Shown in pieces: positions 1 to 64,000 of a DNA stretch of 64,000 nt. The stretch's first letter is position 1, and each line of letters begins with the position of its first letter. Source of the DNA: Rhodothermales bacterium. GTDB taxonomy: Bacteria > Bacteroidota > Rhodothermia > Rhodothermales > VXPQ01. The notes under the pieces were generated by a model. The model ran no database searches and had not been told where the DNA came from. It saw only the letters and a list, made by a program, of their open reading frames with translations. The position numbers and the translations under genes are program-made. Location: the NCBI GenBank assembly GCA_022825385.1, contig JAJDWX010000040.1, positions 40,487-104,486 on the forward strand. The letters are read 5' to 3'.

Positions 1-113
1 CGCGCCTGAAAGAAGGGACATAAGGATAACGCCGATAAAAAACCTGTACTCCAGTACGCCCCCGCAACCGCCCCTGCATATCGATATAACCTGTCGCGTT
101 TGCGAAACGACCC

Positions 114-1283
114 ATGCTGACCTGTCAAAAAAATCTTTTTTCGCTCCCGGACCGCCTCCATTACCTGAATTGCGCCTTCATGGCGCCCATGGCGCGAAGC
201 GTGGAGGAGGCGGGCGTGGCCGGCGTCCGGCAGCGCCGGGACCCCTCCAGCATACAGATCGAGGACTTTTTCGAAGCCAGCGGGCGGCTGCGGGCCTTGT
301 TCGGGCAATTGATCCACGCCCCCGCCGATTCCGTCGCCATCATTCCCTCCGCTTCGTACGGAATCGCGACCATGGCCGCCAACCTGCCTGTCGAGCAGGG
401 CGACCGAATCCTGGTGCTGGACGAACAATTTCCGAGCAATGTGTACGCCTGGCGGCGCAAGGCGGCGGAGACGGGCGCGACGCTAATAACCGTCGGGCCT
501 GGAGAGGGAACCCGCGACCGGGCCACTCGATGGAACGAACGCATCCTTGAAGCCATCGACAAGCGGACCGCCGTCGTAGCCGTGCCCCACATACACTGGA
601 CCGACGGTACGCTTTTCGATCTCGAAGCCATTGCGCGGCGGGCCCGGGAGGCGGGGGCGGCGCTGGTCGTGGATGGAACGCAATCCGTAGGCGCCCTGCC
701 CTTCGACGTCGGGCGCATCCGCCCCGACGCGGTCATCTGCGCCGGATACAAATGGCTGCTCGGACCGTATTCGCTGGGGCTGGCCTATTACGACGAACGC
801 TGGCATGGCGGGCGGCCCCTCGAAGAAAACTGGATTACCCGGGAAAACAGCGAGCAACTCAGCGCGATCGTCGATTACCGGGACCGGTATCATCCGGGAG
901 CCATCCGGTTCGACATGGGCGAGCGCAGCAATTTCGTGCTGGTCCCCATGCTGGCGGCGGCCCTGAAGATCGTGCTGGACCTTACGCCGGCGGCTATTCA
1001 GGCCTATTGCCGCAACCTGACCCGACCGCTGGCGCGCAGCGCCAACGAACTCGGATTCCTGATCGAACCTCCCGAAACGCGCGCCCATCACTTGTTCGGG
1101 CTGCGAAGCAAAGACCCCGGCGGCATGGCCCCCGACCGCCTGCGGGACAGCCTCGGGCGGCGCGGCATTACGGTGTCCGCCCGCGGAAGCGCCATCCGCA
1201 TCTCCCCCCACGCGTATAACGACGAACGGGATATCCAGGCGCTCGTCGAAGCGTTGCGGGCGGCGAGAGGGGCGAGCGACTGA
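114..1283 (+). CDS. Class V aminotransferase / cysteine desulfurase-like PLP enzyme
   Basis: ORF with VVDGTQSVGALPFDV...ICAGYKWLLGPYSLG, the PLP-lysine region typical of class V aminotransferases. Confidence 0.85.
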   Translation: MLTCQKNLFSLPDRLHYLNCAFMAPMARSVEEAGVAGVRQRRDPSSIQIEDFFEASGRLRALFGQLIHAPADSVAIIPSASYGIATMAANLPVEQGDRILVLDEQFPSNVYAWRRKAAETGATLITVGPGEGTRDRATRWNERILEAIDKRTAVVAVPHIHWTDGTLFDLEAIARRAREAGAALVVDGTQSVGALPFDVGRIRPDAVICAGYKWLLGPYSLGLAYYDERWHGGRPLEENWITRENSEQLSAIVDYRDRYHPGAIRFDMGERSNFVLVPMLAAALKIVLDLTPAAIQAYCRNLTRPLARSANELGFLIEPPETRAHHLFGLRSKDPGGMAPDRLRDSLGRRGITVSARGSAIRISPHAYNDERDIQALVEALRAARGASD

Positions 1284-1326
1284 CAGATTTCGTTCGAAAC
1301 CATAGCCTGCATCCCCCGCTCCCGCC

Positions 1327-2448
1327 ATGCGCAACCGCCTTGCATACGCAGGAACCCTTGCGCTTGCCGCGCTGCTGTTGTACCTGGCCTTGCGCGGAAT
1401 GGATACGGACGCCATGGCGGACGCGCTCCGCACGGCGAACTACGCCTGGATTCCGGCGCTTGCGGCGGTCACGCTGCTTGCCTCCCTGGCGCGCGCCTGG
1501 CGATGGCGGTTGCTCATGGAAGCGCTTCCCGAAGTGGCCGACGGGCGTTCGTCCCCTGAGAAAACCGGCGCGGACCCACCCGGACTCCCGGGAATAAAAC
1601 CCGTTTTTTACTCGGTTATGATCGGCTATATGGTCAACTTCGCCGCCCCCAGGCTGGGCGAGGTGGCGCGAACGGCCAATCTCTCCGCGCAAAGCCGCCT
1701 GCGCTTCAGCGGCCTGCTGGGCACCGTGGTTACGGAGCGCTTGCTTGACGCCGCCGTGCTGGGCATGGGCCTGGGCAGCGCCTTTCTGCTTCTGGCGGGA
1801 CGCGCGGCCATCCTGAGGGATATTCTGATCGATCCGGCTATCGAGCGACTTGGCGCCGTTTCCTGGTACGTAACGATTCTGGTCGTGGTTGCGCTTGCGG
1901 GCGCCGTACTGCTGGGCTACGTATTTCTGTTGCGAAAAGCGGAGGAAAACGAGGCGGCGGACCGAAAAAATCCCCTGAAAACCCGCGTCGCAGGGGCCCT
2001 TGCGGCTTTTCGGGACGGGATGGCGACCATCCTGCGCGTCCCCGGGAAACAGCGCATCGCATGGAGCACGGCGGCCATGTGGCTGCTGTACTTGCTGATG
2101 GCCTACATTCCCTTCCTGATGCTGAATATGGCGGACGCCTACGCCCTGTCGCTGACCGACGGATGGATTGTCATGATCTTCGGCGCGCTGGGCGTACTCG
2201 TTCCGCTCCCGGGAGGGACCGGTTCGTATCATTATATTACGATTCAGGCGCTCGTTTACCTTTTCGCCGTCCACCATGAAGCCGCCGCCGCCTACGCCGT
2301 ACTCTGCCATGCCGCCCAACTGCTGCTGCACGTCGCGGCGGGCGGCGTATGCCTGGTCCTTCAGGGCGCTCGATGGCCCCGGTTGCGCCCGCCGGGGGCG
2401 GCCACGCCAGCAGAGCAGGCAACGCAACGCCATGCAACAGACTCGTGA
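1327..2448 (+). CDS. Lysylphosphatidylglycerol synthase TM-region / UPF0104-like membrane protein
   Basis: Multi-TM protein; GYMVNFAAPRLGEVARTANLS and PLPGGTGSYHYI resemble the flippase-like family motifs. Confidence 0.75.
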   Translation: MRNRLAYAGTLALAALLLYLALRGMDTDAMADALRTANYAWIPALAAVTLLASLARAWRWRLLMEALPEVADGRSSPEKTGADPPGLPGIKPVFYSVMIGYMVNFAAPRLGEVARTANLSAQSRLRFSGLLGTVVTERLLDAAVLGMGLGSAFLLLAGRAAILRDILIDPAIERLGAVSWYVTILVVVALAGAVLLGYVFLLRKAEENEAADRKNPLKTRVAGALAAFRDGMATILRVPGKQRIAWSTAAMWLLYLLMAYIPFLMLNMADAYALSLTDGWIVMIFGALGVLVPLPGGTGSYHYITIQALVYLFAVHHEAAAAYAVLCHAAQLLLHVAAGGVCLVLQGARWPRLRPPGAATPAEQATQRHATDS

Positions 2449-3679
2449 ATCGCACCGCGGGAGACAGGGCGGGCCCGCTTCCCTCCTGCGCCGCATCGCG
2501 CTGGCGGCGGCTTTCCTGACAATCCAGGCAACCGGCCCGGAAGCCGCGCGCGCCATGCAGGAGCAATCCGCTTCCGAGTGCATCGTCGTTGCGCCCGCCG
2601 AGCCGGACGCGATGCGGCAAGCATGGGCGCGCCAGCGACAAATCGTCCTGGCGGCAACCGGCGTCGATGCGCTCGGCGTCGCCAACGCCTGGTTGCGGCG
2701 CCCCGTGTTTTCCGTTCGGCGCGAAAGCGTCGCCGGCACGCTGCGCGTAGCGATCGAAGAGGTCCCGGACGCCCTGCGCGAACCGGCGACCTATCCGATT
2801 CCGCTTGTCCTGGAAGCGGGCGCGCTGGGCGTAACCGAACGCTTCAACGTACCGTTGCGCGGGCCTTCCGAAGCATTCGATCTGCCCTTTCCGTACCGGG
2901 CGCGTTTCGTGACGGTCCGCCCCGAAGAACCCTTGCCGATGGACATCCGCGTCGACCAGACGGCGGCGGGCTGGGTGGCCCAGTTGCGTCATGCCTCTTC
3001 CGCGGCGGCGCGGCTTGCCGCCGCGGAAGCGCTGCGGGCGTTCCCGCCCGACCCGGCCCTCGTCATTGGCCTGCGGACCGCCCTGGGCGAAGAACCGGAT
3101 CCCCGCGCGCGGGCCGCCATGGCGCAATCCATAGCCCGCCTCGCTTCCGGCGGAGCTGCCGACCGGGCGCTGGCCGCCGCCTATGAAGACCCGGCGCCCG
3201 CAGTGCGCAAAGCCGTGTTCGCCTCGCTCGACGAGACAAGGTCAAGCGCCGCATTGGTTGCCCTCGCCTTGCGCGCCGCGCAGTCCGATCCGGACCAGGC
3301 CGTGCAGGCGGAAGCGGTGCGGGCGCTCGCCAACATGGGCGCGGCGGAAGCCTTGCTGGTGGCCCGCTCCGCCTTGATCACGCCGTCGCAGGGCGAAATC
3401 ATTCGGATCGCAGGGCTCCATGCGCTGGGTACGCTCTACGCCTACGCGCAGGCTCCTGCGGACGACGCGGCGGAAACGGCATCCGCGGAGACCGCATCGG
3501 AGGCGCCGCTTGAAATTCCTGCCGAAGCGCTGACAGAAGGACTGCAATTCTGGGCGCCAGACTGGCCGCTGCCCCTCAGAAACGCGGCCCGGCGCCTTTT
3601 CCTGCGAATCCGACAATACGAACCGACGGCAACCTACGGCGCCCCGGCCTCGCTGCATGCGCTGCGGCCTTGTCCGTGA
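2432..3679 (+). CDS. Secreted HEAT-repeat-like protein
   Basis: ORF 2276..3679; ATG at 2432 gives an N-terminal hydrophobic segment; alanine-rich helical repeats (AAEALRAFP, AEAVRALANMGAAEALLVAR). Confidence 0.6.
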   Translation: MQQTRESHRGRQGGPASLLRRIALAAAFLTIQATGPEAARAMQEQSASECIVVAPAEPDAMRQAWARQRQIVLAATGVDALGVANAWLRRPVFSVRRESVAGTLRVAIEEVPDALREPATYPIPLVLEAGALGVTERFNVPLRGPSEAFDLPFPYRARFVTVRPEEPLPMDIRVDQTAAGWVAQLRHASSAAARLAAAEALRAFPPDPALVIGLRTALGEEPDPRARAAMAQSIARLASGGAADRALAAAYEDPAPAVRKAVFASLDETRSSAALVALALRAAQSDPDQAVQAEAVRALANMGAAEALLVARSALITPSQGEIIRIAGLHALGTLYAYAQAPADDAAETASAETASEAPLEIPAEALTEGLQFWAPDWPLPLRNAARRLFLRIRQYEPTATYGAPASLHALRPCP

Positions 3680-3771
3680 AGCGCGTTCCTGAAAGGCAAG
3701 GCGACGGGAACGAGGCGTTTTCCACGCGCTTTGAATCCCCTGCGCGCCGCCTGCGAAAAGCCCGAATCAAG

Positions 3772-3795
3772 CAGGTAGACTGATCGGTCTACCTG
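3772..3795. terminator. Perfect 9-bp inverted repeat in a convergent intergenic region, possible bidirectional terminator
   Basis: caggtagac-tgatcg-gtctacctg between convergent genes; no clear T-tract. Confidence 0.4.
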
Positions 3796-3854
3796 AAAAT
3801 GATCCGATCATCCGGGGCGGATTTCAGCCTGTTGCAATCCCGAAACAGCGATTG

Positions 3855-4631
3855 CTATGTATCCTGTGATCTTGCGGCGGCGAAAAGCAGGATGCCCGCC
3901 GCCACGGAGGCATTCAGCGATTCCATCGGGCCGGGCAGGGGAATGCGTACGCGATAATCGCACGCTTCGAGCACCGCCGGACGAATGCCCCTCGCTTCGT
4001 TGCCGATAACGATCGCCATGGGACGGTTCCATTCCATGTCCCAGACGCTGACGTCGCCCCCGGCGTCGGCCCCGGCCACCCAGTATCCCCGCTCCTTCAG
4101 CTGATGCATGGCATCCGGCAGGCGGCTCGCGCGGGCAATGGGAATGCGGCCAGCAGCCCCTGCGCTGGCTTTCATGGCGGCGGCGTTCAGCGGAGCCATG
4201 CCCGTCTGCGGCGCCACGACCCCGGCCACGCCCGAAGCCACCGCGCTGCGCAGCACCGCCCCGAAATTGAACGGGTCTTGCATCCCGTCGAGCACGAGTA
4301 GCCGGGGCTTGCGCGCCTTCACGTCCTCAAGCATGGGAGCCACAGACGTCAGCAGGTCGTCCAGCGACAGATACGGTACGGGGGCCATGATCGCTGCCGC
4401 GCCCTGATGCGCCACGCCGCGCGCCAACTGCCGGAGCCGCCCCGGCGGCACGAACTGCGCCTGTACGCCCGCCCGGGCCGCCAGGCGGCGAAGCTCGGCC
4501 AACTCGCCTCCTCCCGAACGCTGAAGCAACACCTTTTCAACGCGGCCCGGCGTACGCTCCAGCGTCTCGCGAACCGGGCGGCGGCCTAAAACAAGCAGGG
4601 CGTCTTCATTCTGATCGGAAGGCATGATCAC
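3855..4631 (-). CDS. rlmB: TrmH/RlmB-family 23S rRNA 2'-O-methyltransferase
   Basis: LVLDGMQDPFNFGAVLRSAVASGVAGVV, IVIGNEARGIRP, IPLPGPMESLNASVAAGILLF SPOUT motifs. Confidence 0.88.
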   Translation of the reverse strand: MIMPSDQNEDALLVLGRRPVRETLERTPGRVEKVLLQRSGGGELAELRRLAARAGVQAQFVPPGRLRQLARGVAHQGAAAIMAPVPYLSLDDLLTSVAPMLEDVKARKPRLLVLDGMQDPFNFGAVLRSAVASGVAGVVAPQTGMAPLNAAAMKASAGAAGRIPIARASRLPDAMHQLKERGYWVAGADAGGDVSVWDMEWNRPMAIVIGNEARGIRPAVLEACDYRVRIPLPGPMESLNASVAAGILLFAAARSQDT

Positions 4632-4645
4632 CTCAAGGGACGCCC

Positions 4646-5602
4646 TCAGGACCCCGGCGTCGCCCGAACGTCCGGCATGGCCGAAGCAAGATCGGGCGGC
4701 GCGGCTTGCTCGCGTCGCTTCCAGGTATACGCCAGCCCGGCCACGCCAATCAGCAACGCGGCAAGAGAAATGACTTCGGCTTGCGTAACGGCCATACCAA
4801 ACAGGTCGAACTTGTTATTCACCCGTATCTGCTCGATGAGAAATCGTTCGCCCCCATTGAAAACCAGATACCAGGAAAAAAGCCACCCATTGCGATACGG
4901 ATGCTTGCGAAGCGCCCATAACGCCCCGAACAGCGCCATCGCCATCAGGAATTCGTAGATGGACGTAGGATACACCCCCGATTCCGGCAATTGTACGCCC
5001 AGGATATTATTCGGGTAGGTTTCCGCCCATAACCACATGGGAATCCAGCCGGGCTTCGCCAGAACATCCGCAGGAATTCCCCAGTCTCCGTCCCCCGCAA
5101 GGTGGCAACCGATCCGCCCGACGCCATAGGCCAGCATGAGCGACGGCGCCAGCGCATCCGCAAAAGCGGCTCCCGACACCCCCTTTTTGCGCACATACAG
5201 CGTAATGGCGACGCCCGCGGCAATCAGGCCACCGTAGAACGTCAAGCCGCCCGACGCAAAAATCATCCCGGCGGGATCGGCAACGAACGTTTCCAGATTT
5301 TCCAAAATGTGGAAAACTTTAGCACCGCCTATCCCGCACACCACAGCCAGCACGGTGACCGTGCCCATCAGCGCGGCGGGCGAGGCGGTCTGCATAGCGG
5401 GACGCCCTTTCTTGCCGCCGCGCTTCCCGCCCAGGCGTATGCTGCCGATGCGACCGGCCCCGTGCATACGGTTCAGTTCGCGCTGCGCCACCCACATGCC
5501 CACGATCACCCCCAGCGCCACCATCGCCCCGAACGAATAAATGGGAAACGGCAAACTGAAGCCGAAAATATCCTGAAACAGGTCGCTCAATCGCGGATAC
5601 AT
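4646..5602 (-). CDS. lgt: Prolipoprotein diacylglyceryl transferase
   Basis: YGVGRIGCHLAGDGDWG, HPYRNGWLFSWYLVFNGGERFLIEQIRVN Lgt signatures. Confidence 0.93.
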   Translation of the reverse strand: MYPRLSDLFQDIFGFSLPFPIYSFGAMVALGVIVGMWVAQRELNRMHGAGRIGSIRLGGKRGGKKGRPAMQTASPAALMGTVTVLAVVCGIGGAKVFHILENLETFVADPAGMIFASGGLTFYGGLIAAGVAITLYVRKKGVSGAAFADALAPSLMLAYGVGRIGCHLAGDGDWGIPADVLAKPGWIPMWLWAETYPNNILGVQLPESGVYPTSIYEFLMAMALFGALWALRKHPYRNGWLFSWYLVFNGGERFLIEQIRVNNKFDLFGMAVTQAEVISLAALLIGVAGLAYTWKRREQAAPPDLASAMPDVRATPGS

Positions 5603-5623
5603 GGCGCAGGGCGTTGCGTACGG

Positions 5624-6964
5624 TTATGGGGAAGGAATCGAAACGGGGGCGTCGTTGGCGCGGGCGTCCCCGAGGCATTGGAGAATATGCGTGGGCGCCG
5701 CGTCCGCAGGAAGCTGCGTCTGCTCGCCGGAATCCATGTTTTTCAGTTGAACCACGCCCGCCGCCAGTTCGGATTCTCCCGCAATCAAGGCAAAAAGCGC
5801 CCCCTGCCGGTGGGCTTCGCGCATTTGCGCCTTCATGGAGCGACCCTTCAGGTCGAAACTTGCCGACGCGCCCTCCCGCCGCAAACGCTGCGCCTCCCGA
5901 AACGCCCACTGCTGCGCGTCGCGCCCAAGCGCCACCAGAAATACGTCGAGGGAGGCCGTTTCCGGGACAGACAGGCCTTGCGCGTCCAGGGCCAGAAACA
6001 ATCGCTCCATGCCGGCGGCGAAACCTGTGCCCGGCGCAGGCCGATCCGATCCAAGGGCCGCGCCCAGCAAATCGTATCTGCCGCCGCCCGCCAGCGCGCT
6101 TTGGGCGCCGAGGTCCGGACTGTCCAGTTCGAACGCCGTGTGCATGTAATAATCCAGCCCGCGGACCAGCATGGCGTCCTCCTCGAAATCAATCCCCGCC
6201 TCGTCCAGGCACTGCTTTACGCTTTCGTACCGGCTGCGCGTTGGCTCTCCTGTAAAATCAACGAGCAGGGGCGCGTCCCGAAGCAGCGCTTGCTCGCGCT
6301 CGTCTTTCGTGTCGAGCAGGCGAAGCGGGTTCTTGTCGAGCCGCCGCCGACCGGTTTCCGAAAGCGCGTTCCGATGCGGCTCCAGCCAGTCCCGCAGCGC
6401 GGCTGCATACCGGCGACGTTCTTCCGGCAGGCCCAGCGTATTGATGCGGAGGCGGCTCCCCGTCACGCCGAACGCATCGTATACGGTCAGCATGAGCGCA
6501 ATGGCTTCGGCGTCGGCCCGCGGGTCGTCCGACCCGACGATCTCGCATCCAAACTGGTGAAATTGCCGATACCTTCCTTTCTGGGGACGTTCCGCTCGAA
6601 AACACGGACCAATGTAGTAAAGGCGCTGGACGCCGCCGCGCTGTTCGAGGCGATGCTGAAGCCAGGCGCGCATGACGGGCGCCGTCACTTCGGGGCGCAG
6701 AACGTACCGGTCGCGCCCGCGATCCACCACGAACATTTCCTTGGCGACAATATCCGTCCCTTCGCCGACGCCCCGGGCAATCAAACCCTCTTCTTCCAGA
6801 ATCGGCGTACGAATCTCCTCGAAACGGAACCGGGCCATCGTCTGGCGAATCGCATCCTCCACATACCGCCAGGCCGCGCTGCCGGGCACGGCGGCCCCGT
6901 CCGCCACCGACGCCCAGGGCAGAATATCGAACGCGCCGCGTATGTTCCGCCAGGTCTTCGTCAT
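5624..6964 (-). CDS. hisS: Histidyl-tRNA synthetase
   Basis: Class II motifs: YVLRPEVTAPVMRA, FRAERPQKGRYRQFHQFGCEIVG, GGGRYDLL, GFAAGMERL. Confidence 0.95.
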   Translation of the reverse strand: MTKTWRNIRGAFDILPWASVADGAAVPGSAAWRYVEDAIRQTMARFRFEEIRTPILEEEGLIARGVGEGTDIVAKEMFVVDRGRDRYVLRPEVTAPVMRAWLQHRLEQRGGVQRLYYIGPCFRAERPQKGRYRQFHQFGCEIVGSDDPRADAEAIALMLTVYDAFGVTGSRLRINTLGLPEERRRYAAALRDWLEPHRNALSETGRRRLDKNPLRLLDTKDEREQALLRDAPLLVDFTGEPTRSRYESVKQCLDEAGIDFEEDAMLVRGLDYYMHTAFELDSPDLGAQSALAGGGRYDLLGAALGSDRPAPGTGFAAGMERLFLALDAQGLSVPETASLDVFLVALGRDAQQWAFREAQRLRREGASASFDLKGRSMKAQMREAHRQGALFALIAGESELAAGVVQLKNMDSGEQTQLPADAAPTHILQCLGDARANDAPVSIPSP

Positions 6965-7061
6965 AGAAAATTGCGCAGGAACAGCAAGGGGTCAGGAAAC
7001 GCCAGGAGCAGACAAGCCGTTAACGTCCTGCATGGCGCCTTGTTCGCTGTGCAAGCAATGC

Positions 7062-8162
7062 TCATCCCGCGTTCGCGCGGCCTGCGCGGCGCAGACGCTC
7101 GACGACATGCGCCATGTCCGCCGGCATGTCGGCCCGAAACGATACGTTTTCCCCGGTCCGGGGATGCACGAACCCCAGCGTTTCCGCATGAAGCGCCTGC
7201 CTGTCCAGACGCGCAAAAAGATTCTGGACGAACGCCCTGCGGCTTCCCGAAACCGGGCCGAACCGCACGGCCCGCCCGCCATACGTCTCGTCCCCGAATA
7301 CAGGATGCCCCAGGTGTTGCGCATGCACGCGAATCTGGTGCGTCCGCCCCGTCTCCAGTCGCAAGGCGGCCAGTACGGCATGATCCAGGCGCTCCAGCGT
7401 TTCGTACTGCGTGACGGCGCGCTTGCCCTTGTCCGAAGCAACGATAGCCATCCGTTTTCGGTCGCGGGGGTCGCGTCCGATAGCGCCTTCGATACGCCCG
7501 GCGGGCGGGTCCGGAACGCCCCATAACACCGCAAGATACCGCCGCGCAATGGTATGCTCCGCGAATTGCGCCGCCAGGCGGCGATGAGATACGTCGTCCT
7601 TGGCGACAACCAGCAAGCCGGACGTGTTTTTGTCAAGACGGTGCACGATACCTGGACGGATCGCCGGGTTGTCCGGGCGGTCCGGAAGCGCATGCAGGAC
7701 GGAAAGTCCGAGGCCCTCGCTGTCGTCGGGGGCAAAGGATTCGCTATCCGGCTCGGCGTCCATGCTGATCGGACCGGCGCCGACATGGTGCAGCAATGCA
7801 TTCACCAGCGTACCCGCGCGGTGCCCGTACGCAGGGTGCGTCACCATGCCCGCGGGTTTGTTCACCACGATCACGGCGTCGTCTTCGTACGCAATGTCCA
7901 GCGGGATCGGCTCGGGGCGGGCTTCGATCGGCGGCGGGCGCATGAGCGTACATACGATAACGTCGCCCGCCTGCACCACATGGGACGGCTTCGCGATCGC
8001 AACGCCATTCACCGCCACCCGGCCTTCTTCGATGCCCTGGCGCACTTTGGTCCGGGATACGTTCGGCAAGAACCGGGCAAGGTACCGGTCGATGCGAAGG
8101 CGTTCCGCGTACCCGGCGGGCGCCTCAAGCGTCACGATTTGTTCGACTCGTTCTTCGGACAT
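7062..8162 (-). CDS. rluD: RluA-family pseudouridine synthase (RluD-like) with S4 domain
   Basis: GIVHRLDKNTSGLLVVAK motif; RLETGRTHQIRVHAQHLGHPVFGDETYG. Confidence 0.92.
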   Translation of the reverse strand: MSEERVEQIVTLEAPAGYAERLRIDRYLARFLPNVSRTKVRQGIEEGRVAVNGVAIAKPSHVVQAGDVIVCTLMRPPPIEARPEPIPLDIAYEDDAVIVVNKPAGMVTHPAYGHRAGTLVNALLHHVGAGPISMDAEPDSESFAPDDSEGLGLSVLHALPDRPDNPAIRPGIVHRLDKNTSGLLVVAKDDVSHRRLAAQFAEHTIARRYLAVLWGVPDPPAGRIEGAIGRDPRDRKRMAIVASDKGKRAVTQYETLERLDHAVLAALRLETGRTHQIRVHAQHLGHPVFGDETYGGRAVRFGPVSGSRRAFVQNLFARLDRQALHAETLGFVHPRTGENVSFRADMPADMAHVVERLRRAGRANAG

Positions 8163-8218
8163 AACGAATGCGCGGCGACAGCGAATATATTTATCGTATA
8201 GATAGTACGTCCCCTGGA

Positions 8219-8674
8219 TTATGGAATACCCTCTCCGGTCTTTTTTATGACTTCTCCGAACGCCTCCGCAGTTTTATCCCAATATTTCGCTAAGTTTTCT
8301 TTTTCCTTATTGAACCAGGCCAATGCAAAATTCCTTGCATCTGGCCAGTCCAACTCCTTCATAAATTTCTCCCGAAATAAAGAACGAAACGAAGATTCCA
8401 TTGAAGATAACCACTCCTTATCTGCAACCTTGGCCCGGATTCGTTCAGCCTGTTTCCGCGCATTGCTTTGCCCCTTCTGTGCCCTTAAAACACATCTTTG
8501 CACATTCGGAAATTTTTCCCACTCTCGCGAATCGGAATTCCATGCTCGTATTGCAGCTTTTTGGGAGCTCTGCGCAATTTTACATATATCCTTACCCTGA
8601 TCTTTTGACTCGGCACTGTAGGCCTCCGCTTCCGCTTCCAGTGCATTTACAAATTTTTCTTGTAAAGTTGTCAT
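8219..8674 (-). CDS. Uncharacterised 151-aa helical, charged protein (AT-rich islet)
   Basis: ORF in visibly AT-rich sequence, same strand as the MBL operon; no recognised family. Confidence 0.55.
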   Translation of the reverse strand: MTTLQEKFVNALEAEAEAYSAESKDQGKDICKIAQSSQKAAIRAWNSDSREWEKFPNVQRCVLRAQKGQSNARKQAERIRAKVADKEWLSSMESSFRSLFREKFMKELDWPDARNFALAWFNKEKENLAKYWDKTAEAFGEVIKKTGEGIP

Positions 8675-8792
8675 TACAATCCTGAGAGTTTATCCGAGGA
8701 AAAAAAATAAGACTGTTAACAAGTCTGCCATCATTTTTGGCCACACGTAAGTCATGTGTAGTCCTTCCAAGCAATTATCTATAGTTCTCATT

Positions 8793-9851
8793 TCAAAAAT
8801 CTTTTAGTGCACATGCCGGTGAAATTTTTTCAACATGCCAGGCTGCCTGAGAGTCAATTTGCCTACGCAGGCGAATCATTCCGCGGGATAGGCTGACAGG
8901 AGTAATCGTCACTCCGCTTTCTCGAATAGTCCGAGCTACTGAAGGATTTCGATGTTTGCGCATCGGTCGCCTCGCTGATGCGGTAGCATAAGCATACGGA
9001 GTATATGCAAGAATACGGTCAATATCCTGTTGACTGGGTAATTGTTTTGCACCACGTTTCCAAGGAGTAAGAACTGCAACAGGTTCACTGAGCAGCATTT
9101 CGTTCCAAACTCTATTCTCATGTGCATTTGAAGAACCATGATGTGGAATTTTGAAAACTGAAGCTTTACCATTCGGATGTATTCGATTATCCAGTATTTC
9201 TAACCAGCCTTGTTTTTCAAGATCGGAACCAAGAAGAATCAATGTCTTTTTTATTTTTATCAACAAAACAACTGCTAATTTATTAAGATTTGTGGAAGAA
9301 ATACGTCGTCCTTTATTCGTTTCATTATCTTGTGAAATCAGAGATGAAATGTTTTCCAAAAAAGCATTAAATCTTTTGTCAGAAGGTGACAAAGACCATA
9401 TTTTACAATTTTTTGCCTGATATATCAGACGATTAGATAAAGCATTGACAGGCCCGCATTTTCTCTGATTTAATAAAGAAAAAATTTGATGAAGTTCTCG
9501 CATACCGTAACCAACTTTAGGTGCGGATTTATTTGCTACTGCTCCCATTCGAATAAGAAATTCCTTTTGACATAGCACACCTGCACAGCAAAATCTTGCC
9601 TGTTTACAAATATCAACGAGCTTACTTATTCCTCGCACATGGTCGTCATGCCAGTGTGTTGCAACAATAAGACGAACGACTTCGGCAGGGTTTAATCCCA
9701 ATTCTCTCAAATAAGATAATGCTGCCGGTTGATGATTTGTATTTATACAAGAATCGACAATAACCCATTTGCCATTTCCAATATGAATCAGGATGGATTC
9801 TCCATACCCAGGTCCAAAGAAATTTAGTTCTATTTGACTCTTGTCAGTCAT
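8793..9851 (-). CDS. Standalone ComEC/Rec2-like metallo-beta-lactamase-fold hydrolase
   Basis: FFGPGYGESILIHIGNGKWVIVDS; metal motif THWHDDH (HxHxDH); LLGSDLEKQGW; FKIPHHGSSNAHE; no ComEC transmembrane domain. Confidence 0.85.
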   Translation of the reverse strand: MTDKSQIELNFFGPGYGESILIHIGNGKWVIVDSCINTNHQPAALSYLRELGLNPAEVVRLIVATHWHDDHVRGISKLVDICKQARFCCAGVLCQKEFLIRMGAVANKSAPKVGYGMRELHQIFSLLNQRKCGPVNALSNRLIYQAKNCKIWSLSPSDKRFNAFLENISSLISQDNETNKGRRISSTNLNKLAVVLLIKIKKTLILLGSDLEKQGWLEILDNRIHPNGKASVFKIPHHGSSNAHENRVWNEMLLSEPVAVLTPWKRGAKQLPSQQDIDRILAYTPYAYATASARRPMRKHRNPSVARTIRESGVTITPVSLSRGMIRLRRQIDSQAAWHVEKISPACALKDF

Positions 9852-10471
9852 AATACTTGTATATTTTTTGAGATTTCTTCAGCCCACCTTGCACCGGCTA
9901 TCATATCTAATTTTGATAAGGCAGGTATATCTCGAAAAACTATATGAGATACACGTTTTTTAGTTCCCGCTAAAGATCGTTCATACCCTATACTCCAACG
10001 AAAAATGCTACCAGGACCAATTTGGTCACGATCATTTTTTGAAATTTCGGACAAGGGGATTTCTGCTTCCTCTTCAGCCAAAGATGCGTCGGCCGTTAAA
10101 TCCAATAAACGTGCCGTAAATTTTTCATCTCCAATTTCAAGTATATAACCCTCCCATTCTTGAAGTGCGTTAAACGTTATTTTCGGAATAAAATCTTTAT
10201 TTTTATTGGATATATAATTAAAAAAATATTCATCTATAAGATTACTATATATATTATTATGAGTATCTTTTGTATTATGATTTTCTGAGTATCCAATATC
10301 CAAAGAATATGTTCTAAAATCCAGAGAATATACTAGCGATATTTGTTCTTGCCTTGTACTGTTTTCTATTTCATCATTTTTTTGCAATGATGATGCTTTT
10401 TCAGATGATTTCTCATCTGAAATTGATCCTAATACATATCTATCTGTATATGCAGAAAGAAGTTGTGGCAT
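9848..10471 (-). CDS. Uncharacterised 207-aa protein; C-terminal WEGYILEIGDEKFTARLLDL domain
   Basis: Overlaps the MBL start by 4 bp (ATGA) and starts 2 nt after the preceding gene: translational coupling pattern. Confidence 0.75.
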   Translation of the reverse strand: MPQLLSAYTDRYVLGSISDEKSSEKASSLQKNDEIENSTRQEQISLVYSLDFRTYSLDIGYSENHNTKDTHNNIYSNLIDEYFFNYISNKNKDFIPKITFNALQEWEGYILEIGDEKFTARLLDLTADASLAEEEAEIPLSEISKNDRDQIGPGSIFRWSIGYERSLAGTKKRVSHIVFRDIPALSKLDMIAGARWAEEISKNIQVL

Positions 10472-10473
10472 AT

Positions 10474-11166
10474 TTATTCCTCCGTTAACGACATGATATG
10501 ATTTACGATTTTGTCTGCGCGCTTGAGAGATTTATCGAAATGCAGTTCCAGCAAATCAATAATTCCATGATCCGTAGTTTGCCTTTCCCAGGCATAGTGA
10601 TCATTAACTCTCACATATACACCTGTTTTGCCTCCACCAATTCGGCTTGATGGCTCTATCGTTACATTGATTTCTCCTCCCGGCGGCCTATCATCCGGGT
10701 TCACTTGCATCATGGTAATGGAGCGCATCCCCCCGTGCCTTCCATCCGGTTCAAGTTTCCTTCCCCAATCTCCCCAAGGTCCGGTGGGAGCCAATTGCCT
10801 GCCAAGTTTATCACGCACCTGCATATTTTGCACTAAGAAATGCACACTCCGATTAATCCCCATATTTCGCAAAGGCGTATGAAGCAAATGTTTCTGGAAA
10901 GTATGAACGACCAAATCCTGCAAACGAGAATAGGGCGATTGGGATGTAGTTGCTATAAAACGCTCTGGATCGACATGTATATGGAGCCAATCAGCTTCAA
11001 ATACAATCAGCTGCGGGTTGGCGTGTTTCAAAGTGGCAGATTCGACGATTTGTTTGGGTAGCAAATCTTGCCAGCCAAACCATGCTGGTGTGAAAATGGC
11101 CGGATTGAAATTGCCAAGCAAGACAAGCGAAACATCGGCAATCTCGGGTTCAGTCTTCATTGTCAT
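10474..11166 (-). CDS. Uncharacterised 230-aa protein, possibly distantly TIGR04255-like
   Basis: First well-supported gene of the operon; VFEADWLHIHVDPERF pattern is the only basis for the weak family suggestion. Confidence 0.7.
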   Translation of the reverse strand: MTMKTEPEIADVSLVLLGNFNPAIFTPAWFGWQDLLPKQIVESATLKHANPQLIVFEADWLHIHVDPERFIATTSQSPYSRLQDLVVHTFQKHLLHTPLRNMGINRSVHFLVQNMQVRDKLGRQLAPTGPWGDWGRKLEPDGRHGGMRSITMMQVNPDDRPPGGEINVTIEPSSRIGGGKTGVYVRVNDHYAWERQTTDHGIIDLLELHFDKSLKRADKIVNHIMSLTEE

Positions 11167-11658
11167 TTTTATATAGAAACAGGTTGTTGGTATGTTTTAC
11201 GTGACCGAATAGATTGACGTGTAACATGCGTTCTGCATAAGTGCAGCGACAAGATGCCGAGACGTTTCCTGCCCATACACCGCAAGACATCACCTTTTGC
11301 GCTTGTCCGTGAGGGCTTCTGAAGGCGCAGGCATTCTTTCAACATCGCCATTGAACATTGCGTCACCTCATTGACCAGCCTCAATGCCAAGGTCGCGCCG
11401 TGCGGTGGTTCCGAACGTACAGAGTGTACAGAAATCTTCCCGCTGGCGTCAAGGGAAGCGGGCAGGTGAACCGCGCATGGCATCGCCCGGCATAGCGATC
11501 CCTGCTCATAGAATAGGGCAGCGGTCATGCGACTGTCAAGTACCCGACTCAGATGTCTTCCAGTGGGGCACACCCTGTGAGGAGCAATATGTTTTGAAAC
11601 GTTCATGGCTCAATTCAACTCTTGCATAGCGATAATACGCCATCGTCTCGCAAAAGGT

Positions 11659-12840
11659 TCACTCCACCGCGGCAATCAGAAAAAATTTCTTGCCCGCCAT
11701 CTGCTTGACCACGCCTTTCAGTTCCAGGCCGAGCAAGCGCGCAAGGGCCGCGGCCGGGTCCATCTTCGCAGTCAGGCACAACGTATTGATGTGCAACGGT
11801 TCCGCCGAGGCGGCAAGGGCCCGGCACAAAATCTTCTCCTCCGGATCCAGCGCCGGCGCCGGCTTTGCGGGCGCAGACGCCGCTCCCGGCGCAATCCCCA
11901 GTTCTTCCAGAATATCTTCCACCCGCTGAACGAGTTTGGCCTCGCCCTTCTGGATCAGCCTGTGTACGCCCTCGCTGGACGGATTGTGCACGCTGCCCGG
12001 CACGGCGAACACTTCCCGGTTCTGCTCCAGCGCAAGGCGGGCCGTAATCAACGCGCCGCCCTCTTCATGGGCTTCCACGATCAGCGCGCCCAGGGCAAGC
12101 CCGCTCACGATCCGGTTTCGGCGCGGAAAATGCGGCCCGTCCGGCGGCGCGCCCAGGGGGTATTCGGACAACAAGGCGCCCGTGGCGATCAGGTCTTCGG
12201 CAAGACGCCGATGCCGCGCCGGATACACCCGGTCGATGCCCGAACCCAGCACGGCGATCGTGCGCCCGCCCGCATCCAGCGCCGCCTGATGCGCCGCCGC
12301 ATCCACGCCATAAGCCAAACCGCTCACAATCGAAAATCCCTCCCGAACCAGCGCCTCGGTCAACTCGCCCGTCACGCGCAAGCCGTACGGCGACATGCGC
12401 CGCGTTCCCACCACAGCCAACGCGCGCATGGGGCCCTCTGCGAACGGCAAACGCCCCCGCATCCACAAAAACGCAGGCGGATCGTCTATCTGGCGCAGTA
12501 AAAAAGGGTAATTCGCATCCCCAAGGGCCACCATCTCCGCGCCAATCTCTTCGGCGAGCGCAAACTGCTTCTCGACCGCTTCTCCGCAGTCGGCGGCGGC
12601 AATCTGCGTCGCCAAATCCCGTCCGACGCCCGGAACGGACGCAATCGCCGCCGCCGAAGCGCCCAGCGCGGCCTGCGCCGACCCCATTCGCGACATAAGG
12701 GCCCGCAGGCGCCCCGAACCCACGCCCGACACCAGCGAAAGCGCCACCATCGCCCGCCGTTCCGCACGATCCAGCGCATCCGGCGTCGCCCTGCCGCCTT
12801 TGGCCCCCGCGGGCCGCTGTTTGGCCGTATTCTCCATCAT
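11659..12840 (-). CDS. dprA: DNA-processing protein DprA/Smf
   Basis: Start trimmed to MMENTAKQ (ATGA overlap with obgE stop); VVGTRRMSPYGLRVTGELTEALVREGFSIVSGLAYGVDAAAHQAAL, FPRRNRIVSGL. Confidence 0.92.
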   Translation of the reverse strand: MMENTAKQRPAGAKGGRATPDALDRAERRAMVALSLVSGVGSGRLRALMSRMGSAQAALGASAAAIASVPGVGRDLATQIAAADCGEAVEKQFALAEEIGAEMVALGDANYPFLLRQIDDPPAFLWMRGRLPFAEGPMRALAVVGTRRMSPYGLRVTGELTEALVREGFSIVSGLAYGVDAAAHQAALDAGGRTIAVLGSGIDRVYPARHRRLAEDLIATGALLSEYPLGAPPDGPHFPRRNRIVSGLALGALIVEAHEEGGALITARLALEQNREVFAVPGSVHNPSSEGVHRLIQKGEAKLVQRVEDILEELGIAPGAASAPAKPAPALDPEEKILCRALAASAEPLHINTLCLTAKMDPAAALARLLGLELKGVVKQMAGKKFFLIAAVE

Positions 12841-13850
12841 GGCGCGCCTCTTCGGCTCTGGCGGACCGCCTCCCAAAGCCGCCGTTTCAGCGCAGGCAAA
12901 CCAAAACCCGCCACCGAACTGACAGGCAACGGCGCTACGCCTTCGGGAAACGCCTCTGCGACGATATCCGATGCGATATCCCGCTCCTCGGGAGGCAACA
13001 AATCGGTTTTCGACAACGCGACGACGCGGGGTTTGGCGAGCAAGGCGGGGTCGTAGGCGGCAAGTTCCTGCAGCAAAACTTCGTACTCCCCTCTCAGATC
13101 CTTCGAATCGATGGGAATGAGCAACAGGAGCGCCGCATTGCGCGCAATATGGCGCAAAAACCGGATACCCAGTCCTTTGCCTTCGTGCGCGCCCTCGATA
13201 ATGCCCGGAATATCCGCAATCACGAACGACTGATACTCCTCGACCCGCACGACGCCCAGCGAAGGTTTGAGCGTCGTAAAAGGATAATCCGCCACTTTCG
13301 GCTTCGCTGCCGACAACACGGAAACCAGCATGCTCTTGCCCGCATTCGGAAAGCCCACGACGCCCACGTCGGCCAGCAAGCGGAGTTCGAGCGCAAGGTT
13401 CCGCTCTACCCCCTCTTCTCCCGGCTGGGCGTGCCGGGGCGCCCGGTTCGTCGGCGACCGAAAAAACGCATTCCCCCTGCCGCCTCGCCCGCCCGTCGCC
13501 AGCGCCAGCCGCTCGCCCGCTTCGCACACCTCGCCCAGTATTTTCCCGGAATCGCGCTGTTTGACGATGGTGCCAAGCGGTACGCGCAGCACAATATCCT
13601 GACCGGAGCGCCCGGTTCGGTTGTTTCCGGCGCCCGCCTCGCCGTTTTCGGCGAAGTGGTGCCGGTTGTAGCGCAAATCGAGCAGGGTGTACAGATTGCT
13701 GTCCCCTTCGAGCAATACAGAGCCTCCGCGCCCGCCGTCTCCCCCTGCGGGACCGCCGTTCGGTTCGTATTTTTCCCTACGGAAGGCAACGGCTCCCGCC
13801 CCCCCGCGTCCGCTCCGAACGGTGATCGTTACGTAATCGACAAAGTCCAT
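12837..13850 (-). CDS. obgE: GTPase ObgE/CgtA
   Basis: MDFVDYVTITVRSGRGGAGAVAFRREKYEPNGGPAGGDGGRGG and G1 GFPNAGKS. Confidence 0.96.
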   Translation of the reverse strand: MDFVDYVTITVRSGRGGAGAVAFRREKYEPNGGPAGGDGGRGGSVLLEGDSNLYTLLDLRYNRHHFAENGEAGAGNNRTGRSGQDIVLRVPLGTIVKQRDSGKILGEVCEAGERLALATGGRGGRGNAFFRSPTNRAPRHAQPGEEGVERNLALELRLLADVGVVGFPNAGKSMLVSVLSAAKPKVADYPFTTLKPSLGVVRVEEYQSFVIADIPGIIEGAHEGKGLGIRFLRHIARNAALLLLIPIDSKDLRGEYEVLLQELAAYDPALLAKPRVVALSKTDLLPPEERDIASDIVAEAFPEGVAPLPVSSVAGFGLPALKRRLWEAVRQSRRGAP

Positions 13851-13982
13851 AATTGTGCGCGCGTATGCGTATACTTCGCTGCCAACGCTTTCGTACCGGA
13901 TTCATGCGGCGACGGTTCTGTCTCCGTATCCTCGCAGGCCTTTACGCTTTGCAGACTTACCCAGAGTATCCCCTATAGACAC

Positions 13983-14447
13983 TTGATTTTGCAAAACATA
14001 ACCATCTATACGGACGGCGCGTGCAGCGGAAACCCCGGCCCCGGCGGCTGGGCCGCTTTGCTTATGCACGAATCGCGCCGCAAGCAACTAAGCGGCGGGG
14101 CGTCGCGCACCACCAACAACCGCATGGAACTGACGGCGGCGCTCGAGGCGCTTCGACATCTTCGCACACCCTGCAAGGTGCGGCTCCACACGGACAGCGC
14201 CTATCTGGCGAATGCCTTCAACCAGAACTGGCTCCGCGGCTGGCAACGCAACGGATGGAAAACGGCGGGCAAAAAACCCGTAGAAAATCGGGATTTGTGG
14301 GAGGCGTTGCTTGCAGAAAGCGCCCGGCATCGCATAACATGGATCAAGGTCAAGGGGCATGCGGACAACGAATTCAATAACCTGGCCGACGCCGCGGCGG
14401 TAGCCGCCATGCAGGAATACAAACGTCCGCAAGATAGCGAAGCCTGA
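13983..14447 (+). CDS. rnhA: Ribonuclease HI (probable TTG start at 13983 or 13989)
   Basis: ITIYTDGACSGNPGPGGWAALL...NNRMELTAALEAL...GHADNEFNNLAD. Confidence 0.9.
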   Translation: MILQNITIYTDGACSGNPGPGGWAALLMHESRRKQLSGGASRTTNNRMELTAALEALRHLRTPCKVRLHTDSAYLANAFNQNWLRGWQRNGWKTAGKKPVENRDLWEALLAESARHRITWIKVKGHADNEFNNLADAAAVAAMQEYKRPQDSEA

Positions 14448-14521
14448 TCCGACGACAGGCCGCCCCGCGCCCGCCTTCCGCCCAAGCGAAGCCAGCGGCC
14501 CATGGTTTGCGCCGCTTCCTG

Positions 14522-14773
14522 TTATTGTATTTTTTTCACGGAAATTTCAAAATCCTCCATCACAGGATTGGCCAGGAGCCGTTCGCAGGCCGCGCGCGCC
14601 GCGCGTTCGGCTGCTTCCTCCGTACGTTCGTCGATCCACATCTCCACGAACTTCCCGATACGCACCCGCTCCACCCTGTCGAAACCAAGGTTTTCAAGCG
14701 CATGGCGGGTTGTTTTTCCCTGAGGGTCCAGAATGGAGGGGCGCAAGGTAACGCGGACGCTGGCTTTATACAT
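14522..14773 (-). CDS. purS: Phosphoribosylformylglycinamidine synthase subunit PurS
   Basis: 83 aa: MYKASVRVTLRPSILDPQGKTTRHALENLGFDRVERVRIGKFVEM. Confidence 0.92.
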   Translation of the reverse strand: MYKASVRVTLRPSILDPQGKTTRHALENLGFDRVERVRIGKFVEMWIDERTEEAAERAARAACERLLANPVMEDFEISVKKIQ

Positions 14774-14850
14774 GGCATTGCGAAACGATAAAACAAAGGG
14801 CATACATTCCCGTCGGCGGGGCAAGCCCCAAGATACGCCATGCGCCGCTC

Positions 14851-15621
14851 TCACGCTCCCCTTTTGTCCCGCTCCGCAGGCAATCCGTTGAAAAGCGAAT
14901 ACACCGCGTAGCATACGTTGATCGACACGTAGCTGGCGAGCGCCGCAAGCAAGCCGATCTGCTGCAAGAAAATAATCAGCAGCAGGCCGATTCCGTACAA
15001 CGTCGCCTTGCGCGGATGATTCCGAATGTACGCGCGGGAAGGCCGGGGCAGCGCGTCGAATTTGATCGTGGAGATCATCAGCATCGACAAACCGATCGAC
15101 AAGGGAATGAAAACCGGCAGTCCGCCCGGGCTGAAGGGACGAAACCAGCCCGCCTCGTCGAAATTGAGAATGAAGGCCACGATAACCGCCGCCATGGCGG
15201 GCGTAGGCAACCCCCTGAAATAATCCCGCTTCTCGCCGTCGAACCGGACATTGAACCGGGCGAGGCGGACAGCCCCGCAAATGGTTGGCAAGGCCGAAAC
15301 CATCAGGCCCACAACGCCATATTCCTGCAAGCCGAACACGTAGATCAGGGCAGAGGGCGCCACGCCGAACGACACCATGTCGGAAAGCGAATCCAGTTCG
15401 ACGCCAAACAGGGTCATGCTGTCCGTAAGGCGGGCCATCATGCCGTCGAACGCATCGAACAGTCCGGCCAGCACGATCAGCCAGCAGGCGTAATCGAACC
15501 GTCCCTCGATCGTCTGCACGATGGCCAGATACCCGGACAACAGGTTCATCAGGGTAAAAAACGAGGGCACGACGGCGCGGGGCAGCCCTTTTCGTCTTTC
15601 GTCGGAATCGCCGTTCGTCAT
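14851..15621 (-). CDS. pssA: CDP-diacylglycerol-serine O-phosphatidyltransferase
   Basis: MNLLSGYLAIV; DAFDGMMARLTDSMTLFGVELDSLSDMVSFGVAP (CDP-alcohol phosphatidyltransferase motif). Confidence 0.92.
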   Translation of the reverse strand: MTNGDSDERRKGLPRAVVPSFFTLMNLLSGYLAIVQTIEGRFDYACWLIVLAGLFDAFDGMMARLTDSMTLFGVELDSLSDMVSFGVAPSALIYVFGLQEYGVVGLMVSALPTICGAVRLARFNVRFDGEKRDYFRGLPTPAMAAVIVAFILNFDEAGWFRPFSPGGLPVFIPLSIGLSMLMISTIKFDALPRPSRAYIRNHPRKATLYGIGLLLIIFLQQIGLLAALASYVSINVCYAVYSLFNGLPAERDKRGA

Positions 15622-16289
15622 GGCTTGCGGTCCGCAACCGGAAAATGTCCAAGCATCGTTTCTCCCGCGCGCACCCGGTCCCCGACGGATACGTCCAGCA
15701 CGACGTCCCCCGGCACGAATACATCCATTCTCGACCCGAATTTTATGATCCCGAAACGCTGTCCGGCCTCCACCCGATCTCCCTTCTTTACGCGATACGC
15801 AATACGGCGGGCCACGGCGCCGGCGATCTGCCGAAAAAGCACGCGCCGCCCGGACGGATGCCGCAGGCCGATCTCCGAACGCTCGTTTCGTTCGCTTGCC
15901 TCCGGGCGCCACGCGGCAAGCCAGTCGCCCGGAATATACGCTACATGCTCCACCACGCCGGACGCCGGAATGCGATTCACGTGCACGTCGAACAGGGAAA
16001 GAAAGATAGAAACCTTTTGCGCCTCGCTCCCCACGTACGGCGGCCCAGGCGCCTCATGCTCCACAAGCACCACCTTGCCGTCCGCAGGCGCCAGCACCAT
16101 CCGGTCGGCGTCCGGCGGAGGCGTACGGACCGGGTCGCGAAAGAAAAGCAGCGCGCCGCCGCCAAGGCCCGCCGCCGCCGCGAAAAAGAGCGCGCTCCAG
16201 GGCCATGGCAAGAACAACCCGACGCCCCCAAGCGCCGCCGACAGCGCCAGCGCAACGCCTGCGATACCGTATCCTTCGCGGGCAATCAC
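15618..16289 (-). CDS. psd: Phosphatidylserine decarboxylase
   Basis: ADGKVVLVE; SIFLSLFDVHVNRIPASG; RFGIIKFGSRMDVFVP; overlaps pssA by 4 bp. Confidence 0.92.
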   Translation of the reverse strand: MIAREGYGIAGVALALSAALGGVGLFLPWPWSALFFAAAAGLGGGALLFFRDPVRTPPPDADRMVLAPADGKVVLVEHEAPGPPYVGSEAQKVSIFLSLFDVHVNRIPASGVVEHVAYIPGDWLAAWRPEASERNERSEIGLRHPSGRRVLFRQIAGAVARRIAYRVKKGDRVEAGQRFGIIKFGSRMDVFVPGDVVLDVSVGDRVRAGETMLGHFPVADRKP

Positions 16290-16299
16290 GCAAGCCTCC

Positions 16300-19128
16300 C
16301 TATCGGCTCAGGTAGAGATTGCGCATTTCGTACGGGCGCTGAAAATGCTCGTCGGTGAGCGCGTCCACAAAGGCGATCGCTTCGCCGGTGGATTTCATTT
16401 CGGGACCCAGTTCTTTCGGCACTTCGGGGAATTTGTCCCAGGAAAACACGGGTTCCTTGATCGCAAATCCCTCCAGGCTCGACGCAAGCCGCCCCGCCTT
16501 CCGGAAATCAGCCAGTTTCTGACCCAGCATCACTTTGGTGGCGATATCGGACACGGGGATCCCCGTCGCCTTCGCCACGAACGGCACGGTCCGCGACGCC
16601 CTCGGATTGGCCTCGATGCAATACACAATCCCGTCCTTGACGGCAAACTGCACATTCATCAACCCGATAATGTCCAGCCGGTCGGCGATATCCCGCGCAT
16701 ACGTCCGCACCGTCTGCAAAATTTCCTCCGGCAGGGAGAACGGAGGCAGCACCGCCGTCGAATCGCCGCTATGCACTCCCGCCGGCTCGATATGCTGCAT
16801 GACGCCCGCTATCCACGTCTCCTCCCCGTCTCGCACGACGTCCACATCCATTTCGATGGCGTTCTCCAGAAACAGGTCGAGCAGCACATGATTTTCCGGG
16901 AAAAGGGTCCATATTTTTTTGGTGTAATGCTGGACTTCTTCCTTGTTGATCGCAATGCGCATCCCCTGCCCGCCCAGCACGTAACTCGGGCGAATCAGAA
17001 TAGGATACCCGATGCGCTCGGCGGTGGCCACCGCCTCCTGCACCGTCACCGCCATGCCATAGGGCGGAAACGGTATCTCCAGTTCCCGGAGCAAATGCGA
17101 GAATTTGCCCCGGCTCTCCGCCAGGTCCATCATTTCGTACGACGTGCCGAAAATCCGAATGCCGTGCTCGTGTATTTTTTCCGCAATTTTCAACGCCGTC
17201 TGCCCCCCCAGCTGCACGATAACCCCCTCCGGGCGCTCGTGCTCGACGATATCAAGGACCCGTTCCCAGTACACCGGCTCGAAATACAACTTGTCCGCAA
17301 TATCGAAATCCGTGGAAACGGTCTCCGGGTTGCAGTTGATCATAATGGCTTCGTAGCCGCTGTCCCGCACCGCGTTCACGCCATGCACGCAGGAATAATC
17401 GAATTCGATGCCCTGCCCGATGCGATTCGGCCCGCTCCCCAAAATGATCACCTTCTTGCGATCAGACGCCTCGCTTTCGTTGCCTTCTTCGTACGAAGAA
17501 TAAAAATAGGGCGTTTCCGCAGGAAATTCGCCCGCGCAGGTATCGACCACCTGATACGAAGGGATCACGCCCAGCGCCTTGCGGCGCGCCCGAACCTGCG
17601 CCTCGGTCGCGTCTTCGTTCAGCAAGTACGCAATCTGTACGTCGGAAAAGCCGTACTGCTTCGCCCGCTTCATGAATTCGGCGTCCATCTCCTGCAAGGT
17701 TCGCTCGCCGATCTCTCCCTCCAGCCGCACGATATCCCGAATCTGATACAGAAACCACGGATCAACCTTGGACACGTCCGCAATCTCCTCTACGGACGCG
17801 CCCAGTTTGAAGGCGTTGCGAATCTGGAGCGTCCGGTCCCACAGCGGCCTGGCCAAACGCTCGCGCACTTCCGCAGGGGGGGCGTCCTCCCGGTCGCCGC
17901 CCAGGCCGTTGTAGCCGATTTCCAGGCTTTGCCAGGCTTTTTGCAAACTCTCCGCAAAGGTCCGCCCGATGGCCATGACTTCGCCCACCGCCTTCATCTG
18001 GGTCGTAAGCTCCTCGTCCACCCCTTCGAACTTGTCGAAGTTGAAACGCGGAATCTTGGTCACTACGTAATCTATGGCCGGTTCGAAACAAGCGCTCGTG
18101 TCGCCCGTGATCTCGTTTGGCAACTCGTCCAGCGTATACCCCGCCGCCAGCCGCGCCGCCACCTTCGCAATGGGGTATCCCGTCGCTTTCGAAGCCAGCG
18201 CGGACGACCGCGATACGCGCGGATTGATTTCTATGACGATCATCCGGCTGCCGGACGGATCGAAGGCGAACTGGATATTGCATCCCCCGGCAAAGGTGCC
18301 TATCGACCGCATGGCGCGAATCGCCGCGTCCCGCATCCCCTGATACTGCTTGTCCGTAAGGGTCTGCGCAGGCGCCACCGTCACGGAATCGCCGGTATGC
18401 ACGCCCATGGGGTCCACATTCTCGATGGGACACACGATAATGACGTTGTCGTTGGCGTCCCGGAGCAGCTCCAGTTCGTATTCTTTCCAGCCGAACAGGC
18501 ACTCCTCGATAAGCACCTCGTGCACCGGAGACATCTCCAGCCCCCGCGTAACTTTGCGGTCGAATTCCTCATGCGTCCATACGATGCCTCCTCCAGATCC
18601 GCCCAATGTGTACGACGGACGAATCACGACGGGAAGCTCCCCGATTTCCTGCGCGATTTCCTTGGCTTCGAGCAAACTTTTCGCCACGCGGCTGCGCGCC
18701 TGATCAATCCCGATGCGCTCCATCAGGTCGCGAAACGCTTGCCGATCTTCCGTAATCTGTATGGCGTCGATATCCACCCCGATCACCTCCACGCCCTGCG
18801 CTTCCCAGAATCCCTCGTCCTGAAGCGCGCCGGCAAGGTTCAGCGCAGTTTGTCCGCCCATCGTGGGCAACACCGCGTCCGGCTTCTCTATATCGACGAT
18901 TTCCCGAATGGAGGCGGGCGTCAAATCCTTCAAATAAATCTTGTCCGCCGTCAACCGGTCCGTCATGATGGTGGCCGGATTCGAATTGATCAGGACCACC
19001 TCGTACCCTTCCTTGCGGAGCGCGCGCGCCGCCTGCGTGCCGGAATAGTCGAATTCGCACGCCTGACCGATGACGATAGGCCCGCTTCCGATCAGCAAAA
19101 TCCGGTGAATGTCTTCGCGTTTGGGCAT
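16300..19128 (-). CDS. carB: Carbamoyl-phosphate synthase large subunit lacking the C-terminal MGS-like domain
   Basis: Two ATP-grasp halves ([43 protein letters not shown]); ends at 942 aa after MRNLYLSR. Confidence 0.95.
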
Positions 19129-19174
19129 GGCGTCCCCTGTGAAACGATTTTTGCGAGGATACTGCGCGGCGCGC

Positions 19175-20317
19175 TCAGGCCGTGACTTTTTTCTTGTTCC
19201 GCGCCGATGCGCGCCGATACGCTTCCACTTCCTTGAAAAACCGATCGAACAGGTACTGGCTGTCGTGCGGTCCCGGCGACGCTTCCGGATGATACTGCAC
19301 GGAAAAGGCCGCGCGATCCCTGAAACGCAGCCCTTCCACCGTCTGATCGTTCAAATTCCGATGCGTCACCTCGGCGACTTTCGCCCCGATGGATTCTTCC
19401 TGGACTGCGAACCCGTGGTTCTGCGTCGTGACCTCCACATGGCCGGTGCCCAGATTCTGCACCGGCTGGTTGGCCCCCCGGTGTCCGACGAACATTTTGT
19501 ACACCTTGCACCCGGAAGCCAGCGCCATAAGTTGATGCCCCAGACAGATTCCGAACAGCGGGATATCCGTTCGGAACGCTTCCCGAACCGTTTCTATCGC
19601 CTGGGGCATGGCCCGCGGATCGCCTGGGCCGTTCGAAAAAAAGAGCCCGTCCGGCTCCCAGGCAAACACCTGTTCGAGCGACGCGGAAGCGGGGAAAAGG
19701 CGCACGGCGCAGCCCTGCGCCTCGAACGACCGAAGGATGTTGCGCTTCACGCCGTAGTCGAACACCGCAATGCGCGGGCCGTCTCCCGCATGCCAATCCT
19801 CCGCCGCGTCCATCGTCACCCGGGACGCCAGTTCGAGCCCATCCATGGAAGGCCAGTTGCGCGCTTTCTCGATCAGCCGGTCGTCGTCCAGGTCCACCGA
19901 CGAAATCACGGCGTTCATAACGCCCTGCGTACGGATATGGCGCACCAGCCGACGGGTATCCACGCCGCTGACGCCCACCAATTCGTGCCGCTTCATAAAA
20001 TGGTCCAGCGACTCGTCCGCCTGCAAGTTGGAGTACTCCGCGGCGAACTGACGCACCACGAAGCCCGCCACCATGGGCGCGACCGCCTCCATATCGATAT
20101 CCATGGCCCCGTAGTTCCCGATGTGCGGGTAGGTCATCATCATGATCTGCCCGTGATAGGACGGATCCGTCATGATCTCCTGATACCCTGTCATGCTGGT
20201 GTTAAAACAGAGTTCGCCGCCCGTTTCGCCCGGATGGCCAATGGCGTATCCCTTCACGACGATTCCGTCTGCCAGGGCCAGCTTGCACGGAGAACCATTC
20301 GTCGACGTTTGTTGCAT
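19175..20317 (-). CDS. carA: Carbamoyl-phosphate synthase small subunit
   Basis: [15 protein letters not shown] class I amidotransferase; [30 protein letters not shown] 20317 preceded by GGAG. Confidence 0.94.
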
Positions 20318-20510
20318 AGGAGTTATCTCCAATCGAATCGTAAGCGCATTCTTGTTAAATTAGGACAAATTAGGCATTTTTGCGCCCGGTCTCAATATCT
20401 TCACAGTCTTTTTGAAGTAAAAGCCGTCCGGGGCTTCATTCCGGGCCGCCGCCGCTCGGCGAACCCTTCCCCGCAAGGCGGGTTCAAATAAAAAACCCAG
20501 GCGCCCGTCG

Positions 20511-21188
20511 ATGCCGCGTTCCGATCCGCACCATATCGCGACCCATCGCACCCGCTTTCTGGCGTGCCTCGCCGCGGCGCTGGCCCTCGTCATCGGCGCC
20601 GTCCGCTTCTGGCCCCTCCGCGAAACCGCCCCCGAACGGCCCGCAACCTGGCGGACGAACGACGCCGAACGCATTGCGATAGAGGAAATCCAGCCCACGC
20701 GACACGCCGCGGCGGCCCCGGCTCCGCCCGCCCCGCTGGTGCCCGTACTGGTTCCGGACGACGAATACCTTGCCGAAGACGAGCTGGACTTTTCCGACAG
20801 CGCGCTTTCGCTCGAACCCGCAGAAGCGTCCCCGACCCGCGCTGGCGAACAGGCGGAAGCGACCGCGGGCGCCACGAGAGGACCGCGCATCGTGCGGGTA
20901 GCCACGCCCGAGTACACGGAAGAAGCCCGGCGGAAACGGGTGCGGGCCAAACTGGTGGTAGAGGCGCTGGTGAACGCCCGGGGGCGCGTAGAGCAAGCCA
21001 CGGTAACCGAACGATTCCTGCTCGACGAAAACGGCGAAGTCAAGGAACCCGTCGATGCGCTTGGGCACGGCCTGGAGGAAGCCGCCATCGCGGCGGCCAG
21101 CCAGTATATGTACCGCCCCGCCCGCAAGAACGGCCAGGCGATAGCAAGCCGCGCCACCATCACGTTTACGCTTGGCGTCGAGCATTGA
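20511..21188 (+). CDS. TonB-family energy-transducer-like protein
   Basis: Single N-terminal TM, Pro-rich middle, C-terminal EYTEEARRKRVRAKLVVEALVNARGRVEQATV. Confidence 0.75.
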   Translation: MPRSDPHHIATHRTRFLACLAAALALVIGAVRFWPLRETAPERPATWRTNDAERIAIEEIQPTRHAAAAPAPPAPLVPVLVPDDEYLAEDELDFSDSALSLEPAEASPTRAGEQAEATAGATRGPRIVRVATPEYTEEARRKRVRAKLVVEALVNARGRVEQATVTERFLLDENGEVKEPVDALGHGLEEAAIAAASQYMYRPARKNGQAIASRATITFTLGVEH

Positions 21189-21246
21189 CTGCGCAAACCT
21201 TTTCCATCATTTTCCACCCGGCGACCGGAAACGGCGGGATGCGCCG

Positions 21247-21459
21247 CTATACGTCTACGTAGTCCGCATCTTCCACCTGCTCGCCTCCGCGCGCGCTTTT
21301 TCGAGGCCGGGGTCCCGCCCATTGCCCGTCCTTGCGCGGGGGGCGGGGTGGTCGCGGCTGCTGGCCCGCCGCCAGACGCGCCAGCGCCCGCAAAAGCGTC
21401 CGCGCCATCCTGAATACCGTGTAAACCAGTACGCAAAAAGCGAAGATTTTCAGGAGCAT
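21247..21459 (-). CDS. Small membrane protein, DUF4834-like
   Basis: 70 aa; N-terminal TM then Arg/Pro-rich tail ending DADYVDV. Confidence 0.5.
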   Translation of the reverse strand: MLLKIFAFCVLVYTVFRMARTLLRALARLAAGQQPRPPRPPRKDGQWAGPRPRKSARGGEQVEDADYVDV

Positions 21460-22013
21460 GACGGAAAGAATGCGTTTGAAACTTCAAAGGACGTTCGAAT
21501 AACCGGTCCCGGGTCCGGGCATTTTGCAAGCAACGAGCCAACCTGCTCGTCGAACGGCGCAGGCACGTACAAGTCCGGGGCCACGTCGCACAAGGGACGC
21601 AGGACGAAGCGGCGGGAAGCAAGCCTCGGATGCGGCACGGAAAGCCCCGCCCCCGAAAAACACAGCCGGTCGAATACGAGCACGTCTATATCCAGCGTCC
21701 GGGGCGCCCAGGCAGTCGAGCCGGAAGCGCGGCGACGGCCTCTCGCCCGCTCGATCCGCAGCGCAAGCGCAAGCAAGGTCCCGGCGTCCAGGCGCGTCCG
21801 CACCGCCGCCGCCATATTCAGATAAGGCGACTGCGGCGCGGCGCCAGGCCGCAGGTGGGCCTCCGATTCGTAGACGGGCGACACGGCGGTCACGCGCACA
21901 TCCCGCGCGGCGTGCAGTCGCGCTACGCCAAAGCGAAGATGCTCGACCCGCTCGCCGAGGTTCGATCCCAATCCAAGAAACGCCCGATGCTCCTGCAACG
22001 CCTTCCGCGCCAA
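21450..22013 (-). CDS. folK: 2-amino-4-hydroxy-6-hydroxymethyldihydropteridine diphosphokinase
   Basis: LGLGSNLGERVEHLRFG; WAPRTLDIDVLVFD; VPHPRLASRRFVLRPLCDVAPD. Confidence 0.93.
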   Translation of the reverse strand: MARKALQEHRAFLGLGSNLGERVEHLRFGVARLHAARDVRVTAVSPVYESEAHLRPGAAPQSPYLNMAAAVRTRLDAGTLLALALRIERARGRRRASGSTAWAPRTLDIDVLVFDRLCFSGAGLSVPHPRLASRRFVLRPLCDVAPDLYVPAPFDEQVGSLLAKCPDPGPVIRTSFEVSNAFFPSCS

Positions 22014-22017
22014 TCGA

Positions 22018-22800
22018 TCAGAAGTCCGTATCCGGGTCGTCGAAGCTCATCTCCTGCATCCAGATGTTGCGGTAGCGCACGTCGTGCCCTTCGGCCTGGA
22101 GCTTGACGCCGCCCGGCGCGTCGGTAATGCGCTCGCCGCCCTCGTTGCCCCCGTCAAGCGCCGAGCAGGGACCGCCCCAAACCTTGTTGATGGGCACATT
22201 CTCATGCACCTTCTCGCCATTGAAATACAGGGTGACCATCGCCTTCTCGCTGCGTTCGCCGTTTTCGTCGAAACGGGCGCCGCGATACTGGATGTCGTAC
22301 GCATTCCATTTTTGCAAGCCGTTGAACAACTCGTAGGGCGCTTCCTGCTCGTTGATCACAGAAGCCATGCCATGCAGGCCGTCCTCGCCCTCCACCACCT
22401 GGATTTCGTACCGGTTGTCGAGGTAAACGCCGCTATTTCCCCGGCTGCGCGGGATCAGAAATTCGACATGCAGCCGAAAATCGCGGGGCTTCTTCTTCGT
22501 GACGATGTCGGCCTGGCCATAGGTGCTCGAGTACGGCTCCTTGCTGGACATGGCCGTGCCTTCGCCGTCGTCGAAATGGTTCGGCACGACATTCCACTTG
22601 ATGGGCATGGACGAGGCGAAGCAGGGGCCTTCCCAGTATTCCCAGTTTGCGTCAAGGGAGGCGCGCGTTCCGTCAAAAAGGACGTCGGCGCTCTCCGGGG
22701 CTTCTGCGCCCACGCCGACCTGGGCGAAAGCGCTCGTCGAAGCGGCGAACGCAAAAACGAGCGCGGCGCATATCGGCGACAAAACGTTTGAACGAATCAT
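22018..22800 (-). CDS. Secreted DUF1080 (3-keto-disaccharide hydrolase-like) protein
   Basis: Signal peptide; DFRLHVEFLIPRSRGNSGVYLDNRYEIQVVE; WNAYDIQYRGARFDENG. Confidence 0.85.
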   Translation of the reverse strand: MIRSNVLSPICAALVFAFAASTSAFAQVGVGAEAPESADVLFDGTRASLDANWEYWEGPCFASSMPIKWNVVPNHFDDGEGTAMSSKEPYSSTYGQADIVTKKKPRDFRLHVEFLIPRSRGNSGVYLDNRYEIQVVEGEDGLHGMASVINEQEAPYELFNGLQKWNAYDIQYRGARFDENGERSEKAMVTLYFNGEKVHENVPINKVWGGPCSALDGGNEGGERITDAPGGVKLQAEGHDVRYRNIWMQEMSFDDPDTDF

Positions 22801-23019
22801 GTTTGGATACCGTAGATGAATAAGGCGGGGGTAAACGCCTGCGTCCGTACGGAACGCCATCCCTTTGCGCAGCGAGGCGCGCGGGACAGACGCAAGGCGA
22901 CAGTTCTTCCAAGGATACGGCGAAAATGCATGAAATGCCGAAGCGTTCGCGAATTTTACGCCGCGCAACCCGGAAACCACGCGGATTCATCCCGCGAAAC
23001 CCGGATTATCCCTGGCGGG

Positions 23020-23106
23020 CGGAGGGGGAGGGATTCGAACCCTCGGTGCCCCGAAGGGCACAACGGTTTTCGAGACCGCCCCGTTCGACCACTCCGGCAC
23101 CCCTCC
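23020..23106 (-). tRNA. tRNA-Ser(CGA)
   Basis: Reverse complement GGAGGGGTGCCGGAGTGG...CGGTCTCGAAAACCG...GGTTCGAATCCCTCCCCCTCCG: cloverleaf with long variable arm, anticodon CGA. Confidence 0.93.
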
Positions 23107-23295
23107 GTGGCTCGTCAATGGCGCTATCTGCCCGCGAAGGGAAGATAGCCCGGCTCGCTCGATTTCGGGCGAAGAATCAACAAGCGATGCGGGCGTCTGT
23201 TCCGCAACGTTTGCCGCCAGGCTCCACAAGAACGTCGCGGCGCCCCATGCAAGCGAACGCCCGGCGGCGGACGAAAGCGGTTTCGGCAGCGCATC

Positions 23296-23769
23296 CTATT
23301 TCGACTCCCGATGCCCGCCGGAGTGCTTATGATGGTCGGAATGCTCTGAATGCGACTTCTTGCGCTCGGGTCCTATAGAAGAGGAATCCTTGCGCCCGCG
23401 GGACTTCCTGTATTTCCACGCCCGCTCCATGCGTTCGTTCAGCGCCTCCAGTTGCTCCTCCGTAAGCAAGCTGTCCAGCGAGGCGCGAAACGTCCCCATG
23501 ATCTCCTCCAGCGCCTCCCGGCTCTCTGCATGGTGCGCGTTGAGCGCCGCCGCCGCATCCTCCAGCGCCGCCTGGATGGCTTCGCGCTGGGCGTCGTCCG
23601 TCGGTTCGATCATCTTGTCCATGAAGCGCACGAATCCGGCCTGGGAGCGCAAGGAGGTGAGCCGTTCGATACGGTTTTCCACCATAAGCGCATGGATAAA
23701 TACGCCCAGCAACATGCCGATGAGCAACGTGCCCAGCAACAGCAAGATCGATTTCGTACGAGCAGTCAT
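23296..23769 (-). CDS. Membrane-anchored Spy/ZraP-like periplasmic protein
   Basis: N-terminal TM, helical core with LTEEQLEALNERMERAWKY, His-rich tail; downstream of sigma/anti-sigma genes. Confidence 0.55.
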   Translation of the reverse strand: MTARTKSILLLLGTLLIGMLLGVFIHALMVENRIERLTSLRSQAGFVRFMDKMIEPTDDAQREAIQAALEDAAAALNAHHAESREALEEIMGTFRASLDSLLTEEQLEALNERMERAWKYRKSRGRKDSSSIGPERKKSHSEHSDHHKHSGGHRESK

Positions 23770-23814
23770 GGTTTCCCGGTTCGACCCGGAATGCGTGAAA
23801 AGGTATCCTTGTAG

Positions 23815-24234
23815 TTACATAACCGACCAGGACAGCGCGTCCGCCAGCGATACGGACGGCAAGCCAAACACGGCTTCCAGCAAGGAAGAAGCCGCGCCCA
23901 GCGACTGGTACGTGACGGCGTTGTAGGCCGCGAACGCAAGCGCCGCCGCAAAACTGGCGGTCGCCGTACGCAGAAATATCCATTGCAGGCCCCGATAGAA
24001 CGACTCGCCGAGCGCGCGTCCGTCCCCCTGCAATCGCCGCATCGCGCGTTCGCTGAAATACGGCCCGAACGATTCCGCCCGGCTCGCCCGCAACACGCCC
24101 TGCAACCCGCGCAACGCATCCAGCGCCTCCTGCAAAGAGGCTTCCTCTGCAAGCCGCGCTTCGAGCTTGCGGCGCGCCGCGGCAGGCAAGCGGCCTTCCA
24201 TGTATCGCAGCAATGTTTCCTGATCCGGGTGCAT
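23815..24234 (-). CDS. Putative anti-sigma factor
   Basis: MHPDQETLLRYMEGRLPAAARRKLEARLAE then central TM; directly downstream of ECF sigma gene. Confidence 0.7.
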   Translation of the reverse strand: MHPDQETLLRYMEGRLPAAARRKLEARLAEEASLQEALDALRGLQGVLRASRAESFGPYFSERAMRRLQGDGRALGESFYRGLQWIFLRTATASFAAALAFAAYNAVTYQSLGAASSLLEAVFGLPSVSLADALSWSVM

Positions 24235-24254
24235 TTCGCGCCTCGCAAATAGGT

Positions 24255-24884
24255 TTACGAATAATCCGAAAGCAGCGGGCCAAGCAACTTTTCGAGCTGC
24301 GCCAGCCCTCGCGACAATCGGGACATGACCGTGCCTTCCGGGATATTCAGCATCGCCGCCGTTTCCCGGGTCGAATACCCTTCCAGCATCCGCAGCGTCA
24401 CAACCGCCCGCTGCGACGCGCTGATTTCCTGCAGGGCGCGATGCACAAGCCGTTCGCGTTCCCGCCCGTCCAGCGCCTCTTCCCCCTTGACGACCGGCTC
24501 GGAAAGCCGCTCCGCCTCCGGGTCGTACCGAACGAACCGTTGCCGCCGCCGCTTGCGCCGTTTCAGCGCCTTGAGCGACTGATTGATGGCGATGCGCACA
24601 ATGTACGTACCCAGCGCGGCGTCCCCCCGGTACTTGTGCAGATAGGTATGGAGACGAATAAACGTCTCCTGCCCTGCGTCTTCCACCTCCGGGCACCTTC
24701 CCATCATGCCAATCACGGTCGCGGCCACTTGTCCCTCGTATCGTCGTATGATTTGCTCGAATGCGGAGGCGTCTCCGGCGCGCGCACGCTCCACCAGGTC
24801 TTTATCCGTAGGCTTCACCGCATGCGGCATAACGAATTCGCACGGTCCGTTCCGGGCAAGTACAGTTTCTGTTGTCGTATGCAT
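24255..24884 (-). CDS. ECF-type RNA polymerase sigma-70 factor
   Basis: RYEGQVAATVIGMMGRCPEVEDAGQETFIRLHTYLHKYRG; ISASQRAVVTLRMLEGYSTRETAAMLNIPEGTVMSRLSRGLAQL. Confidence 0.92.
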   Translation of the reverse strand: MHTTTETVLARNGPCEFVMPHAVKPTDKDLVERARAGDASAFEQIIRRYEGQVAATVIGMMGRCPEVEDAGQETFIRLHTYLHKYRGDAALGTYIVRIAINQSLKALKRRKRRRQRFVRYDPEAERLSEPVVKGEEALDGRERERLVHRALQEISASQRAVVTLRMLEGYSTRETAAMLNIPEGTVMSRLSRGLAQLEKLLGPLLSDYS

Positions 24885-24967
24885 GACGCAACCGATCCAT
24901 AAAAACGGCGCGCAACGATTCGATCCCCCTAAACGGGTTTTCATTCCATCCGGCGCGCACAAACTTC

Positions 24968-25228
24968 AAGGATACTCTGATTAAATCCGCGAAGCTCAGA
25001 GGCTGCGAGGGGTGCGCTGGCAAGGAATGACGAAGCGAGTAGTGTGGCGGCCCCGCATAATGAGGAATGACACAGCCAGCGTGCCCCTCGCAGCCTCCCG
25101 AAGGGCGCGTCACGTACCCTAAGACACGAATCTACGGTTTTTTCTACTGATTTCAACGATACAAGTATGACGACTTGTACAGGCAAACGTGACGCGCTGA
25201 GCGAAGTGGATTTGATCAGAGTATCCTT
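24968..25228. mobile_element. MITE-like palindromic element, copy 1 (261 bp)
   Basis: Imperfect 32-bp terminal inverted repeats AAGGATACTCTGATTAAATCCGCGAAGCTCAG / AAGGATACTCTGATCAAATCCACTTCGCTCAG; nested internal inverted repeats; second copy at 63861. Confidence 0.8.
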
Positions 25229-25259
25229 AACGCGCCTGCATGAAGCAAAAAGCGCGCCG

Positions 25260-28200
25260 TCAGGAGGCCGCGCCCTCCAGAGCCGCGCGAACCGTTTCGG
25301 CTGTCGCAGCCAGCGCCTCGTCCAGTCGCTCCGGGCGCCGTCCGCCGGCCGTGGCCAACCCGGGCCGCCCGCCCCCGCCCCCGCCGACGATCCGGGCAAG
25401 GCGCCCCACCAGATCGCCCGCCTTCAACGCGCCCGACTGCGCGAGATCGTCGGATACGGCGGCGGCAAGGTACGCCTTTCCGCCCTCCGGATCCGGCGCG
25501 CCCAGCGCCGCCACAGCCGAATCTCCCATGCGCTCGCGCATCGTTTCCGCCAAACTGCGCAACATATCCATCGGCGCCGCTTCTATCCGGCCCGTGACCA
25601 CGCGAACCCCCGCCACGTCCTGCGCTTGCGCAAGAAAACCCGCCAGTTGCGCGGCAAGCGCCTCTTCCCGCAGGCGCTCCGCCTCGCGCCGGAGGCGTTT
25701 GTTTTCCGCCACCAGCCGGGCGACCTCCTCGGAAGCCGAACGCGCCGCAGAACCGAGACGCTCCCGAACGCCCGCCAATTCCTGCCGCTCCCGCTCAATG
25801 ACCTCCAGCGCTTCTTCGCCAACCACAGCCTCCAGGCGCCGTATGCCCGCCGCAACCGATCCTTCCGACAAAAAGCGAAAAACGCCCAATTCCCCCGTGG
25901 CGCGCACATGCGTGCCGCCGCACAACTCCACCGACCAGGCCGGATCGAACGTAACGACGCGCACCCGATCCTCGTATTTCTCGCCAAACAACGCGAGGGC
26001 GCCCCGCGCTTTCGCCTCCGCGATCGGAACGTCGAATTCAATGCGCGCCGGGACGTCCCGCTGAATCACCCCGTTAATCCGGGCCTGCACCGCTTCAAGC
26101 ACGTCCGGCGCCACCCGCTCGTAGTGGCTGAAGTCGAAACGCAGCCGGTCGGGCGCCACAAGCGACCCCCTTTGCTGCACATGCTCTCCCAGCGCCTCGC
26201 GCAACGCCGCATGCAGCAAATGGGTCGCGGTATGATGTTTTTCGATGCGAAGCCGCCGATCCGCATCCACGACGGCGTGCACGAGCGCGCGGGGATCGGC
26301 AGGCAACCGGTCCACGCAATGCACGATGCGCCGCTGCTGTTTCTTCGTATCAAGGACCCGAATTCGCTCCCCGCCTACGTCGAGAATGCCCGTATCCCCT
26401 ACCTGCCCGCCGCCTTCCCCGTAGAACGGCGTCCGGTCCAGCACGATTTCGTGCCGCCCGGAAACGGTTTGGCCCGCCTTCCCGTCCGCCTGCTCGCCAT
26501 TCGATGGCGACCCAACCGTGCGCATGGCCGCAATGCGGACATCCGTGGCTTCAAGGGCCGCGTACCCTGCGAACAACGAATCTCCCGGCTCGGCCTCCTC
26601 TCCCGACGTGAAAATATCCCATGCTTCTTCCCCGTCCGCCGCTGCCCTGAACGAAGCGCCCGCCCGCGCCCGCTCCTTCTGCATGCGCATAAGGTCTTCG
26701 TACCGCGCCAGGTCCTCGTCATTGACTGCAAGGCCCTTCTCCCGCGCCATAAGTTGCGTCAAGTCCACGGGAAACCCGTAGGTGTCGTGCAACAGGAATA
26801 CGATCTCCCCCGGAACGCGCCCGCCCATGGCCGCAAAGATGAATACCCGGTAGGCTTCGTACCCCGGACGCTTCCCGAAAGCCTTTTGCAGAATATCCAG
26901 CATCTTGCGATCGGAACCCAGCAAACTGAGCACGCCCTGCGCAGCCAGTTTCGTTTCCCGGACGCGCTGGTAATTCGCGCCGGCATGGCCGGACCGGGCC
27001 CTGCTGTTCGCCTCGTGGACCGACAGGCCCTCTTGTTCCGCTGCGTCCCGAGCCGCCTCTTCCGCCTCCCTGATGGCGTCGGACAACGCCTTCACATGGT
27101 TCGCAATGTACTCGAAGAATTCAATGCCCGTGCCGAGCGTACGCAGGAAATGCTCTTCTTCGGCTCGCGTGACGCGCTCCATATGCTCGCGGCGCGTACG
27201 CAATTCCGGGAAGGCGTCGCCCATCGCGTCTGCAATGGGCGCAATGAGCCGGTAGACGAACGGCTCCCGAATCCCCAACGCCTGATACCCGAACCGCACG
27301 GCGCGCCGCAAAATACGCCGAATGACATAGGAGCGCCCCATATTGCCGGGGGCCACGCCATCCGCTATGGCGAAGGCGATGGCGCGCGCATGATCGGCGA
27401 CCACGCGCATGGCTACGCGGCGCCGTTCGCGCTCGGCCTCGTCCTCCACGCGTATATCGTCGTACGAAACGATTTCCCGCTGCGGCGAAAGCGCCGCCAC
27501 GCCAGCAAGCAGGGGCGCAAACAAATCCGTGTCGTAATTCGACCGCTTGCCCTGCAAGACCGCGACCAGCCGCTCCAGCCCCAGCCCGGTGTCCACGTGG
27601 ACGGCCGCAAGCGGTTCAAGCGACCCGCCGGGCAGCGCATTGTACTGAATGAACACGAGATTCCACAACTCGATGACTTCCGGATGATCCGCATTCACCA
27701 GGTCCTTGCCGGGCGCAGCCCGCCGCGCTTCGTCCGCGCGCAAGTCGATATGGACTTCCGAGCACGGCCCGCACGGCCCCTCGTCCCCCATCATCCAGAA
27801 ATTGTCCTTCGAAGGAAAAAAGAGGATGTGCGCCGGGTCGATGTTCGTTTCGGATTCCCATAGCGCCGCGGCCTCCGAATCGGGCGGCAGGTCCAGCGCC
27901 TCGTCGCCTGCGTGCACCGTAGCGTACAGCCTGTCCGGGTCCAGCCCGAACGCGTCCACAAGCAACTCCCAGGCCCACCCGATGGCCTCTTTCTTGAAAT
28001 ACTCCCCGAAAGACCAGTTGCCCAGCATCTCGAAAAACGTATGGTGGTACGTATCGAGACCCACCTCTTCGAGATCGTTGTGCTTCCCGGATACCCGCAG
28101 GCATTTCTGGGTGTCCGCGGCGCGGCGGTACGAACGCTGGCCCGCCCCGAGAAACACGTCCTTGAACTGGTTCATCCCGGCATTCGTGAAAAGCAGCGTG

Positions 28201-28310
28201 GGATCCCCCTCGGGCGCCAGCGAATCGCTCGGCACGATCTCGTGCCCCCGCTCCCGGAAAAAATCAAGGAACGCGCTGCGAATGTCGTTGGAAGAAAGCA
28301 AATCGGACAT
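25260..28310 (-). CDS. alaS: Alanyl-tRNA synthetase
   Basis: MSDLLSSNDIRSAFLDFFRERGHEIVPS; FTNAGMNQFKDVFLG; HTATHLLHAALRE; VELCGGTHVRATGE. Confidence 0.97.
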   Translation of the reverse strand: MSDLLSSNDIRSAFLDFFRERGHEIVPSDSLAPEGDPTLLFTNAGMNQFKDVFLGAGQRSYRRAADTQKCLRVSGKHNDLEEVGLDTYHHTFFEMLGNWSFGEYFKKEAIGWAWELLVDAFGLDPDRLYATVHAGDEALDLPPDSEAAALWESETNIDPAHILFFPSKDNFWMMGDEGPCGPCSEVHIDLRADEARRAAPGKDLVNADHPEVIELWNLVFIQYNALPGGSLEPLAAVHVDTGLGLERLVAVLQGKRSNYDTDLFAPLLAGVAALSPQREIVSYDDIRVEDEAERERRRVAMRVVADHARAIAFAIADGVAPGNMGRSYVIRRILRRAVRFGYQALGIREPFVYRLIAPIADAMGDAFPELRTRREHMERVTRAEEEHFLRTLGTGIEFFEYIANHVKALSDAIREAEEAARDAAEQEGLSVHEANSRARSGHAGANYQRVRETKLAAQGVLSLLGSDRKMLDILQKAFGKRPGYEAYRVFIFAAMGGRVPGEIVFLLHDTYGFPVDLTQLMAREKGLAVNDEDLARYEDLMRMQKERARAGASFRAAADGEEAWDIFTSGEEAEPGDSLFAGYAALEATDVRIAAMRTVGSPSNGEQADGKAGQTVSGRHEIVLDRTPFYGEGGGQVGDTGILDVGGERIRVLDTKKQQRRIVHCVDRLPADPRALVHAVVDADRRLRIEKHHTATHLLHAALREALGEHVQQRGSLVAPDRLRFDFSHYERVAPDVLEAVQARINGVIQRDVPARIEFDVPIAEAKARGALALFGEKYEDRVRVVTFDPAWSVELCGGTHVRATGELGVFRFLSEGSVAAGIRRLEAVVGEEALEVIERERQELAGVRERLGSAARSASEEVARLVAENKRLRREAERLREEALAAQLAGFLAQAQDVAGVRVVTGRIEAAPMDMLRSLAETMRERMGDSAVAALGAPDPEGGKAYLAAAVSDDLAQSGALKAGDLVGRLARIVGGGGGGRPGLATAGGRRPERLDEALAATAETVRAALEGAAS

Positions 28311-28420
28311 ATTAAGGATACTCAGACAGATGCGGAGCGGACGCAAGGCGCCCTGCGCAAAGGATTCGGCAGTCGCAAGTGAACGAAGCGGCGGGCGCAA
28401 TGTGCCCGCGCGGCGGATGC

Positions 28421-29086
28421 CTACGCCATGGCGCCCTGCTTCGCTCGCCGTTTCCGGGCTTGCGCGACGTCGCTGGGCGCGCCCCGCGAAACGTACGGAT
28501 TGTCCGCCGCATAAAACCGCCACGGCAAATCGACGCCGCGGGTAATCCCGATGCGGGACGAGGTTTCGACGGCGAGCGGGGCTTCGCCTTCCGGGTCCGT
28601 CGCATACAGCGGGGGCTCCGTAAAAGGCGTATTGTGCAACGCCCCGTCGATCCCGAAAGCCTGGGCCAGTTTACCCGGGCCGTTCGCCAGGTCGATATCC
28701 CGCTGCGCCCTTGCCCGCCGCGCGTACATGGAGGCCAGGCCCTGGAGCGGCTCTACGGCGCGCAGAAGCACCCCTCCGCCCGTACCCTCTGGCTCCGTCA
28801 CCACATTCATCAGCCAATGGACCCCATAGGTCAGGTATACGTACGCGGTCCCCGGCTTGCCGAACAGGTCGCGCCCGCGGCCTTCCGGCTTGAGCGCCCC
28901 GGTTCGCCGATCCAGCAGGCCCCATCCATGGAACGCGGGGTCGTCCTGCGTATAGGCCTCCGTCTCCACGATGCGGCCCGCGAGCCGGGTCCCGTCGTCC
29001 AGTACGCGCACAAGATGCTTGCCGACGAGGTCGCGGGCCACCTCCAGCGTGGGCCGGTTATAAAAATTTTTCGTTAAAATGCGCAT
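28421..29086 (-). CDS. DNA-3-methyladenine glycosylase (Mpg/AAG family)
   Basis: ARDLVGKHLVRVL; GRIVETEAYTQDDPAFHG; YVYLTYGVHWLMNVVTEPEG; SRIGITRGVDLPWRFY. Confidence 0.93.
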   Translation of the reverse strand: MRILTKNFYNRPTLEVARDLVGKHLVRVLDDGTRLAGRIVETEAYTQDDPAFHGWGLLDRRTGALKPEGRGRDLFGKPGTAYVYLTYGVHWLMNVVTEPEGTGGGVLLRAVEPLQGLASMYARRARAQRDIDLANGPGKLAQAFGIDGALHNTPFTEPPLYATDPEGEAPLAVETSSRIGITRGVDLPWRFYAADNPYVSRGAPSDVAQARKRRAKQGAMA

Positions 29087-29347
29087 GGCGAGCGTAACCT
29101 TGTAACCGAATTATTCGTAACGGCGATATACGCGCCGGAATTTTCCGCCCGGAACGCGCCCGAACCCGGACGAGAAGCCTTCGCGGCGGCAAACATACGA
29201 TGCAAGCGATGCAAAGGATGCAATCCCGCGTCGCGATCGTTGTTTTTGCAACGCCCGGAAGAAAGGCGAAATACCCGAACGCAGGTTCAGGCGCAAGGCG
29301 CCCACGCGGCGCTTTCCCGATTTTCTCAAAACAATCTCCCCGTTTCC

Positions 29348-30502
29348 ATGCGCCCCACGCTCCGTATCGCAGGCTCCGCCATGGCCTTGTTGCTTCTGGC
29401 CGTCGCCGCCACCCTGTTTTTTCATCGCGCAGAACCCGCTGCGTACGCCGCGCAGCATCATACCGCCCGCTTTGCGCTCCATGCCGACGCCCGGAACCCG
29501 GACGGGGTCCGGGGCCAGGCCGAAGAAAAGATGATCGACGAAACCTTTTCCGTGCAGCCTGGAGAAGCGCTGCGCGTGGACGTCGGGCACAGCGACGTCC
29601 ATATCGAAAAAAGCAATGGAAACGAAGCGCGCATTCGCGTCGTGCTGGAAGGCGAGCAAATCACCGACCGCCTGCGCGACTTTTACGAATACCTGAACTT
29701 CGAGACAGGACAAGCGAACGGCGCGCTTTTCGTCCGCACGAATCCCGACGGCAAGTGGCGCTGGAACCGGAACGGATGGCGCCTGCGCGGCGGCGTCCAC
29801 GTGTATATTTCCGTGCCGGAAGTGTTCGACGCCGATATGGACATAGCCCATGGCGACGTGGAAATCGACGCCCTGAAAGGCGACCTGAAGATGGACCTTG
29901 CCCATGGAGACATAGACGCCGGATCGTTGAGCGGCGCCTCGCTATCCATAGACATAGCGCATGGCGACGTGCAGACGGGCCAGGTGGGCAGCGAGCGCGT
30001 CCGGCTGGCCTTGCAGCATGGCGACCTTTCGGCGAACAGCATCGACGCGCAGGGCGTGGAAATGCATACCGCGCACGGCGATATCGAACTGAACGAAGTA
30101 GCGGCGGAAACGGTCCGCATCCGCGCGGCGCACGGGGATATCGACCTGGACCGCATTGCCGCCGGAGAAATCGACGTGGACGTATCCCATGGGGACATTC
30201 ATGTGCGGGAAATGAACGGCTATCCGCGCATGGAAGTCCAGCATGGAGACATCAGTCTGTACTTCGTCGAAGCGGCGGGCGGCAAGTTCAGCGCCGCGCA
30301 TGGAGATATCGACCTGTACGCGCCGGCGCAGGCCGCACTGGACGTCGATCTGAAGGCCTCGGACATTGCTATGGCAAACGCTTTCCGGACGCGGTTCGAG
30401 GGCGTAAGCAAGGACAAGGAAGTGCAGGGCCGGGTGAATGGCGGCGGTCCCGAATTGCATGCCCGCGCCTCCCATGGAGACGTTGCGCTCCGGGCGCGAT
30501 AA
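29348..30502 (+). CDS. DUF4097-like beta-repeat protein with ten HGD repeats
   Basis: Signal/TM then AHGDVEID, AHGDIDAG, AHGDVQTG, QHGDLSAN, AHGDIELN, AHGDIDLD, SHGDIHVR, QHGDISLY, AHGDIDLY, SHGDVALR. Confidence 0.75.
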   Translation: MRPTLRIAGSAMALLLLAVAATLFFHRAEPAAYAAQHHTARFALHADARNPDGVRGQAEEKMIDETFSVQPGEALRVDVGHSDVHIEKSNGNEARIRVVLEGEQITDRLRDFYEYLNFETGQANGALFVRTNPDGKWRWNRNGWRLRGGVHVYISVPEVFDADMDIAHGDVEIDALKGDLKMDLAHGDIDAGSLSGASLSIDIAHGDVQTGQVGSERVRLALQHGDLSANSIDAQGVEMHTAHGDIELNEVAAETVRIRAAHGDIDLDRIAAGEIDVDVSHGDIHVREMNGYPRMEVQHGDISLYFVEAAGGKFSAAHGDIDLYAPAQAALDVDLKASDIAMANAFRTRFEGVSKDKEVQGRVNGGGPELHARASHGDVALRAR

Positions 30503-30557
30503 GGCGAACCTGCGCAGGCGGCGGGCCCTGCCCGGGCGGACAGACGGCGCCGGAAAC

Positions 30558-31031
30558 TCAGGAACGAGGTTCCGGCGCCGCGAGCACGATGATGGTCAAA
30601 CGGCTCACGCCCACAAGCGCGCCGGCGGCGTTTTCGATGCGAATTTCCCAGACGTGCGTGCTTCGCCCGATGTGCAAGGGGCGCGCCGTGCCCGTGACTT
30701 CGCCGGGGGCGGGCGCCTGCCGAATATGATTTACGGAAATGTCCAGGCCCAGACAACGCTTTCTGGACCGGTCCACGCACAGCCAGGCCGCCACGCTCCC
30801 CAATGTTTCCGCAAACGCGGCAGACGCCCCTCCATGCATGATGCCCCGGGGCTGCATGGTGCGCTCGTCTACCGGCATGACGCCGCGCAGAAAATCGGGG
30901 CCAATCTCCGTAAACCGGATGCCGAGGTGGGAAGCAAGCGTACCCTCGGTCATGGCGGCAAGCGCGTCGAGGTCGAGCGCGTCGAACCAGATGGGCGCCG
31001 CAGCGGATTTTTGCGAAGTGGGTTTACGCAT
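30558..31031 (-). CDS. PaaI-like hotdog-fold thioesterase
   Basis: MQPRGIMHGGASAAFAETLGSVAAW; LGLDISVNHIRQAPAPGEVTGTARPLHIGRSTHVWEIRI. Confidence 0.88.
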   Translation of the reverse strand: MRKPTSQKSAAAPIWFDALDLDALAAMTEGTLASHLGIRFTEIGPDFLRGVMPVDERTMQPRGIMHGGASAAFAETLGSVAAWLCVDRSRKRCLGLDISVNHIRQAPAPGEVTGTARPLHIGRSTHVWEIRIENAAGALVGVSRLTIIVLAAPEPRS

Positions 31032-31033
31032 TA

Positions 31034-31109
31034 TGGAGCGGAAGACGGGATTCGAACCCGCGACCTTTTGCATGGCAAGCAAATGCTCTACCAACTGAGC
31101 TACTTCCGC
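31034..31109 (-). tRNA. tRNA-Gly(GCC)
   Basis: Reverse complement GCGGAAGTAGCTCAGTTGGTAGAGCATTTGCTTGCCATGCAAAAGGTCGCGGGTTCGAATCCCGTCTTCCGCTCCA; anticodon GCC, CCA encoded. Confidence 0.96.
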
Positions 31110-31259
31110 AGAATCCCAAAACGGAACGGCCTAAAAAACGCAACGAAGGCATACATGTTCCCCGCAGTGGCAAACCTGAAGATACGGCGATGAAAGCTGT
31201 TTTGCTCCGTGCTTAACGTTCGCCGCACAGGCTCTCAAGCAAAAGCGCAAGCAACAGGG

Positions 31260-31356
31260 TCTGGGGCGCGCATTTTCACGAAACATAGGGCCCGGGATCG
31301 GCTGCTCCCTCGTAGCCTACCGCACGTTTATGTTTCGTGAAAATGCGTGTCCCAGG
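31260..31356. repeat. 28-bp near-perfect inverted repeat around a 41-bp spacer
   Basis: CGCATTTTCACGAAACATA (31269-31287) and its exact reverse complement (31329-31347), extended to 25/28. Confidence 0.85.
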
Positions 31357-31404
31357 CCCAGGCTATCGCCGCCTTAATTTTTAAGGAACGCGCCAGGACA
31401 ACGT

Positions 31405-32490
31405 CTATTCCGCACCCGTAGCAACCTCCGCAAACGCCGCCCGTCTTGCCAGGCGCCCCTGCTTGGCCAGCAATTCGGCGTTGAGCACGGCGCCGCCCGC
31501 AGCGCCCCGGATCGTGTTGTGCGAAAGGACGATAAATTTCACGTCCAGGACTTCGCAGGGACGAATGCGGCCGACGGACACGGTCATGCCGCGCCCCAGA
31601 CCGACATGCCGACGGGGCTGGGGAAAACGTTCGTCCTCGAAGACTTCGATGAATCGCGCAGGGGCCGTCGGCAGGCCATAGTCCGCGATCGGGCTGCGCC
31701 ACGCGCGCAAGGCGCTTTTTACGTCTTCCGCCTGCACCTTGCCCGGAAACCGCACGGAAACCGCCTCCAGGTGCCCTTCGAGGACGGGCGCCCGCGTACA
31801 CTGCGCGCTGATGCGCAGCCCCGCCGGATCGATGCGGCCCTCCGTCAGGCGGCCCAGCAACTTGTTGGGCTCCGTAACCACCTTGTCCTCTTCGCCTGCG
31901 ATATACGGCACCACGTTGCCCAGCGCATCCAGCGAAGACACGCCCGGATACCCGGCCCCCGATAGCGCCTGCATGGTCACCACATGCACCGCATCGACGC
32001 CGAAACGGTCGAAGAGCGGCTTGAGCGCGCACACCAGGCCGACCGTACTGCAATTCGGGTTCGTAACGATAAATCCGTCGCCGCGGTCCTGAAAATCGAT
32101 CAGCCCCGTATGGTCCGGGTTCACTTCGGGAATGAGCAGCGGAACGTCTTCGGCCATGCGGTAATTGCTCGCATTCGAAATCACCGGATAGCCCGCCCGC
32201 GCAAAAAGCGGCTCGATCTCCCCCGCCGCGGACGAATCCAGGCCCGAGAATACGAAATCGGCGTCGAGGTCCGGCGCAGCCGCCACGACCTCCATGCCTG
32301 CGATGCGCGGCGGAATAGCCGAGGACCCGATCCAGTTCGCCGCGTCCGCATACCGCTTCCCGGCGGAACGCGCCGAAGCGGCGAGGGCCGTAATCTCGAA
32401 CCAGGGATGTCCGTCGAGGACTTCAATGAATTTCTGGCCTACCGCGCCGGTAGCGCCAAGGATGCCCACCCGGAGTTTTTCCTTCGTCAT
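31405..32490 (-). CDS. asd: Aspartate-semialdehyde dehydrogenase
   Basis: LRVGILGATGAVGQKFIEVLDGHPWFEI; TNPNCSTVGLVCALKPLFDRFG. Confidence 0.94.
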   Translation of the reverse strand: MTKEKLRVGILGATGAVGQKFIEVLDGHPWFEITALAASARSAGKRYADAANWIGSSAIPPRIAGMEVVAAAPDLDADFVFSGLDSSAAGEIEPLFARAGYPVISNASNYRMAEDVPLLIPEVNPDHTGLIDFQDRGDGFIVTNPNCSTVGLVCALKPLFDRFGVDAVHVVTMQALSGAGYPGVSSLDALGNVVPYIAGEEDKVVTEPNKLLGRLTEGRIDPAGLRISAQCTRAPVLEGHLEAVSVRFPGKVQAEDVKSALRAWRSPIADYGLPTAPARFIEVFEDERFPQPRRHVGLGRGMTVSVGRIRPCEVLDVKFIVLSHNTIRGAAGGAVLNAELLAKQGRLARRAAFAEVATGAE

Positions 32491-32583
32491 TCGCTTTGTT
32501 TCGTACGTTGCCATTCGGCGGCGGCGGGGTAAAACAAGGCGTACGCCATGGCATCCTGCCGAACGCCCGCAACGCCTGCGACC

Positions 32584-33660
32584 TCAAACGCCCATAAGTT
32601 TCTCGCTCCGAACCCCACGCGCGCGCGACGGTTCCGGGCGCCGCAACTCGTCCGCTATCCACGAACGAAGGATCCGGTCCAATTGCGCGAATTCGATCAG
32701 GAACGCATCGTGTCCGGCAGGCGAGCGAATGACTTCGAGCCGGGCGCCAGGAACGAGCGAAGCCAGCTCCTCCTGTTCGGCCAATGGATACAACACGTCG
32801 GTATCCACGCCTATCACCAGCGTTTTGCGATCTATGCCGCGCAAAACGTCCGCGTAGTCTCCGCGTCCTCGCGCTACGTCGTGCGTATCCATTTGCCGGG
32901 TGAGATGCACGTAACAATTGGCGTCGAATCGATCCGCCAGTTTGGCGCCCTGGTAACGCAGATAGCTCTCGACGGCGAACAGATCGTCGCCGGTTTCCTG
33001 GAGATTTCGTCCGAATCGCGCGGCAAGCGAACCCGGAGACCGGTACGTGAGCATGGCGATCATGCGCGCCGCAGCCAGGCCTTGCCGGGGCTGTTCCGCG
33101 TAGCGGCCGCCGTTCCAGCCGGCGTCCGCGTAGATGGCCTGCCGCTGCGCCTCGCTGAATCCGATGCACCAGGCGGAATGCCGCCCTCCTGCCGCGATCG
33201 GCGCGACGCCGTCCACGAAATCGTCCTCGAAGGCCCATTCCAGCGCCTGCATGCCGCCCATGGACCCCCCAAGCGCGCACAGCGCCCGGCGCGCGCCAAG
33301 CGTTTCCAGCGCCCGGCGGTGCGCCCGCACCGTATCGCGAATCGTTATGGCCGGGAAGGCGGGGCCGTACGGACCGCCCGTCTCGGGGTTAATCGAGACG
33401 GGCGAGGCCGAACCGTACGGCGACCCCAATACATTCAGGCATACGACGAAGAACCGGTTCGTATCGAGCGTTCGACCCGGCCCGATAAGCGGTCCCCACC
33501 AATCGTCCGCCGCCGAACTGCCCGTCAGGGCATGGCAAACGACGATGGCGTTGTCGCCTTGCGCATTCAGTTCGCCCCAGGACGAAAACGCGACGGACAC
33601 ATCCGTCATCGTACGTCCCGATTCAAGCTGGAGCGACGGAAGCCTGATTGCCTCAGCCAT
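32584..33660 (-). CDS. metX: Homoserine O-acetyltransferase
   Basis: FFVVCLNVLGSPYGSASPVSINPETGGPYG; ALGGSMGGMQALEWAF; DTDVLYPLAEQEEL. Confidence 0.93.
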   Translation of the reverse strand: MAEAIRLPSLQLESGRTMTDVSVAFSSWGELNAQGDNAIVVCHALTGSSAADDWWGPLIGPGRTLDTNRFFVVCLNVLGSPYGSASPVSINPETGGPYGPAFPAITIRDTVRAHRRALETLGARRALCALGGSMGGMQALEWAFEDDFVDGVAPIAAGGRHSAWCIGFSEAQRQAIYADAGWNGGRYAEQPRQGLAAARMIAMLTYRSPGSLAARFGRNLQETGDDLFAVESYLRYQGAKLADRFDANCYVHLTRQMDTHDVARGRGDYADVLRGIDRKTLVIGVDTDVLYPLAEQEELASLVPGARLEVIRSPAGHDAFLIEFAQLDRILRSWIADELRRPEPSRARGVRSEKLMGV

Positions 33661-33677
33661 GAATCGATTCGCTGTCT

Positions 33678-35075
<1,398 letters not shown>

Positions 35076-35143
35076 TCAGAGGCTCTTCCCGAAGAGATGG
35101 AGGCTGCAAGCGGCGCAGCCTTCGCGCCGGACAGGAGGGGCAT

Positions 35144-35178
35144 AAAAAAACCCCTTCCGCGCCGACGGGCGGAAGAGG
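35144..35178 (-). terminator. Rho-independent terminator (expression platform) before metY
   Basis: Minus strand CCTCTTCCGCCCGTCGGCGCGGAAGGGGTTTTTTT. Confidence 0.88.
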
Positions 35179-35209
35179 CGGTGTCCTTTCGGACAGGGAA
35201 TCTCTCCCG

Positions 35210-35359
35210 CTCATCTTTCCTCGCGGGTTTCCGGGACGCCTGGAGCGTCGCGAAGCGAGGCAGGACTTGGCACCTTTCCTGCCCGGCGGGTAGGTCCCGA
35301 CCGAACAAGGCGGTTGCCAGGGCTTCAAAGGGCCTGCACCCTCCACCCTTCTGGATGAG
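35210..35359 (-). promoter_or_regulatory. SAM-I type riboswitch aptamer
   Basis: Minus strand CTCATCCAGAAGGGTGGAGGGTGCAGGCCCTTTGAAGCCCTGGCAACC...GGTGCCAAGTCCTGCC...GATGAG; conserved core and P1 pairing. Confidence 0.9.
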
Positions 35360-35507
35360 CTATCTGAAACATCGTTTCATGGGCCTTGAAACAGGCGCGT
35401 TCCGGCGAGGTTCCCGAAAACGGAAATTTTTTTCGAAGGCCTGTTTTAAGGGGAAGGGCACATGGGCGCACAGGAAATCTGGCGCCTGTCGTGGGGCAGC
35501 CTGCGCC

Positions 35508-36488
35508 CTACAGCGTTCCCAGGCAATAATCGCCCCCGTTCCGCTGTATGTAATCGAAGAACGGGGTGTCGGCGACGGCCTTCCCGGAGGGATATAAAGC
35601 CATCTCTTCATTGTATCCCCCTACCACCAGGCCATATCCGTTCTCCACGTTCGAAAGCGTACCTGGATAAACCCGTACGCGTTCGTCCGACAGATCGGCT
35701 CCCGGCGGATCCCAATCAGAACTCCCGATCGTGACCTCCAATCGCAGGCCCAGCAAGGCCAAACCATCCTGAGCCGGATTCTCGAATTCGAGCATCCATT
35801 CCTCATAATGATCCTCATAATAATATGATCGCATGGTTTCATAAAAAATATTTAAATCGACAGTGAATTCCCATCCCTTATCTATTTTTTCCTCGGCGCC
35901 CTGGTGTGAAATAGTATACTGCTTACGCGGAGTATTACATACCGTATCGGGATTATCTTTATGGTAAAATGATACATCGTATACGGTTTCTATTCGTGGC
36001 AGAACGAAAGACATATCATCAAGGCCCAAAACACGCACATACAGGTCCCTGGTACTCGAGTCGTAATTTTCAACGCGTACTTCTCCAGGAACCTCCACAT
36101 TTACGACGCTCCGCTCCCCGTCGGAGCGCACCACTTCCATACGATGACGACTCCCGTACCCGGGCGTAAAATCGGCCCAATAGATATGATCCAGTTGCCC
36201 CGTAGCGTTGGCCGTCACCGAATCTCGCCATACATAGGCCTTGCCGCTACCCAAGTCGGTTGAGGTAACGACCGCATCAAGCGCCTCTCCCGTTTCCGGG
36301 AAAAGCAGGTCTTCCACAGAGCCCACAAGCACCGTCTGCATAGGCAGTCGGGGATTAAAAACACCGTACAGCGAAAACGGTTCATCTACCTCGGTCGGTC
36401 CCGCCACATCCTCCTCGCATCCGACAAGGAACACAAAAAGCAACAAAGACCCGGCGTAAAAGAAATTTCGTACATTCAGAGACTGCAT
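35508..36488 (-). CDS. DUF4249-like outer-membrane lipoprotein
   Basis: Lipobox LVGC; YGVFNPRLPMQTVLVGSVEDLL...; Bacteroidota-type domain. Confidence 0.65.
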   Translation of the reverse strand: MQSLNVRNFFYAGSLLLFVFLVGCEEDVAGPTEVDEPFSLYGVFNPRLPMQTVLVGSVEDLLFPETGEALDAVVTSTDLGSGKAYVWRDSVTANATGQLDHIYWADFTPGYGSRHRMEVVRSDGERSVVNVEVPGEVRVENYDSSTRDLYVRVLGLDDMSFVLPRIETVYDVSFYHKDNPDTVCNTPRKQYTISHQGAEEKIDKGWEFTVDLNIFYETMRSYYYEDHYEEWMLEFENPAQDGLALLGLRLEVTIGSSDWDPPGADLSDERVRVYPGTLSNVENGYGLVVGGYNEEMALYPSGKAVADTPFFDYIQRNGGDYCLGTL

Positions 36489-36513
36489 TATATTGCCGTT
36501 CCGAAGACTTGGC

Positions 36514-36954
36514 CTACCAGGGTGCAGTATCAAGTTCGGCAACACCTCCACCTATGCCGCCTGAATATTTAATTCCTATAATCACGATTCTACTGGTAGG
36601 TGCAACGGTATTGATCCTAGACCCGCCTGAACAACCACGATAAATGCATGTTGCTCTTGCAATTTCCTTTCGAGACCCATTATACTGCACCTCATAAACA
36701 TAGAAATGAGTAGGGTTGGGGCCTCCTACGGGAGCACTAAAGCCCACCTGAAAATGTGTACATGCTCCTACGACACCAGTGTCGGAGGTTCGAACTACAT
36801 AGCCAGATCCTGTATGGATCTGCACAGTGGCGGACGGGCAATACCCCGCGCCTGCCGCATTACCGGATTCGGGGGAAACGTCCGCAGGCGCATGCGAGCC
36901 AAGCAGGAAGGGAAGCGTCAGGAAAATGGCCAGCGGGCCGATCAAGCGTTTCAT
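36514..36954 (-). CDS. Small secreted protein of unknown function
   Basis: Signal peptide MKRLIGPLAIFLTLPFLLGSHA; four Cys, Gly-rich C-terminus. Confidence 0.5.
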   Translation of the reverse strand: MKRLIGPLAIFLTLPFLLGSHAPADVSPESGNAAGAGYCPSATVQIHTGSGYVVRTSDTGVVGACTHFQVGFSAPVGGPNPTHFYVYEVQYNGSRKEIARATCIYRGCSGGSRINTVAPTSRIVIIGIKYSGGIGGGVAELDTAPW

Positions 36955-37220
36955 GGTGCATGTCGGTTTGGTTACACAAGACGTAAAGCGCATGGGCGAA
37001 CCCATGTTTGAATCATACATTCTCTCAGAACGAAACGCAAGGGCTTCATTCATTTTTCAACGAAAAATCTCGCCTCGACTTCATGAAGGCCCCTGCCTTC
37101 GCATGGTTTCTGTCCGTATCTTGTCCAATGCGCCGCGGACGCAAAAGGCGACATTAGCGCGAAACGGATCGCCCGCGGCGCAAGGACCCGCTTCCCGTAC
37201 TGCTCATCCTTTCCTTCCAC

Positions 37221-38102
37221 ATGACGCAAACCCGAATCATAGACGGACGCGCCGTAGCGCAAGCCGTTCGCGAAGAAGTCCGCGAAGAAGTCTCGACCTG
37301 GATTGCGCAAGGGCGCCCGGCCCCGCGCCTTGCGGTCGTACTGGTTGGAAACCATCCGGCCTCGGCCTCCTACGTACGCGGCAAACGCAAAGCTTCCGCC
37401 GAAGCAGGCGTGGAAAGCGAAACGCTGGTCCGCGACGAAAACATATCCGAAGAGGCGCTGCTGGACCTCGTCCGTACGCTCAACGCGGACCAGGAAATCG
37501 ACGGAATACTCGTGCAATTGCCGCTCCCGGAGCATATTTCCGAAAAACGAATCATCCACGCCATCGATCCGGCAAAAGACGTGGACGGATTTCATCCCGA
37601 AAACGTAGGGCGCCTGCTGATCGGAGACCCGGCGTTCGTGTCCGCCACGCCGGCGGGGATCATGGAATTGCTTTCCCGCGCCGGAATCGCGCTGCGCGGC
37701 CAGCGGGCCGTCGTCGTGGGGCGGTCGAATATCGTGGGGAAACCCCTCGCGGCCTTGCTCATGCAACGCGGAACGGACGCCACGGTGACGGTCTGCCACA
37801 GCCGGACGCAGCGCATCGAAGAAATTACGCGAGAAGCCGATATCCTGGTGGCCGCCATAGGCCGGGCCGGATTCGTTACCCGAAATATGGTGAAGCCCGG
37901 CGCCGCGGTCATCGACGTGGGGATCAACCGGGTGGAGGACCCGACGCGGGCGCGAGGCTATCGGCTGGCGGGGGACGTGGATTTCGACGACGTACTGGAG
38001 CAGGCCGGACATATCACGCCCGTGCCTGGCGGCGTAGGCCCCATGACGATCGCCATGTTGCTTCGGAACACGCTGGCCGCCGCGCAGGGAGCGTACCGAT
38101 AG
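37221..38102 (+). CDS. folD: Methylenetetrahydrofolate dehydrogenase/cyclohydrolase
   Basis: YVRGKRKASAEAGVE; DGILVQLPLPEHI; VVVGRSNIVGKPLAALL; PVPGGVGPMTIAMLL. Confidence 0.95.
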   Translation: MTQTRIIDGRAVAQAVREEVREEVSTWIAQGRPAPRLAVVLVGNHPASASYVRGKRKASAEAGVESETLVRDENISEEALLDLVRTLNADQEIDGILVQLPLPEHISEKRIIHAIDPAKDVDGFHPENVGRLLIGDPAFVSATPAGIMELLSRAGIALRGQRAVVVGRSNIVGKPLAALLMQRGTDATVTVCHSRTQRIEEITREADILVAAIGRAGFVTRNMVKPGAAVIDVGINRVEDPTRARGYRLAGDVDFDDVLEQAGHITPVPGGVGPMTIAMLLRNTLAAAQGAYR

Positions 38103-38295
38103 AAACCATAAGGCAACATTCCGTATCTATAATGTCTGCTATGGAAACGTTCTGCCGTTGACCGGCGTACCAGCCAAAATCACCATACGCTCACGCCCCC
38201 ATGCATGCATCCCGCGCCGATAGAAACCGTTTCGCCGTCTCCCCGCTGCGTCTGCGACGAGGAGACCTTCCTTGCATGTGGAGAAGCGCTTCGCC

Positions 38296-38343
38296 ATGAC
38301 AACCGCAGGGGCTGCCCTGGCCAAATTGCTCGTACAGCGCTGA
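38296..38343 (+). CDS. Candidate leader peptide MTTAGAALAKLLVQR upstream of argG
   Basis: ATG 38296, GGAG upstream; final codons CGC TGA form part of the 5' arm of the terminator. Confidence 0.35.
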   Translation: MTTAGAALAKLLVQR

Positions 38344-38367
38344 TTCACCCGGGTCAGCGCTTTTTTT
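38336..38367 (+). terminator. Rho-independent terminator / possible attenuator upstream of argG
   Basis: AGCGCTGATTC-ACCC-GGGTCAGCGCT then TTTTTT; 8 Watson-Crick pairs plus GU/GC extension. Confidence 0.82.
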
Positions 38368-38424
38368 GTACCGCGCCCCCTCCCTGCGCCACACCCTCTT
38401 TTTTCTTTTTACTGCATTGACGCC

Positions 38425-39660
38425 ATGGCCATAGTCCTTGCTTTCAGCGGCGGCCTCGATACGTCTTTTTGCGTACCGTATCTCGCCGAAACCTTCGACG
38501 AACCGGTCTATACGGTTACGGTCAATACCGGCGGCCTTTCCGAAAAAGACGCGCAAGCCGTCGAAGCGCGCGCCCGGACGCTGGGCGCCGCCCGGCACAT
38601 CCTCGTCGACGCCCGGAAAACCCTCTACGACGATCACCTGAGCTACCTGATCAAGGGAAATGTGCTGCGCGGCGGCGTATATCCGCTGTGCGTAGGGCCG
38701 GAACGGGTAACCCAGGCCCGCATGGTGGTGCAAGCGGCGCGAGAAACAGGGGCGCGGGCCATCGCCCACGGATCCACCGGCGCCGGAAACGATCAGGTCC
38801 GCTTCGACGTCGCCACGCGCCTCCTGGCGGAAGATCTGGATATTTTGACCCCCATCCGGTCCCTCGGGCTGGATCGCGAGCAAACGACCGCTTTTTTGCA
38901 GGAACGCGGCTTCGAGGTGCCCCGCAAAACCACGGTGTGGTCCATCAACCGGGGCCTGTGGGGCGCCACGATCGGGGGAGGCGAAACGCTGACCCCCGCC
39001 GACCCGCTGCCGGAAGAAGGATGGGCGGACACGGTAACGCCTTCGCAGGCGCCCGATGCCGGGCAGGAATGGGTTATCGGGTTCGAGGCGGGCCTGCCCG
39101 TCTCGCTGAACGGATCGCCCATGGATCCGGTCGCGCTCGTTGAAACGCTCAATGCCGAAGGGGCGGCGCACGGCGTGGGAAGAGGCATGCACACGGGCGA
39201 TACGATCCTTGGCGTCAAGGGGCGCGTGGCCTTCGAGGCGCCTGCGCCGGCCCTCCTGATTCCGGCCCACCGGGAACTGGAAAAAATCGTGCTGACCAGC
39301 CGCCAGCGCTTCCAGAAAGACCATCTGGCGGATTATTATGGACAGATGCTGCACGAAGGACACTATTTCGATCCAGTCATGCGAGACATAGAGGCCCTCG
39401 TCGATTCGTCGCAACAACGCGTTACCGGCGCGGTGCGGGCGAAGGCGCGTCAGGGATGCGTCGAAATACGGGGATGCGAAAGCCCCTGGTCCATGTTCGA
39501 TCTGGACGTGGCGGTCTATGGCGAAACGAACGCTTTGTGGGACGGACGGGACGCCGAAGGATTTACGCAGATTTACGGCGTACAGGCGCTCTTGGCGCGC
39601 AGGGCGCGGCGGCAAGCGGAAAACGCGGCTGAAAAACCTTCCGAGGAACGACATGAATAG
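38425..39660 (+). CDS. argG: Argininosuccinate synthase
   Basis: VLAFSGGLDTSFCVPYL; ARAIAHGSTGAGNDQVRFD. Confidence 0.95.
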   Translation: MAIVLAFSGGLDTSFCVPYLAETFDEPVYTVTVNTGGLSEKDAQAVEARARTLGAARHILVDARKTLYDDHLSYLIKGNVLRGGVYPLCVGPERVTQARMVVQAARETGARAIAHGSTGAGNDQVRFDVATRLLAEDLDILTPIRSLGLDREQTTAFLQERGFEVPRKTTVWSINRGLWGATIGGGETLTPADPLPEEGWADTVTPSQAPDAGQEWVIGFEAGLPVSLNGSPMDPVALVETLNAEGAAHGVGRGMHTGDTILGVKGRVAFEAPAPALLIPAHRELEKIVLTSRQRFQKDHLADYYGQMLHEGHYFDPVMRDIEALVDSSQQRVTGAVRAKARQGCVEIRGCESPWSMFDLDVAVYGETNALWDGRDAEGFTQIYGVQALLARRARRQAENAAEKPSEERHE

Positions 39661-40681
39661 CCAGCGCCACAGGACCGCGCTGCTTCACGGCGCAGGATAT
39701 ACGGGCGGCGAACTGATCCGCCTGCTCCTTGCCCATCCTGCCGTCCGACTGCATGCGGTCACCAGCCGGTCCTGCGCCGGAGAGCCGCTGTGGCGCGCGC
39801 ACCCGCGTCTGCGCGGCCAGACGGACCTGGTCTTCAGCGATCCGGACGCGTTCGACGCCGCCGAGGCGGACAGCATCTTCATTGCGGCGGAACATGGCCA
39901 AAGCGCCCGCCTCGCCGCCGCCTTGCTCGCGGACGGCTTCGACGGCATACTTATCGACCTGAGCGCGGATTTTCGGCTCGACCGGGCGGGCCTCTACGAA
40001 ACCTGGTACGATTTCGAACATCCGGCGCCCGACCTGCTCTCGTCCTTCGCCTATGGCCTCCCGGAGCTTTGCGCCCCGTATCCGCCCGGGACAAGGCGCA
40101 TTGCGAATCCGGGGTGCTTCGCCACGGGCGTCACGCTGGCGCTATGGCCGGCGGCGCGGCATATGGACCGAATGGACGCTTTCGTAACGGCCTGGACCGG
40201 CGCTTCGGGTTCGGGCGCGCGGCCCAAAGCCACGACCCACTTTCCAACCCGGGAGGGGAACGCGCGGGCCTACAAGGCGCTATGTCATCAGCATCTCCCC
40301 GAAATACAGCAAATGCTGGGCCCTGGCGCCACCATTCGCTTCGTGCCCGTTTCCGGCCCCTGGAGCCGAGGCATCTGGGGCGTGGCGGATATTCCGCTCC
40401 CGGCGGGCGTCGCCGCAGCCGACGTAGACGCATGGTATGCGGAAGCCTATGCGGACTGCCCGCTCGTCCGGCGCTATCCGGGCGCGCTTCCGGAACTTCG
40501 GTTCGCCGCGCATTCGCCGTTCTGCGACATCGGGTGGATGGTGCGGGACGGACGCCTGCTGGTCGGATTCGCAGAAGACAACCTGATCAAGGGCGCCTCG
40601 GGACAAGCCATCCAGAACCTGAACCTGCTCATTGGCTTGCCGGAAGCGACGGGCCTTTTGCCTCGTCCGCAAGCATCCTGA
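39653..40681 (+). CDS. argC: N-acetyl-gamma-glutamyl-phosphate reductase
   Basis: LLHGAGYTGGELIRLLLAHP; IANPGCFATGVTLAL; overlaps argG by 8 bp. Confidence 0.93.
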   Translation: MNSQRHRTALLHGAGYTGGELIRLLLAHPAVRLHAVTSRSCAGEPLWRAHPRLRGQTDLVFSDPDAFDAAEADSIFIAAEHGQSARLAAALLADGFDGILIDLSADFRLDRAGLYETWYDFEHPAPDLLSSFAYGLPELCAPYPPGTRRIANPGCFATGVTLALWPAARHMDRMDAFVTAWTGASGSGARPKATTHFPTREGNARAYKALCHQHLPEIQQMLGPGATIRFVPVSGPWSRGIWGVADIPLPAGVAAADVDAWYAEAYADCPLVRRYPGALPELRFAAHSPFCDIGWMVRDGRLLVGFAEDNLIKGASGQAIQNLNLLIGLPEATGLLPRPQAS

Positions 40682-40693
40682 CCCACTCGGAAT

Positions 40694-41875
40694 ATGACGA
40701 CCCAGGACGTTATCGCGCTCGAACAGCGCTATCAGATTCCCACGTACGCTCATATGCCTCTCGCGCTTGCGCGGGGGGAAGGAAGCTACGTATGGGACCT
40801 TGACGGGCGCAAATATCTGGACCTGTACGGCGGGCACTGCGTGGCGCTCCTCGGCCATAGTCCGCCCCGCGTGACGGAAGCCATCCGGAAGCAAGCCGGA
40901 CGCCTCCTGTTTTATTCGAACACCGTCTACAACGATACGCGGGCGCGGGCGCTCGAACGACTCGGGCAGCTGGCCCCCGAAGGACTCCGGCATATATTCT
41001 TTTGCAATTCGGGCGCCGAGGCCAACGAAACGGCCATGAAACTGGCGCGCAAGCATACCGGGCGGTCCCGCATCCTCGCGATGGAAGGCGGCTTCCACGG
41101 GCGCACGCTTGGCTGCCTGGCCGCCACCTGGCAAGAAAAATACCGGGCGCCGTATCGGCACGCGCTGCCCGCAACCACCTTCGTTCCGTTTGGGGACGCC
41201 GCCGCGGCAGAGGCCGCCTTCGCCGAGCATGGCGATATCGCAGGGGTGATCCTCGAACCGATTCAGAGCATGGCCGGCATGGTCGAGGCGGACCCGTCGT
41301 ATTACCGGGCGTTGCGCGCGCTCTGCGACCGGCACGGGGCCCTGCTCGTCTTCGACGAAGTGCAAACGGGCGTGGGACGCACGGGGACCTTTTCCATCAG
41401 CGAGCGCTACGGGATGCGCCCGGATTGCATTTCGCTGGCGAAAAGCCTGGGGGCGGGCGTACCCGCAGGCGCCGTGCTCTTGTCCGACGAACTGGCCTCC
41501 TCGGTGAAGCCCGGAGACCAGGGGACTACGTTTGGCGGCGGCATGATCGCCATGGCCGCCGTAGAAGCCACGCTGCAAACCCTTGTGGAAGAAAACCTCA
41601 TGCCGCGCGCAGCCCGTCTGTTCGAGCATATACGGGACGGCCTGGCGTCGCTGGACTGCGCGGTGCGCGGGCGAGGCGGCCTTCTTGGCATCGTCCTGGA
41701 TCGGCCCTCCGCGCCCGTTCGCTCGGCGCTGCTGGCGCAGGGCGTCATTACGGGCGGGGCGGACGATGCGAACGTGATCCGGCTGATGCCCCCGATCAAC
41801 ACCCCTTTCGACGCGCTGGACAGGTTTTGCGAAGCGCTTTCCTCGGCCTTGAAAGAACAGCATAATTCATTATGA
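40694..41875 (+). CDS. argD: Acyl-ornithine aminotransferase
   Basis: YLDLYGGHCVALLGHSPPRV; FCNSGAEANETAMKLAR; LLVFDEVQTGVGRTG. Confidence 0.93.
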   Translation: MTTQDVIALEQRYQIPTYAHMPLALARGEGSYVWDLDGRKYLDLYGGHCVALLGHSPPRVTEAIRKQAGRLLFYSNTVYNDTRARALERLGQLAPEGLRHIFFCNSGAEANETAMKLARKHTGRSRILAMEGGFHGRTLGCLAATWQEKYRAPYRHALPATTFVPFGDAAAAEAAFAEHGDIAGVILEPIQSMAGMVEADPSYYRALRALCDRHGALLVFDEVQTGVGRTGTFSISERYGMRPDCISLAKSLGAGVPAGAVLLSDELASSVKPGDQGTTFGGGMIAMAAVEATLQTLVEENLMPRAARLFEHIRDGLASLDCAVRGRGGLLGIVLDRPSAPVRSALLAQGVITGGADDANVIRLMPPINTPFDALDRFCEALSSALKEQHNSL

Positions 41876-42864
41876 GACACCTGATCGACTGGCAATCGCT
41901 CAGCCGCGCCGTATGGAACGCGGCGGTGGAGCGGGCCTTGCATTATTACGAAAACGCCGGGGTATGGACCGACGCGGCGCGGGGGCGCAGCATCGGACTC
42001 ATGTTTTTCAACCCTTCGCTGCGTACGCGAACGTCCATGGAACTGGCGGCGGCGCAGCTGGGCGCGTATTCGACCGTGCTCAGCCCGGGACAAGACACCT
42101 GGCGTTTCGCTTTCAAGGAGGGCGGCGTTATGGATGGCGCCGAGGCCGAACATATCCGGGAAGCCATCGGGGTGCTGTCGAAGTATTACGACGCGCTGGG
42201 CGTACGGCTTTTCGCCTCGCTCAAGAGTTACAACAAGGACCGGGACGAGCGGCTTATCCGCACCATTGCGGCGGCCTCGTCGGTGCCGGTCGTGAACCTC
42301 GAATCCGCATTCTACCATCCCTGCCAGGCCCTGGCCGACGCCGCGGTCATTCGGCGGCGCCTGGGCGATCCGCGCGGAAAGAAGTTCGTGCTGGCATGGA
42401 CGTATCATCCCAGAGCCCTCCCCATGGCCGTACCCAATTCCGCCGTGCTGATGGCGGCCCGCTCCGGCATGCAGGTAACCGTCGTACGACCGGACGAGTA
42501 TGCGCTGGATTACGGAATCATGGAAAAGGCCCGGACCTATGGCGCGCAGGTCGAGGAAACGGATAACCGCGAGCAAGCCTTCGACGGAGCGGACGTCGTG
42601 TACGCCAAGGCATGGAGCGGACAGATGGTCTATTCCGATCCCGAACACGAAGCGGCGCGGCGGGAAAACCTGCGGGACTGGTGCGTCACGACGGAATGGA
42701 TGCAGAAAACGCGGGAGGCGCGCTTCATGCATTGTTTGCCCGTACGGCGCAACGTGGTCGTGGAAGACGACGTGCTGGACGGGCCGGGCGCCATTCACCT
42801 CGAACAGGCCGAATTTCGCTTGCACGCGCAAAAAGCGATCCTCGAATACGCCTGGGGACTATAG
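41872..42864 (+). CDS. argF': N-acyl-ornithine carbamoyltransferase (ArgF' family; succinyl- or acetyl-ornithine)
   Basis: FFNPSLRTRTSMEL; VMDGAEAEHIREA; VVNLESAFYHPCQALAD; FMHCLPVRRNVVVEDDVLD. Confidence 0.9.
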   Translation: MRHLIDWQSLSRAVWNAAVERALHYYENAGVWTDAARGRSIGLMFFNPSLRTRTSMELAAAQLGAYSTVLSPGQDTWRFAFKEGGVMDGAEAEHIREAIGVLSKYYDALGVRLFASLKSYNKDRDERLIRTIAAASSVPVVNLESAFYHPCQALADAAVIRRRLGDPRGKKFVLAWTYHPRALPMAVPNSAVLMAARSGMQVTVVRPDEYALDYGIMEKARTYGAQVEETDNREQAFDGADVVYAKAWSGQMVYSDPEHEAARRENLRDWCVTTEWMQKTREARFMHCLPVRRNVVVEDDVLDGPGAIHLEQAEFRLHAQKAILEYAWGL

Positions 42865-42878
42865 CATGCCCTGACGAA

Positions 42879-43664
42879 ATGCCAGCAAGGACCACCGTGA
42901 TCAAAACGGGCGGCGCATCCGTCGAGCGAACGGCGTCTCTCGATGCGCTTTGGACCGCCGTGGCCGAACGGACGGGCGGCGAGCGCGTCGTGGTCGTGCA
43001 TGGCGGCGGCGCGCGAGCCACCGAAGTCGCCGAACGGCTCGGTCATGCCCCGCGCATGGTGCATGGCCGCCGGGTCACCACGGACATCGACCTGCGCATC
43101 GTGCAATGGACCCTGCGCGGCGAACTGAACGGACGCCTTGCGGCCCATGCGGCGCGGCGCGGCGTACGGGCCGTGGGACTGTCCGGAGCCGACGGGCCCA
43201 CGGTATACGTTACGAAAAGGCCTCCCTGGAACGTGGACGGGGAAACGATCGGCTTCGGATGGGTCGGCGATATCGCATCGGTCGATACGGACCTGCTGGA
43301 CCTCCTGCTGGATCGGGGGTACGTGCCGGTCGTCGCCCCGATCGGCGTGGACCGCGCAGGACAATTGTACAACATAAACGCGGACACCTTTTCGTGCGCG
43401 CTGGCGCGCGCCCTGGAGGCGGACGAATACCTGCTGGTCACGGAGGTCGGGGGCATTCGCCGCAAGGCGGACGACCCGGAGTCCCTTTTGCCCTCCCTCG
43501 ACGCCGAACAACATGCCCGGGGCGTACGGGAAGGGTGGATCGCGAACGGCATGCGCGTAAAAATCGACGTGGGATTCGCCGCGCTGAAAGCCGGGATTCC
43601 GCGCGTATTCGTCGTGTCTCCCGACGGCGTCCGGGCGCCCTCGACAGGCACGCAAATAACGTAA
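42879..43664 (+). CDS. argB: N-acylglutamate kinase
   Basis: VIKTGGASVER; VVVVHGGGARATEVAERLG; YNINADTFSCALARALEADEYLLVTEVGGI. Confidence 0.9.
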   Translation: MPARTTVIKTGGASVERTASLDALWTAVAERTGGERVVVVHGGGARATEVAERLGHAPRMVHGRRVTTDIDLRIVQWTLRGELNGRLAAHAARRGVRAVGLSGADGPTVYVTKRPPWNVDGETIGFGWVGDIASVDTDLLDLLLDRGYVPVVAPIGVDRAGQLYNINADTFSCALARALEADEYLLVTEVGGIRRKADDPESLLPSLDAEQHARGVREGWIANGMRVKIDVGFAALKAGIPRVFVVSPDGVRAPSTGTQIT

Positions 43665-43675
43665 CCCCTGACGGT

Positions 43676-44740
43676 ATGCCGCATGAAGAAGTCATAGCGC
43701 TTTTGAAATCCCTTGTGCGCATCCCCTCCCTGAGCGGCGAGGAGCAAAACATCGCCGGATTCGTGGAGCGGTATGTGGCGCAGCGCGGAATCGAGGCGGG
43801 GCGCATGGACAACAATGTGTTCTTCGGCCTGGGCGACGGCGAAGACGTCTTGTTGCTGAACACGCATCTGGACACCGTGCCCCCGTCGGAGCGCCATCCG
43901 CACGGCGCATTCGACGCCTGCGAGGCGGACGGCTGCGTGTACGGACGCGGAAGCGTGGACGCGAAAGCCTCCGTCGCCGCCATGACCACCGCATTGCTTT
44001 CGCTGGCCGCCGAGGGCTTCCGGCCTTCCGGGCGCGTTATCGTAGCCCTGACCGCCTGCGAGGAAACGGGGGGCGAATACAACGGACTCCAGGCGTTGCG
44101 TCCGCATTTGCCCCCGATAACGGCGGCGCTCGTGGGCGAACCCACAGACCTTGCGCCGTGCATCGCCCAAAAAGGCCTGCTCGTTCTGCGCGTGGAAGCG
44201 CAGGGCGCAACGGCCCATGCTGCACGGGCGCATCTTGGAAAAAACGCCATCGAAATCGCGGCGAGAGACATTCGGCGCGCCGCAGAGATGACTTTCGAGC
44301 GGGAAGACCCTTTTCTCGGGCGCCCTACGGTAACCGTAACCACCGTAACGGGAGGGTCCGCCCGCAACGTGGTGCCGGAGCATTGCGCGTTCACGCTCGA
44401 CATTCGCTCGACGCCCGCCTGGACGCACCGGGAACTGATCGACCGGGTTCGCGATACGCTGGAATCGGAGGTGCTCGTGCATAGCGAACGGATCGCGCCC
44501 GTCGCGACGGACCCGAGCGAACGCATCGCGCAGGCATGCTTCCGCGCCCTGCCGGACGCCAAACCGTTCGGCTCCCCCACCGCGTCGGACTGGATATTTC
44601 TGGCCGACGTCCCCACGGTCAAGATAGGGCCGGGATCAAGCGCGTTATCCCATACTCCCGAAGAGCGTATCCCGGTCGCCGAAGCCAGGCGAGCCGTGGA
44701 TGCGTATCGTTCCATTATCAAAGCGTACTTCGAATCATGA
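43676..44740 (+). CDS. argE: M20 deacylase (acylornithine deacetylase-like)
   Basis: LLNTHLDTVPPSERHPHGAF; YGRGSVDAKASVAAM; ALTACEETGGEYNGL. Confidence 0.88.
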   Translation: MPHEEVIALLKSLVRIPSLSGEEQNIAGFVERYVAQRGIEAGRMDNNVFFGLGDGEDVLLLNTHLDTVPPSERHPHGAFDACEADGCVYGRGSVDAKASVAAMTTALLSLAAEGFRPSGRVIVALTACEETGGEYNGLQALRPHLPPITAALVGEPTDLAPCIAQKGLLVLRVEAQGATAHAARAHLGKNAIEIAARDIRRAAEMTFEREDPFLGRPTVTVTTVTGGSARNVVPEHCAFTLDIRSTPAWTHRELIDRVRDTLESEVLVHSERIAPVATDPSERIAQACFRALPDAKPFGSPTASDWIFLADVPTVKIGPGSSALSHTPEERIPVAEARRAVDAYRSIIKAYFES

Positions 44741-46071
44741 CCCGCCCCTCGACCCCGCCGCTCTGGAAAAAATCGGACGCCTCCGCAACGATGGAGGACA
44801 AGGCGATGCGCTTCGCCGTAGGCGAGGACTATCGGTGGGATACGCTCCTTTTGCCCTACGACATACGGGCTACGCGGGCGCATGCCTGGGGCCTTGCGGA
44901 AATCGGCATCCTGAGCCGGACGGAATTCGAGGCGGTCGACAGGGCGCTGGATGCGCTGGCGGAGCAGGAACTGTCCGTCCGACCCGAAGACGAAGATTCC
45001 CATACGGTGATCGAGCATCGCCTGACGGAAGCGCTTGGCGACACAGGCAAAAAAATCCATGCGGGCCGCTCCCGGAACGATCAGGTGCTCGCTGCGCTGC
45101 GGTTGTATCTGCGGGACGCCCTGGCGGACGTCATGCGGCAAACCGCGGGGATGGCGCGCATCCTGTGCCGCCGGGGCAAGGAGTGGGAACAGTACCTGAT
45201 GCCCGGCTATACGCACATGCAACGGGCCATGCCGTCTACGGCGGGATTGTGGGCCATGGGCTACGCCGAACTGTTCGCCGTCGATATCGAGCGGCTGGGA
45301 GAGACCCTCGGACGGATCAACGTATCGCCCCTCGGATCGGCGGCGGGGTACGGCGTACCCGGGCTGGCGCTGCCGCGCAAGGAGGTGGCCCGGCGGCTCG
45401 GCTTCGACGGCGTACAGGAACATGTTACCGTCGTACAGCTGTCGCGCGGCAAACTCGAACTGGACGTAGCGCATGCGCTTGCGCAGATCGCCGGGACCTG
45501 CAACCGCCTCGCTTCGGACCTTGTGCTGTATCACACGGCGGAATTCGGTTTTCTGGAACCCGCCGACGCGTACGGCACGGGCAGTTCCATCATGCCGCAA
45601 AAACGGAACCCGGACATACCGGAGCTGGCGCGGGCCTCGTACCACCGCGTCCTGGCCGAAATGCACCTGCTGGCCTCCCTGCCCGCCAACCTGCCTTCTG
45701 GCTATCACAGGGACCTGCAGCTCGCCAAGGAAGCCGTCCTGCGCGCCGTGCATACGACGTCGAGCGTGGCGGACGCCATGACGGCGACGCTCCGAAACAT
45801 GCGCTTTGACCCGGCGCGCCTGGAGGAGGCGGTATCGCCCGACTTGTTCGCTACCGCCAGGGCTATTGACCTGACGCAAAAAGGCGCGCCCTTTCGGGAA
45901 GCGTATCGGCAAACCGCCGCCGAACTGGAAACGCTCCGGAAACCTTCCGCCGAGGAAGCCCTGTCGGCGTACCGGGTAGACGGATACCCCGGGCAATGCA
46001 GGCCCGAGCGCATCCTCGAACGCCTGAAATCGGCTTTGGGGGCGGTCGAGAAAGAGGAAGAATCGGCGTAG
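44737..46071 (+). CDS. argH: Argininosuccinate lyase
   Basis: IHAGRSRNDQVLAALRLYLRD; GYTHMQRAMPST; GTGSSIMPQKRNPDIPELAR. Confidence 0.95.
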   Translation: MTRPSTPPLWKKSDASATMEDKAMRFAVGEDYRWDTLLLPYDIRATRAHAWGLAEIGILSRTEFEAVDRALDALAEQELSVRPEDEDSHTVIEHRLTEALGDTGKKIHAGRSRNDQVLAALRLYLRDALADVMRQTAGMARILCRRGKEWEQYLMPGYTHMQRAMPSTAGLWAMGYAELFAVDIERLGETLGRINVSPLGSAAGYGVPGLALPRKEVARRLGFDGVQEHVTVVQLSRGKLELDVAHALAQIAGTCNRLASDLVLYHTAEFGFLEPADAYGTGSSIMPQKRNPDIPELARASYHRVLAEMHLLASLPANLPSGYHRDLQLAKEAVLRAVHTTSSVADAMTATLRNMRFDPARLEEAVSPDLFATARAIDLTQKGAPFREAYRQTAAELETLRKPSAEEALSAYRVDGYPGQCRPERILERLKSALGAVEKEEESA

Positions 46072-46109
46072 AATCTATGCCAATCTCGCAATCCATGGAT
46101 ACGCGAAAA

Positions 46110-46622
46110 TCAATGTCTAACATTCAGGCGTATCCACTGGGCAAGTTCCTCCACGGGTAGCATATCGGAAAGCTTTTTTGTCAACTTAAACGTTATGGAT
46201 TGCCCTTCTGCCATCCGTACAAGATGCCCGGCGGCGCCTTCGGAAATATCTCCCTTTCGCCAACCGTTAAACACGATGGCGTTGGGACATACGCCAAGGC
46301 AAAGAAGATACTTATACGCCTTGTCATGCCGTATATGATTAAACTGGAAAGTGCCGTTAGCCCCCAAAGATGCGGTTTTTACTTCTATGGGCACTCCCAA
46401 TATGGTCATATCGGTTGGATCCGTTCGATGTTCGCTCTTCGCTACGCTTATGCCGTTCTCCTCGGCATAACGCCTTACAAATTCTTCGCCAATTGCGCCT
46501 CGGTTTGTCATACCGACATGTCTATATGACTCCAAAGCAGAATTCTTCCATATTGATTCAGGAGTATGATCCCGAATCACATCACGCATGATTTGCAGGA
46601 TTTCTATGCTGGAGGTTTCCAT
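46110..46622 (-). CDS. Putative type II restriction endonuclease (PD-(D/E)XK-like)
   Basis: TNRGAIGEEFVRRYAEENGI; DMTILGVPIEVKTASL; overlaps adjacent methyltransferase. Confidence 0.6.
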   Translation of the reverse strand: METSSIEILQIMRDVIRDHTPESIWKNSALESYRHVGMTNRGAIGEEFVRRYAEENGISVAKSEHRTDPTDMTILGVPIEVKTASLGANGTFQFNHIRHDKAYKYLLCLGVCPNAIVFNGWRKGDISEGAAGHLVRMAEGQSITFKLTKKLSDMLPVEELAQWIRLNVRH

Positions 46623-47350
46623 ACGCCGTGGCCATCCTGGCATTTCCAGAAAACAAGAAAGTATGAATGATTCTTTCGTGCATGAACCTGCCTAACGGCC
46701 CTGCTCACTCCTGGACGATTGTTTCTCACGACGACAAAAAGGTCTTCTGCAACGAAGCCTATTTCAGCATATTTCTGCATGATTTCGACATGTGTAAACC
46801 GCTGCCTGTTAGAGCAAACCTCATCTTGGCACTTGACGATCATAACACCTCGATCGCGTAGTACCCGATATGCCTCCTCGCCTGCCTCGAAATACAAATC
46901 CAGAACAGCTTCGTGGTATTTTTTGTTCGTACGATTTCCACTGTCGTTGTTCCGGTAGTATCGCTCAAAGGAGCGATGCGTTTTAGCCGAATGCGCCGTT
47001 CCGCCAGGTGAATGCATATAAGGCGGGTCGAGAACAACGGCATCTATTTCTCCATTGGAATAGGGTAAATCCCGGCAATCGGTGCCCGTTAGAATATCGG
47101 TTGCGCGAAGAGCGTATAAACCATCCGGCACTCTCCGCCAAAAAACGCCTTTTCCATAGGTTACGTCAGCAACGATGCTGCCAGGTTTTAGGTAGAGGCT
47201 GAGGATTTGCGGAAAGGCATATTCGTTCCCCGACTGGAAAACGCTAAAAACAAGGTTGTTCGTTGCTTTTCCGTTTTGAACCACCCGCCTGTCCGACTCC
47301 GGCAACGACGGGCTTGGCAATCCCTGAATAACAGGCTGTGTGTAGACCAT
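46604..47350 (-). CDS. DNA methyltransferase (N6/N4, DPPY motif)
   Basis: IVADVTYGKGVFWRRV; DAVVLDPPYMHSPGG; VMIVKCQDEV. Confidence 0.8.
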   Translation of the reverse strand: MVYTQPVIQGLPSPSLPESDRRVVQNGKATNNLVFSVFQSGNEYAFPQILSLYLKPGSIVADVTYGKGVFWRRVPDGLYALRATDILTGTDCRDLPYSNGEIDAVVLDPPYMHSPGGTAHSAKTHRSFERYYRNNDSGNRTNKKYHEAVLDLYFEAGEEAYRVLRDRGVMIVKCQDEVCSNRQRFTHVEIMQKYAEIGFVAEDLFVVVRNNRPGVSRAVRQVHARKNHSYFLVFWKCQDGHGVWKPPA

Positions 47351-47429
47351 CGTGCTATGCGTTGTGGCACTTGATACGGCGGTTTCTTGTGACCAGGGCC
47401 CTGGGTGTCGTCTGGCCAACCTCCAGGGA

Positions 47430-47612
47430 TACGGCCTCCCTGACGCGCCGATCCATGATCCAGGCGGCGAGCCGCGATACGCCCAAATCCCGGTACAACC
47501 TCATGGAGGATACGCTTTTCAGGTTGGCTTTCATAAGATACATACCAAATACCCACGTACGCAAGGACAAATTTGCGTCGGCCATGACTGTTTTTGTCTT
47601 CAGCCGGAAAAA
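47430..47612 (-). pseudogene. IS1595-family transposase fragment
   Basis: FRLKTKTVMADANLSLRTWVFGMYLMKANLKSVSSMRLYRDLGVSRLAAWIMDRRVREA, resembles the IS1595 core; no complete transposase. Confidence 0.75.
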
Positions 47613-47626
47613 AGCGCGGCAATGCC

Positions 47627-48535
47627 CTACCACCCCCACTCCGACAAAGGCTTCACAAAGTCGCGCGCCGTGAGATCGTAGTGAATGGGGGTGATGGAAA
47701 CGTACCCGTCCCGCACCGCCGCTACGTCCGTACCTTCGGCGGTGTCCCGGTGTTTGGACGTGCCGGTCATCCAGTAGTACGGCCGGTTGTTTGGATCAAG
47801 GCGCTTGACGAACGATTCCTGCCAGCTGGAATGCGCCTGCCGGGTAACGCGAAAGCCCCGTATGGACGACAGCGGATCGTACGGAATGTTTACGTTCAGC
47901 AACATGCCGGGCGGCAATATCTTCGGCAGGCGTCGCGCCCGATCCTTCGGAAGGTCTTTTGGCAAATCCTGCGCCCGGTCCTGCTCCAGCTTTTTCTTCT
48001 TCTCCAACTTCTTCCTGACCACCTTCTCGACGACCTGGTAGGCGATTTTCTGAGCGCCAGCGAAGTCTTCCGCCTCCCACTCGCAAAGCGACACGGCCAC
48101 CGCGTCGATGCCCAGAATAGCCGCTGCCATCGCCGCGCTGACCGTGCCCGAATAAAGCACGTTCAGCCCCATATTCTGGCCCCGGTTGATCCCGCTAACC
48201 ACCAGGTCCGGCTTGCGGGGCAGCAATTTCTGAACCCCCAGTTTGACGCTATCGGCCGGCGTACCCTGTATGCTGTAGACCTCCTTAACGTCGTACATAG
48301 GGGACGCTACCGGGAAACCGTACTCCAGGTCCGCGCGCACCGGAGCGCGCACCGTAATCGCGCACCCCACGGCGCTTTGCTCCAGATGCGGGGCGACCAC
48401 ATACACATCCACCTCCAACTCCTCCAATCCCCTCAGCCTGACCATGGCGTCCGCAAGCGCCGCAATCCCCGGCGCGTCTACCCCATCGTCGTTACTGACC
48501 AGAATAAGCAGGCGATCTTCAGACCGAGAAGCCAT
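47627..48535 (-). CDS. surE: 5'/3'-nucleotidase SurE with a Lys/Asp-rich insertion
   Basis: LILVSNDDGVDAPGIAAL; VVSGINRGQNMGLNVLYSGTVSAAMAAAILGI. Confidence 0.93.
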   Translation of the reverse strand: MASRSEDRLLILVSNDDGVDAPGIAALADAMVRLRGLEELEVDVYVVAPHLEQSAVGCAITVRAPVRADLEYGFPVASPMYDVKEVYSIQGTPADSVKLGVQKLLPRKPDLVVSGINRGQNMGLNVLYSGTVSAAMAAAILGIDAVAVSLCEWEAEDFAGAQKIAYQVVEKVVRKKLEKKKKLEQDRAQDLPKDLPKDRARRLPKILPPGMLLNVNIPYDPLSSIRGFRVTRQAHSSWQESFVKRLDPNNRPYYWMTGTSKHRDTAEGTDVAAVRDGYVSITPIHYDLTARDFVKPLSEWGW

Positions 48536-48582
48536 GGCGTGTATCTCTTGCGATTTCGCGCGTACGCAGCGAGCGCCACGCC

Positions 48583-49416
48583 TCAATAACTTTCGTTTTC
48601 GGATGGAAAAGCGCGCACGCGGACATCCGCGACGTATTGCTGCACCGCTTCCGTAATCGTTTTTTCGAGCTGCGCGTACCGCCGCACGAACCGGGGGGCA
48701 AAATCCGTATTCAGCCCCAGCATGTCGTGCGTAACCAGCACCTGCCCGTCGCAATGCGCCCCCGCCCCGATGCCGATCACCGGAATCGAAAGGGCCGACG
48801 AAACGTCCTGCGCCAGGCCCGCCGGAATTTTTTCGAGCACCAGCCCGAAACAACCTGCGTCTTCGAGCAGCCGGGCGTCCTCCCGAATGGCGTCCGCCTC
48901 CTCCGTGTCCTGCGCGCGCACCCGGTACGTCCCGAACCGGTAAATGCTCTGGGGCGTAAGGCCCAGGTGCCCCATCACCGGAATGCCCGCGTCGGTGATG
49001 CGACGGACCGCCTCAAGGGCCGGTTTCCCGCCTTCCATCTTGACGGCGTGCGCGCCCGCCTCTTTCATCACCCGAATGGCGGAAACCAGCGCCTCCTTCG
49101 AATTGCCCTGATACGATCCGAACGAGAGGTCCACCACGACGAGCGCATGGCGCACCGCCCGAATGACGGACTGGGCATGGTATATCATCTGGTCCAGCGT
49201 AATGGGCAGGGTCGTTTCGTAGCCCGCCATCACATTGGACGCCGAATCGCCGACCAGGAGCACATCCACGCCGGCGGCGTCCAGAATGCGCGCCGACGTA
49301 TAATCGTAGGCCGTCAGCATCGCGATGGGTATGCCGTCGCGCTTCAGGTTCTGCAGGGTCTGCGTGGTGATGCGCGGGGCGTCCACCGCGCCGGTAACAA
49401 CGGGTTCACGGCTCAT
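48583..49416 (-). CDS. panB: 3-methyl-2-oxobutanoate hydroxymethyltransferase
   Basis: [68 protein letters not shown]. Confidence 0.95.
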
Positions 49417-49459
49417 ATCGACGTCTCCTTGCCCCTGTCCCGACTCCTGCGAATAGCAA

Positions 49460-50053
49460 TTAATTCGCGCCCGAGGCCGCCGGGGCGTCGGCGGCTCCTT
49501 CTTCGTCTACGTCCAGACCCATCGCGCGCGCTACGTGCAGCGTAATGTCCTGCACGGTATCCGGGTTGACGAACAGCAAAAGCGGCTCCGCGCCGACCCG
49601 CGTACGCAATACGATATCAAGGCCGTTCGCGGCGGCGACTTCGTTGATGGCGTCCTGTATCTGCTCCAGAAGCGGCTGCATCAGTTCCGCCTGGCGCGCC
49701 GCCAGTTGCTGATCCTGGCTCTGGGCTTCGGTCTGAATCTGCTCTTGCAATTGCACCAGTTCCTGCTCGCGCTCCAGCCGTCGATCCTCGGAAAGCAGGG
49801 ACTGCTGCCGCTGATACCGCTCCAGTTTATCCTGATAATCGGCGTACAAGGCCTGCAATCCTTCCTGACTGGCGTCGAAATCCGTCTGAAGTTGCTGCTG
49901 CACCTCCTGGTACTGCGGCATGTTGATCAGGATAATCTCATGGTCGGTGAAACCCACGGAGAGCGACTGGGCATGGACGTCGCTGGCGCGGCCAACGAGG
50001 GCAAACAAAAGGACGGCGAAAAAAAGGCTTCCTGCAGAGCGGCGCGTAAACAT
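49460..50053 (-). CDS. OmpH/Skp-family periplasmic chaperone
   Basis: Signal peptide; Gln-rich coiled coil; [13 protein letters not shown]. Confidence 0.82.
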
Positions 50054-50132
50054 AACGGATCGTTGACGTTTTCTTGTGATGCGCGGCATCCGGCAAGCAG
50101 GGCGCAAGGCGCCGGAATGCAACGCGGGGCAA

Positions 50133-50717
50133 TCAATTTTGACTATCTACATCGACGCCAAGTTCCTCAAGCACATCGTCGCTCAGGTCCAGTTGCTCCC
50201 GAACGTACATGAAAATATAATCCCCGCTCTTGTCGAATACATAGTCGTACCCGTCTCGTTCGGCCACCGTCTCGATGGCTTCGAGCACGGTCTCCTGGAT
50301 GGGACGGACCAGGCGCTCCTGCTCCTGAAAAACGCGCCCTTCCGGGCCAAAGTACTGGGACCGAAGTTGCTCCACCTCCTCTTCGGCCCGAATGATTTCG
50401 TCGCGTTTCCGCTGCCGCTCCTCGTTCGTATACAACAATTCCCGGGCCTGATACTCCCGAAAGAGTTCCTCCACTTCGTCGCGGCGGGTTTCGACCTCCT
50501 CCTGCCATTCCTGCGCCATCCGGTCGAGCTGCTGCTGCACCGTGGCGTACTCCGGCAGGTTGTCCAGGATATACTCAGAATCCACGTATCCCAGTTTCTG
50601 GGCGTACGCGGGCGCCGTCCCGAGCGCCGCGCCGAAAAGCAACGCGGCGAATACATGCGTCGCCGGGCGGGCGCTTCGCCTTAAAAACCTTGCCCAAGCG
50701 TAAACTGGAATCTCCAT
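50133..50717 (-). CDS. OmpH/Skp-family periplasmic chaperone (second copy)
   Basis: KLGYVDSEYILDNLPEYATVQQQLDRMAQEWQEEVE; VAERDGYDYVFDKSGDYIF. Confidence 0.87.
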   Translation of the reverse strand: MEIPVYAWARFLRRSARPATHVFAALLFGAALGTAPAYAQKLGYVDSEYILDNLPEYATVQQQLDRMAQEWQEEVETRRDEVEELFREYQARELLYTNEERQRKRDEIIRAEEEVEQLRSQYFGPEGRVFQEQERLVRPIQETVLEAIETVAERDGYDYVFDKSGDYIFMYVREQLDLSDDVLEELGVDVDSQN

Positions 50718-53191
50718 GATTTCGAACCGTCCTGGTTCCGGGTGGAAGCGAATTCGTCGAAATTATACCCGTAGGTTAATTCCACCATCCGCAAAATTGG
50801 AAGATACATGCGCACCCCAACGCCGGCGGACCGGAATAGTTCTGCCGGATTGTACAGATCGAACCGGTCCCAGGCATTGACGGCGTCAAGGAACGCGTAG
50901 GGTTGCGCCGAAAGCTGCTCGGTCTGGATCGCCATCCATTTTATTTCAGACATGTATTTGTTCAGCACGACGCCGCCCACCGGCTCGTCGTTCAGACGCG
51001 GACCTATCGCGGCGGACGGATAGCCGCGCATATACACGATATCCCGCCCGAAATAATTATAATAGCCCTGCGTATCGAACGGCGACCCGCCCACGACGAA
51101 GCGCTCGAAATTCACGCGATCCCCCGTAAGCGACCCCACATATCCGAAGTCGGAGCCGAACCGGACAGACAATTTGCGAAACAGCGGGACATTCCATTCC
51201 GTCTTGAAGCGCGTCTTGTAATACTGCACGAATCCCGGAACGGGCGGCGCGATTTCAAGAGACAGCGAAAAACTGGATCCGGTGGAGGGAAAAATCGGAT
51301 GGTCCAGCGAATTTCTGGAAAGGCTTTGCTGGAAGGTGGCGATGCGGCTGACGCCTTCCGGAATCGAGCGAAAGAGGTCCTGATTGTCGTAGTGCTGATA
51401 GCGCAGGGCGCTCCCCATGCTGAATTTGTCGTCCGGCCATTGCAGGCGCCGCTCGTAGAATATCCGGGCCGACGCCGTTCGCAAATGTCCCTGCGAACTG
51501 AATCCATAGTTGTACAAGCGACTGCTTCGACTGCGATTCCCGCCGCCGTAACTCGAATAGGAAAGCGACATGCCCACCGGCGTAGGACGCCCCCGGAACC
51601 AGGGCTCCGTATAGGAAAGCGAATAATTCTGATAAAACGATCCGGTCGTCTGTACGCCGAGGGATAGCTGCTGCCCGTCGCCCGAAGGCAGCGGATCCCA
51701 CGCCGATCCCTTGAACAGATTTTGCGCCGAAAAATTATTGAAGCCGAACCGAAGCATCAGAATAGGCCCGAAAGATCCCCACGATCCCGAAAGTTCCAGT
51801 TGATCGCTGCTCTGCTCCACGACGGAATACGTCAGATCAACCGTTTTTTCGGCCTCGTCGATGTCTATGCCGGGCCCGCCGCCCAGCGATTCCTGCGTAA
51901 AATAATTGAGTTGGCTCAGGCGGCGAATCGATTCCTGAATGGCGTCGCGGCTGAAGGTCCGTCCCGGAATCGTATACAATTCCCTCCGGACGACATGCTC
52001 CTTGGTTTTCGTATTCCCGGAAATGCTCACGTCACCGAATTCATATACTTCTCCTTCGAGGATATCGAAATGAATGTCGAGCGAATCCCCTTCGACCGTG
52101 CGGATCGTCGGTTCGATGCTGAACCGCATGTAGCCGCGGTTCATATACAGGCTGGAAATATCGCTGTTGTTCCTGTTCTGGTACAGATTCTGCTCCAGTT
52201 TCGAACGGTCGAACGCCTCTCCGTGCGCGACGCCCAGCGCGGCGCCCAGAAAATCGTCGGGGTAGACCGTATTGCCCTCCCATACGACGTCCCGGATATA
52301 ATAGCGCGGCCCTTCCTCGACCGATAATTCGACCGTGACGCCCGGATCGTCCCCCTCTTGCACGAACACGGAATCGCGGGTAATGCGCGCGTCGTAATAT
52401 CCGTTGTCGTTGTAGTGCCGAACGATATTGGCCAAGTCGGTTTCGTATTCGTTCCGGTCGAATTTCGCCCCGCTCCAGAAACGCCACCATTTGTTTTCGT
52501 TCGTCTTCTTCATTTTACGCTTCAGGCGAAAATCGGAAACGGCTTCGTTGCCTTCGATCCGGATATCCTCGACCCGCACTTTCTTGCCCCGGTCGATTAC
52601 GAAATCAAGCGTCACTTGCCCGTCGGCGGTTTCTTCCCGGCGTACGTCTACCTTGGCGAGCAGATATCCCTTTTCCCGATAATATTGCTTGATCTGCCGA
52701 TCTGTCCGCTCGATATCGGAGGGACGAACAGGCGTACCCCGCAAAAGCGGCGCTTCTTCCCGCAAATCTTTCTGCTGCCCCTTCTTGATCCCGGAAAAGG
52801 TATACTCGGCAAGGCGCGGCTCCTCTTTCACCGCGATAGAAAGATATACGCCGTCTCCCGAACGCCGCTCCTCTACGATCTTGACGTCCGAAAAAAGGCC
52901 CAGCCGATATATCGAGCGCACGGCGTCCGCGATCGTTTCGTCCCCGGGCAACGTAACGGTATCGCCCGCCGTCAGGCCGCTGGCCTGCGCGATAATGGCG
53001 CGGGCGCTTTCGCTATCCGATCCCTCCACCGTAATGTCGAGAATCTCGTAGGCCGCGGGCGGCGACGAATACGGCCCCGCCGCAGCGAAGGCGCCGGCTC
53101 CGTTAGACACGCCTTGCGCCCAGGCGGGCGCGGCGGACAAGGCGGCGGCAAGCAGAAAAAGGGGCGTTCTGGCGCTCATAATGCGTGGCAT
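50681..53191 (-). CDS. bamA: Outer membrane protein assembly factor BamA
   Basis: Five POTRA-like repeats, SVEEGPRYYIRDVVWEGNTVYPDD, C-terminal barrel YGYNFDEFASTRNQDGSKSWRFQFTLGQGF. Confidence 0.92.
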   Translation of the reverse strand: MPRIMSARTPLFLLAAALSAAPAWAQGVSNGAGAFAAAGPYSSPPAAYEILDITVEGSDSESARAIIAQASGLTAGDTVTLPGDETIADAVRSIYRLGLFSDVKIVEERRSGDGVYLSIAVKEEPRLAEYTFSGIKKGQQKDLREEAPLLRGTPVRPSDIERTDRQIKQYYREKGYLLAKVDVRREETADGQVTLDFVIDRGKKVRVEDIRIEGNEAVSDFRLKRKMKKTNENKWWRFWSGAKFDRNEYETDLANIVRHYNDNGYYDARITRDSVFVQEGDDPGVTVELSVEEGPRYYIRDVVWEGNTVYPDDFLGAALGVAHGEAFDRSKLEQNLYQNRNNSDISSLYMNRGYMRFSIEPTIRTVEGDSLDIHFDILEGEVYEFGDVSISGNTKTKEHVVRRELYTIPGRTFSRDAIQESIRRLSQLNYFTQESLGGGPGIDIDEAEKTVDLTYSVVEQSSDQLELSGSWGSFGPILMLRFGFNNFSAQNLFKGSAWDPLPSGDGQQLSLGVQTTGSFYQNYSLSYTEPWFRGRPTPVGMSLSYSSYGGGNRSRSSRLYNYGFSSQGHLRTASARIFYERRLQWPDDKFSMGSALRYQHYDNQDLFRSIPEGVSRIATFQQSLSRNSLDHPIFPSTGSSFSLSLEIAPPVPGFVQYYKTRFKTEWNVPLFRKLSVRFGSDFGYVGSLTGDRVNFERFVVGGSPFDTQGYYNYFGRDIVYMRGYPSAAIGPRLNDEPVGGVVLNKYMSEIKWMAIQTEQLSAQPYAFLDAVNAWDRFDLYNPAELFRSAGVGVRMYLPILRMVELTYGYNFDEFASTRNQDGSKSWRFQFTLGQGF

Positions 53192-53292
53192 GCGCAGGGC
53201 CAGCCTCGTCCGGCGGATCGGCGAACGAATCCGGGCGGCGGGCGAGGCGGGCGCGCGTTGTATCGACACGGTGGTTCTTTTCATTAACGAAG

Positions 53293-54075
53293 TTAATCGT
53301 CCGTTAGTATCCGTCCAAACCGACGTTCCCGATCCTGATAATCCCGAATGGCCTCGTACAACGCCTGCTGGCGAAACGCCGGCCAGTAGCAATCGGTGAC
53401 ATACAGTTCCGCATACGCCAGGCGCCACAGAAGAAAATTCGATATTCGAAACTCGCCGCCGGTGCGGATAAGCAAATCCGGGTCCGGCAAATACGACGTC
53501 ATCAGGGCAGATTCAAAAAGCGCTTCGTCGATATCGCCGGGCTCGAAGTCGCCTGCGCGCACGCGCTCCGCCAGTTTCCGAGCGGCGCGCACGATTTCGA
53601 GTCGTCCGCTATACGATACCGCAATGGTCAAGGTCATCCGGTCGTTGTCGCGCGTTTCGTCTATCGCTTCCTGCAACCTGCGCTGCACTTCGTCGGGCAT
53701 CCTGGACAAATCCCCTACGGCGCAAAGACGGATATTGTTCTTGTCCAGCGTCCTCTTTTCGTGGCGAATGCTGTGCAAAAGCAACCGCATGAGGGCGCGC
53801 ACCTCTTTGGAAGGCCGGTCCCAGTTTTCGTGGCTGAAGGTATAGAGCGTAAGATATTTCACTCCCAGCTGCGCGCACGCCTCGGCGACTTCCCGTACGG
53901 AATCGACCCCGGCGCGGTGTCCCGCCACCCGGCGCTTGCCCTGTTCGCGCGCCCAGCGCCCGTTTCCGTCCATAATCGCGGCAATATGGGACGGAATCTC
54001 CCCGCGCCGCTTCAGCGCATCCTGCAATGCTGCGTCGTCGTCCGTGCGCATATCCCTGTTTGCCGTAACCTGCAC
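53293..54075 (-). CDS. uppS: Isoprenyl transferase (undecaprenyl diphosphate synthase)
   Basis: HIAAIMDGNGRWAREQGKRRVAGHRAG; LTLYTFSHENWDRP; PDPDLLIRTGGEFRISNFLLWRLAYAELY. Confidence 0.95.
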   Translation of the reverse strand: MQVTANRDMRTDDDAALQDALKRRGEIPSHIAAIMDGNGRWAREQGKRRVAGHRAGVDSVREVAEACAQLGVKYLTLYTFSHENWDRPSKEVRALMRLLLHSIRHEKRTLDKNNIRLCAVGDLSRMPDEVQRRLQEAIDETRDNDRMTLTIAVSYSGRLEIVRAARKLAERVRAGDFEPGDIDEALFESALMTSYLPDPDLLIRTGGEFRISNFLLWRLAYAELYVTDCYWPAFRQQALYEAIRDYQDRERRFGRILTDD

Positions 54076-54087
54076 CGTCGAAAAAAT

Positions 54088-55479
54088 CTACAAACGCAAA
54101 ATGTCGTTGAACACAAGAAATACCATAAAGGCGAGCAGCAGAACCATGCCCACCTGCTGCGTAACCATGCGAAACCGCAAGGACGGTTCCCGCCGGACGA
54201 TCCCTTCGTATATCAGAAAAACGAGATGGCCCCCGTCCAGCGCCGGAATAGGCAGAATATTGATGATGGCCAGCGTAATCGACAGCATCGCCAGGATATC
54301 CCAGAAAAGCCCGCCCCCGACTTCGGCGGCCTGATTAATAACCTGCGCGATCATGATCGGTCCGCCGAGATTTTCCCGAAGATCTTCCCGGCCCGTGAAA
54401 ATGCGTTTGAGGCTCAGCACGATGACCCGCGTGTTGACCCAGGTATCGCCTATGCCCGCAGCCACCGCTTCAAACAGCCCGTACCGCCGCTGCGCCGCGC
54501 CGAATTCCTGCATCAGCATGGCCCCCGTAGGCCGGTACACGCCGATAAAATACCCGGTTTCCTGCAGCGTCGGCGCGACCTGCGCTTCGGATACGACAAA
54601 GCCTCCGGCCGCCGCAGAATCGGACCGTAGCCAGCGGATGGTCACCGGACGCCCCTCGGTAGCCTGTATGCGCTCGATCATTTCCGCCCAAAAGCGGATT
54701 TCTTCTCCGTCCAGGGCCACGATGCGGTCCGCGGGGCGCAAGCCGGCCGAATCGGCGGGCGAACCCCGCAAGACGCCGCCAAGCCACGCCGGCGCGATAT
54801 GCACCCCGAGCCCGCCGCGACGGTTGATCTGGGTGAAAATGTCTTGCGGACCCTGCGCAACGAGGGTATCGCCGCCCCGAAGCGCCGTGACCGTGAACGG
54901 ATCCGCCGCCAGCGACTCCATGCTTTCGAAGTCCTCGTATCGTTCGAGGGGTTTGCCGTTTACCGCCAGCAGGCGATCCCCCGTACGCAAGCCCATATCG
55001 TAGGCAAGGGACGAATCCGCGACGAACACGGCGTCGATATTTTCCGCCGGAATCGTCGTCTCTCCGTACGAAAGCCGCAACCCGGTGAAAATCGCGAACG
55101 CCAGCAAGACGTTGAATACCACGCCCGCGGAAATCACGACCATGCGCTGCCACACCGGCTTTGCGCGAAACTCCCAGGGCTTCGGCGCCTCTTTCAGGCC
55201 GTCCGTATCCATACTCTCGTCCACCATGCCCACGATTTTCACATAGCCCCCGATCGGCGTGGCCCCCAGCACATATTCGGTCTCGCCAACCTGTTTTTTC
55301 AGGATTTTCGGCGGAAATCCGATGGAAAATCGCTCCACGCGCATCCCGAACAGCTTGGCGAACAGGAAATGCCCCATCTCGTGCACGAACACAAGCAGGG
55401 TAATGGCGAGAAGAAACGGAACAACGTACGACAGAAAAATCCCGGCGACGAGCCGGAAAATCTCAACAATTATCTCCAT
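54088..55479 (-). CDS. rseP: RseP site-2 membrane metalloprotease with PDZ domains
   Basis: LVFVHEMGHFLFAKLFGMRVERFSIGFPP; INILPIPALDGGHLVFLIYE. Confidence 0.94.
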   Translation of the reverse strand: MEIIVEIFRLVAGIFLSYVVPFLLAITLLVFVHEMGHFLFAKLFGMRVERFSIGFPPKILKKQVGETEYVLGATPIGGYVKIVGMVDESMDTDGLKEAPKPWEFRAKPVWQRMVVISAGVVFNVLLAFAIFTGLRLSYGETTIPAENIDAVFVADSSLAYDMGLRTGDRLLAVNGKPLERYEDFESMESLAADPFTVTALRGGDTLVAQGPQDIFTQINRRGGLGVHIAPAWLGGVLRGSPADSAGLRPADRIVALDGEEIRFWAEMIERIQATEGRPVTIRWLRSDSAAAGGFVVSEAQVAPTLQETGYFIGVYRPTGAMLMQEFGAAQRRYGLFEAVAAGIGDTWVNTRVIVLSLKRIFTGREDLRENLGGPIMIAQVINQAAEVGGGLFWDILAMLSITLAIINILPIPALDGGHLVFLIYEGIVRREPSLRFRMVTQQVGMVLLLAFMVFLVFNDILRL

Positions 55480-55582
55480 TGATCTCGATATGCTGTGAAA
55501 TGCTGCGAATCGCCCCGTACAAGGCGCGTTCAACAAGAACGGGGCCCAGAGCAGTCCTGAAAAGCAGTAGTAAAGGGGTACG

Positions 55583-56794
55583 TTATACGGGAATCGACGG
55601 AATATGTTTCAGGACCGCGCGGCGGGCCTCGGCGTCGCAGGCGACAAGGTCTTCGAGCGACGGGTCCGCTTGCGCAGGGATGCGGCCAAGCGCTTCGCCA
55701 ATCAGGTCGGAAATGTCCGTGAAGCGAATTTTTTCCTCCAGAAAAAGGGCGACGGCTTGCTCGTTCGCCGCGTTCAGGACGGCCGGCGCCGTCCCGCCAG
55801 CGGCGAGGGCCTCGTACGCAAGGTCGAGACACGGGAATTTGGCGCGGTCCGGCGGTTCGAAATGCAAATGCATGACGTCCGACCAATCGAGGCGCTCGCG
55901 CGGCGCGGCCCACCGCTCCGGGTAACTCAGCGCATACTGAATCGGCAGGCCCATATCCGGCAGGCCCAGCTGCGCCTTGACGGAACCGTCCTCGAAAACC
56001 ACGAGGGAATGCACGATGGACTGCGGATGCGTCAGCACCGCGATGCGCTCCGGCGGCATGTCGAAAAGCCAATGCGCCTCCACCACTTCCAGCCCCTTGT
56101 TCATCATGGTGGCCGAGTCGATCGTAATCTTGGCCCCCATCGACCAGTTCGGATGCGCGAGGGCTTCCGCTTTGGAGATGGTCCCGAACGTTTCCGCGGG
56201 GCGCGTCCGAAATGGCCCGCCCGACGCCGTCAGCGCCAGCGATTCGACGCTCCGCTCGGGTTCGCCCGCAAGGCACTGAAAAATAGCCGAATGCTCGCTA
56301 TCGACAGGCAGCAACATCCCCTGGTCGTCTTGCAGAAGGGATGTGACCAGGCGCCCGGCGACCACCAGGGTTTCCTTGTTCGCCAGGGCTACTTTTTTCC
56401 CGGCGCGCAGCGCGGCGAGGACGGATTCAAGCCCGGCGAAGCCCACAAGCGCCGCCACCACCGTATCTGTTTCGTCCAGCGCCGCCGCCTCGCAAAGCCC
56501 TTCCTGTCCCGTCAGTACGCGGACGCCGAGCGGGCAGAGCGCTTCCTCGACCTGCTTGCGGCGGCGGGCGTCTCCTATGACCACGCATGCCGGCGAAAAT
56601 TCCCGGGCCTGCGCAATCAGAAGTTCCGCGTTCGAACCGGCGGTCAGCGCGCGCACGTCGAGGCGGTTCGGGAAAAGGCGTACGACGTCCAGCGTTTGCG
56701 CGCCGATGGAGCCGGTCGATCCCAATATGCTCAGTCGCTGTACGTCCGCCTCCTGATCGGGCGAACGCGCAGGTCGCGTATGCGTCGAATGCAT
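55583..56794 (-). CDS. dxr: 1-deoxy-D-xylulose 5-phosphate reductoisomerase
   Basis: LSILGSTGSIGAQTLDVV; ALANKETLVVAG; PVDSEHSAIFQCL; LTASGGPFR. Confidence 0.95.
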   Translation of the reverse strand: MHSTHTRPARSPDQEADVQRLSILGSTGSIGAQTLDVVRLFPNRLDVRALTAGSNAELLIAQAREFSPACVVIGDARRRKQVEEALCPLGVRVLTGQEGLCEAAALDETDTVVAALVGFAGLESVLAALRAGKKVALANKETLVVAGRLVTSLLQDDQGMLLPVDSEHSAIFQCLAGEPERSVESLALTASGGPFRTRPAETFGTISKAEALAHPNWSMGAKITIDSATMMNKGLEVVEAHWLFDMPPERIAVLTHPQSIVHSLVVFEDGSVKAQLGLPDMGLPIQYALSYPERWAAPRERLDWSDVMHLHFEPPDRAKFPCLDLAYEALAAGGTAPAVLNAANEQAVALFLEEKIRFTDISDLIGEALGRIPAQADPSLEDLVACDAEARRAVLKHIPSIPV

Positions 56795-56955
56795 GGAGCG
56801 CAAGGAAGGTATTGTTTTGTGCATCTCCCGGAAAATTTACGCAGGGCGATCCGGACGCCCATGACCGCATGAAACATACCGCGCCGGAAAACAATATCAA
56901 AAGGCAGTCCGATTCGATCTTGCCGCCCGCGCGCCGTACGCGCTGCGGACACCCT

Positions 56956-58848
56956 ATGTATACGCTGATACGAACGTTCTCCTTGCCTGCCCGGTCATGG
57001 GCTGGCGCGCTTTTGCTTGCCGCGCTGCTCTCGGCGCCGTTTGCCGACGCGGCGGGCCAATCGCGGGAGGACCCGCAAATGGCCCGTTTTCGCCTGGCCG
57101 ACGCTTTTATGCGGGCGGGACAGTTCGAACAGGCCATTGGCTTGCTGGAGGATCTGTACGCGGGCGCCCCGCGCAACGAAACGTTCTACCAGAAACTGAA
57201 AGAGGCCTACGAGAACGTCAAGCGCTACGACGAAGCCATTGCGCTCATCCAGTCGCGGCTGGCCGATACGCGCTCCGCGGCGCTCCTCTCGGACCTGGCG
57301 CGCATCCGCTATTTGCAAGGAGACGAGGAAGCGGCCCGGGCAACGTGGGAAGAAGCCGTGGCCACGGCGCCCGCCGATCCGATGGCCTGGCGGGTCGCAT
57401 ACCAGTCCCTGGTCGCAGTGCGGCAGTTCGACCAGGCCGTCTCCTTGCTTGAAGAAGCGCGGGAAGCCACAGGAATGCCTGCGCTGTTCCGGGTGGACCT
57501 GGCCTGGCTATGCAGCATTTCGGGGCGTTACGGGCAGGCCGCGGAAGAATACCTGGCCCTCCTCAAGGAAAACGAGGGACATCTGGATTTCGTGCGGGCG
57601 CGCATGACGCCCTTTATGGAGGACCAGGAGGCGCTGGCCCCCAGCATCGCGGCGGCGCGGAATGCCGTCCAGACCGATCCGCTCTACCGGGCATGGCGCG
57701 AATTACTGGGATGGCTGTACGCCGAGGCGGCGGATTTTCCGCGCGCGCTGGAAGAATACCGGGCCATAGACGGATTGGAAAACGGTCAGGGGAGCAGGCT
57801 GTTCGAATTTGCCCTTGCGGCGGCCGACGCCGGGGCCTGGGAAGAAGCAGCCAAAGCCTGGCAGGAAGTGTTGACGCGGTATCCGGACGCCCCGGCGGCG
57901 CCGCGAACGCTTGCCGCTTTGGGCGCTATGCATACGCAGCAGGCAGAGGAAATCGGGGAACGCGCCTTTGACGAAACCGGCCAGCGCATCCCGGCGCCGC
58001 ATTACGAGCGGGCGCTGGTCGCCTACCAGACGTTCCTGCAAGAGCACCCGAACCATGCGATGTATCCGGACGTGCTGCACCGCGTCGGGCGCCTGCAACA
58101 GGATGTGTTTCTTGACGTCGGCGGCGCCGAGTCCGTTTTCCTGCAAGCCCTTGCTGCTTTTCCAAACACCCGCGCCGCCGACCGGGCCGCGTTCGACCTG
58201 GCGCATATCGCCATCGCGCGGGGACAACTGGACGAGGCCCGCCTCCGCTTCAACCGGCTCGTCGAACGACTGCGGACGGGCGAACTGGCCGAGCAAGCCC
58301 GGTTCGATCTGGCGCGCATTCATCTGTTCGCCAAAGAATTCGACGCGGCGCTGGCCCTGGTGGATATTCTCGACGCGCATACCTCGACAAACATTTCCAA
58401 CGATGCGATCGCCCTGAAAATATTGCTCCTCGAAAATCGCGGCCCCGATTCGCTTGACACGCCGCTCCGGCGGTATGCGGGCGCCCTGCTTGCCCAAAAA
58501 CAACGACAACCGCTGGCCGCCCTCGACTCGCTGGACGCCTTGCTCGCCGCATACCCCGGCCATGCGCTGGCGGACGAAGCCCGTTTCCTGCGCGGGGAAA
58601 TCCTGCTTGCCGCCGGGCGCCGCGAGGAGGCGTACGCAACGTTTGCGGAAATTCCCCTGATCCATCCGGCGAGTTTCCTGACGGACCGGGCGCTTTTCGA
58701 AGCCGCAGGCATTTTGTCGCGCGACCCGGATACCCGGGAAGAAGCCGCCGCCGCGTACCGACGATTATTGTCCGAATATCCCGGCTCCCTCCTTGCGGAC
58801 AAGGCCCGCGACCGCCTCCGTCGCCTCCGGGACGACGAGGGCGTCTGA
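56956..58848 (+). CDS. Secreted tetratricopeptide-repeat protein
   Basis: Signal peptide then degenerate TPR repeats through the full length. Confidence 0.8.
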   Translation: MYTLIRTFSLPARSWAGALLLAALLSAPFADAAGQSREDPQMARFRLADAFMRAGQFEQAIGLLEDLYAGAPRNETFYQKLKEAYENVKRYDEAIALIQSRLADTRSAALLSDLARIRYLQGDEEAARATWEEAVATAPADPMAWRVAYQSLVAVRQFDQAVSLLEEAREATGMPALFRVDLAWLCSISGRYGQAAEEYLALLKENEGHLDFVRARMTPFMEDQEALAPSIAAARNAVQTDPLYRAWRELLGWLYAEAADFPRALEEYRAIDGLENGQGSRLFEFALAAADAGAWEEAAKAWQEVLTRYPDAPAAPRTLAALGAMHTQQAEEIGERAFDETGQRIPAPHYERALVAYQTFLQEHPNHAMYPDVLHRVGRLQQDVFLDVGGAESVFLQALAAFPNTRAADRAAFDLAHIAIARGQLDEARLRFNRLVERLRTGELAEQARFDLARIHLFAKEFDAALALVDILDAHTSTNISNDAIALKILLLENRGPDSLDTPLRRYAGALLAQKQRQPLAALDSLDALLAAYPGHALADEARFLRGEILLAAGRREEAYATFAEIPLIHPASFLTDRALFEAAGILSRDPDTREEAAAAYRRLLSEYPGSLLADKARDRLRRLRDDEGV

Positions 58849-58900
58849 AGCCGCCCGCCTTTCGAACCTTTGCCCCCGAATCACCCGGCTCGTCAAAACC

Positions 58901-60175
58901 ATGCCTCTTCGCAGTATTCGATTGCTGTTGCTGGCCGCGCTGCTGCCGCTCGCCGCGATGTCTGCACGGGCGCAGGACGTCCTCATTCCCATGGACATTC
59001 GGCAGTCCAACCACCTGAAGGCGTACGGCGTCGCGTTCTGGCTGCTTGAACAGGGCGAGCCCGTGGACTGGCTGCTCAACTACCGGGGCGGCTCCTTCCT
59101 GAGCGCCGGGTTCGACCGGCTCGAAGAAGAATTGCAGGTGCGCGGCGTGTATTTCGAACGCATTGGGCCAGACGCCTCCGCCCGCATCGTGGCCGAAGTA
59201 GAAAGCGAAGAATACAACACGGCGACCGTACGCCTCGAAACGGCGCCGAATATCGCCGTGTACGCGCCGGAGCAAACGCTCCCCTGGGACGACGCCGTCC
59301 TGCTGGCGCTCGAATACGCCGAAGTGCCGTACGACATGCTGTACGACGACGCCATTCTGGACGGAGCGCTCCGCGAATACGACTGGCTGCACCTGCATCA
59401 CGAAGATTTCACGGGGCAATACGGCAAATTCCTGCAATACCGGAACATACCCTGGTACATCGAACAGCAACGGAAGGCCGAGGCCATGGCCGCGCGGTAC
59501 GGCTTTCGCAAGACCAGCCGCCTGAAACTGGAAGTGGCCCAGACCATCAAGGACTATGTGGCGCAAGGCGGCTTCCTCTTCGCCATGTGCTCCGGCACGG
59601 ATACCTACGATATCGCGCTGGCGGCGCGCCAGACCGACATTGTGCCGTCCGAGTACGACGGCGACCCCGTGGACCCCGACGCCCTGTCGCGCCTTGATTA
59701 CGACGCAACGCTCGCATTCGAGCATTTTACGCCCGTATTCCATCCCGGCGAATACGAACACGCAAACATCGACGTCGGCCCGCCGCCGCCCGCCTTGCGG
59801 AATCAGGCCGTCGACTATTTCACGCTGTTCGACTTCAGCGCGAAATGGGACCCGGTGCCCACCATGCTCACGCAGAATCATGTGGCTACCGTCAAGGGAT
59901 TCGTTGGGCAAACCACCAGTTTTCGCAAGCGCCTTGTGAAACCGTCGGCGGTCGTGCTGGCGGAAGCGCCCAACCGGGACGAAGTCAAGTACTTGCACGG
60001 GAATTTCGGAGAAGGGACCTTTACGTTCTACGCCGGCCACGACCCGGAGGATTATCAGCATTTCGTAGGCGATCCGCCCACGGACCTCGACTTGCACAAG
60101 AATTCGCCGGGCTACCGACTCATCCTGAATAATATTCTCTTCCCCGCCGCAAAGAAGAAAAAGCAAAAAACCTGA
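58901..60175 (+). CDS. Secreted protein of the Bacteroidota family often annotated 'asparagine synthetase B'
   Basis: Signal peptide; VLIPMDIRQSNHLKAYGVAFWLLEQGEPVDWLLNYRGGSFL; SPGYRLILNNILFPAAK. Confidence 0.65.
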   Translation: MPLRSIRLLLLAALLPLAAMSARAQDVLIPMDIRQSNHLKAYGVAFWLLEQGEPVDWLLNYRGGSFLSAGFDRLEEELQVRGVYFERIGPDASARIVAEVESEEYNTATVRLETAPNIAVYAPEQTLPWDDAVLLALEYAEVPYDMLYDDAILDGALREYDWLHLHHEDFTGQYGKFLQYRNIPWYIEQQRKAEAMAARYGFRKTSRLKLEVAQTIKDYVAQGGFLFAMCSGTDTYDIALAARQTDIVPSEYDGDPVDPDALSRLDYDATLAFEHFTPVFHPGEYEHANIDVGPPPPALRNQAVDYFTLFDFSAKWDPVPTMLTQNHVATVKGFVGQTTSFRKRLVKPSAVVLAEAPNRDEVKYLHGNFGEGTFTFYAGHDPEDYQHFVGDPPTDLDLHKNSPGYRLILNNILFPAAKKKKQKT

Positions 60176-60234
60176 CCCCGGCCCGGCAGGCGCTTGCCGC
60201 GCATACGCCCTGCTTCAGTAAAGCCCAAGCCGTT

Positions 60235-60717
60235 ATGAATGTGTCCAACGCATGCGCGCTGCGAACCGCCGCAGTCCTGACGCTCTGTATGCTGGCGACG
60301 ACCGGGATCGAACCCGTCCATGCGCAACGGCAAGCGGGCAGCGCGGGGGCGGGGGTGCAGTTCGGAACGCCCGGCGGCGTCTCCTTCAAGTGGTACAGGA
60401 CGCCGAGGTTCGCCTACGAGGGGCTGGCCGCATGGAATCTCAACGATTTTTTCTTTCTTTCCTGGCACGTATTGCAGGAACGGACTATCCCTGCTTCCCC
60501 GCTTGGTTATTATTTTGGGGCAGGCCTCGCGACAAGCATCCGGAAAAAGGAATCGAAAGAAGATTTCGTTGCGGGCGTCAGCGGAACGTTCGGGGTCCAT
60601 TTTTTTACAGATCGCTACGAAATCTTTTTGCAAGCGACCCCCCGATTCGACCTGCTTCCCGGGACCGAGGGCCACCTTGGCGGCGGCATCGGGGTGCGCT
60701 ACTATTTCCGGAAATAA
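60235..60717 (+). CDS. Small secreted beta-rich outer-membrane-like protein
   Basis: Signal peptide; C-terminus GGGIGVRYYFRK resembles small OM barrel proteins. Confidence 0.6.
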   Translation: MNVSNACALRTAAVLTLCMLATTGIEPVHAQRQAGSAGAGVQFGTPGGVSFKWYRTPRFAYEGLAAWNLNDFFFLSWHVLQERTIPASPLGYYFGAGLATSIRKKESKEDFVAGVSGTFGVHFFTDRYEIFLQATPRFDLLPGTEGHLGGGIGVRYYFRK

Positions 60718-60745
60718 CCATGCCCCTGTTTCGTCCATAAAATTC

Positions 60746-61645
60746 ATGTTGTACGAGCGCATACTGGTAACGGGAGCAAACGGCCTGCTCGGCACGGAAC
60801 TGATTGGCCTGCTGGGCCGACATCCCGAATACGATGTCCTGGCCACGGGTCGCAGCGAAACGAGCCGGTCCGAAGGGTCGCACGGATACATGCCGCTGGA
60901 TATTACGGCGAAACGCGACGCGCGACAGGCGATCCGGGATTTCCAGCCCACCGTGGTGATCAACTGCGCGGCCATGACCGACGTCGATCGCTGCGAAACG
61001 GACCGGGAAGCTTGCTGGAAAGTGAATGTGGACGCCGTGGAAACGCTTGCGCGGCAATGCAAGGATATCGGCGCGCGCCTCATCCAGCTTTCCACGGATT
61101 TCGTGTTCGACGGGCTGGACGGTCCGTACCACGAAGACGCCCGCCCGAATCCTGTGAATTTCTATGGGAAATCCAAACAAGCCGCCGAGAATGCGGTGCG
61201 GAAAGCCGGCTTCGGCAAATGGGCTATTGTCCGCACGGTCCTGGTCTACGGGGCTGCGTCGCGCGCGAACCGCTCCGATTTCGTACTTTGGTTGCTGGAA
61301 CGGCTGTCGGCGGGACAATCCGTCCGGATCGTTACGGACCAGTGGCGGAACCCTACCTGCGTAACAGACCTGGCCGAAGGCGTCGAACGCCTCGTGCAGC
61401 GGCGGCGCGGCGGCGTCTTTCATCTTTCGGGAGCGGAATGGATGTCCATGTACGACTTTGCCCAAACGATCGCCGAGACGTTCGGCCTGGACGCCGGGCT
61501 GATCCAGCCGGTCGATAGCGCCACGTTTCGGCAAACCGCCGAGCGGCCGGCCAAAACAGGATTGATTATTCTGAAAGCCCAAACAGAACTCGATTACCGC
61601 CCCAGGCCCCTCCGGGAGCGCCTGCGCAAGATCGGGCGTCCGTAG
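60746..61645 (+). CDS. dTDP-4-dehydrorhamnose reductase-like SDR protein
   Basis: ILVTGANGLLGTELIGLLG; VVINCAAMTDVDRCE; LIQLSTDFVFDG; NFYGKSKQAAENAV. Confidence 0.88.
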   Translation: MLYERILVTGANGLLGTELIGLLGRHPEYDVLATGRSETSRSEGSHGYMPLDITAKRDARQAIRDFQPTVVINCAAMTDVDRCETDREACWKVNVDAVETLARQCKDIGARLIQLSTDFVFDGLDGPYHEDARPNPVNFYGKSKQAAENAVRKAGFGKWAIVRTVLVYGAASRANRSDFVLWLLERLSAGQSVRIVTDQWRNPTCVTDLAEGVERLVQRRRGGVFHLSGAEWMSMYDFAQTIAETFGLDAGLIQPVDSATFRQTAERPAKTGLIILKAQTELDYRPRPLRERLRKIGRP

Positions 61646-61717
61646 GCGCGACATCCGACCCGGCGTTCGCATTTTCCGCCGCGCAACCCATCGTTTGCCT
61701 TAATCAGAATATCCCAA

Positions 61718-62998
61718 GTGATCGACATTCAGATACTTCGCGAAGACCCCGAACGGATCCGCAAAGCCATCCGGGACAAGGGAACCGGGGACCCGGCGCG
61801 GGTCGACGAACTGGCGGAACTGGATCGGCAGCGCCGGAAGCGTCTGGCGGCGCTCCAGGCGGCGCAAGCGCGATCCAACGCCGTATCGAAGGACATCGGG
61901 CGCTACATGCGAAGCGGTCGCGCCGAGGAAGCCGAGGCGCTTATCGCCGAATCGAACGAACTGAAAGCGTCCATCCGGGAAAATCAGGAAGCCGCTGCCG
62001 AGGCAAACGAACGCCTGTCGCAAGGCCTCCTCGAAATTCCGAATATCCCCCAGCCCGACGTGCCCGTGGGGCGTACGCCGGCGGAAAACCAGGTCGTCGC
62101 CCGGCGAGGCGAGCCGCGCGCGTTCGATTTCGAGCCGCTTCCGCACTGGGAATTGGCCGAGCAGCATGGACTGATCGATTTCGAGCGCGGCGCCAACGTT
62201 TCCGGGGCCGGATTTCCTTTCTACCGGGGCAAGGGAGCGCGACTCCAGCGAGCGCTTGTCAATTACTTCCTGGACCTCGCCACAGCGCGCGGAGGCTACG
62301 AGGAAATACAAGCCCCGCTGCTGGTAAATGCGGACAGCGCGCGCGGCACCGGGCAGCTCCCGGACAAGGAGGACCTGATGTACGAAGTCGCCCGGGACGG
62401 GCTGTACCTGATTCCCACGGCGGAAACGCCGGTGACCAACCTGCATCGCGGGGAAATTCTGGACGGGAGCCGCTTGCCGATCCGGTACGCGGCCTGGACG
62501 CCCTGTTTTCGGCGCGAGGCGGGTTCGTACGGCAAGGACGTGCGCGGGCTGAACCGCCTGCACCAGTTCGACAAAGTGGAACTCGTCTGGTTTACCCGCC
62601 CGGAGCAAAGCGGCGAAGCGCTGGAAACCCTGCGGAGCGACGCAGAACGTCCGCTGAAAGGATTGGGCCTCGTCTGGCGCGTCCTGTTGATGTGCACGGG
62701 GGACATGGGCTTTACGCAAGCCAAAAAATACGATCTGGAGGTCTGGAGTCCGGGTCAGGACCGCTGGCTCGAAGTGTCTTCGATATCGAATTTCGAAGAT
62801 TTTCAGGCCCGGCGGATGCAGATTCGGTGCCGCCTCGAAGACCGTAAAAAACCGGCGCTCGCGCACACCCTCAACGGATCGGGACTTGCGCTTCCGCGCG
62901 TCGTGGCGGCGTTGCTCGAACAGCGCCAGCAGCGCGACGGAAGCATCGCCATCCCGGAGGCGCTGCAACCCTGGACCGGTTTTGACCGTATCGGGTAA
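61718..62998 (+). CDS. serS: Seryl-tRNA synthetase (GTG start)
   Basis: MIDIQILREDPERIRKAIRDKG; LIPTAETPVTNLHRGEIL; FRREAGSYGKDVRGLNRLHQFDKVELV. Confidence 0.96.
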   Translation: MIDIQILREDPERIRKAIRDKGTGDPARVDELAELDRQRRKRLAALQAAQARSNAVSKDIGRYMRSGRAEEAEALIAESNELKASIRENQEAAAEANERLSQGLLEIPNIPQPDVPVGRTPAENQVVARRGEPRAFDFEPLPHWELAEQHGLIDFERGANVSGAGFPFYRGKGARLQRALVNYFLDLATARGGYEEIQAPLLVNADSARGTGQLPDKEDLMYEVARDGLYLIPTAETPVTNLHRGEILDGSRLPIRYAAWTPCFRREAGSYGKDVRGLNRLHQFDKVELVWFTRPEQSGEALETLRSDAERPLKGLGLVWRVLLMCTGDMGFTQAKKYDLEVWSPGQDRWLEVSSISNFEDFQARRMQIRCRLEDRKKPALAHTLNGSGLALPRVVAALLEQRQQRDGSIAIPEALQPWTGFDRIG

Positions 62999-63018
62999 GC
63001 CACACTGGATAAGCCCCC

Positions 63019-63861
63019 ATGACCGCCGCACGCTCGTTTGCAGACCGCCTTTCGGACCGTCAGGCCCAAGCCGCCTCGCTCGTTTGCGTAGGACTGGACC
63101 CCGATCCCGCGCGGCTTCCCGCGCCGCTCTCCGGAGGGAAAAACACAGCCGAGGCGGTCCTTGCCTTTAACCGGACCCTGGTGGAAGCCACGTCCGACCT
63201 CGCGGCGGCCTACAAACTGAATCTTGCGTTCTTCGAGGCCCTCGGCCCCGACAGCTGGCGCGTTCTGGAAGCCACGTTGCGCGCGATCCCGCCGGATACG
63301 CCGGTCATCGCCGACGGGAAACGCGGCGATATCGGCAATTCGGCGCGCTTTTACGCGCAGGCCTGCTTCGACCTGCTCGGCTTCGACGCCTGCACCGTAT
63401 CGGGATACATGGGTCGGGACAGCGTAACGCCGTTCCTCTCCTGGCCAGGCCGGGGCGTTTTTTTGCTTGCCCGCACGTCCAATCCGGGCGGCGCGGATTT
63501 TCAGCAGGCGGAATGCGAAGGCAGGCCTCTCTACGAACGGGTAACGCGGGCGGCGCAGACCTGGGCGGCCTCCATCCATGAATCGAAGGGGGCGCTGGGC
63601 TTTGTGGCGGGCGCTTCGGACACGGAAGCCCTGCGTCGCATCCGCGCCCTCGCGCCCGACGCGCCGCTCCTTATCCCCGGCGTGGGCGCGCAGGGAGGCC
63701 ATATCGAAAGCGTGCTGGAGGCCGTGCGCGAAGGATCGGGGCCCGTGCTGATCAACAGCAGCCGGGCGATCCTGTACGCCTCTTCGGGACAGGACTTTGC
63801 CCAGGCGGCCCGCAGCGCAGCGGAAAACTTGCGCGCGTCGCTGGCCCCTGCCCTGTCGTAA
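63019..63861 (+). CDS. pyrF: Orotidine 5'-phosphate decarboxylase (type 2)
   Basis: SLVCVGLDPDPARLP; VIADGKRGDIGNSARFYAQACF; DACTVSGYMGRDSV; LLIPGVGAQGG. Confidence 0.93.
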   Translation: MTAARSFADRLSDRQAQAASLVCVGLDPDPARLPAPLSGGKNTAEAVLAFNRTLVEATSDLAAAYKLNLAFFEALGPDSWRVLEATLRAIPPDTPVIADGKRGDIGNSARFYAQACFDLLGFDACTVSGYMGRDSVTPFLSWPGRGVFLLARTSNPGGADFQQAECEGRPLYERVTRAAQTWAASIHESKGALGFVAGASDTEALRRIRALAPDAPLLIPGVGAQGGHIESVLEAVREGSGPVLINSSRAILYASSGQDFAQAARSAAENLRASLAPALS

Positions 63862-64000
63862 AGGATACTCTGATTAAATCCGCGAAGCTCAGAGGCTGCG
63901 AGGGGTGCGCTGGCAAGGAATGACGAAGCAGCGTGGCAGGCCCCACGTAATGAGGAATGACACAGCCAGCGTGCCCCTCGCAGCCTCCCGAAGGGCGCGT
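63861..64000. mobile_element. MITE-like element, copy 2, cut by the window end
   Basis: Near-identical to 24968 onward through AAGGGCGCGT, with a small indel and a few substitutions. Confidence 0.85.

Follow-up and report, generated by a model that had tools for sequence, protein, structure and literature searches.

MBL-fold DNases that are activated on infection have been described in several anti-phage systems; in HamM, Avs1a and CanC, insertions hold the enzyme inactive until cleavage by a partner protease (PMC12799240). In the trypsin-MBL modules of Hachiman (HamM), AVAST type 1 (Avs1a), Lamassu and DRT (PMC12799240), a stand-alone ComEC-like MBL effector is encoded in a small defence operon and the protease is fused to a sensor ATPase, helicase or RT. 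In the Canu system, CanABC, two of the three genes control the third, which encodes an MBL nuclease, and caspase, TPR and Ig-like domains are present (PMC12799240). The three-gene unit analyzed here, A-B-C, shares with these systems the stand-alone ComEC-like MBL hydrolase, encoded by C as the candidate effector, and the small operon; like Canu, it combines the effector with two further genes. In contrast to the trypsin-MBL modules, it contains none of the protease fusions, and C is the last gene, following two unclassified ones; no caspase, TPR or Ig-like domain was found in A or B. With a probability of about 0.58, we consider A-B-C to be an undescribed mobile anti-phage system, in which an infection-triggered MBL DNase, C, would be controlled by A and B.

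The window, i.e., the whole stretch of 64,000 nucleotides that was analyzed, carries this unit within an islet bracketed by rluD (7062-8162) and dprA (stop at 11659), where four minus-strand ORFs, A, B, C, and D, were located (Table 1). A and B are separated by a 2-nt gap, B and C overlap by the four bases ATGA, and 118 nt lie between C and the start of D. The GC content of the islet is 0.31-0.46, falling from approximately 0.65 before it and returning to 0.67 after it; for A-C it is 39%, compared with 62% in the remaining window. The first-pass annotation had described an AT-rich islet with a compact minus-strand operon between rluD and dprA, and the ORFs, gap, overlap and GC drop were all recovered as claimed. 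The gene order is not due to chance, since the A-B-C order was seen again in dozens of genomes. An additional 145-aa ORF upstream of A (11169-11606) had no family match in Pfam, NCBIfam or PADLOC and was taken as spurious. Promoter-like sites such as the one listed upstream of A, which is a consensus match only, were no more numerous in the region than in shuffled sequence, and no non-coding RNA, tRNA insertion site or flanking repeats were found.

Table 1. Features of the islet between rluD and dprA, with positions in the window.
Feature	Position	Strand	Description
Gene A	10474-11166	-	230 aa, predicted TBP-like tandem beta-alpha fold, unclassified family
Gene B	9848-10471	-	207 aa, disordered N-terminal half, OB-fold and C-terminal helix (predicted)
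Gene C	8793-9851	-	352 aa, ComEC-type MBL-fold hydrolase, predicted DNase
Gene D	8219-8674	-	151 aa, orphan; outside the conserved A-B-C unit
Promoter-like TTGACA-N18-TATTCT	11510-11539	-	Upstream of A; consensus match only
A signature FNPAIFTPAWF (residues 20-30)	11077-11109	-	Most conserved stretch of A
B OB-fold domain (residues 97-180)	9932-10183	-	AF2 strands 99-179 at pLDDT ~95; weak Foldseek matches
C metal-binding motif HWHDDH (residues 66-71)	9639-9656	-	H66, H68, D70 and H71 invariant in 43 homologues
C motif LLGSDLE (residues 206-212)	9216-9236	-	G208 and D210 invariant in 43 homologues
C motif PHHGS (residues 236-240)	9132-9146	-	H237 and G239 invariant in 43 homologues

A, B, and C form a genetic unit. 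Profile searches covered 51 non-redundant loci of cellular, plasmid and viral origin and showed the three genes in the same order and on one strand in 48 of them, so that the co-occurrence elsewhere on which the first-pass annotation had made its candidate system depend was indeed found; the three exceptions comprised a locus at a contig end (L059), one with no detectable B (L074) and one with A alone (L077). The hosts span about ten phyla. Homologues of A were found at about 50 loci; among GTDB species genomes, 47 loci were recovered with aligned A sequences as query and none with a single A sequence. Scanning of viral contigs (IMG/VR) with C alone yielded 24 loci, in 23 of which A and B lie directly upstream, the remaining one being cut by the contig end; the linkage is therefore not an artefact of an A-based search. 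The three proteins co-diverge, as their pairwise identities are correlated (r 0.90, 0.91, and 0.93), and in 49 of the 51 loci the AT content of the unit exceeds that of its flanks. The annotated phage collection contained no match to C and no full-length match to A; among PHROGs families, phrog_28593 corresponds to C, phrog_36401 to the Pantoea A and phrog_29493 to B. Searches at the order, class and phylum level added five A-B-C genomes, two of them with decayed copies. The decayed copies are from two other genomes of the order: C is in two pieces with A and B open at L024:7941-9002 (the same copy as L053), and the A gene has two stops at L022 (G060:C85:19895-20275).

Gene D does not belong to this unit. 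Homologues of D were detected neither on plasmids, nor in other genomes of the order, nor in 15 other A-B-C-carrying genomes, and it was excluded as a fourth component on these grounds. Of the "two or three accessory proteins" proposed earlier, two, A and B, thus stand and the third, D, does not; it is an orphan without detectable relatives, located between A-B-C and rluD.

The unit is mobile. A and C are adjacent on an Adhaeribacter plasmid and C was found on a conjugative Pantoea plasmid, where it is annotated merely as "hypothetical protein"; the three-gene layout is present in both. At the rluD-dprA site, the closest sister species (RluD 96% identical) has a 308-nt gap and two further sister species have gaps of approximately 100 nt, all without the cassette, while a fourth (G002, L026:5480-5590) has lost the cassette except for a broken stretch of 37 residues from the C-terminal end of C, located between dprA and rluD. 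There were thus at least two occupations of the site, or a single one followed by losses. In the tree of C, the window copy clusters with Latescibacterota copies (support 100/99), apart from other Rhodothermales. The horizontal acquisition that had been inferred for the cassette is supported by both the sister genomes and this grouping.

The effector candidate, C, contains the motifs THWHDDH, LLGSDLE and FKIPHHGSS and matched Pfam Lactamase_B with 35.6 bits (cut-off 22.7). It shows the hallmarks of the ComEC-type MBL superfamily, namely HxHxDH, the Asp of a GSDLE-type motif and HHGS, all unchanged or almost unchanged across 43 homologues, together with a ComEC structure match at E 7e-12, and its MBL site is intact. 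The view of C as a ComEC-type MBL protein without membrane channel, nuclease-like by motif and family, held up; a complete ComEC is encoded separately by the host. C is a predicted DNase by these motifs and by family, and its substrate could be other than DNA. The distance from HxHxDH to HHGS is 166-188 residues in C, versus 119-126 in ComEC of related genomes; the excess over the ComEC core in this stretch is approximately 43 residues, and the C-terminal part is longer too. We would guess that the extra central residues fit a gating insertion, which would cover the active site.

Neither A nor B matched any family in Pfam, NCBIfam or PADLOC, no protease domain was found in either with these libraries, and profile searches of both against PDB gave noise only. 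The AlphaFold2 model of A, built with 45 sequences, reached a pLDDT of 92.7 and a pTM of 0.89, and the order of its secondary structure gives two consecutive beta-alpha-beta-alpha units. This predicted layout is that of TBP, AdoMetDC and Bet v1-like folds, which may point to a TBP-like tandem fold; Foldseek matches were weak, with AdoMetDC (E 1e-5) and viral TBP-type proteins among them and a TM of about 0.3. In the model of B, residues 1-90 are disordered, residues 97-180 form a predicted OB-fold and a helix follows. Its best Foldseek neighbours were the OB-folds of LysRS, RPA32/14 and Stn1/Ten1, all weak (E 0.008-0.2), and the TM values of A and B to PDB entries were about 0.2-0.3, likewise weak. 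B-like OB-fold proteins were also found without A and C, on two viral contigs (L163:4737-5321 and L164:4827-5273), one of which has SbcCD-like genes next to it, and on an Acetobacter plasmid (L080:7914-8315), next to a CxxC protein; B therefore seems to be a portable part.

The unit is found in a defence context. P2-like prophages L151, L152, L154, and L157 have the arrangement gpQ-[A-B-C]-gpA, which also occurs in L150 at a contig end. In P2 itself this slot holds old and tin, and it is a hotspot of anti-phage systems (PMC9122126). On chromosomes, the order at L054 is HmaC/DUF499, DUF3780, A, B, C, HmaB/DUF1156 methylase and PLD-helicase, where DUF3780 was named from position and length according to PMC12839542 in place of a model match; the cassette is thus inside a Type-2 BREX-related (Hma-like) operon, as such Type-2 BR systems are described in PMC12839542. 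The same Hma-like core was observed at L049 and L055, and parts of it at L039 and L043. Additionally, Septu PtuA/PtuB adjoin A-B-C at L033, and a PARIS/AbiLi-like AAA ATPase with a DUF4435/TOPRIM-like partner (PADLOC PDC-M38A/B, AbiLi/AriA-like) adjoins it at L049:7950-9769 and L024:3909-5646; on the viral contig L155, the adjoining sequence resembles, on visual inspection, the terminal part of a type I restriction locus. PADLOC models with hits at E<=1e-10 numbered 168 and 161 for two of three batches of flanks (241 proteins), against 24 and 29 for controls (236 proteins from 18 arbitrary segments of six closed A-B-C-bearing genomes), these being counts of models and not of independent proteins or genes, most of them supplied by a few proteins (in the controls, by a BREX locus). 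When the neighbour list was read by eye, no defence gene could be recognised next to about two thirds of the chromosomal loci, and many loci sit among housekeeping genes; this scarcity fits a small unit that moves on its own. Prophage carriage, the old/tin slot of P2 and the embedding in known defence operons lend indirect support to the "possibly anti-phage" role raised in the first-pass annotation.

Further loci were observed in the course of this work. At L076:12616-17144, a ubiquitin-like defence locus with a 1136-aa E1-E2 + JAB protein and a second MBL protein lies on the opposite strand behind A-B-C. A separate recurrent pair consists of an MBL protein of approximately 350-370 aa, often with EIDFL.V..GEKSGDAI..R(Y/W)G at its start, and an adjoining membrane protein of 165-250 aa (L210:7646-9243, L217:8340-10077, L117:4251-6033, L118:2178-3964, and L119:259-2032); it was found in the gpQ-gpA slot of E. 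coli-type P2 hotspots as well as in Bacteroidota, with SIR2 and HerA preceding it in one case, and is possibly a two-gene defence system in its own right.

With regard to mechanism, C would be a DNase that is restrained until infection. A and B might jointly sense the infection, for which the simplest signal would be foreign or replicating phage DNA bound by the OB-fold and the saddle-like fold, and would then free or recruit C, which would degrade phage and/or host DNA so that the infection is aborted. The unit encodes no protease, NTPase or second-messenger enzyme, so the switch of C would have to be one of binding or conformation. DNA binding by A and B is suggested by fold type, as the Foldseek matches are weak, and this sensing step is given a lower probability than the anti-phage reading as a whole. 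If the reading is true, A-B-C would exemplify a second, non-proteolytic control of an MBL nuclease, exerted by two unclassified partners, and A and B would add two more protein families to the defence repertoire. The unit is small and is present in P2-like prophages, and it can be directly tested in E. coli K-12.

Other explanations have to be weighed against this one. The compact overlapping operon with a toxin-like effector in last place, the plasmid and prophage carriage and the AT-rich mobile character would also be expected of an addiction or stabilisation module akin to toxin-antitoxin pairs, in which C is a toxic MBL nuclease neutralised by A and/or B and phage defence is secondary at most. 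However, three obligatory genes are unusual in such a pair, the broken C beside open A and B (L024/L053) and the A pseudogene (G060) indicate loss without obvious penalty, and A-B-C is nested repeatedly inside defence operons; we regard this explanation as unlikely, albeit the strongest of the rivals. Less probable again is a role of the prophage and plasmid copies outside defence, for example in lysogenic conversion, with an MBL substrate that is not a nucleic acid. P2-like hotspots do carry non-defence cargo as well (PMC9122126) and the MBL fold is functionally diverse, but chromosomal copies are nested in restriction-like and Septu loci, and C resembles defence MBLs specifically. The least probable role is in competence or DNA uptake and processing, with C as a detached ComEC nuclease domain: its motifs are of the ComEC type and the window copy adjoins dprA, yet the host genome and its sisters have a complete ComEC, which nearly excludes this role, other A-B-C loci lie away from competence genes, there is no membrane channel, and prophages carry the unit.

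A further alternative is compatible with the anti-phage reading and would make the system partly known. Rousset 2022 reported a P1-protective three-gene system with "no clear predicted domain" from the P2 hotspot (PMC9122126), and the prophage copies L151, L152, L154, and L157 share with it the gpA-gpQ slot and the three genes, the window copy lying elsewhere; the Pantoea C, moreover, carries no more telling a name than "hypothetical protein." That study curated arrangements occurring at least 10 times in E. coli (PMC9122126), whereas neither A nor B was present in 80 E. coli-type P2 hotspot loci, the gpQ proteins of A-B-C-bearing prophages are just 65-80% identical to P2 gpQ, and C has a recognisable MBL domain. 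Additionally, 43 C proteins, including that of Pantoea, gave no match to a Rousset-type family in PADLOC 2.0.0, a release that may be without its models. These indirect tests speak against kinship, which we consider improbable, only marginally less so than a non-defence role. The three-gene system in question is presumably the one called 3HP in DefenseFinder.

Among systems with curated models, C is weakly similar to the defence MBLs RTasMBL, LmuA, 6A-MBL and Avs1a, and wherever a curated cut-off is available its score is far lower. Its score against the Avs1a model was 27.9 bits of a cut-off of 420. 6A-MBL (NF058524) likewise places an MBL-fold enzyme in an anti-phage operon; C scored 28.9 of 220 bits, the two 6A-MBL loci that were inspected have a large protein and a patatin and no A or B, and membership in this system was rejected. 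The PADLOC RTasMBL model matched C at E 5.5e-17 and the LmuA model at E 7e-14, but the operon has neither the reverse transcriptase gene of DRT nor the LmuB SMC-type ATPase gene of Lamassu, and membership in either was rejected, as was membership in Canu, since A and B match no peptidase family. The MBL domain of ComEC/Rec2 shares the HxHxDH, Asp-containing and HHGS motifs; C differs from it in the longer central stretch and C-terminal part, and at 352 aa, without the Competence transmembrane domain, with 23.3 of 190 bits and in a host that has its own ComEC, it was not assigned to that family. Small operons that encode an MBL nuclease as effector are already a known kind. The A-B-C combination, the families A and B and the apparent lack of a protease switch were found neither in the literature nor in the libraries searched. 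It is possible, though at somewhat less than even odds, that A-B-C represents a new immune class. Two proteins acting as the sensor, one TBP-like and saddle-shaped, the other combining an OB-fold with a disordered tail, would then switch on a ComEC-like MBL DNase with no need of a protease, NTPase or second messenger, and the self-contained cassette would circulate among about ten phyla as well as on plasmids and in prophages.
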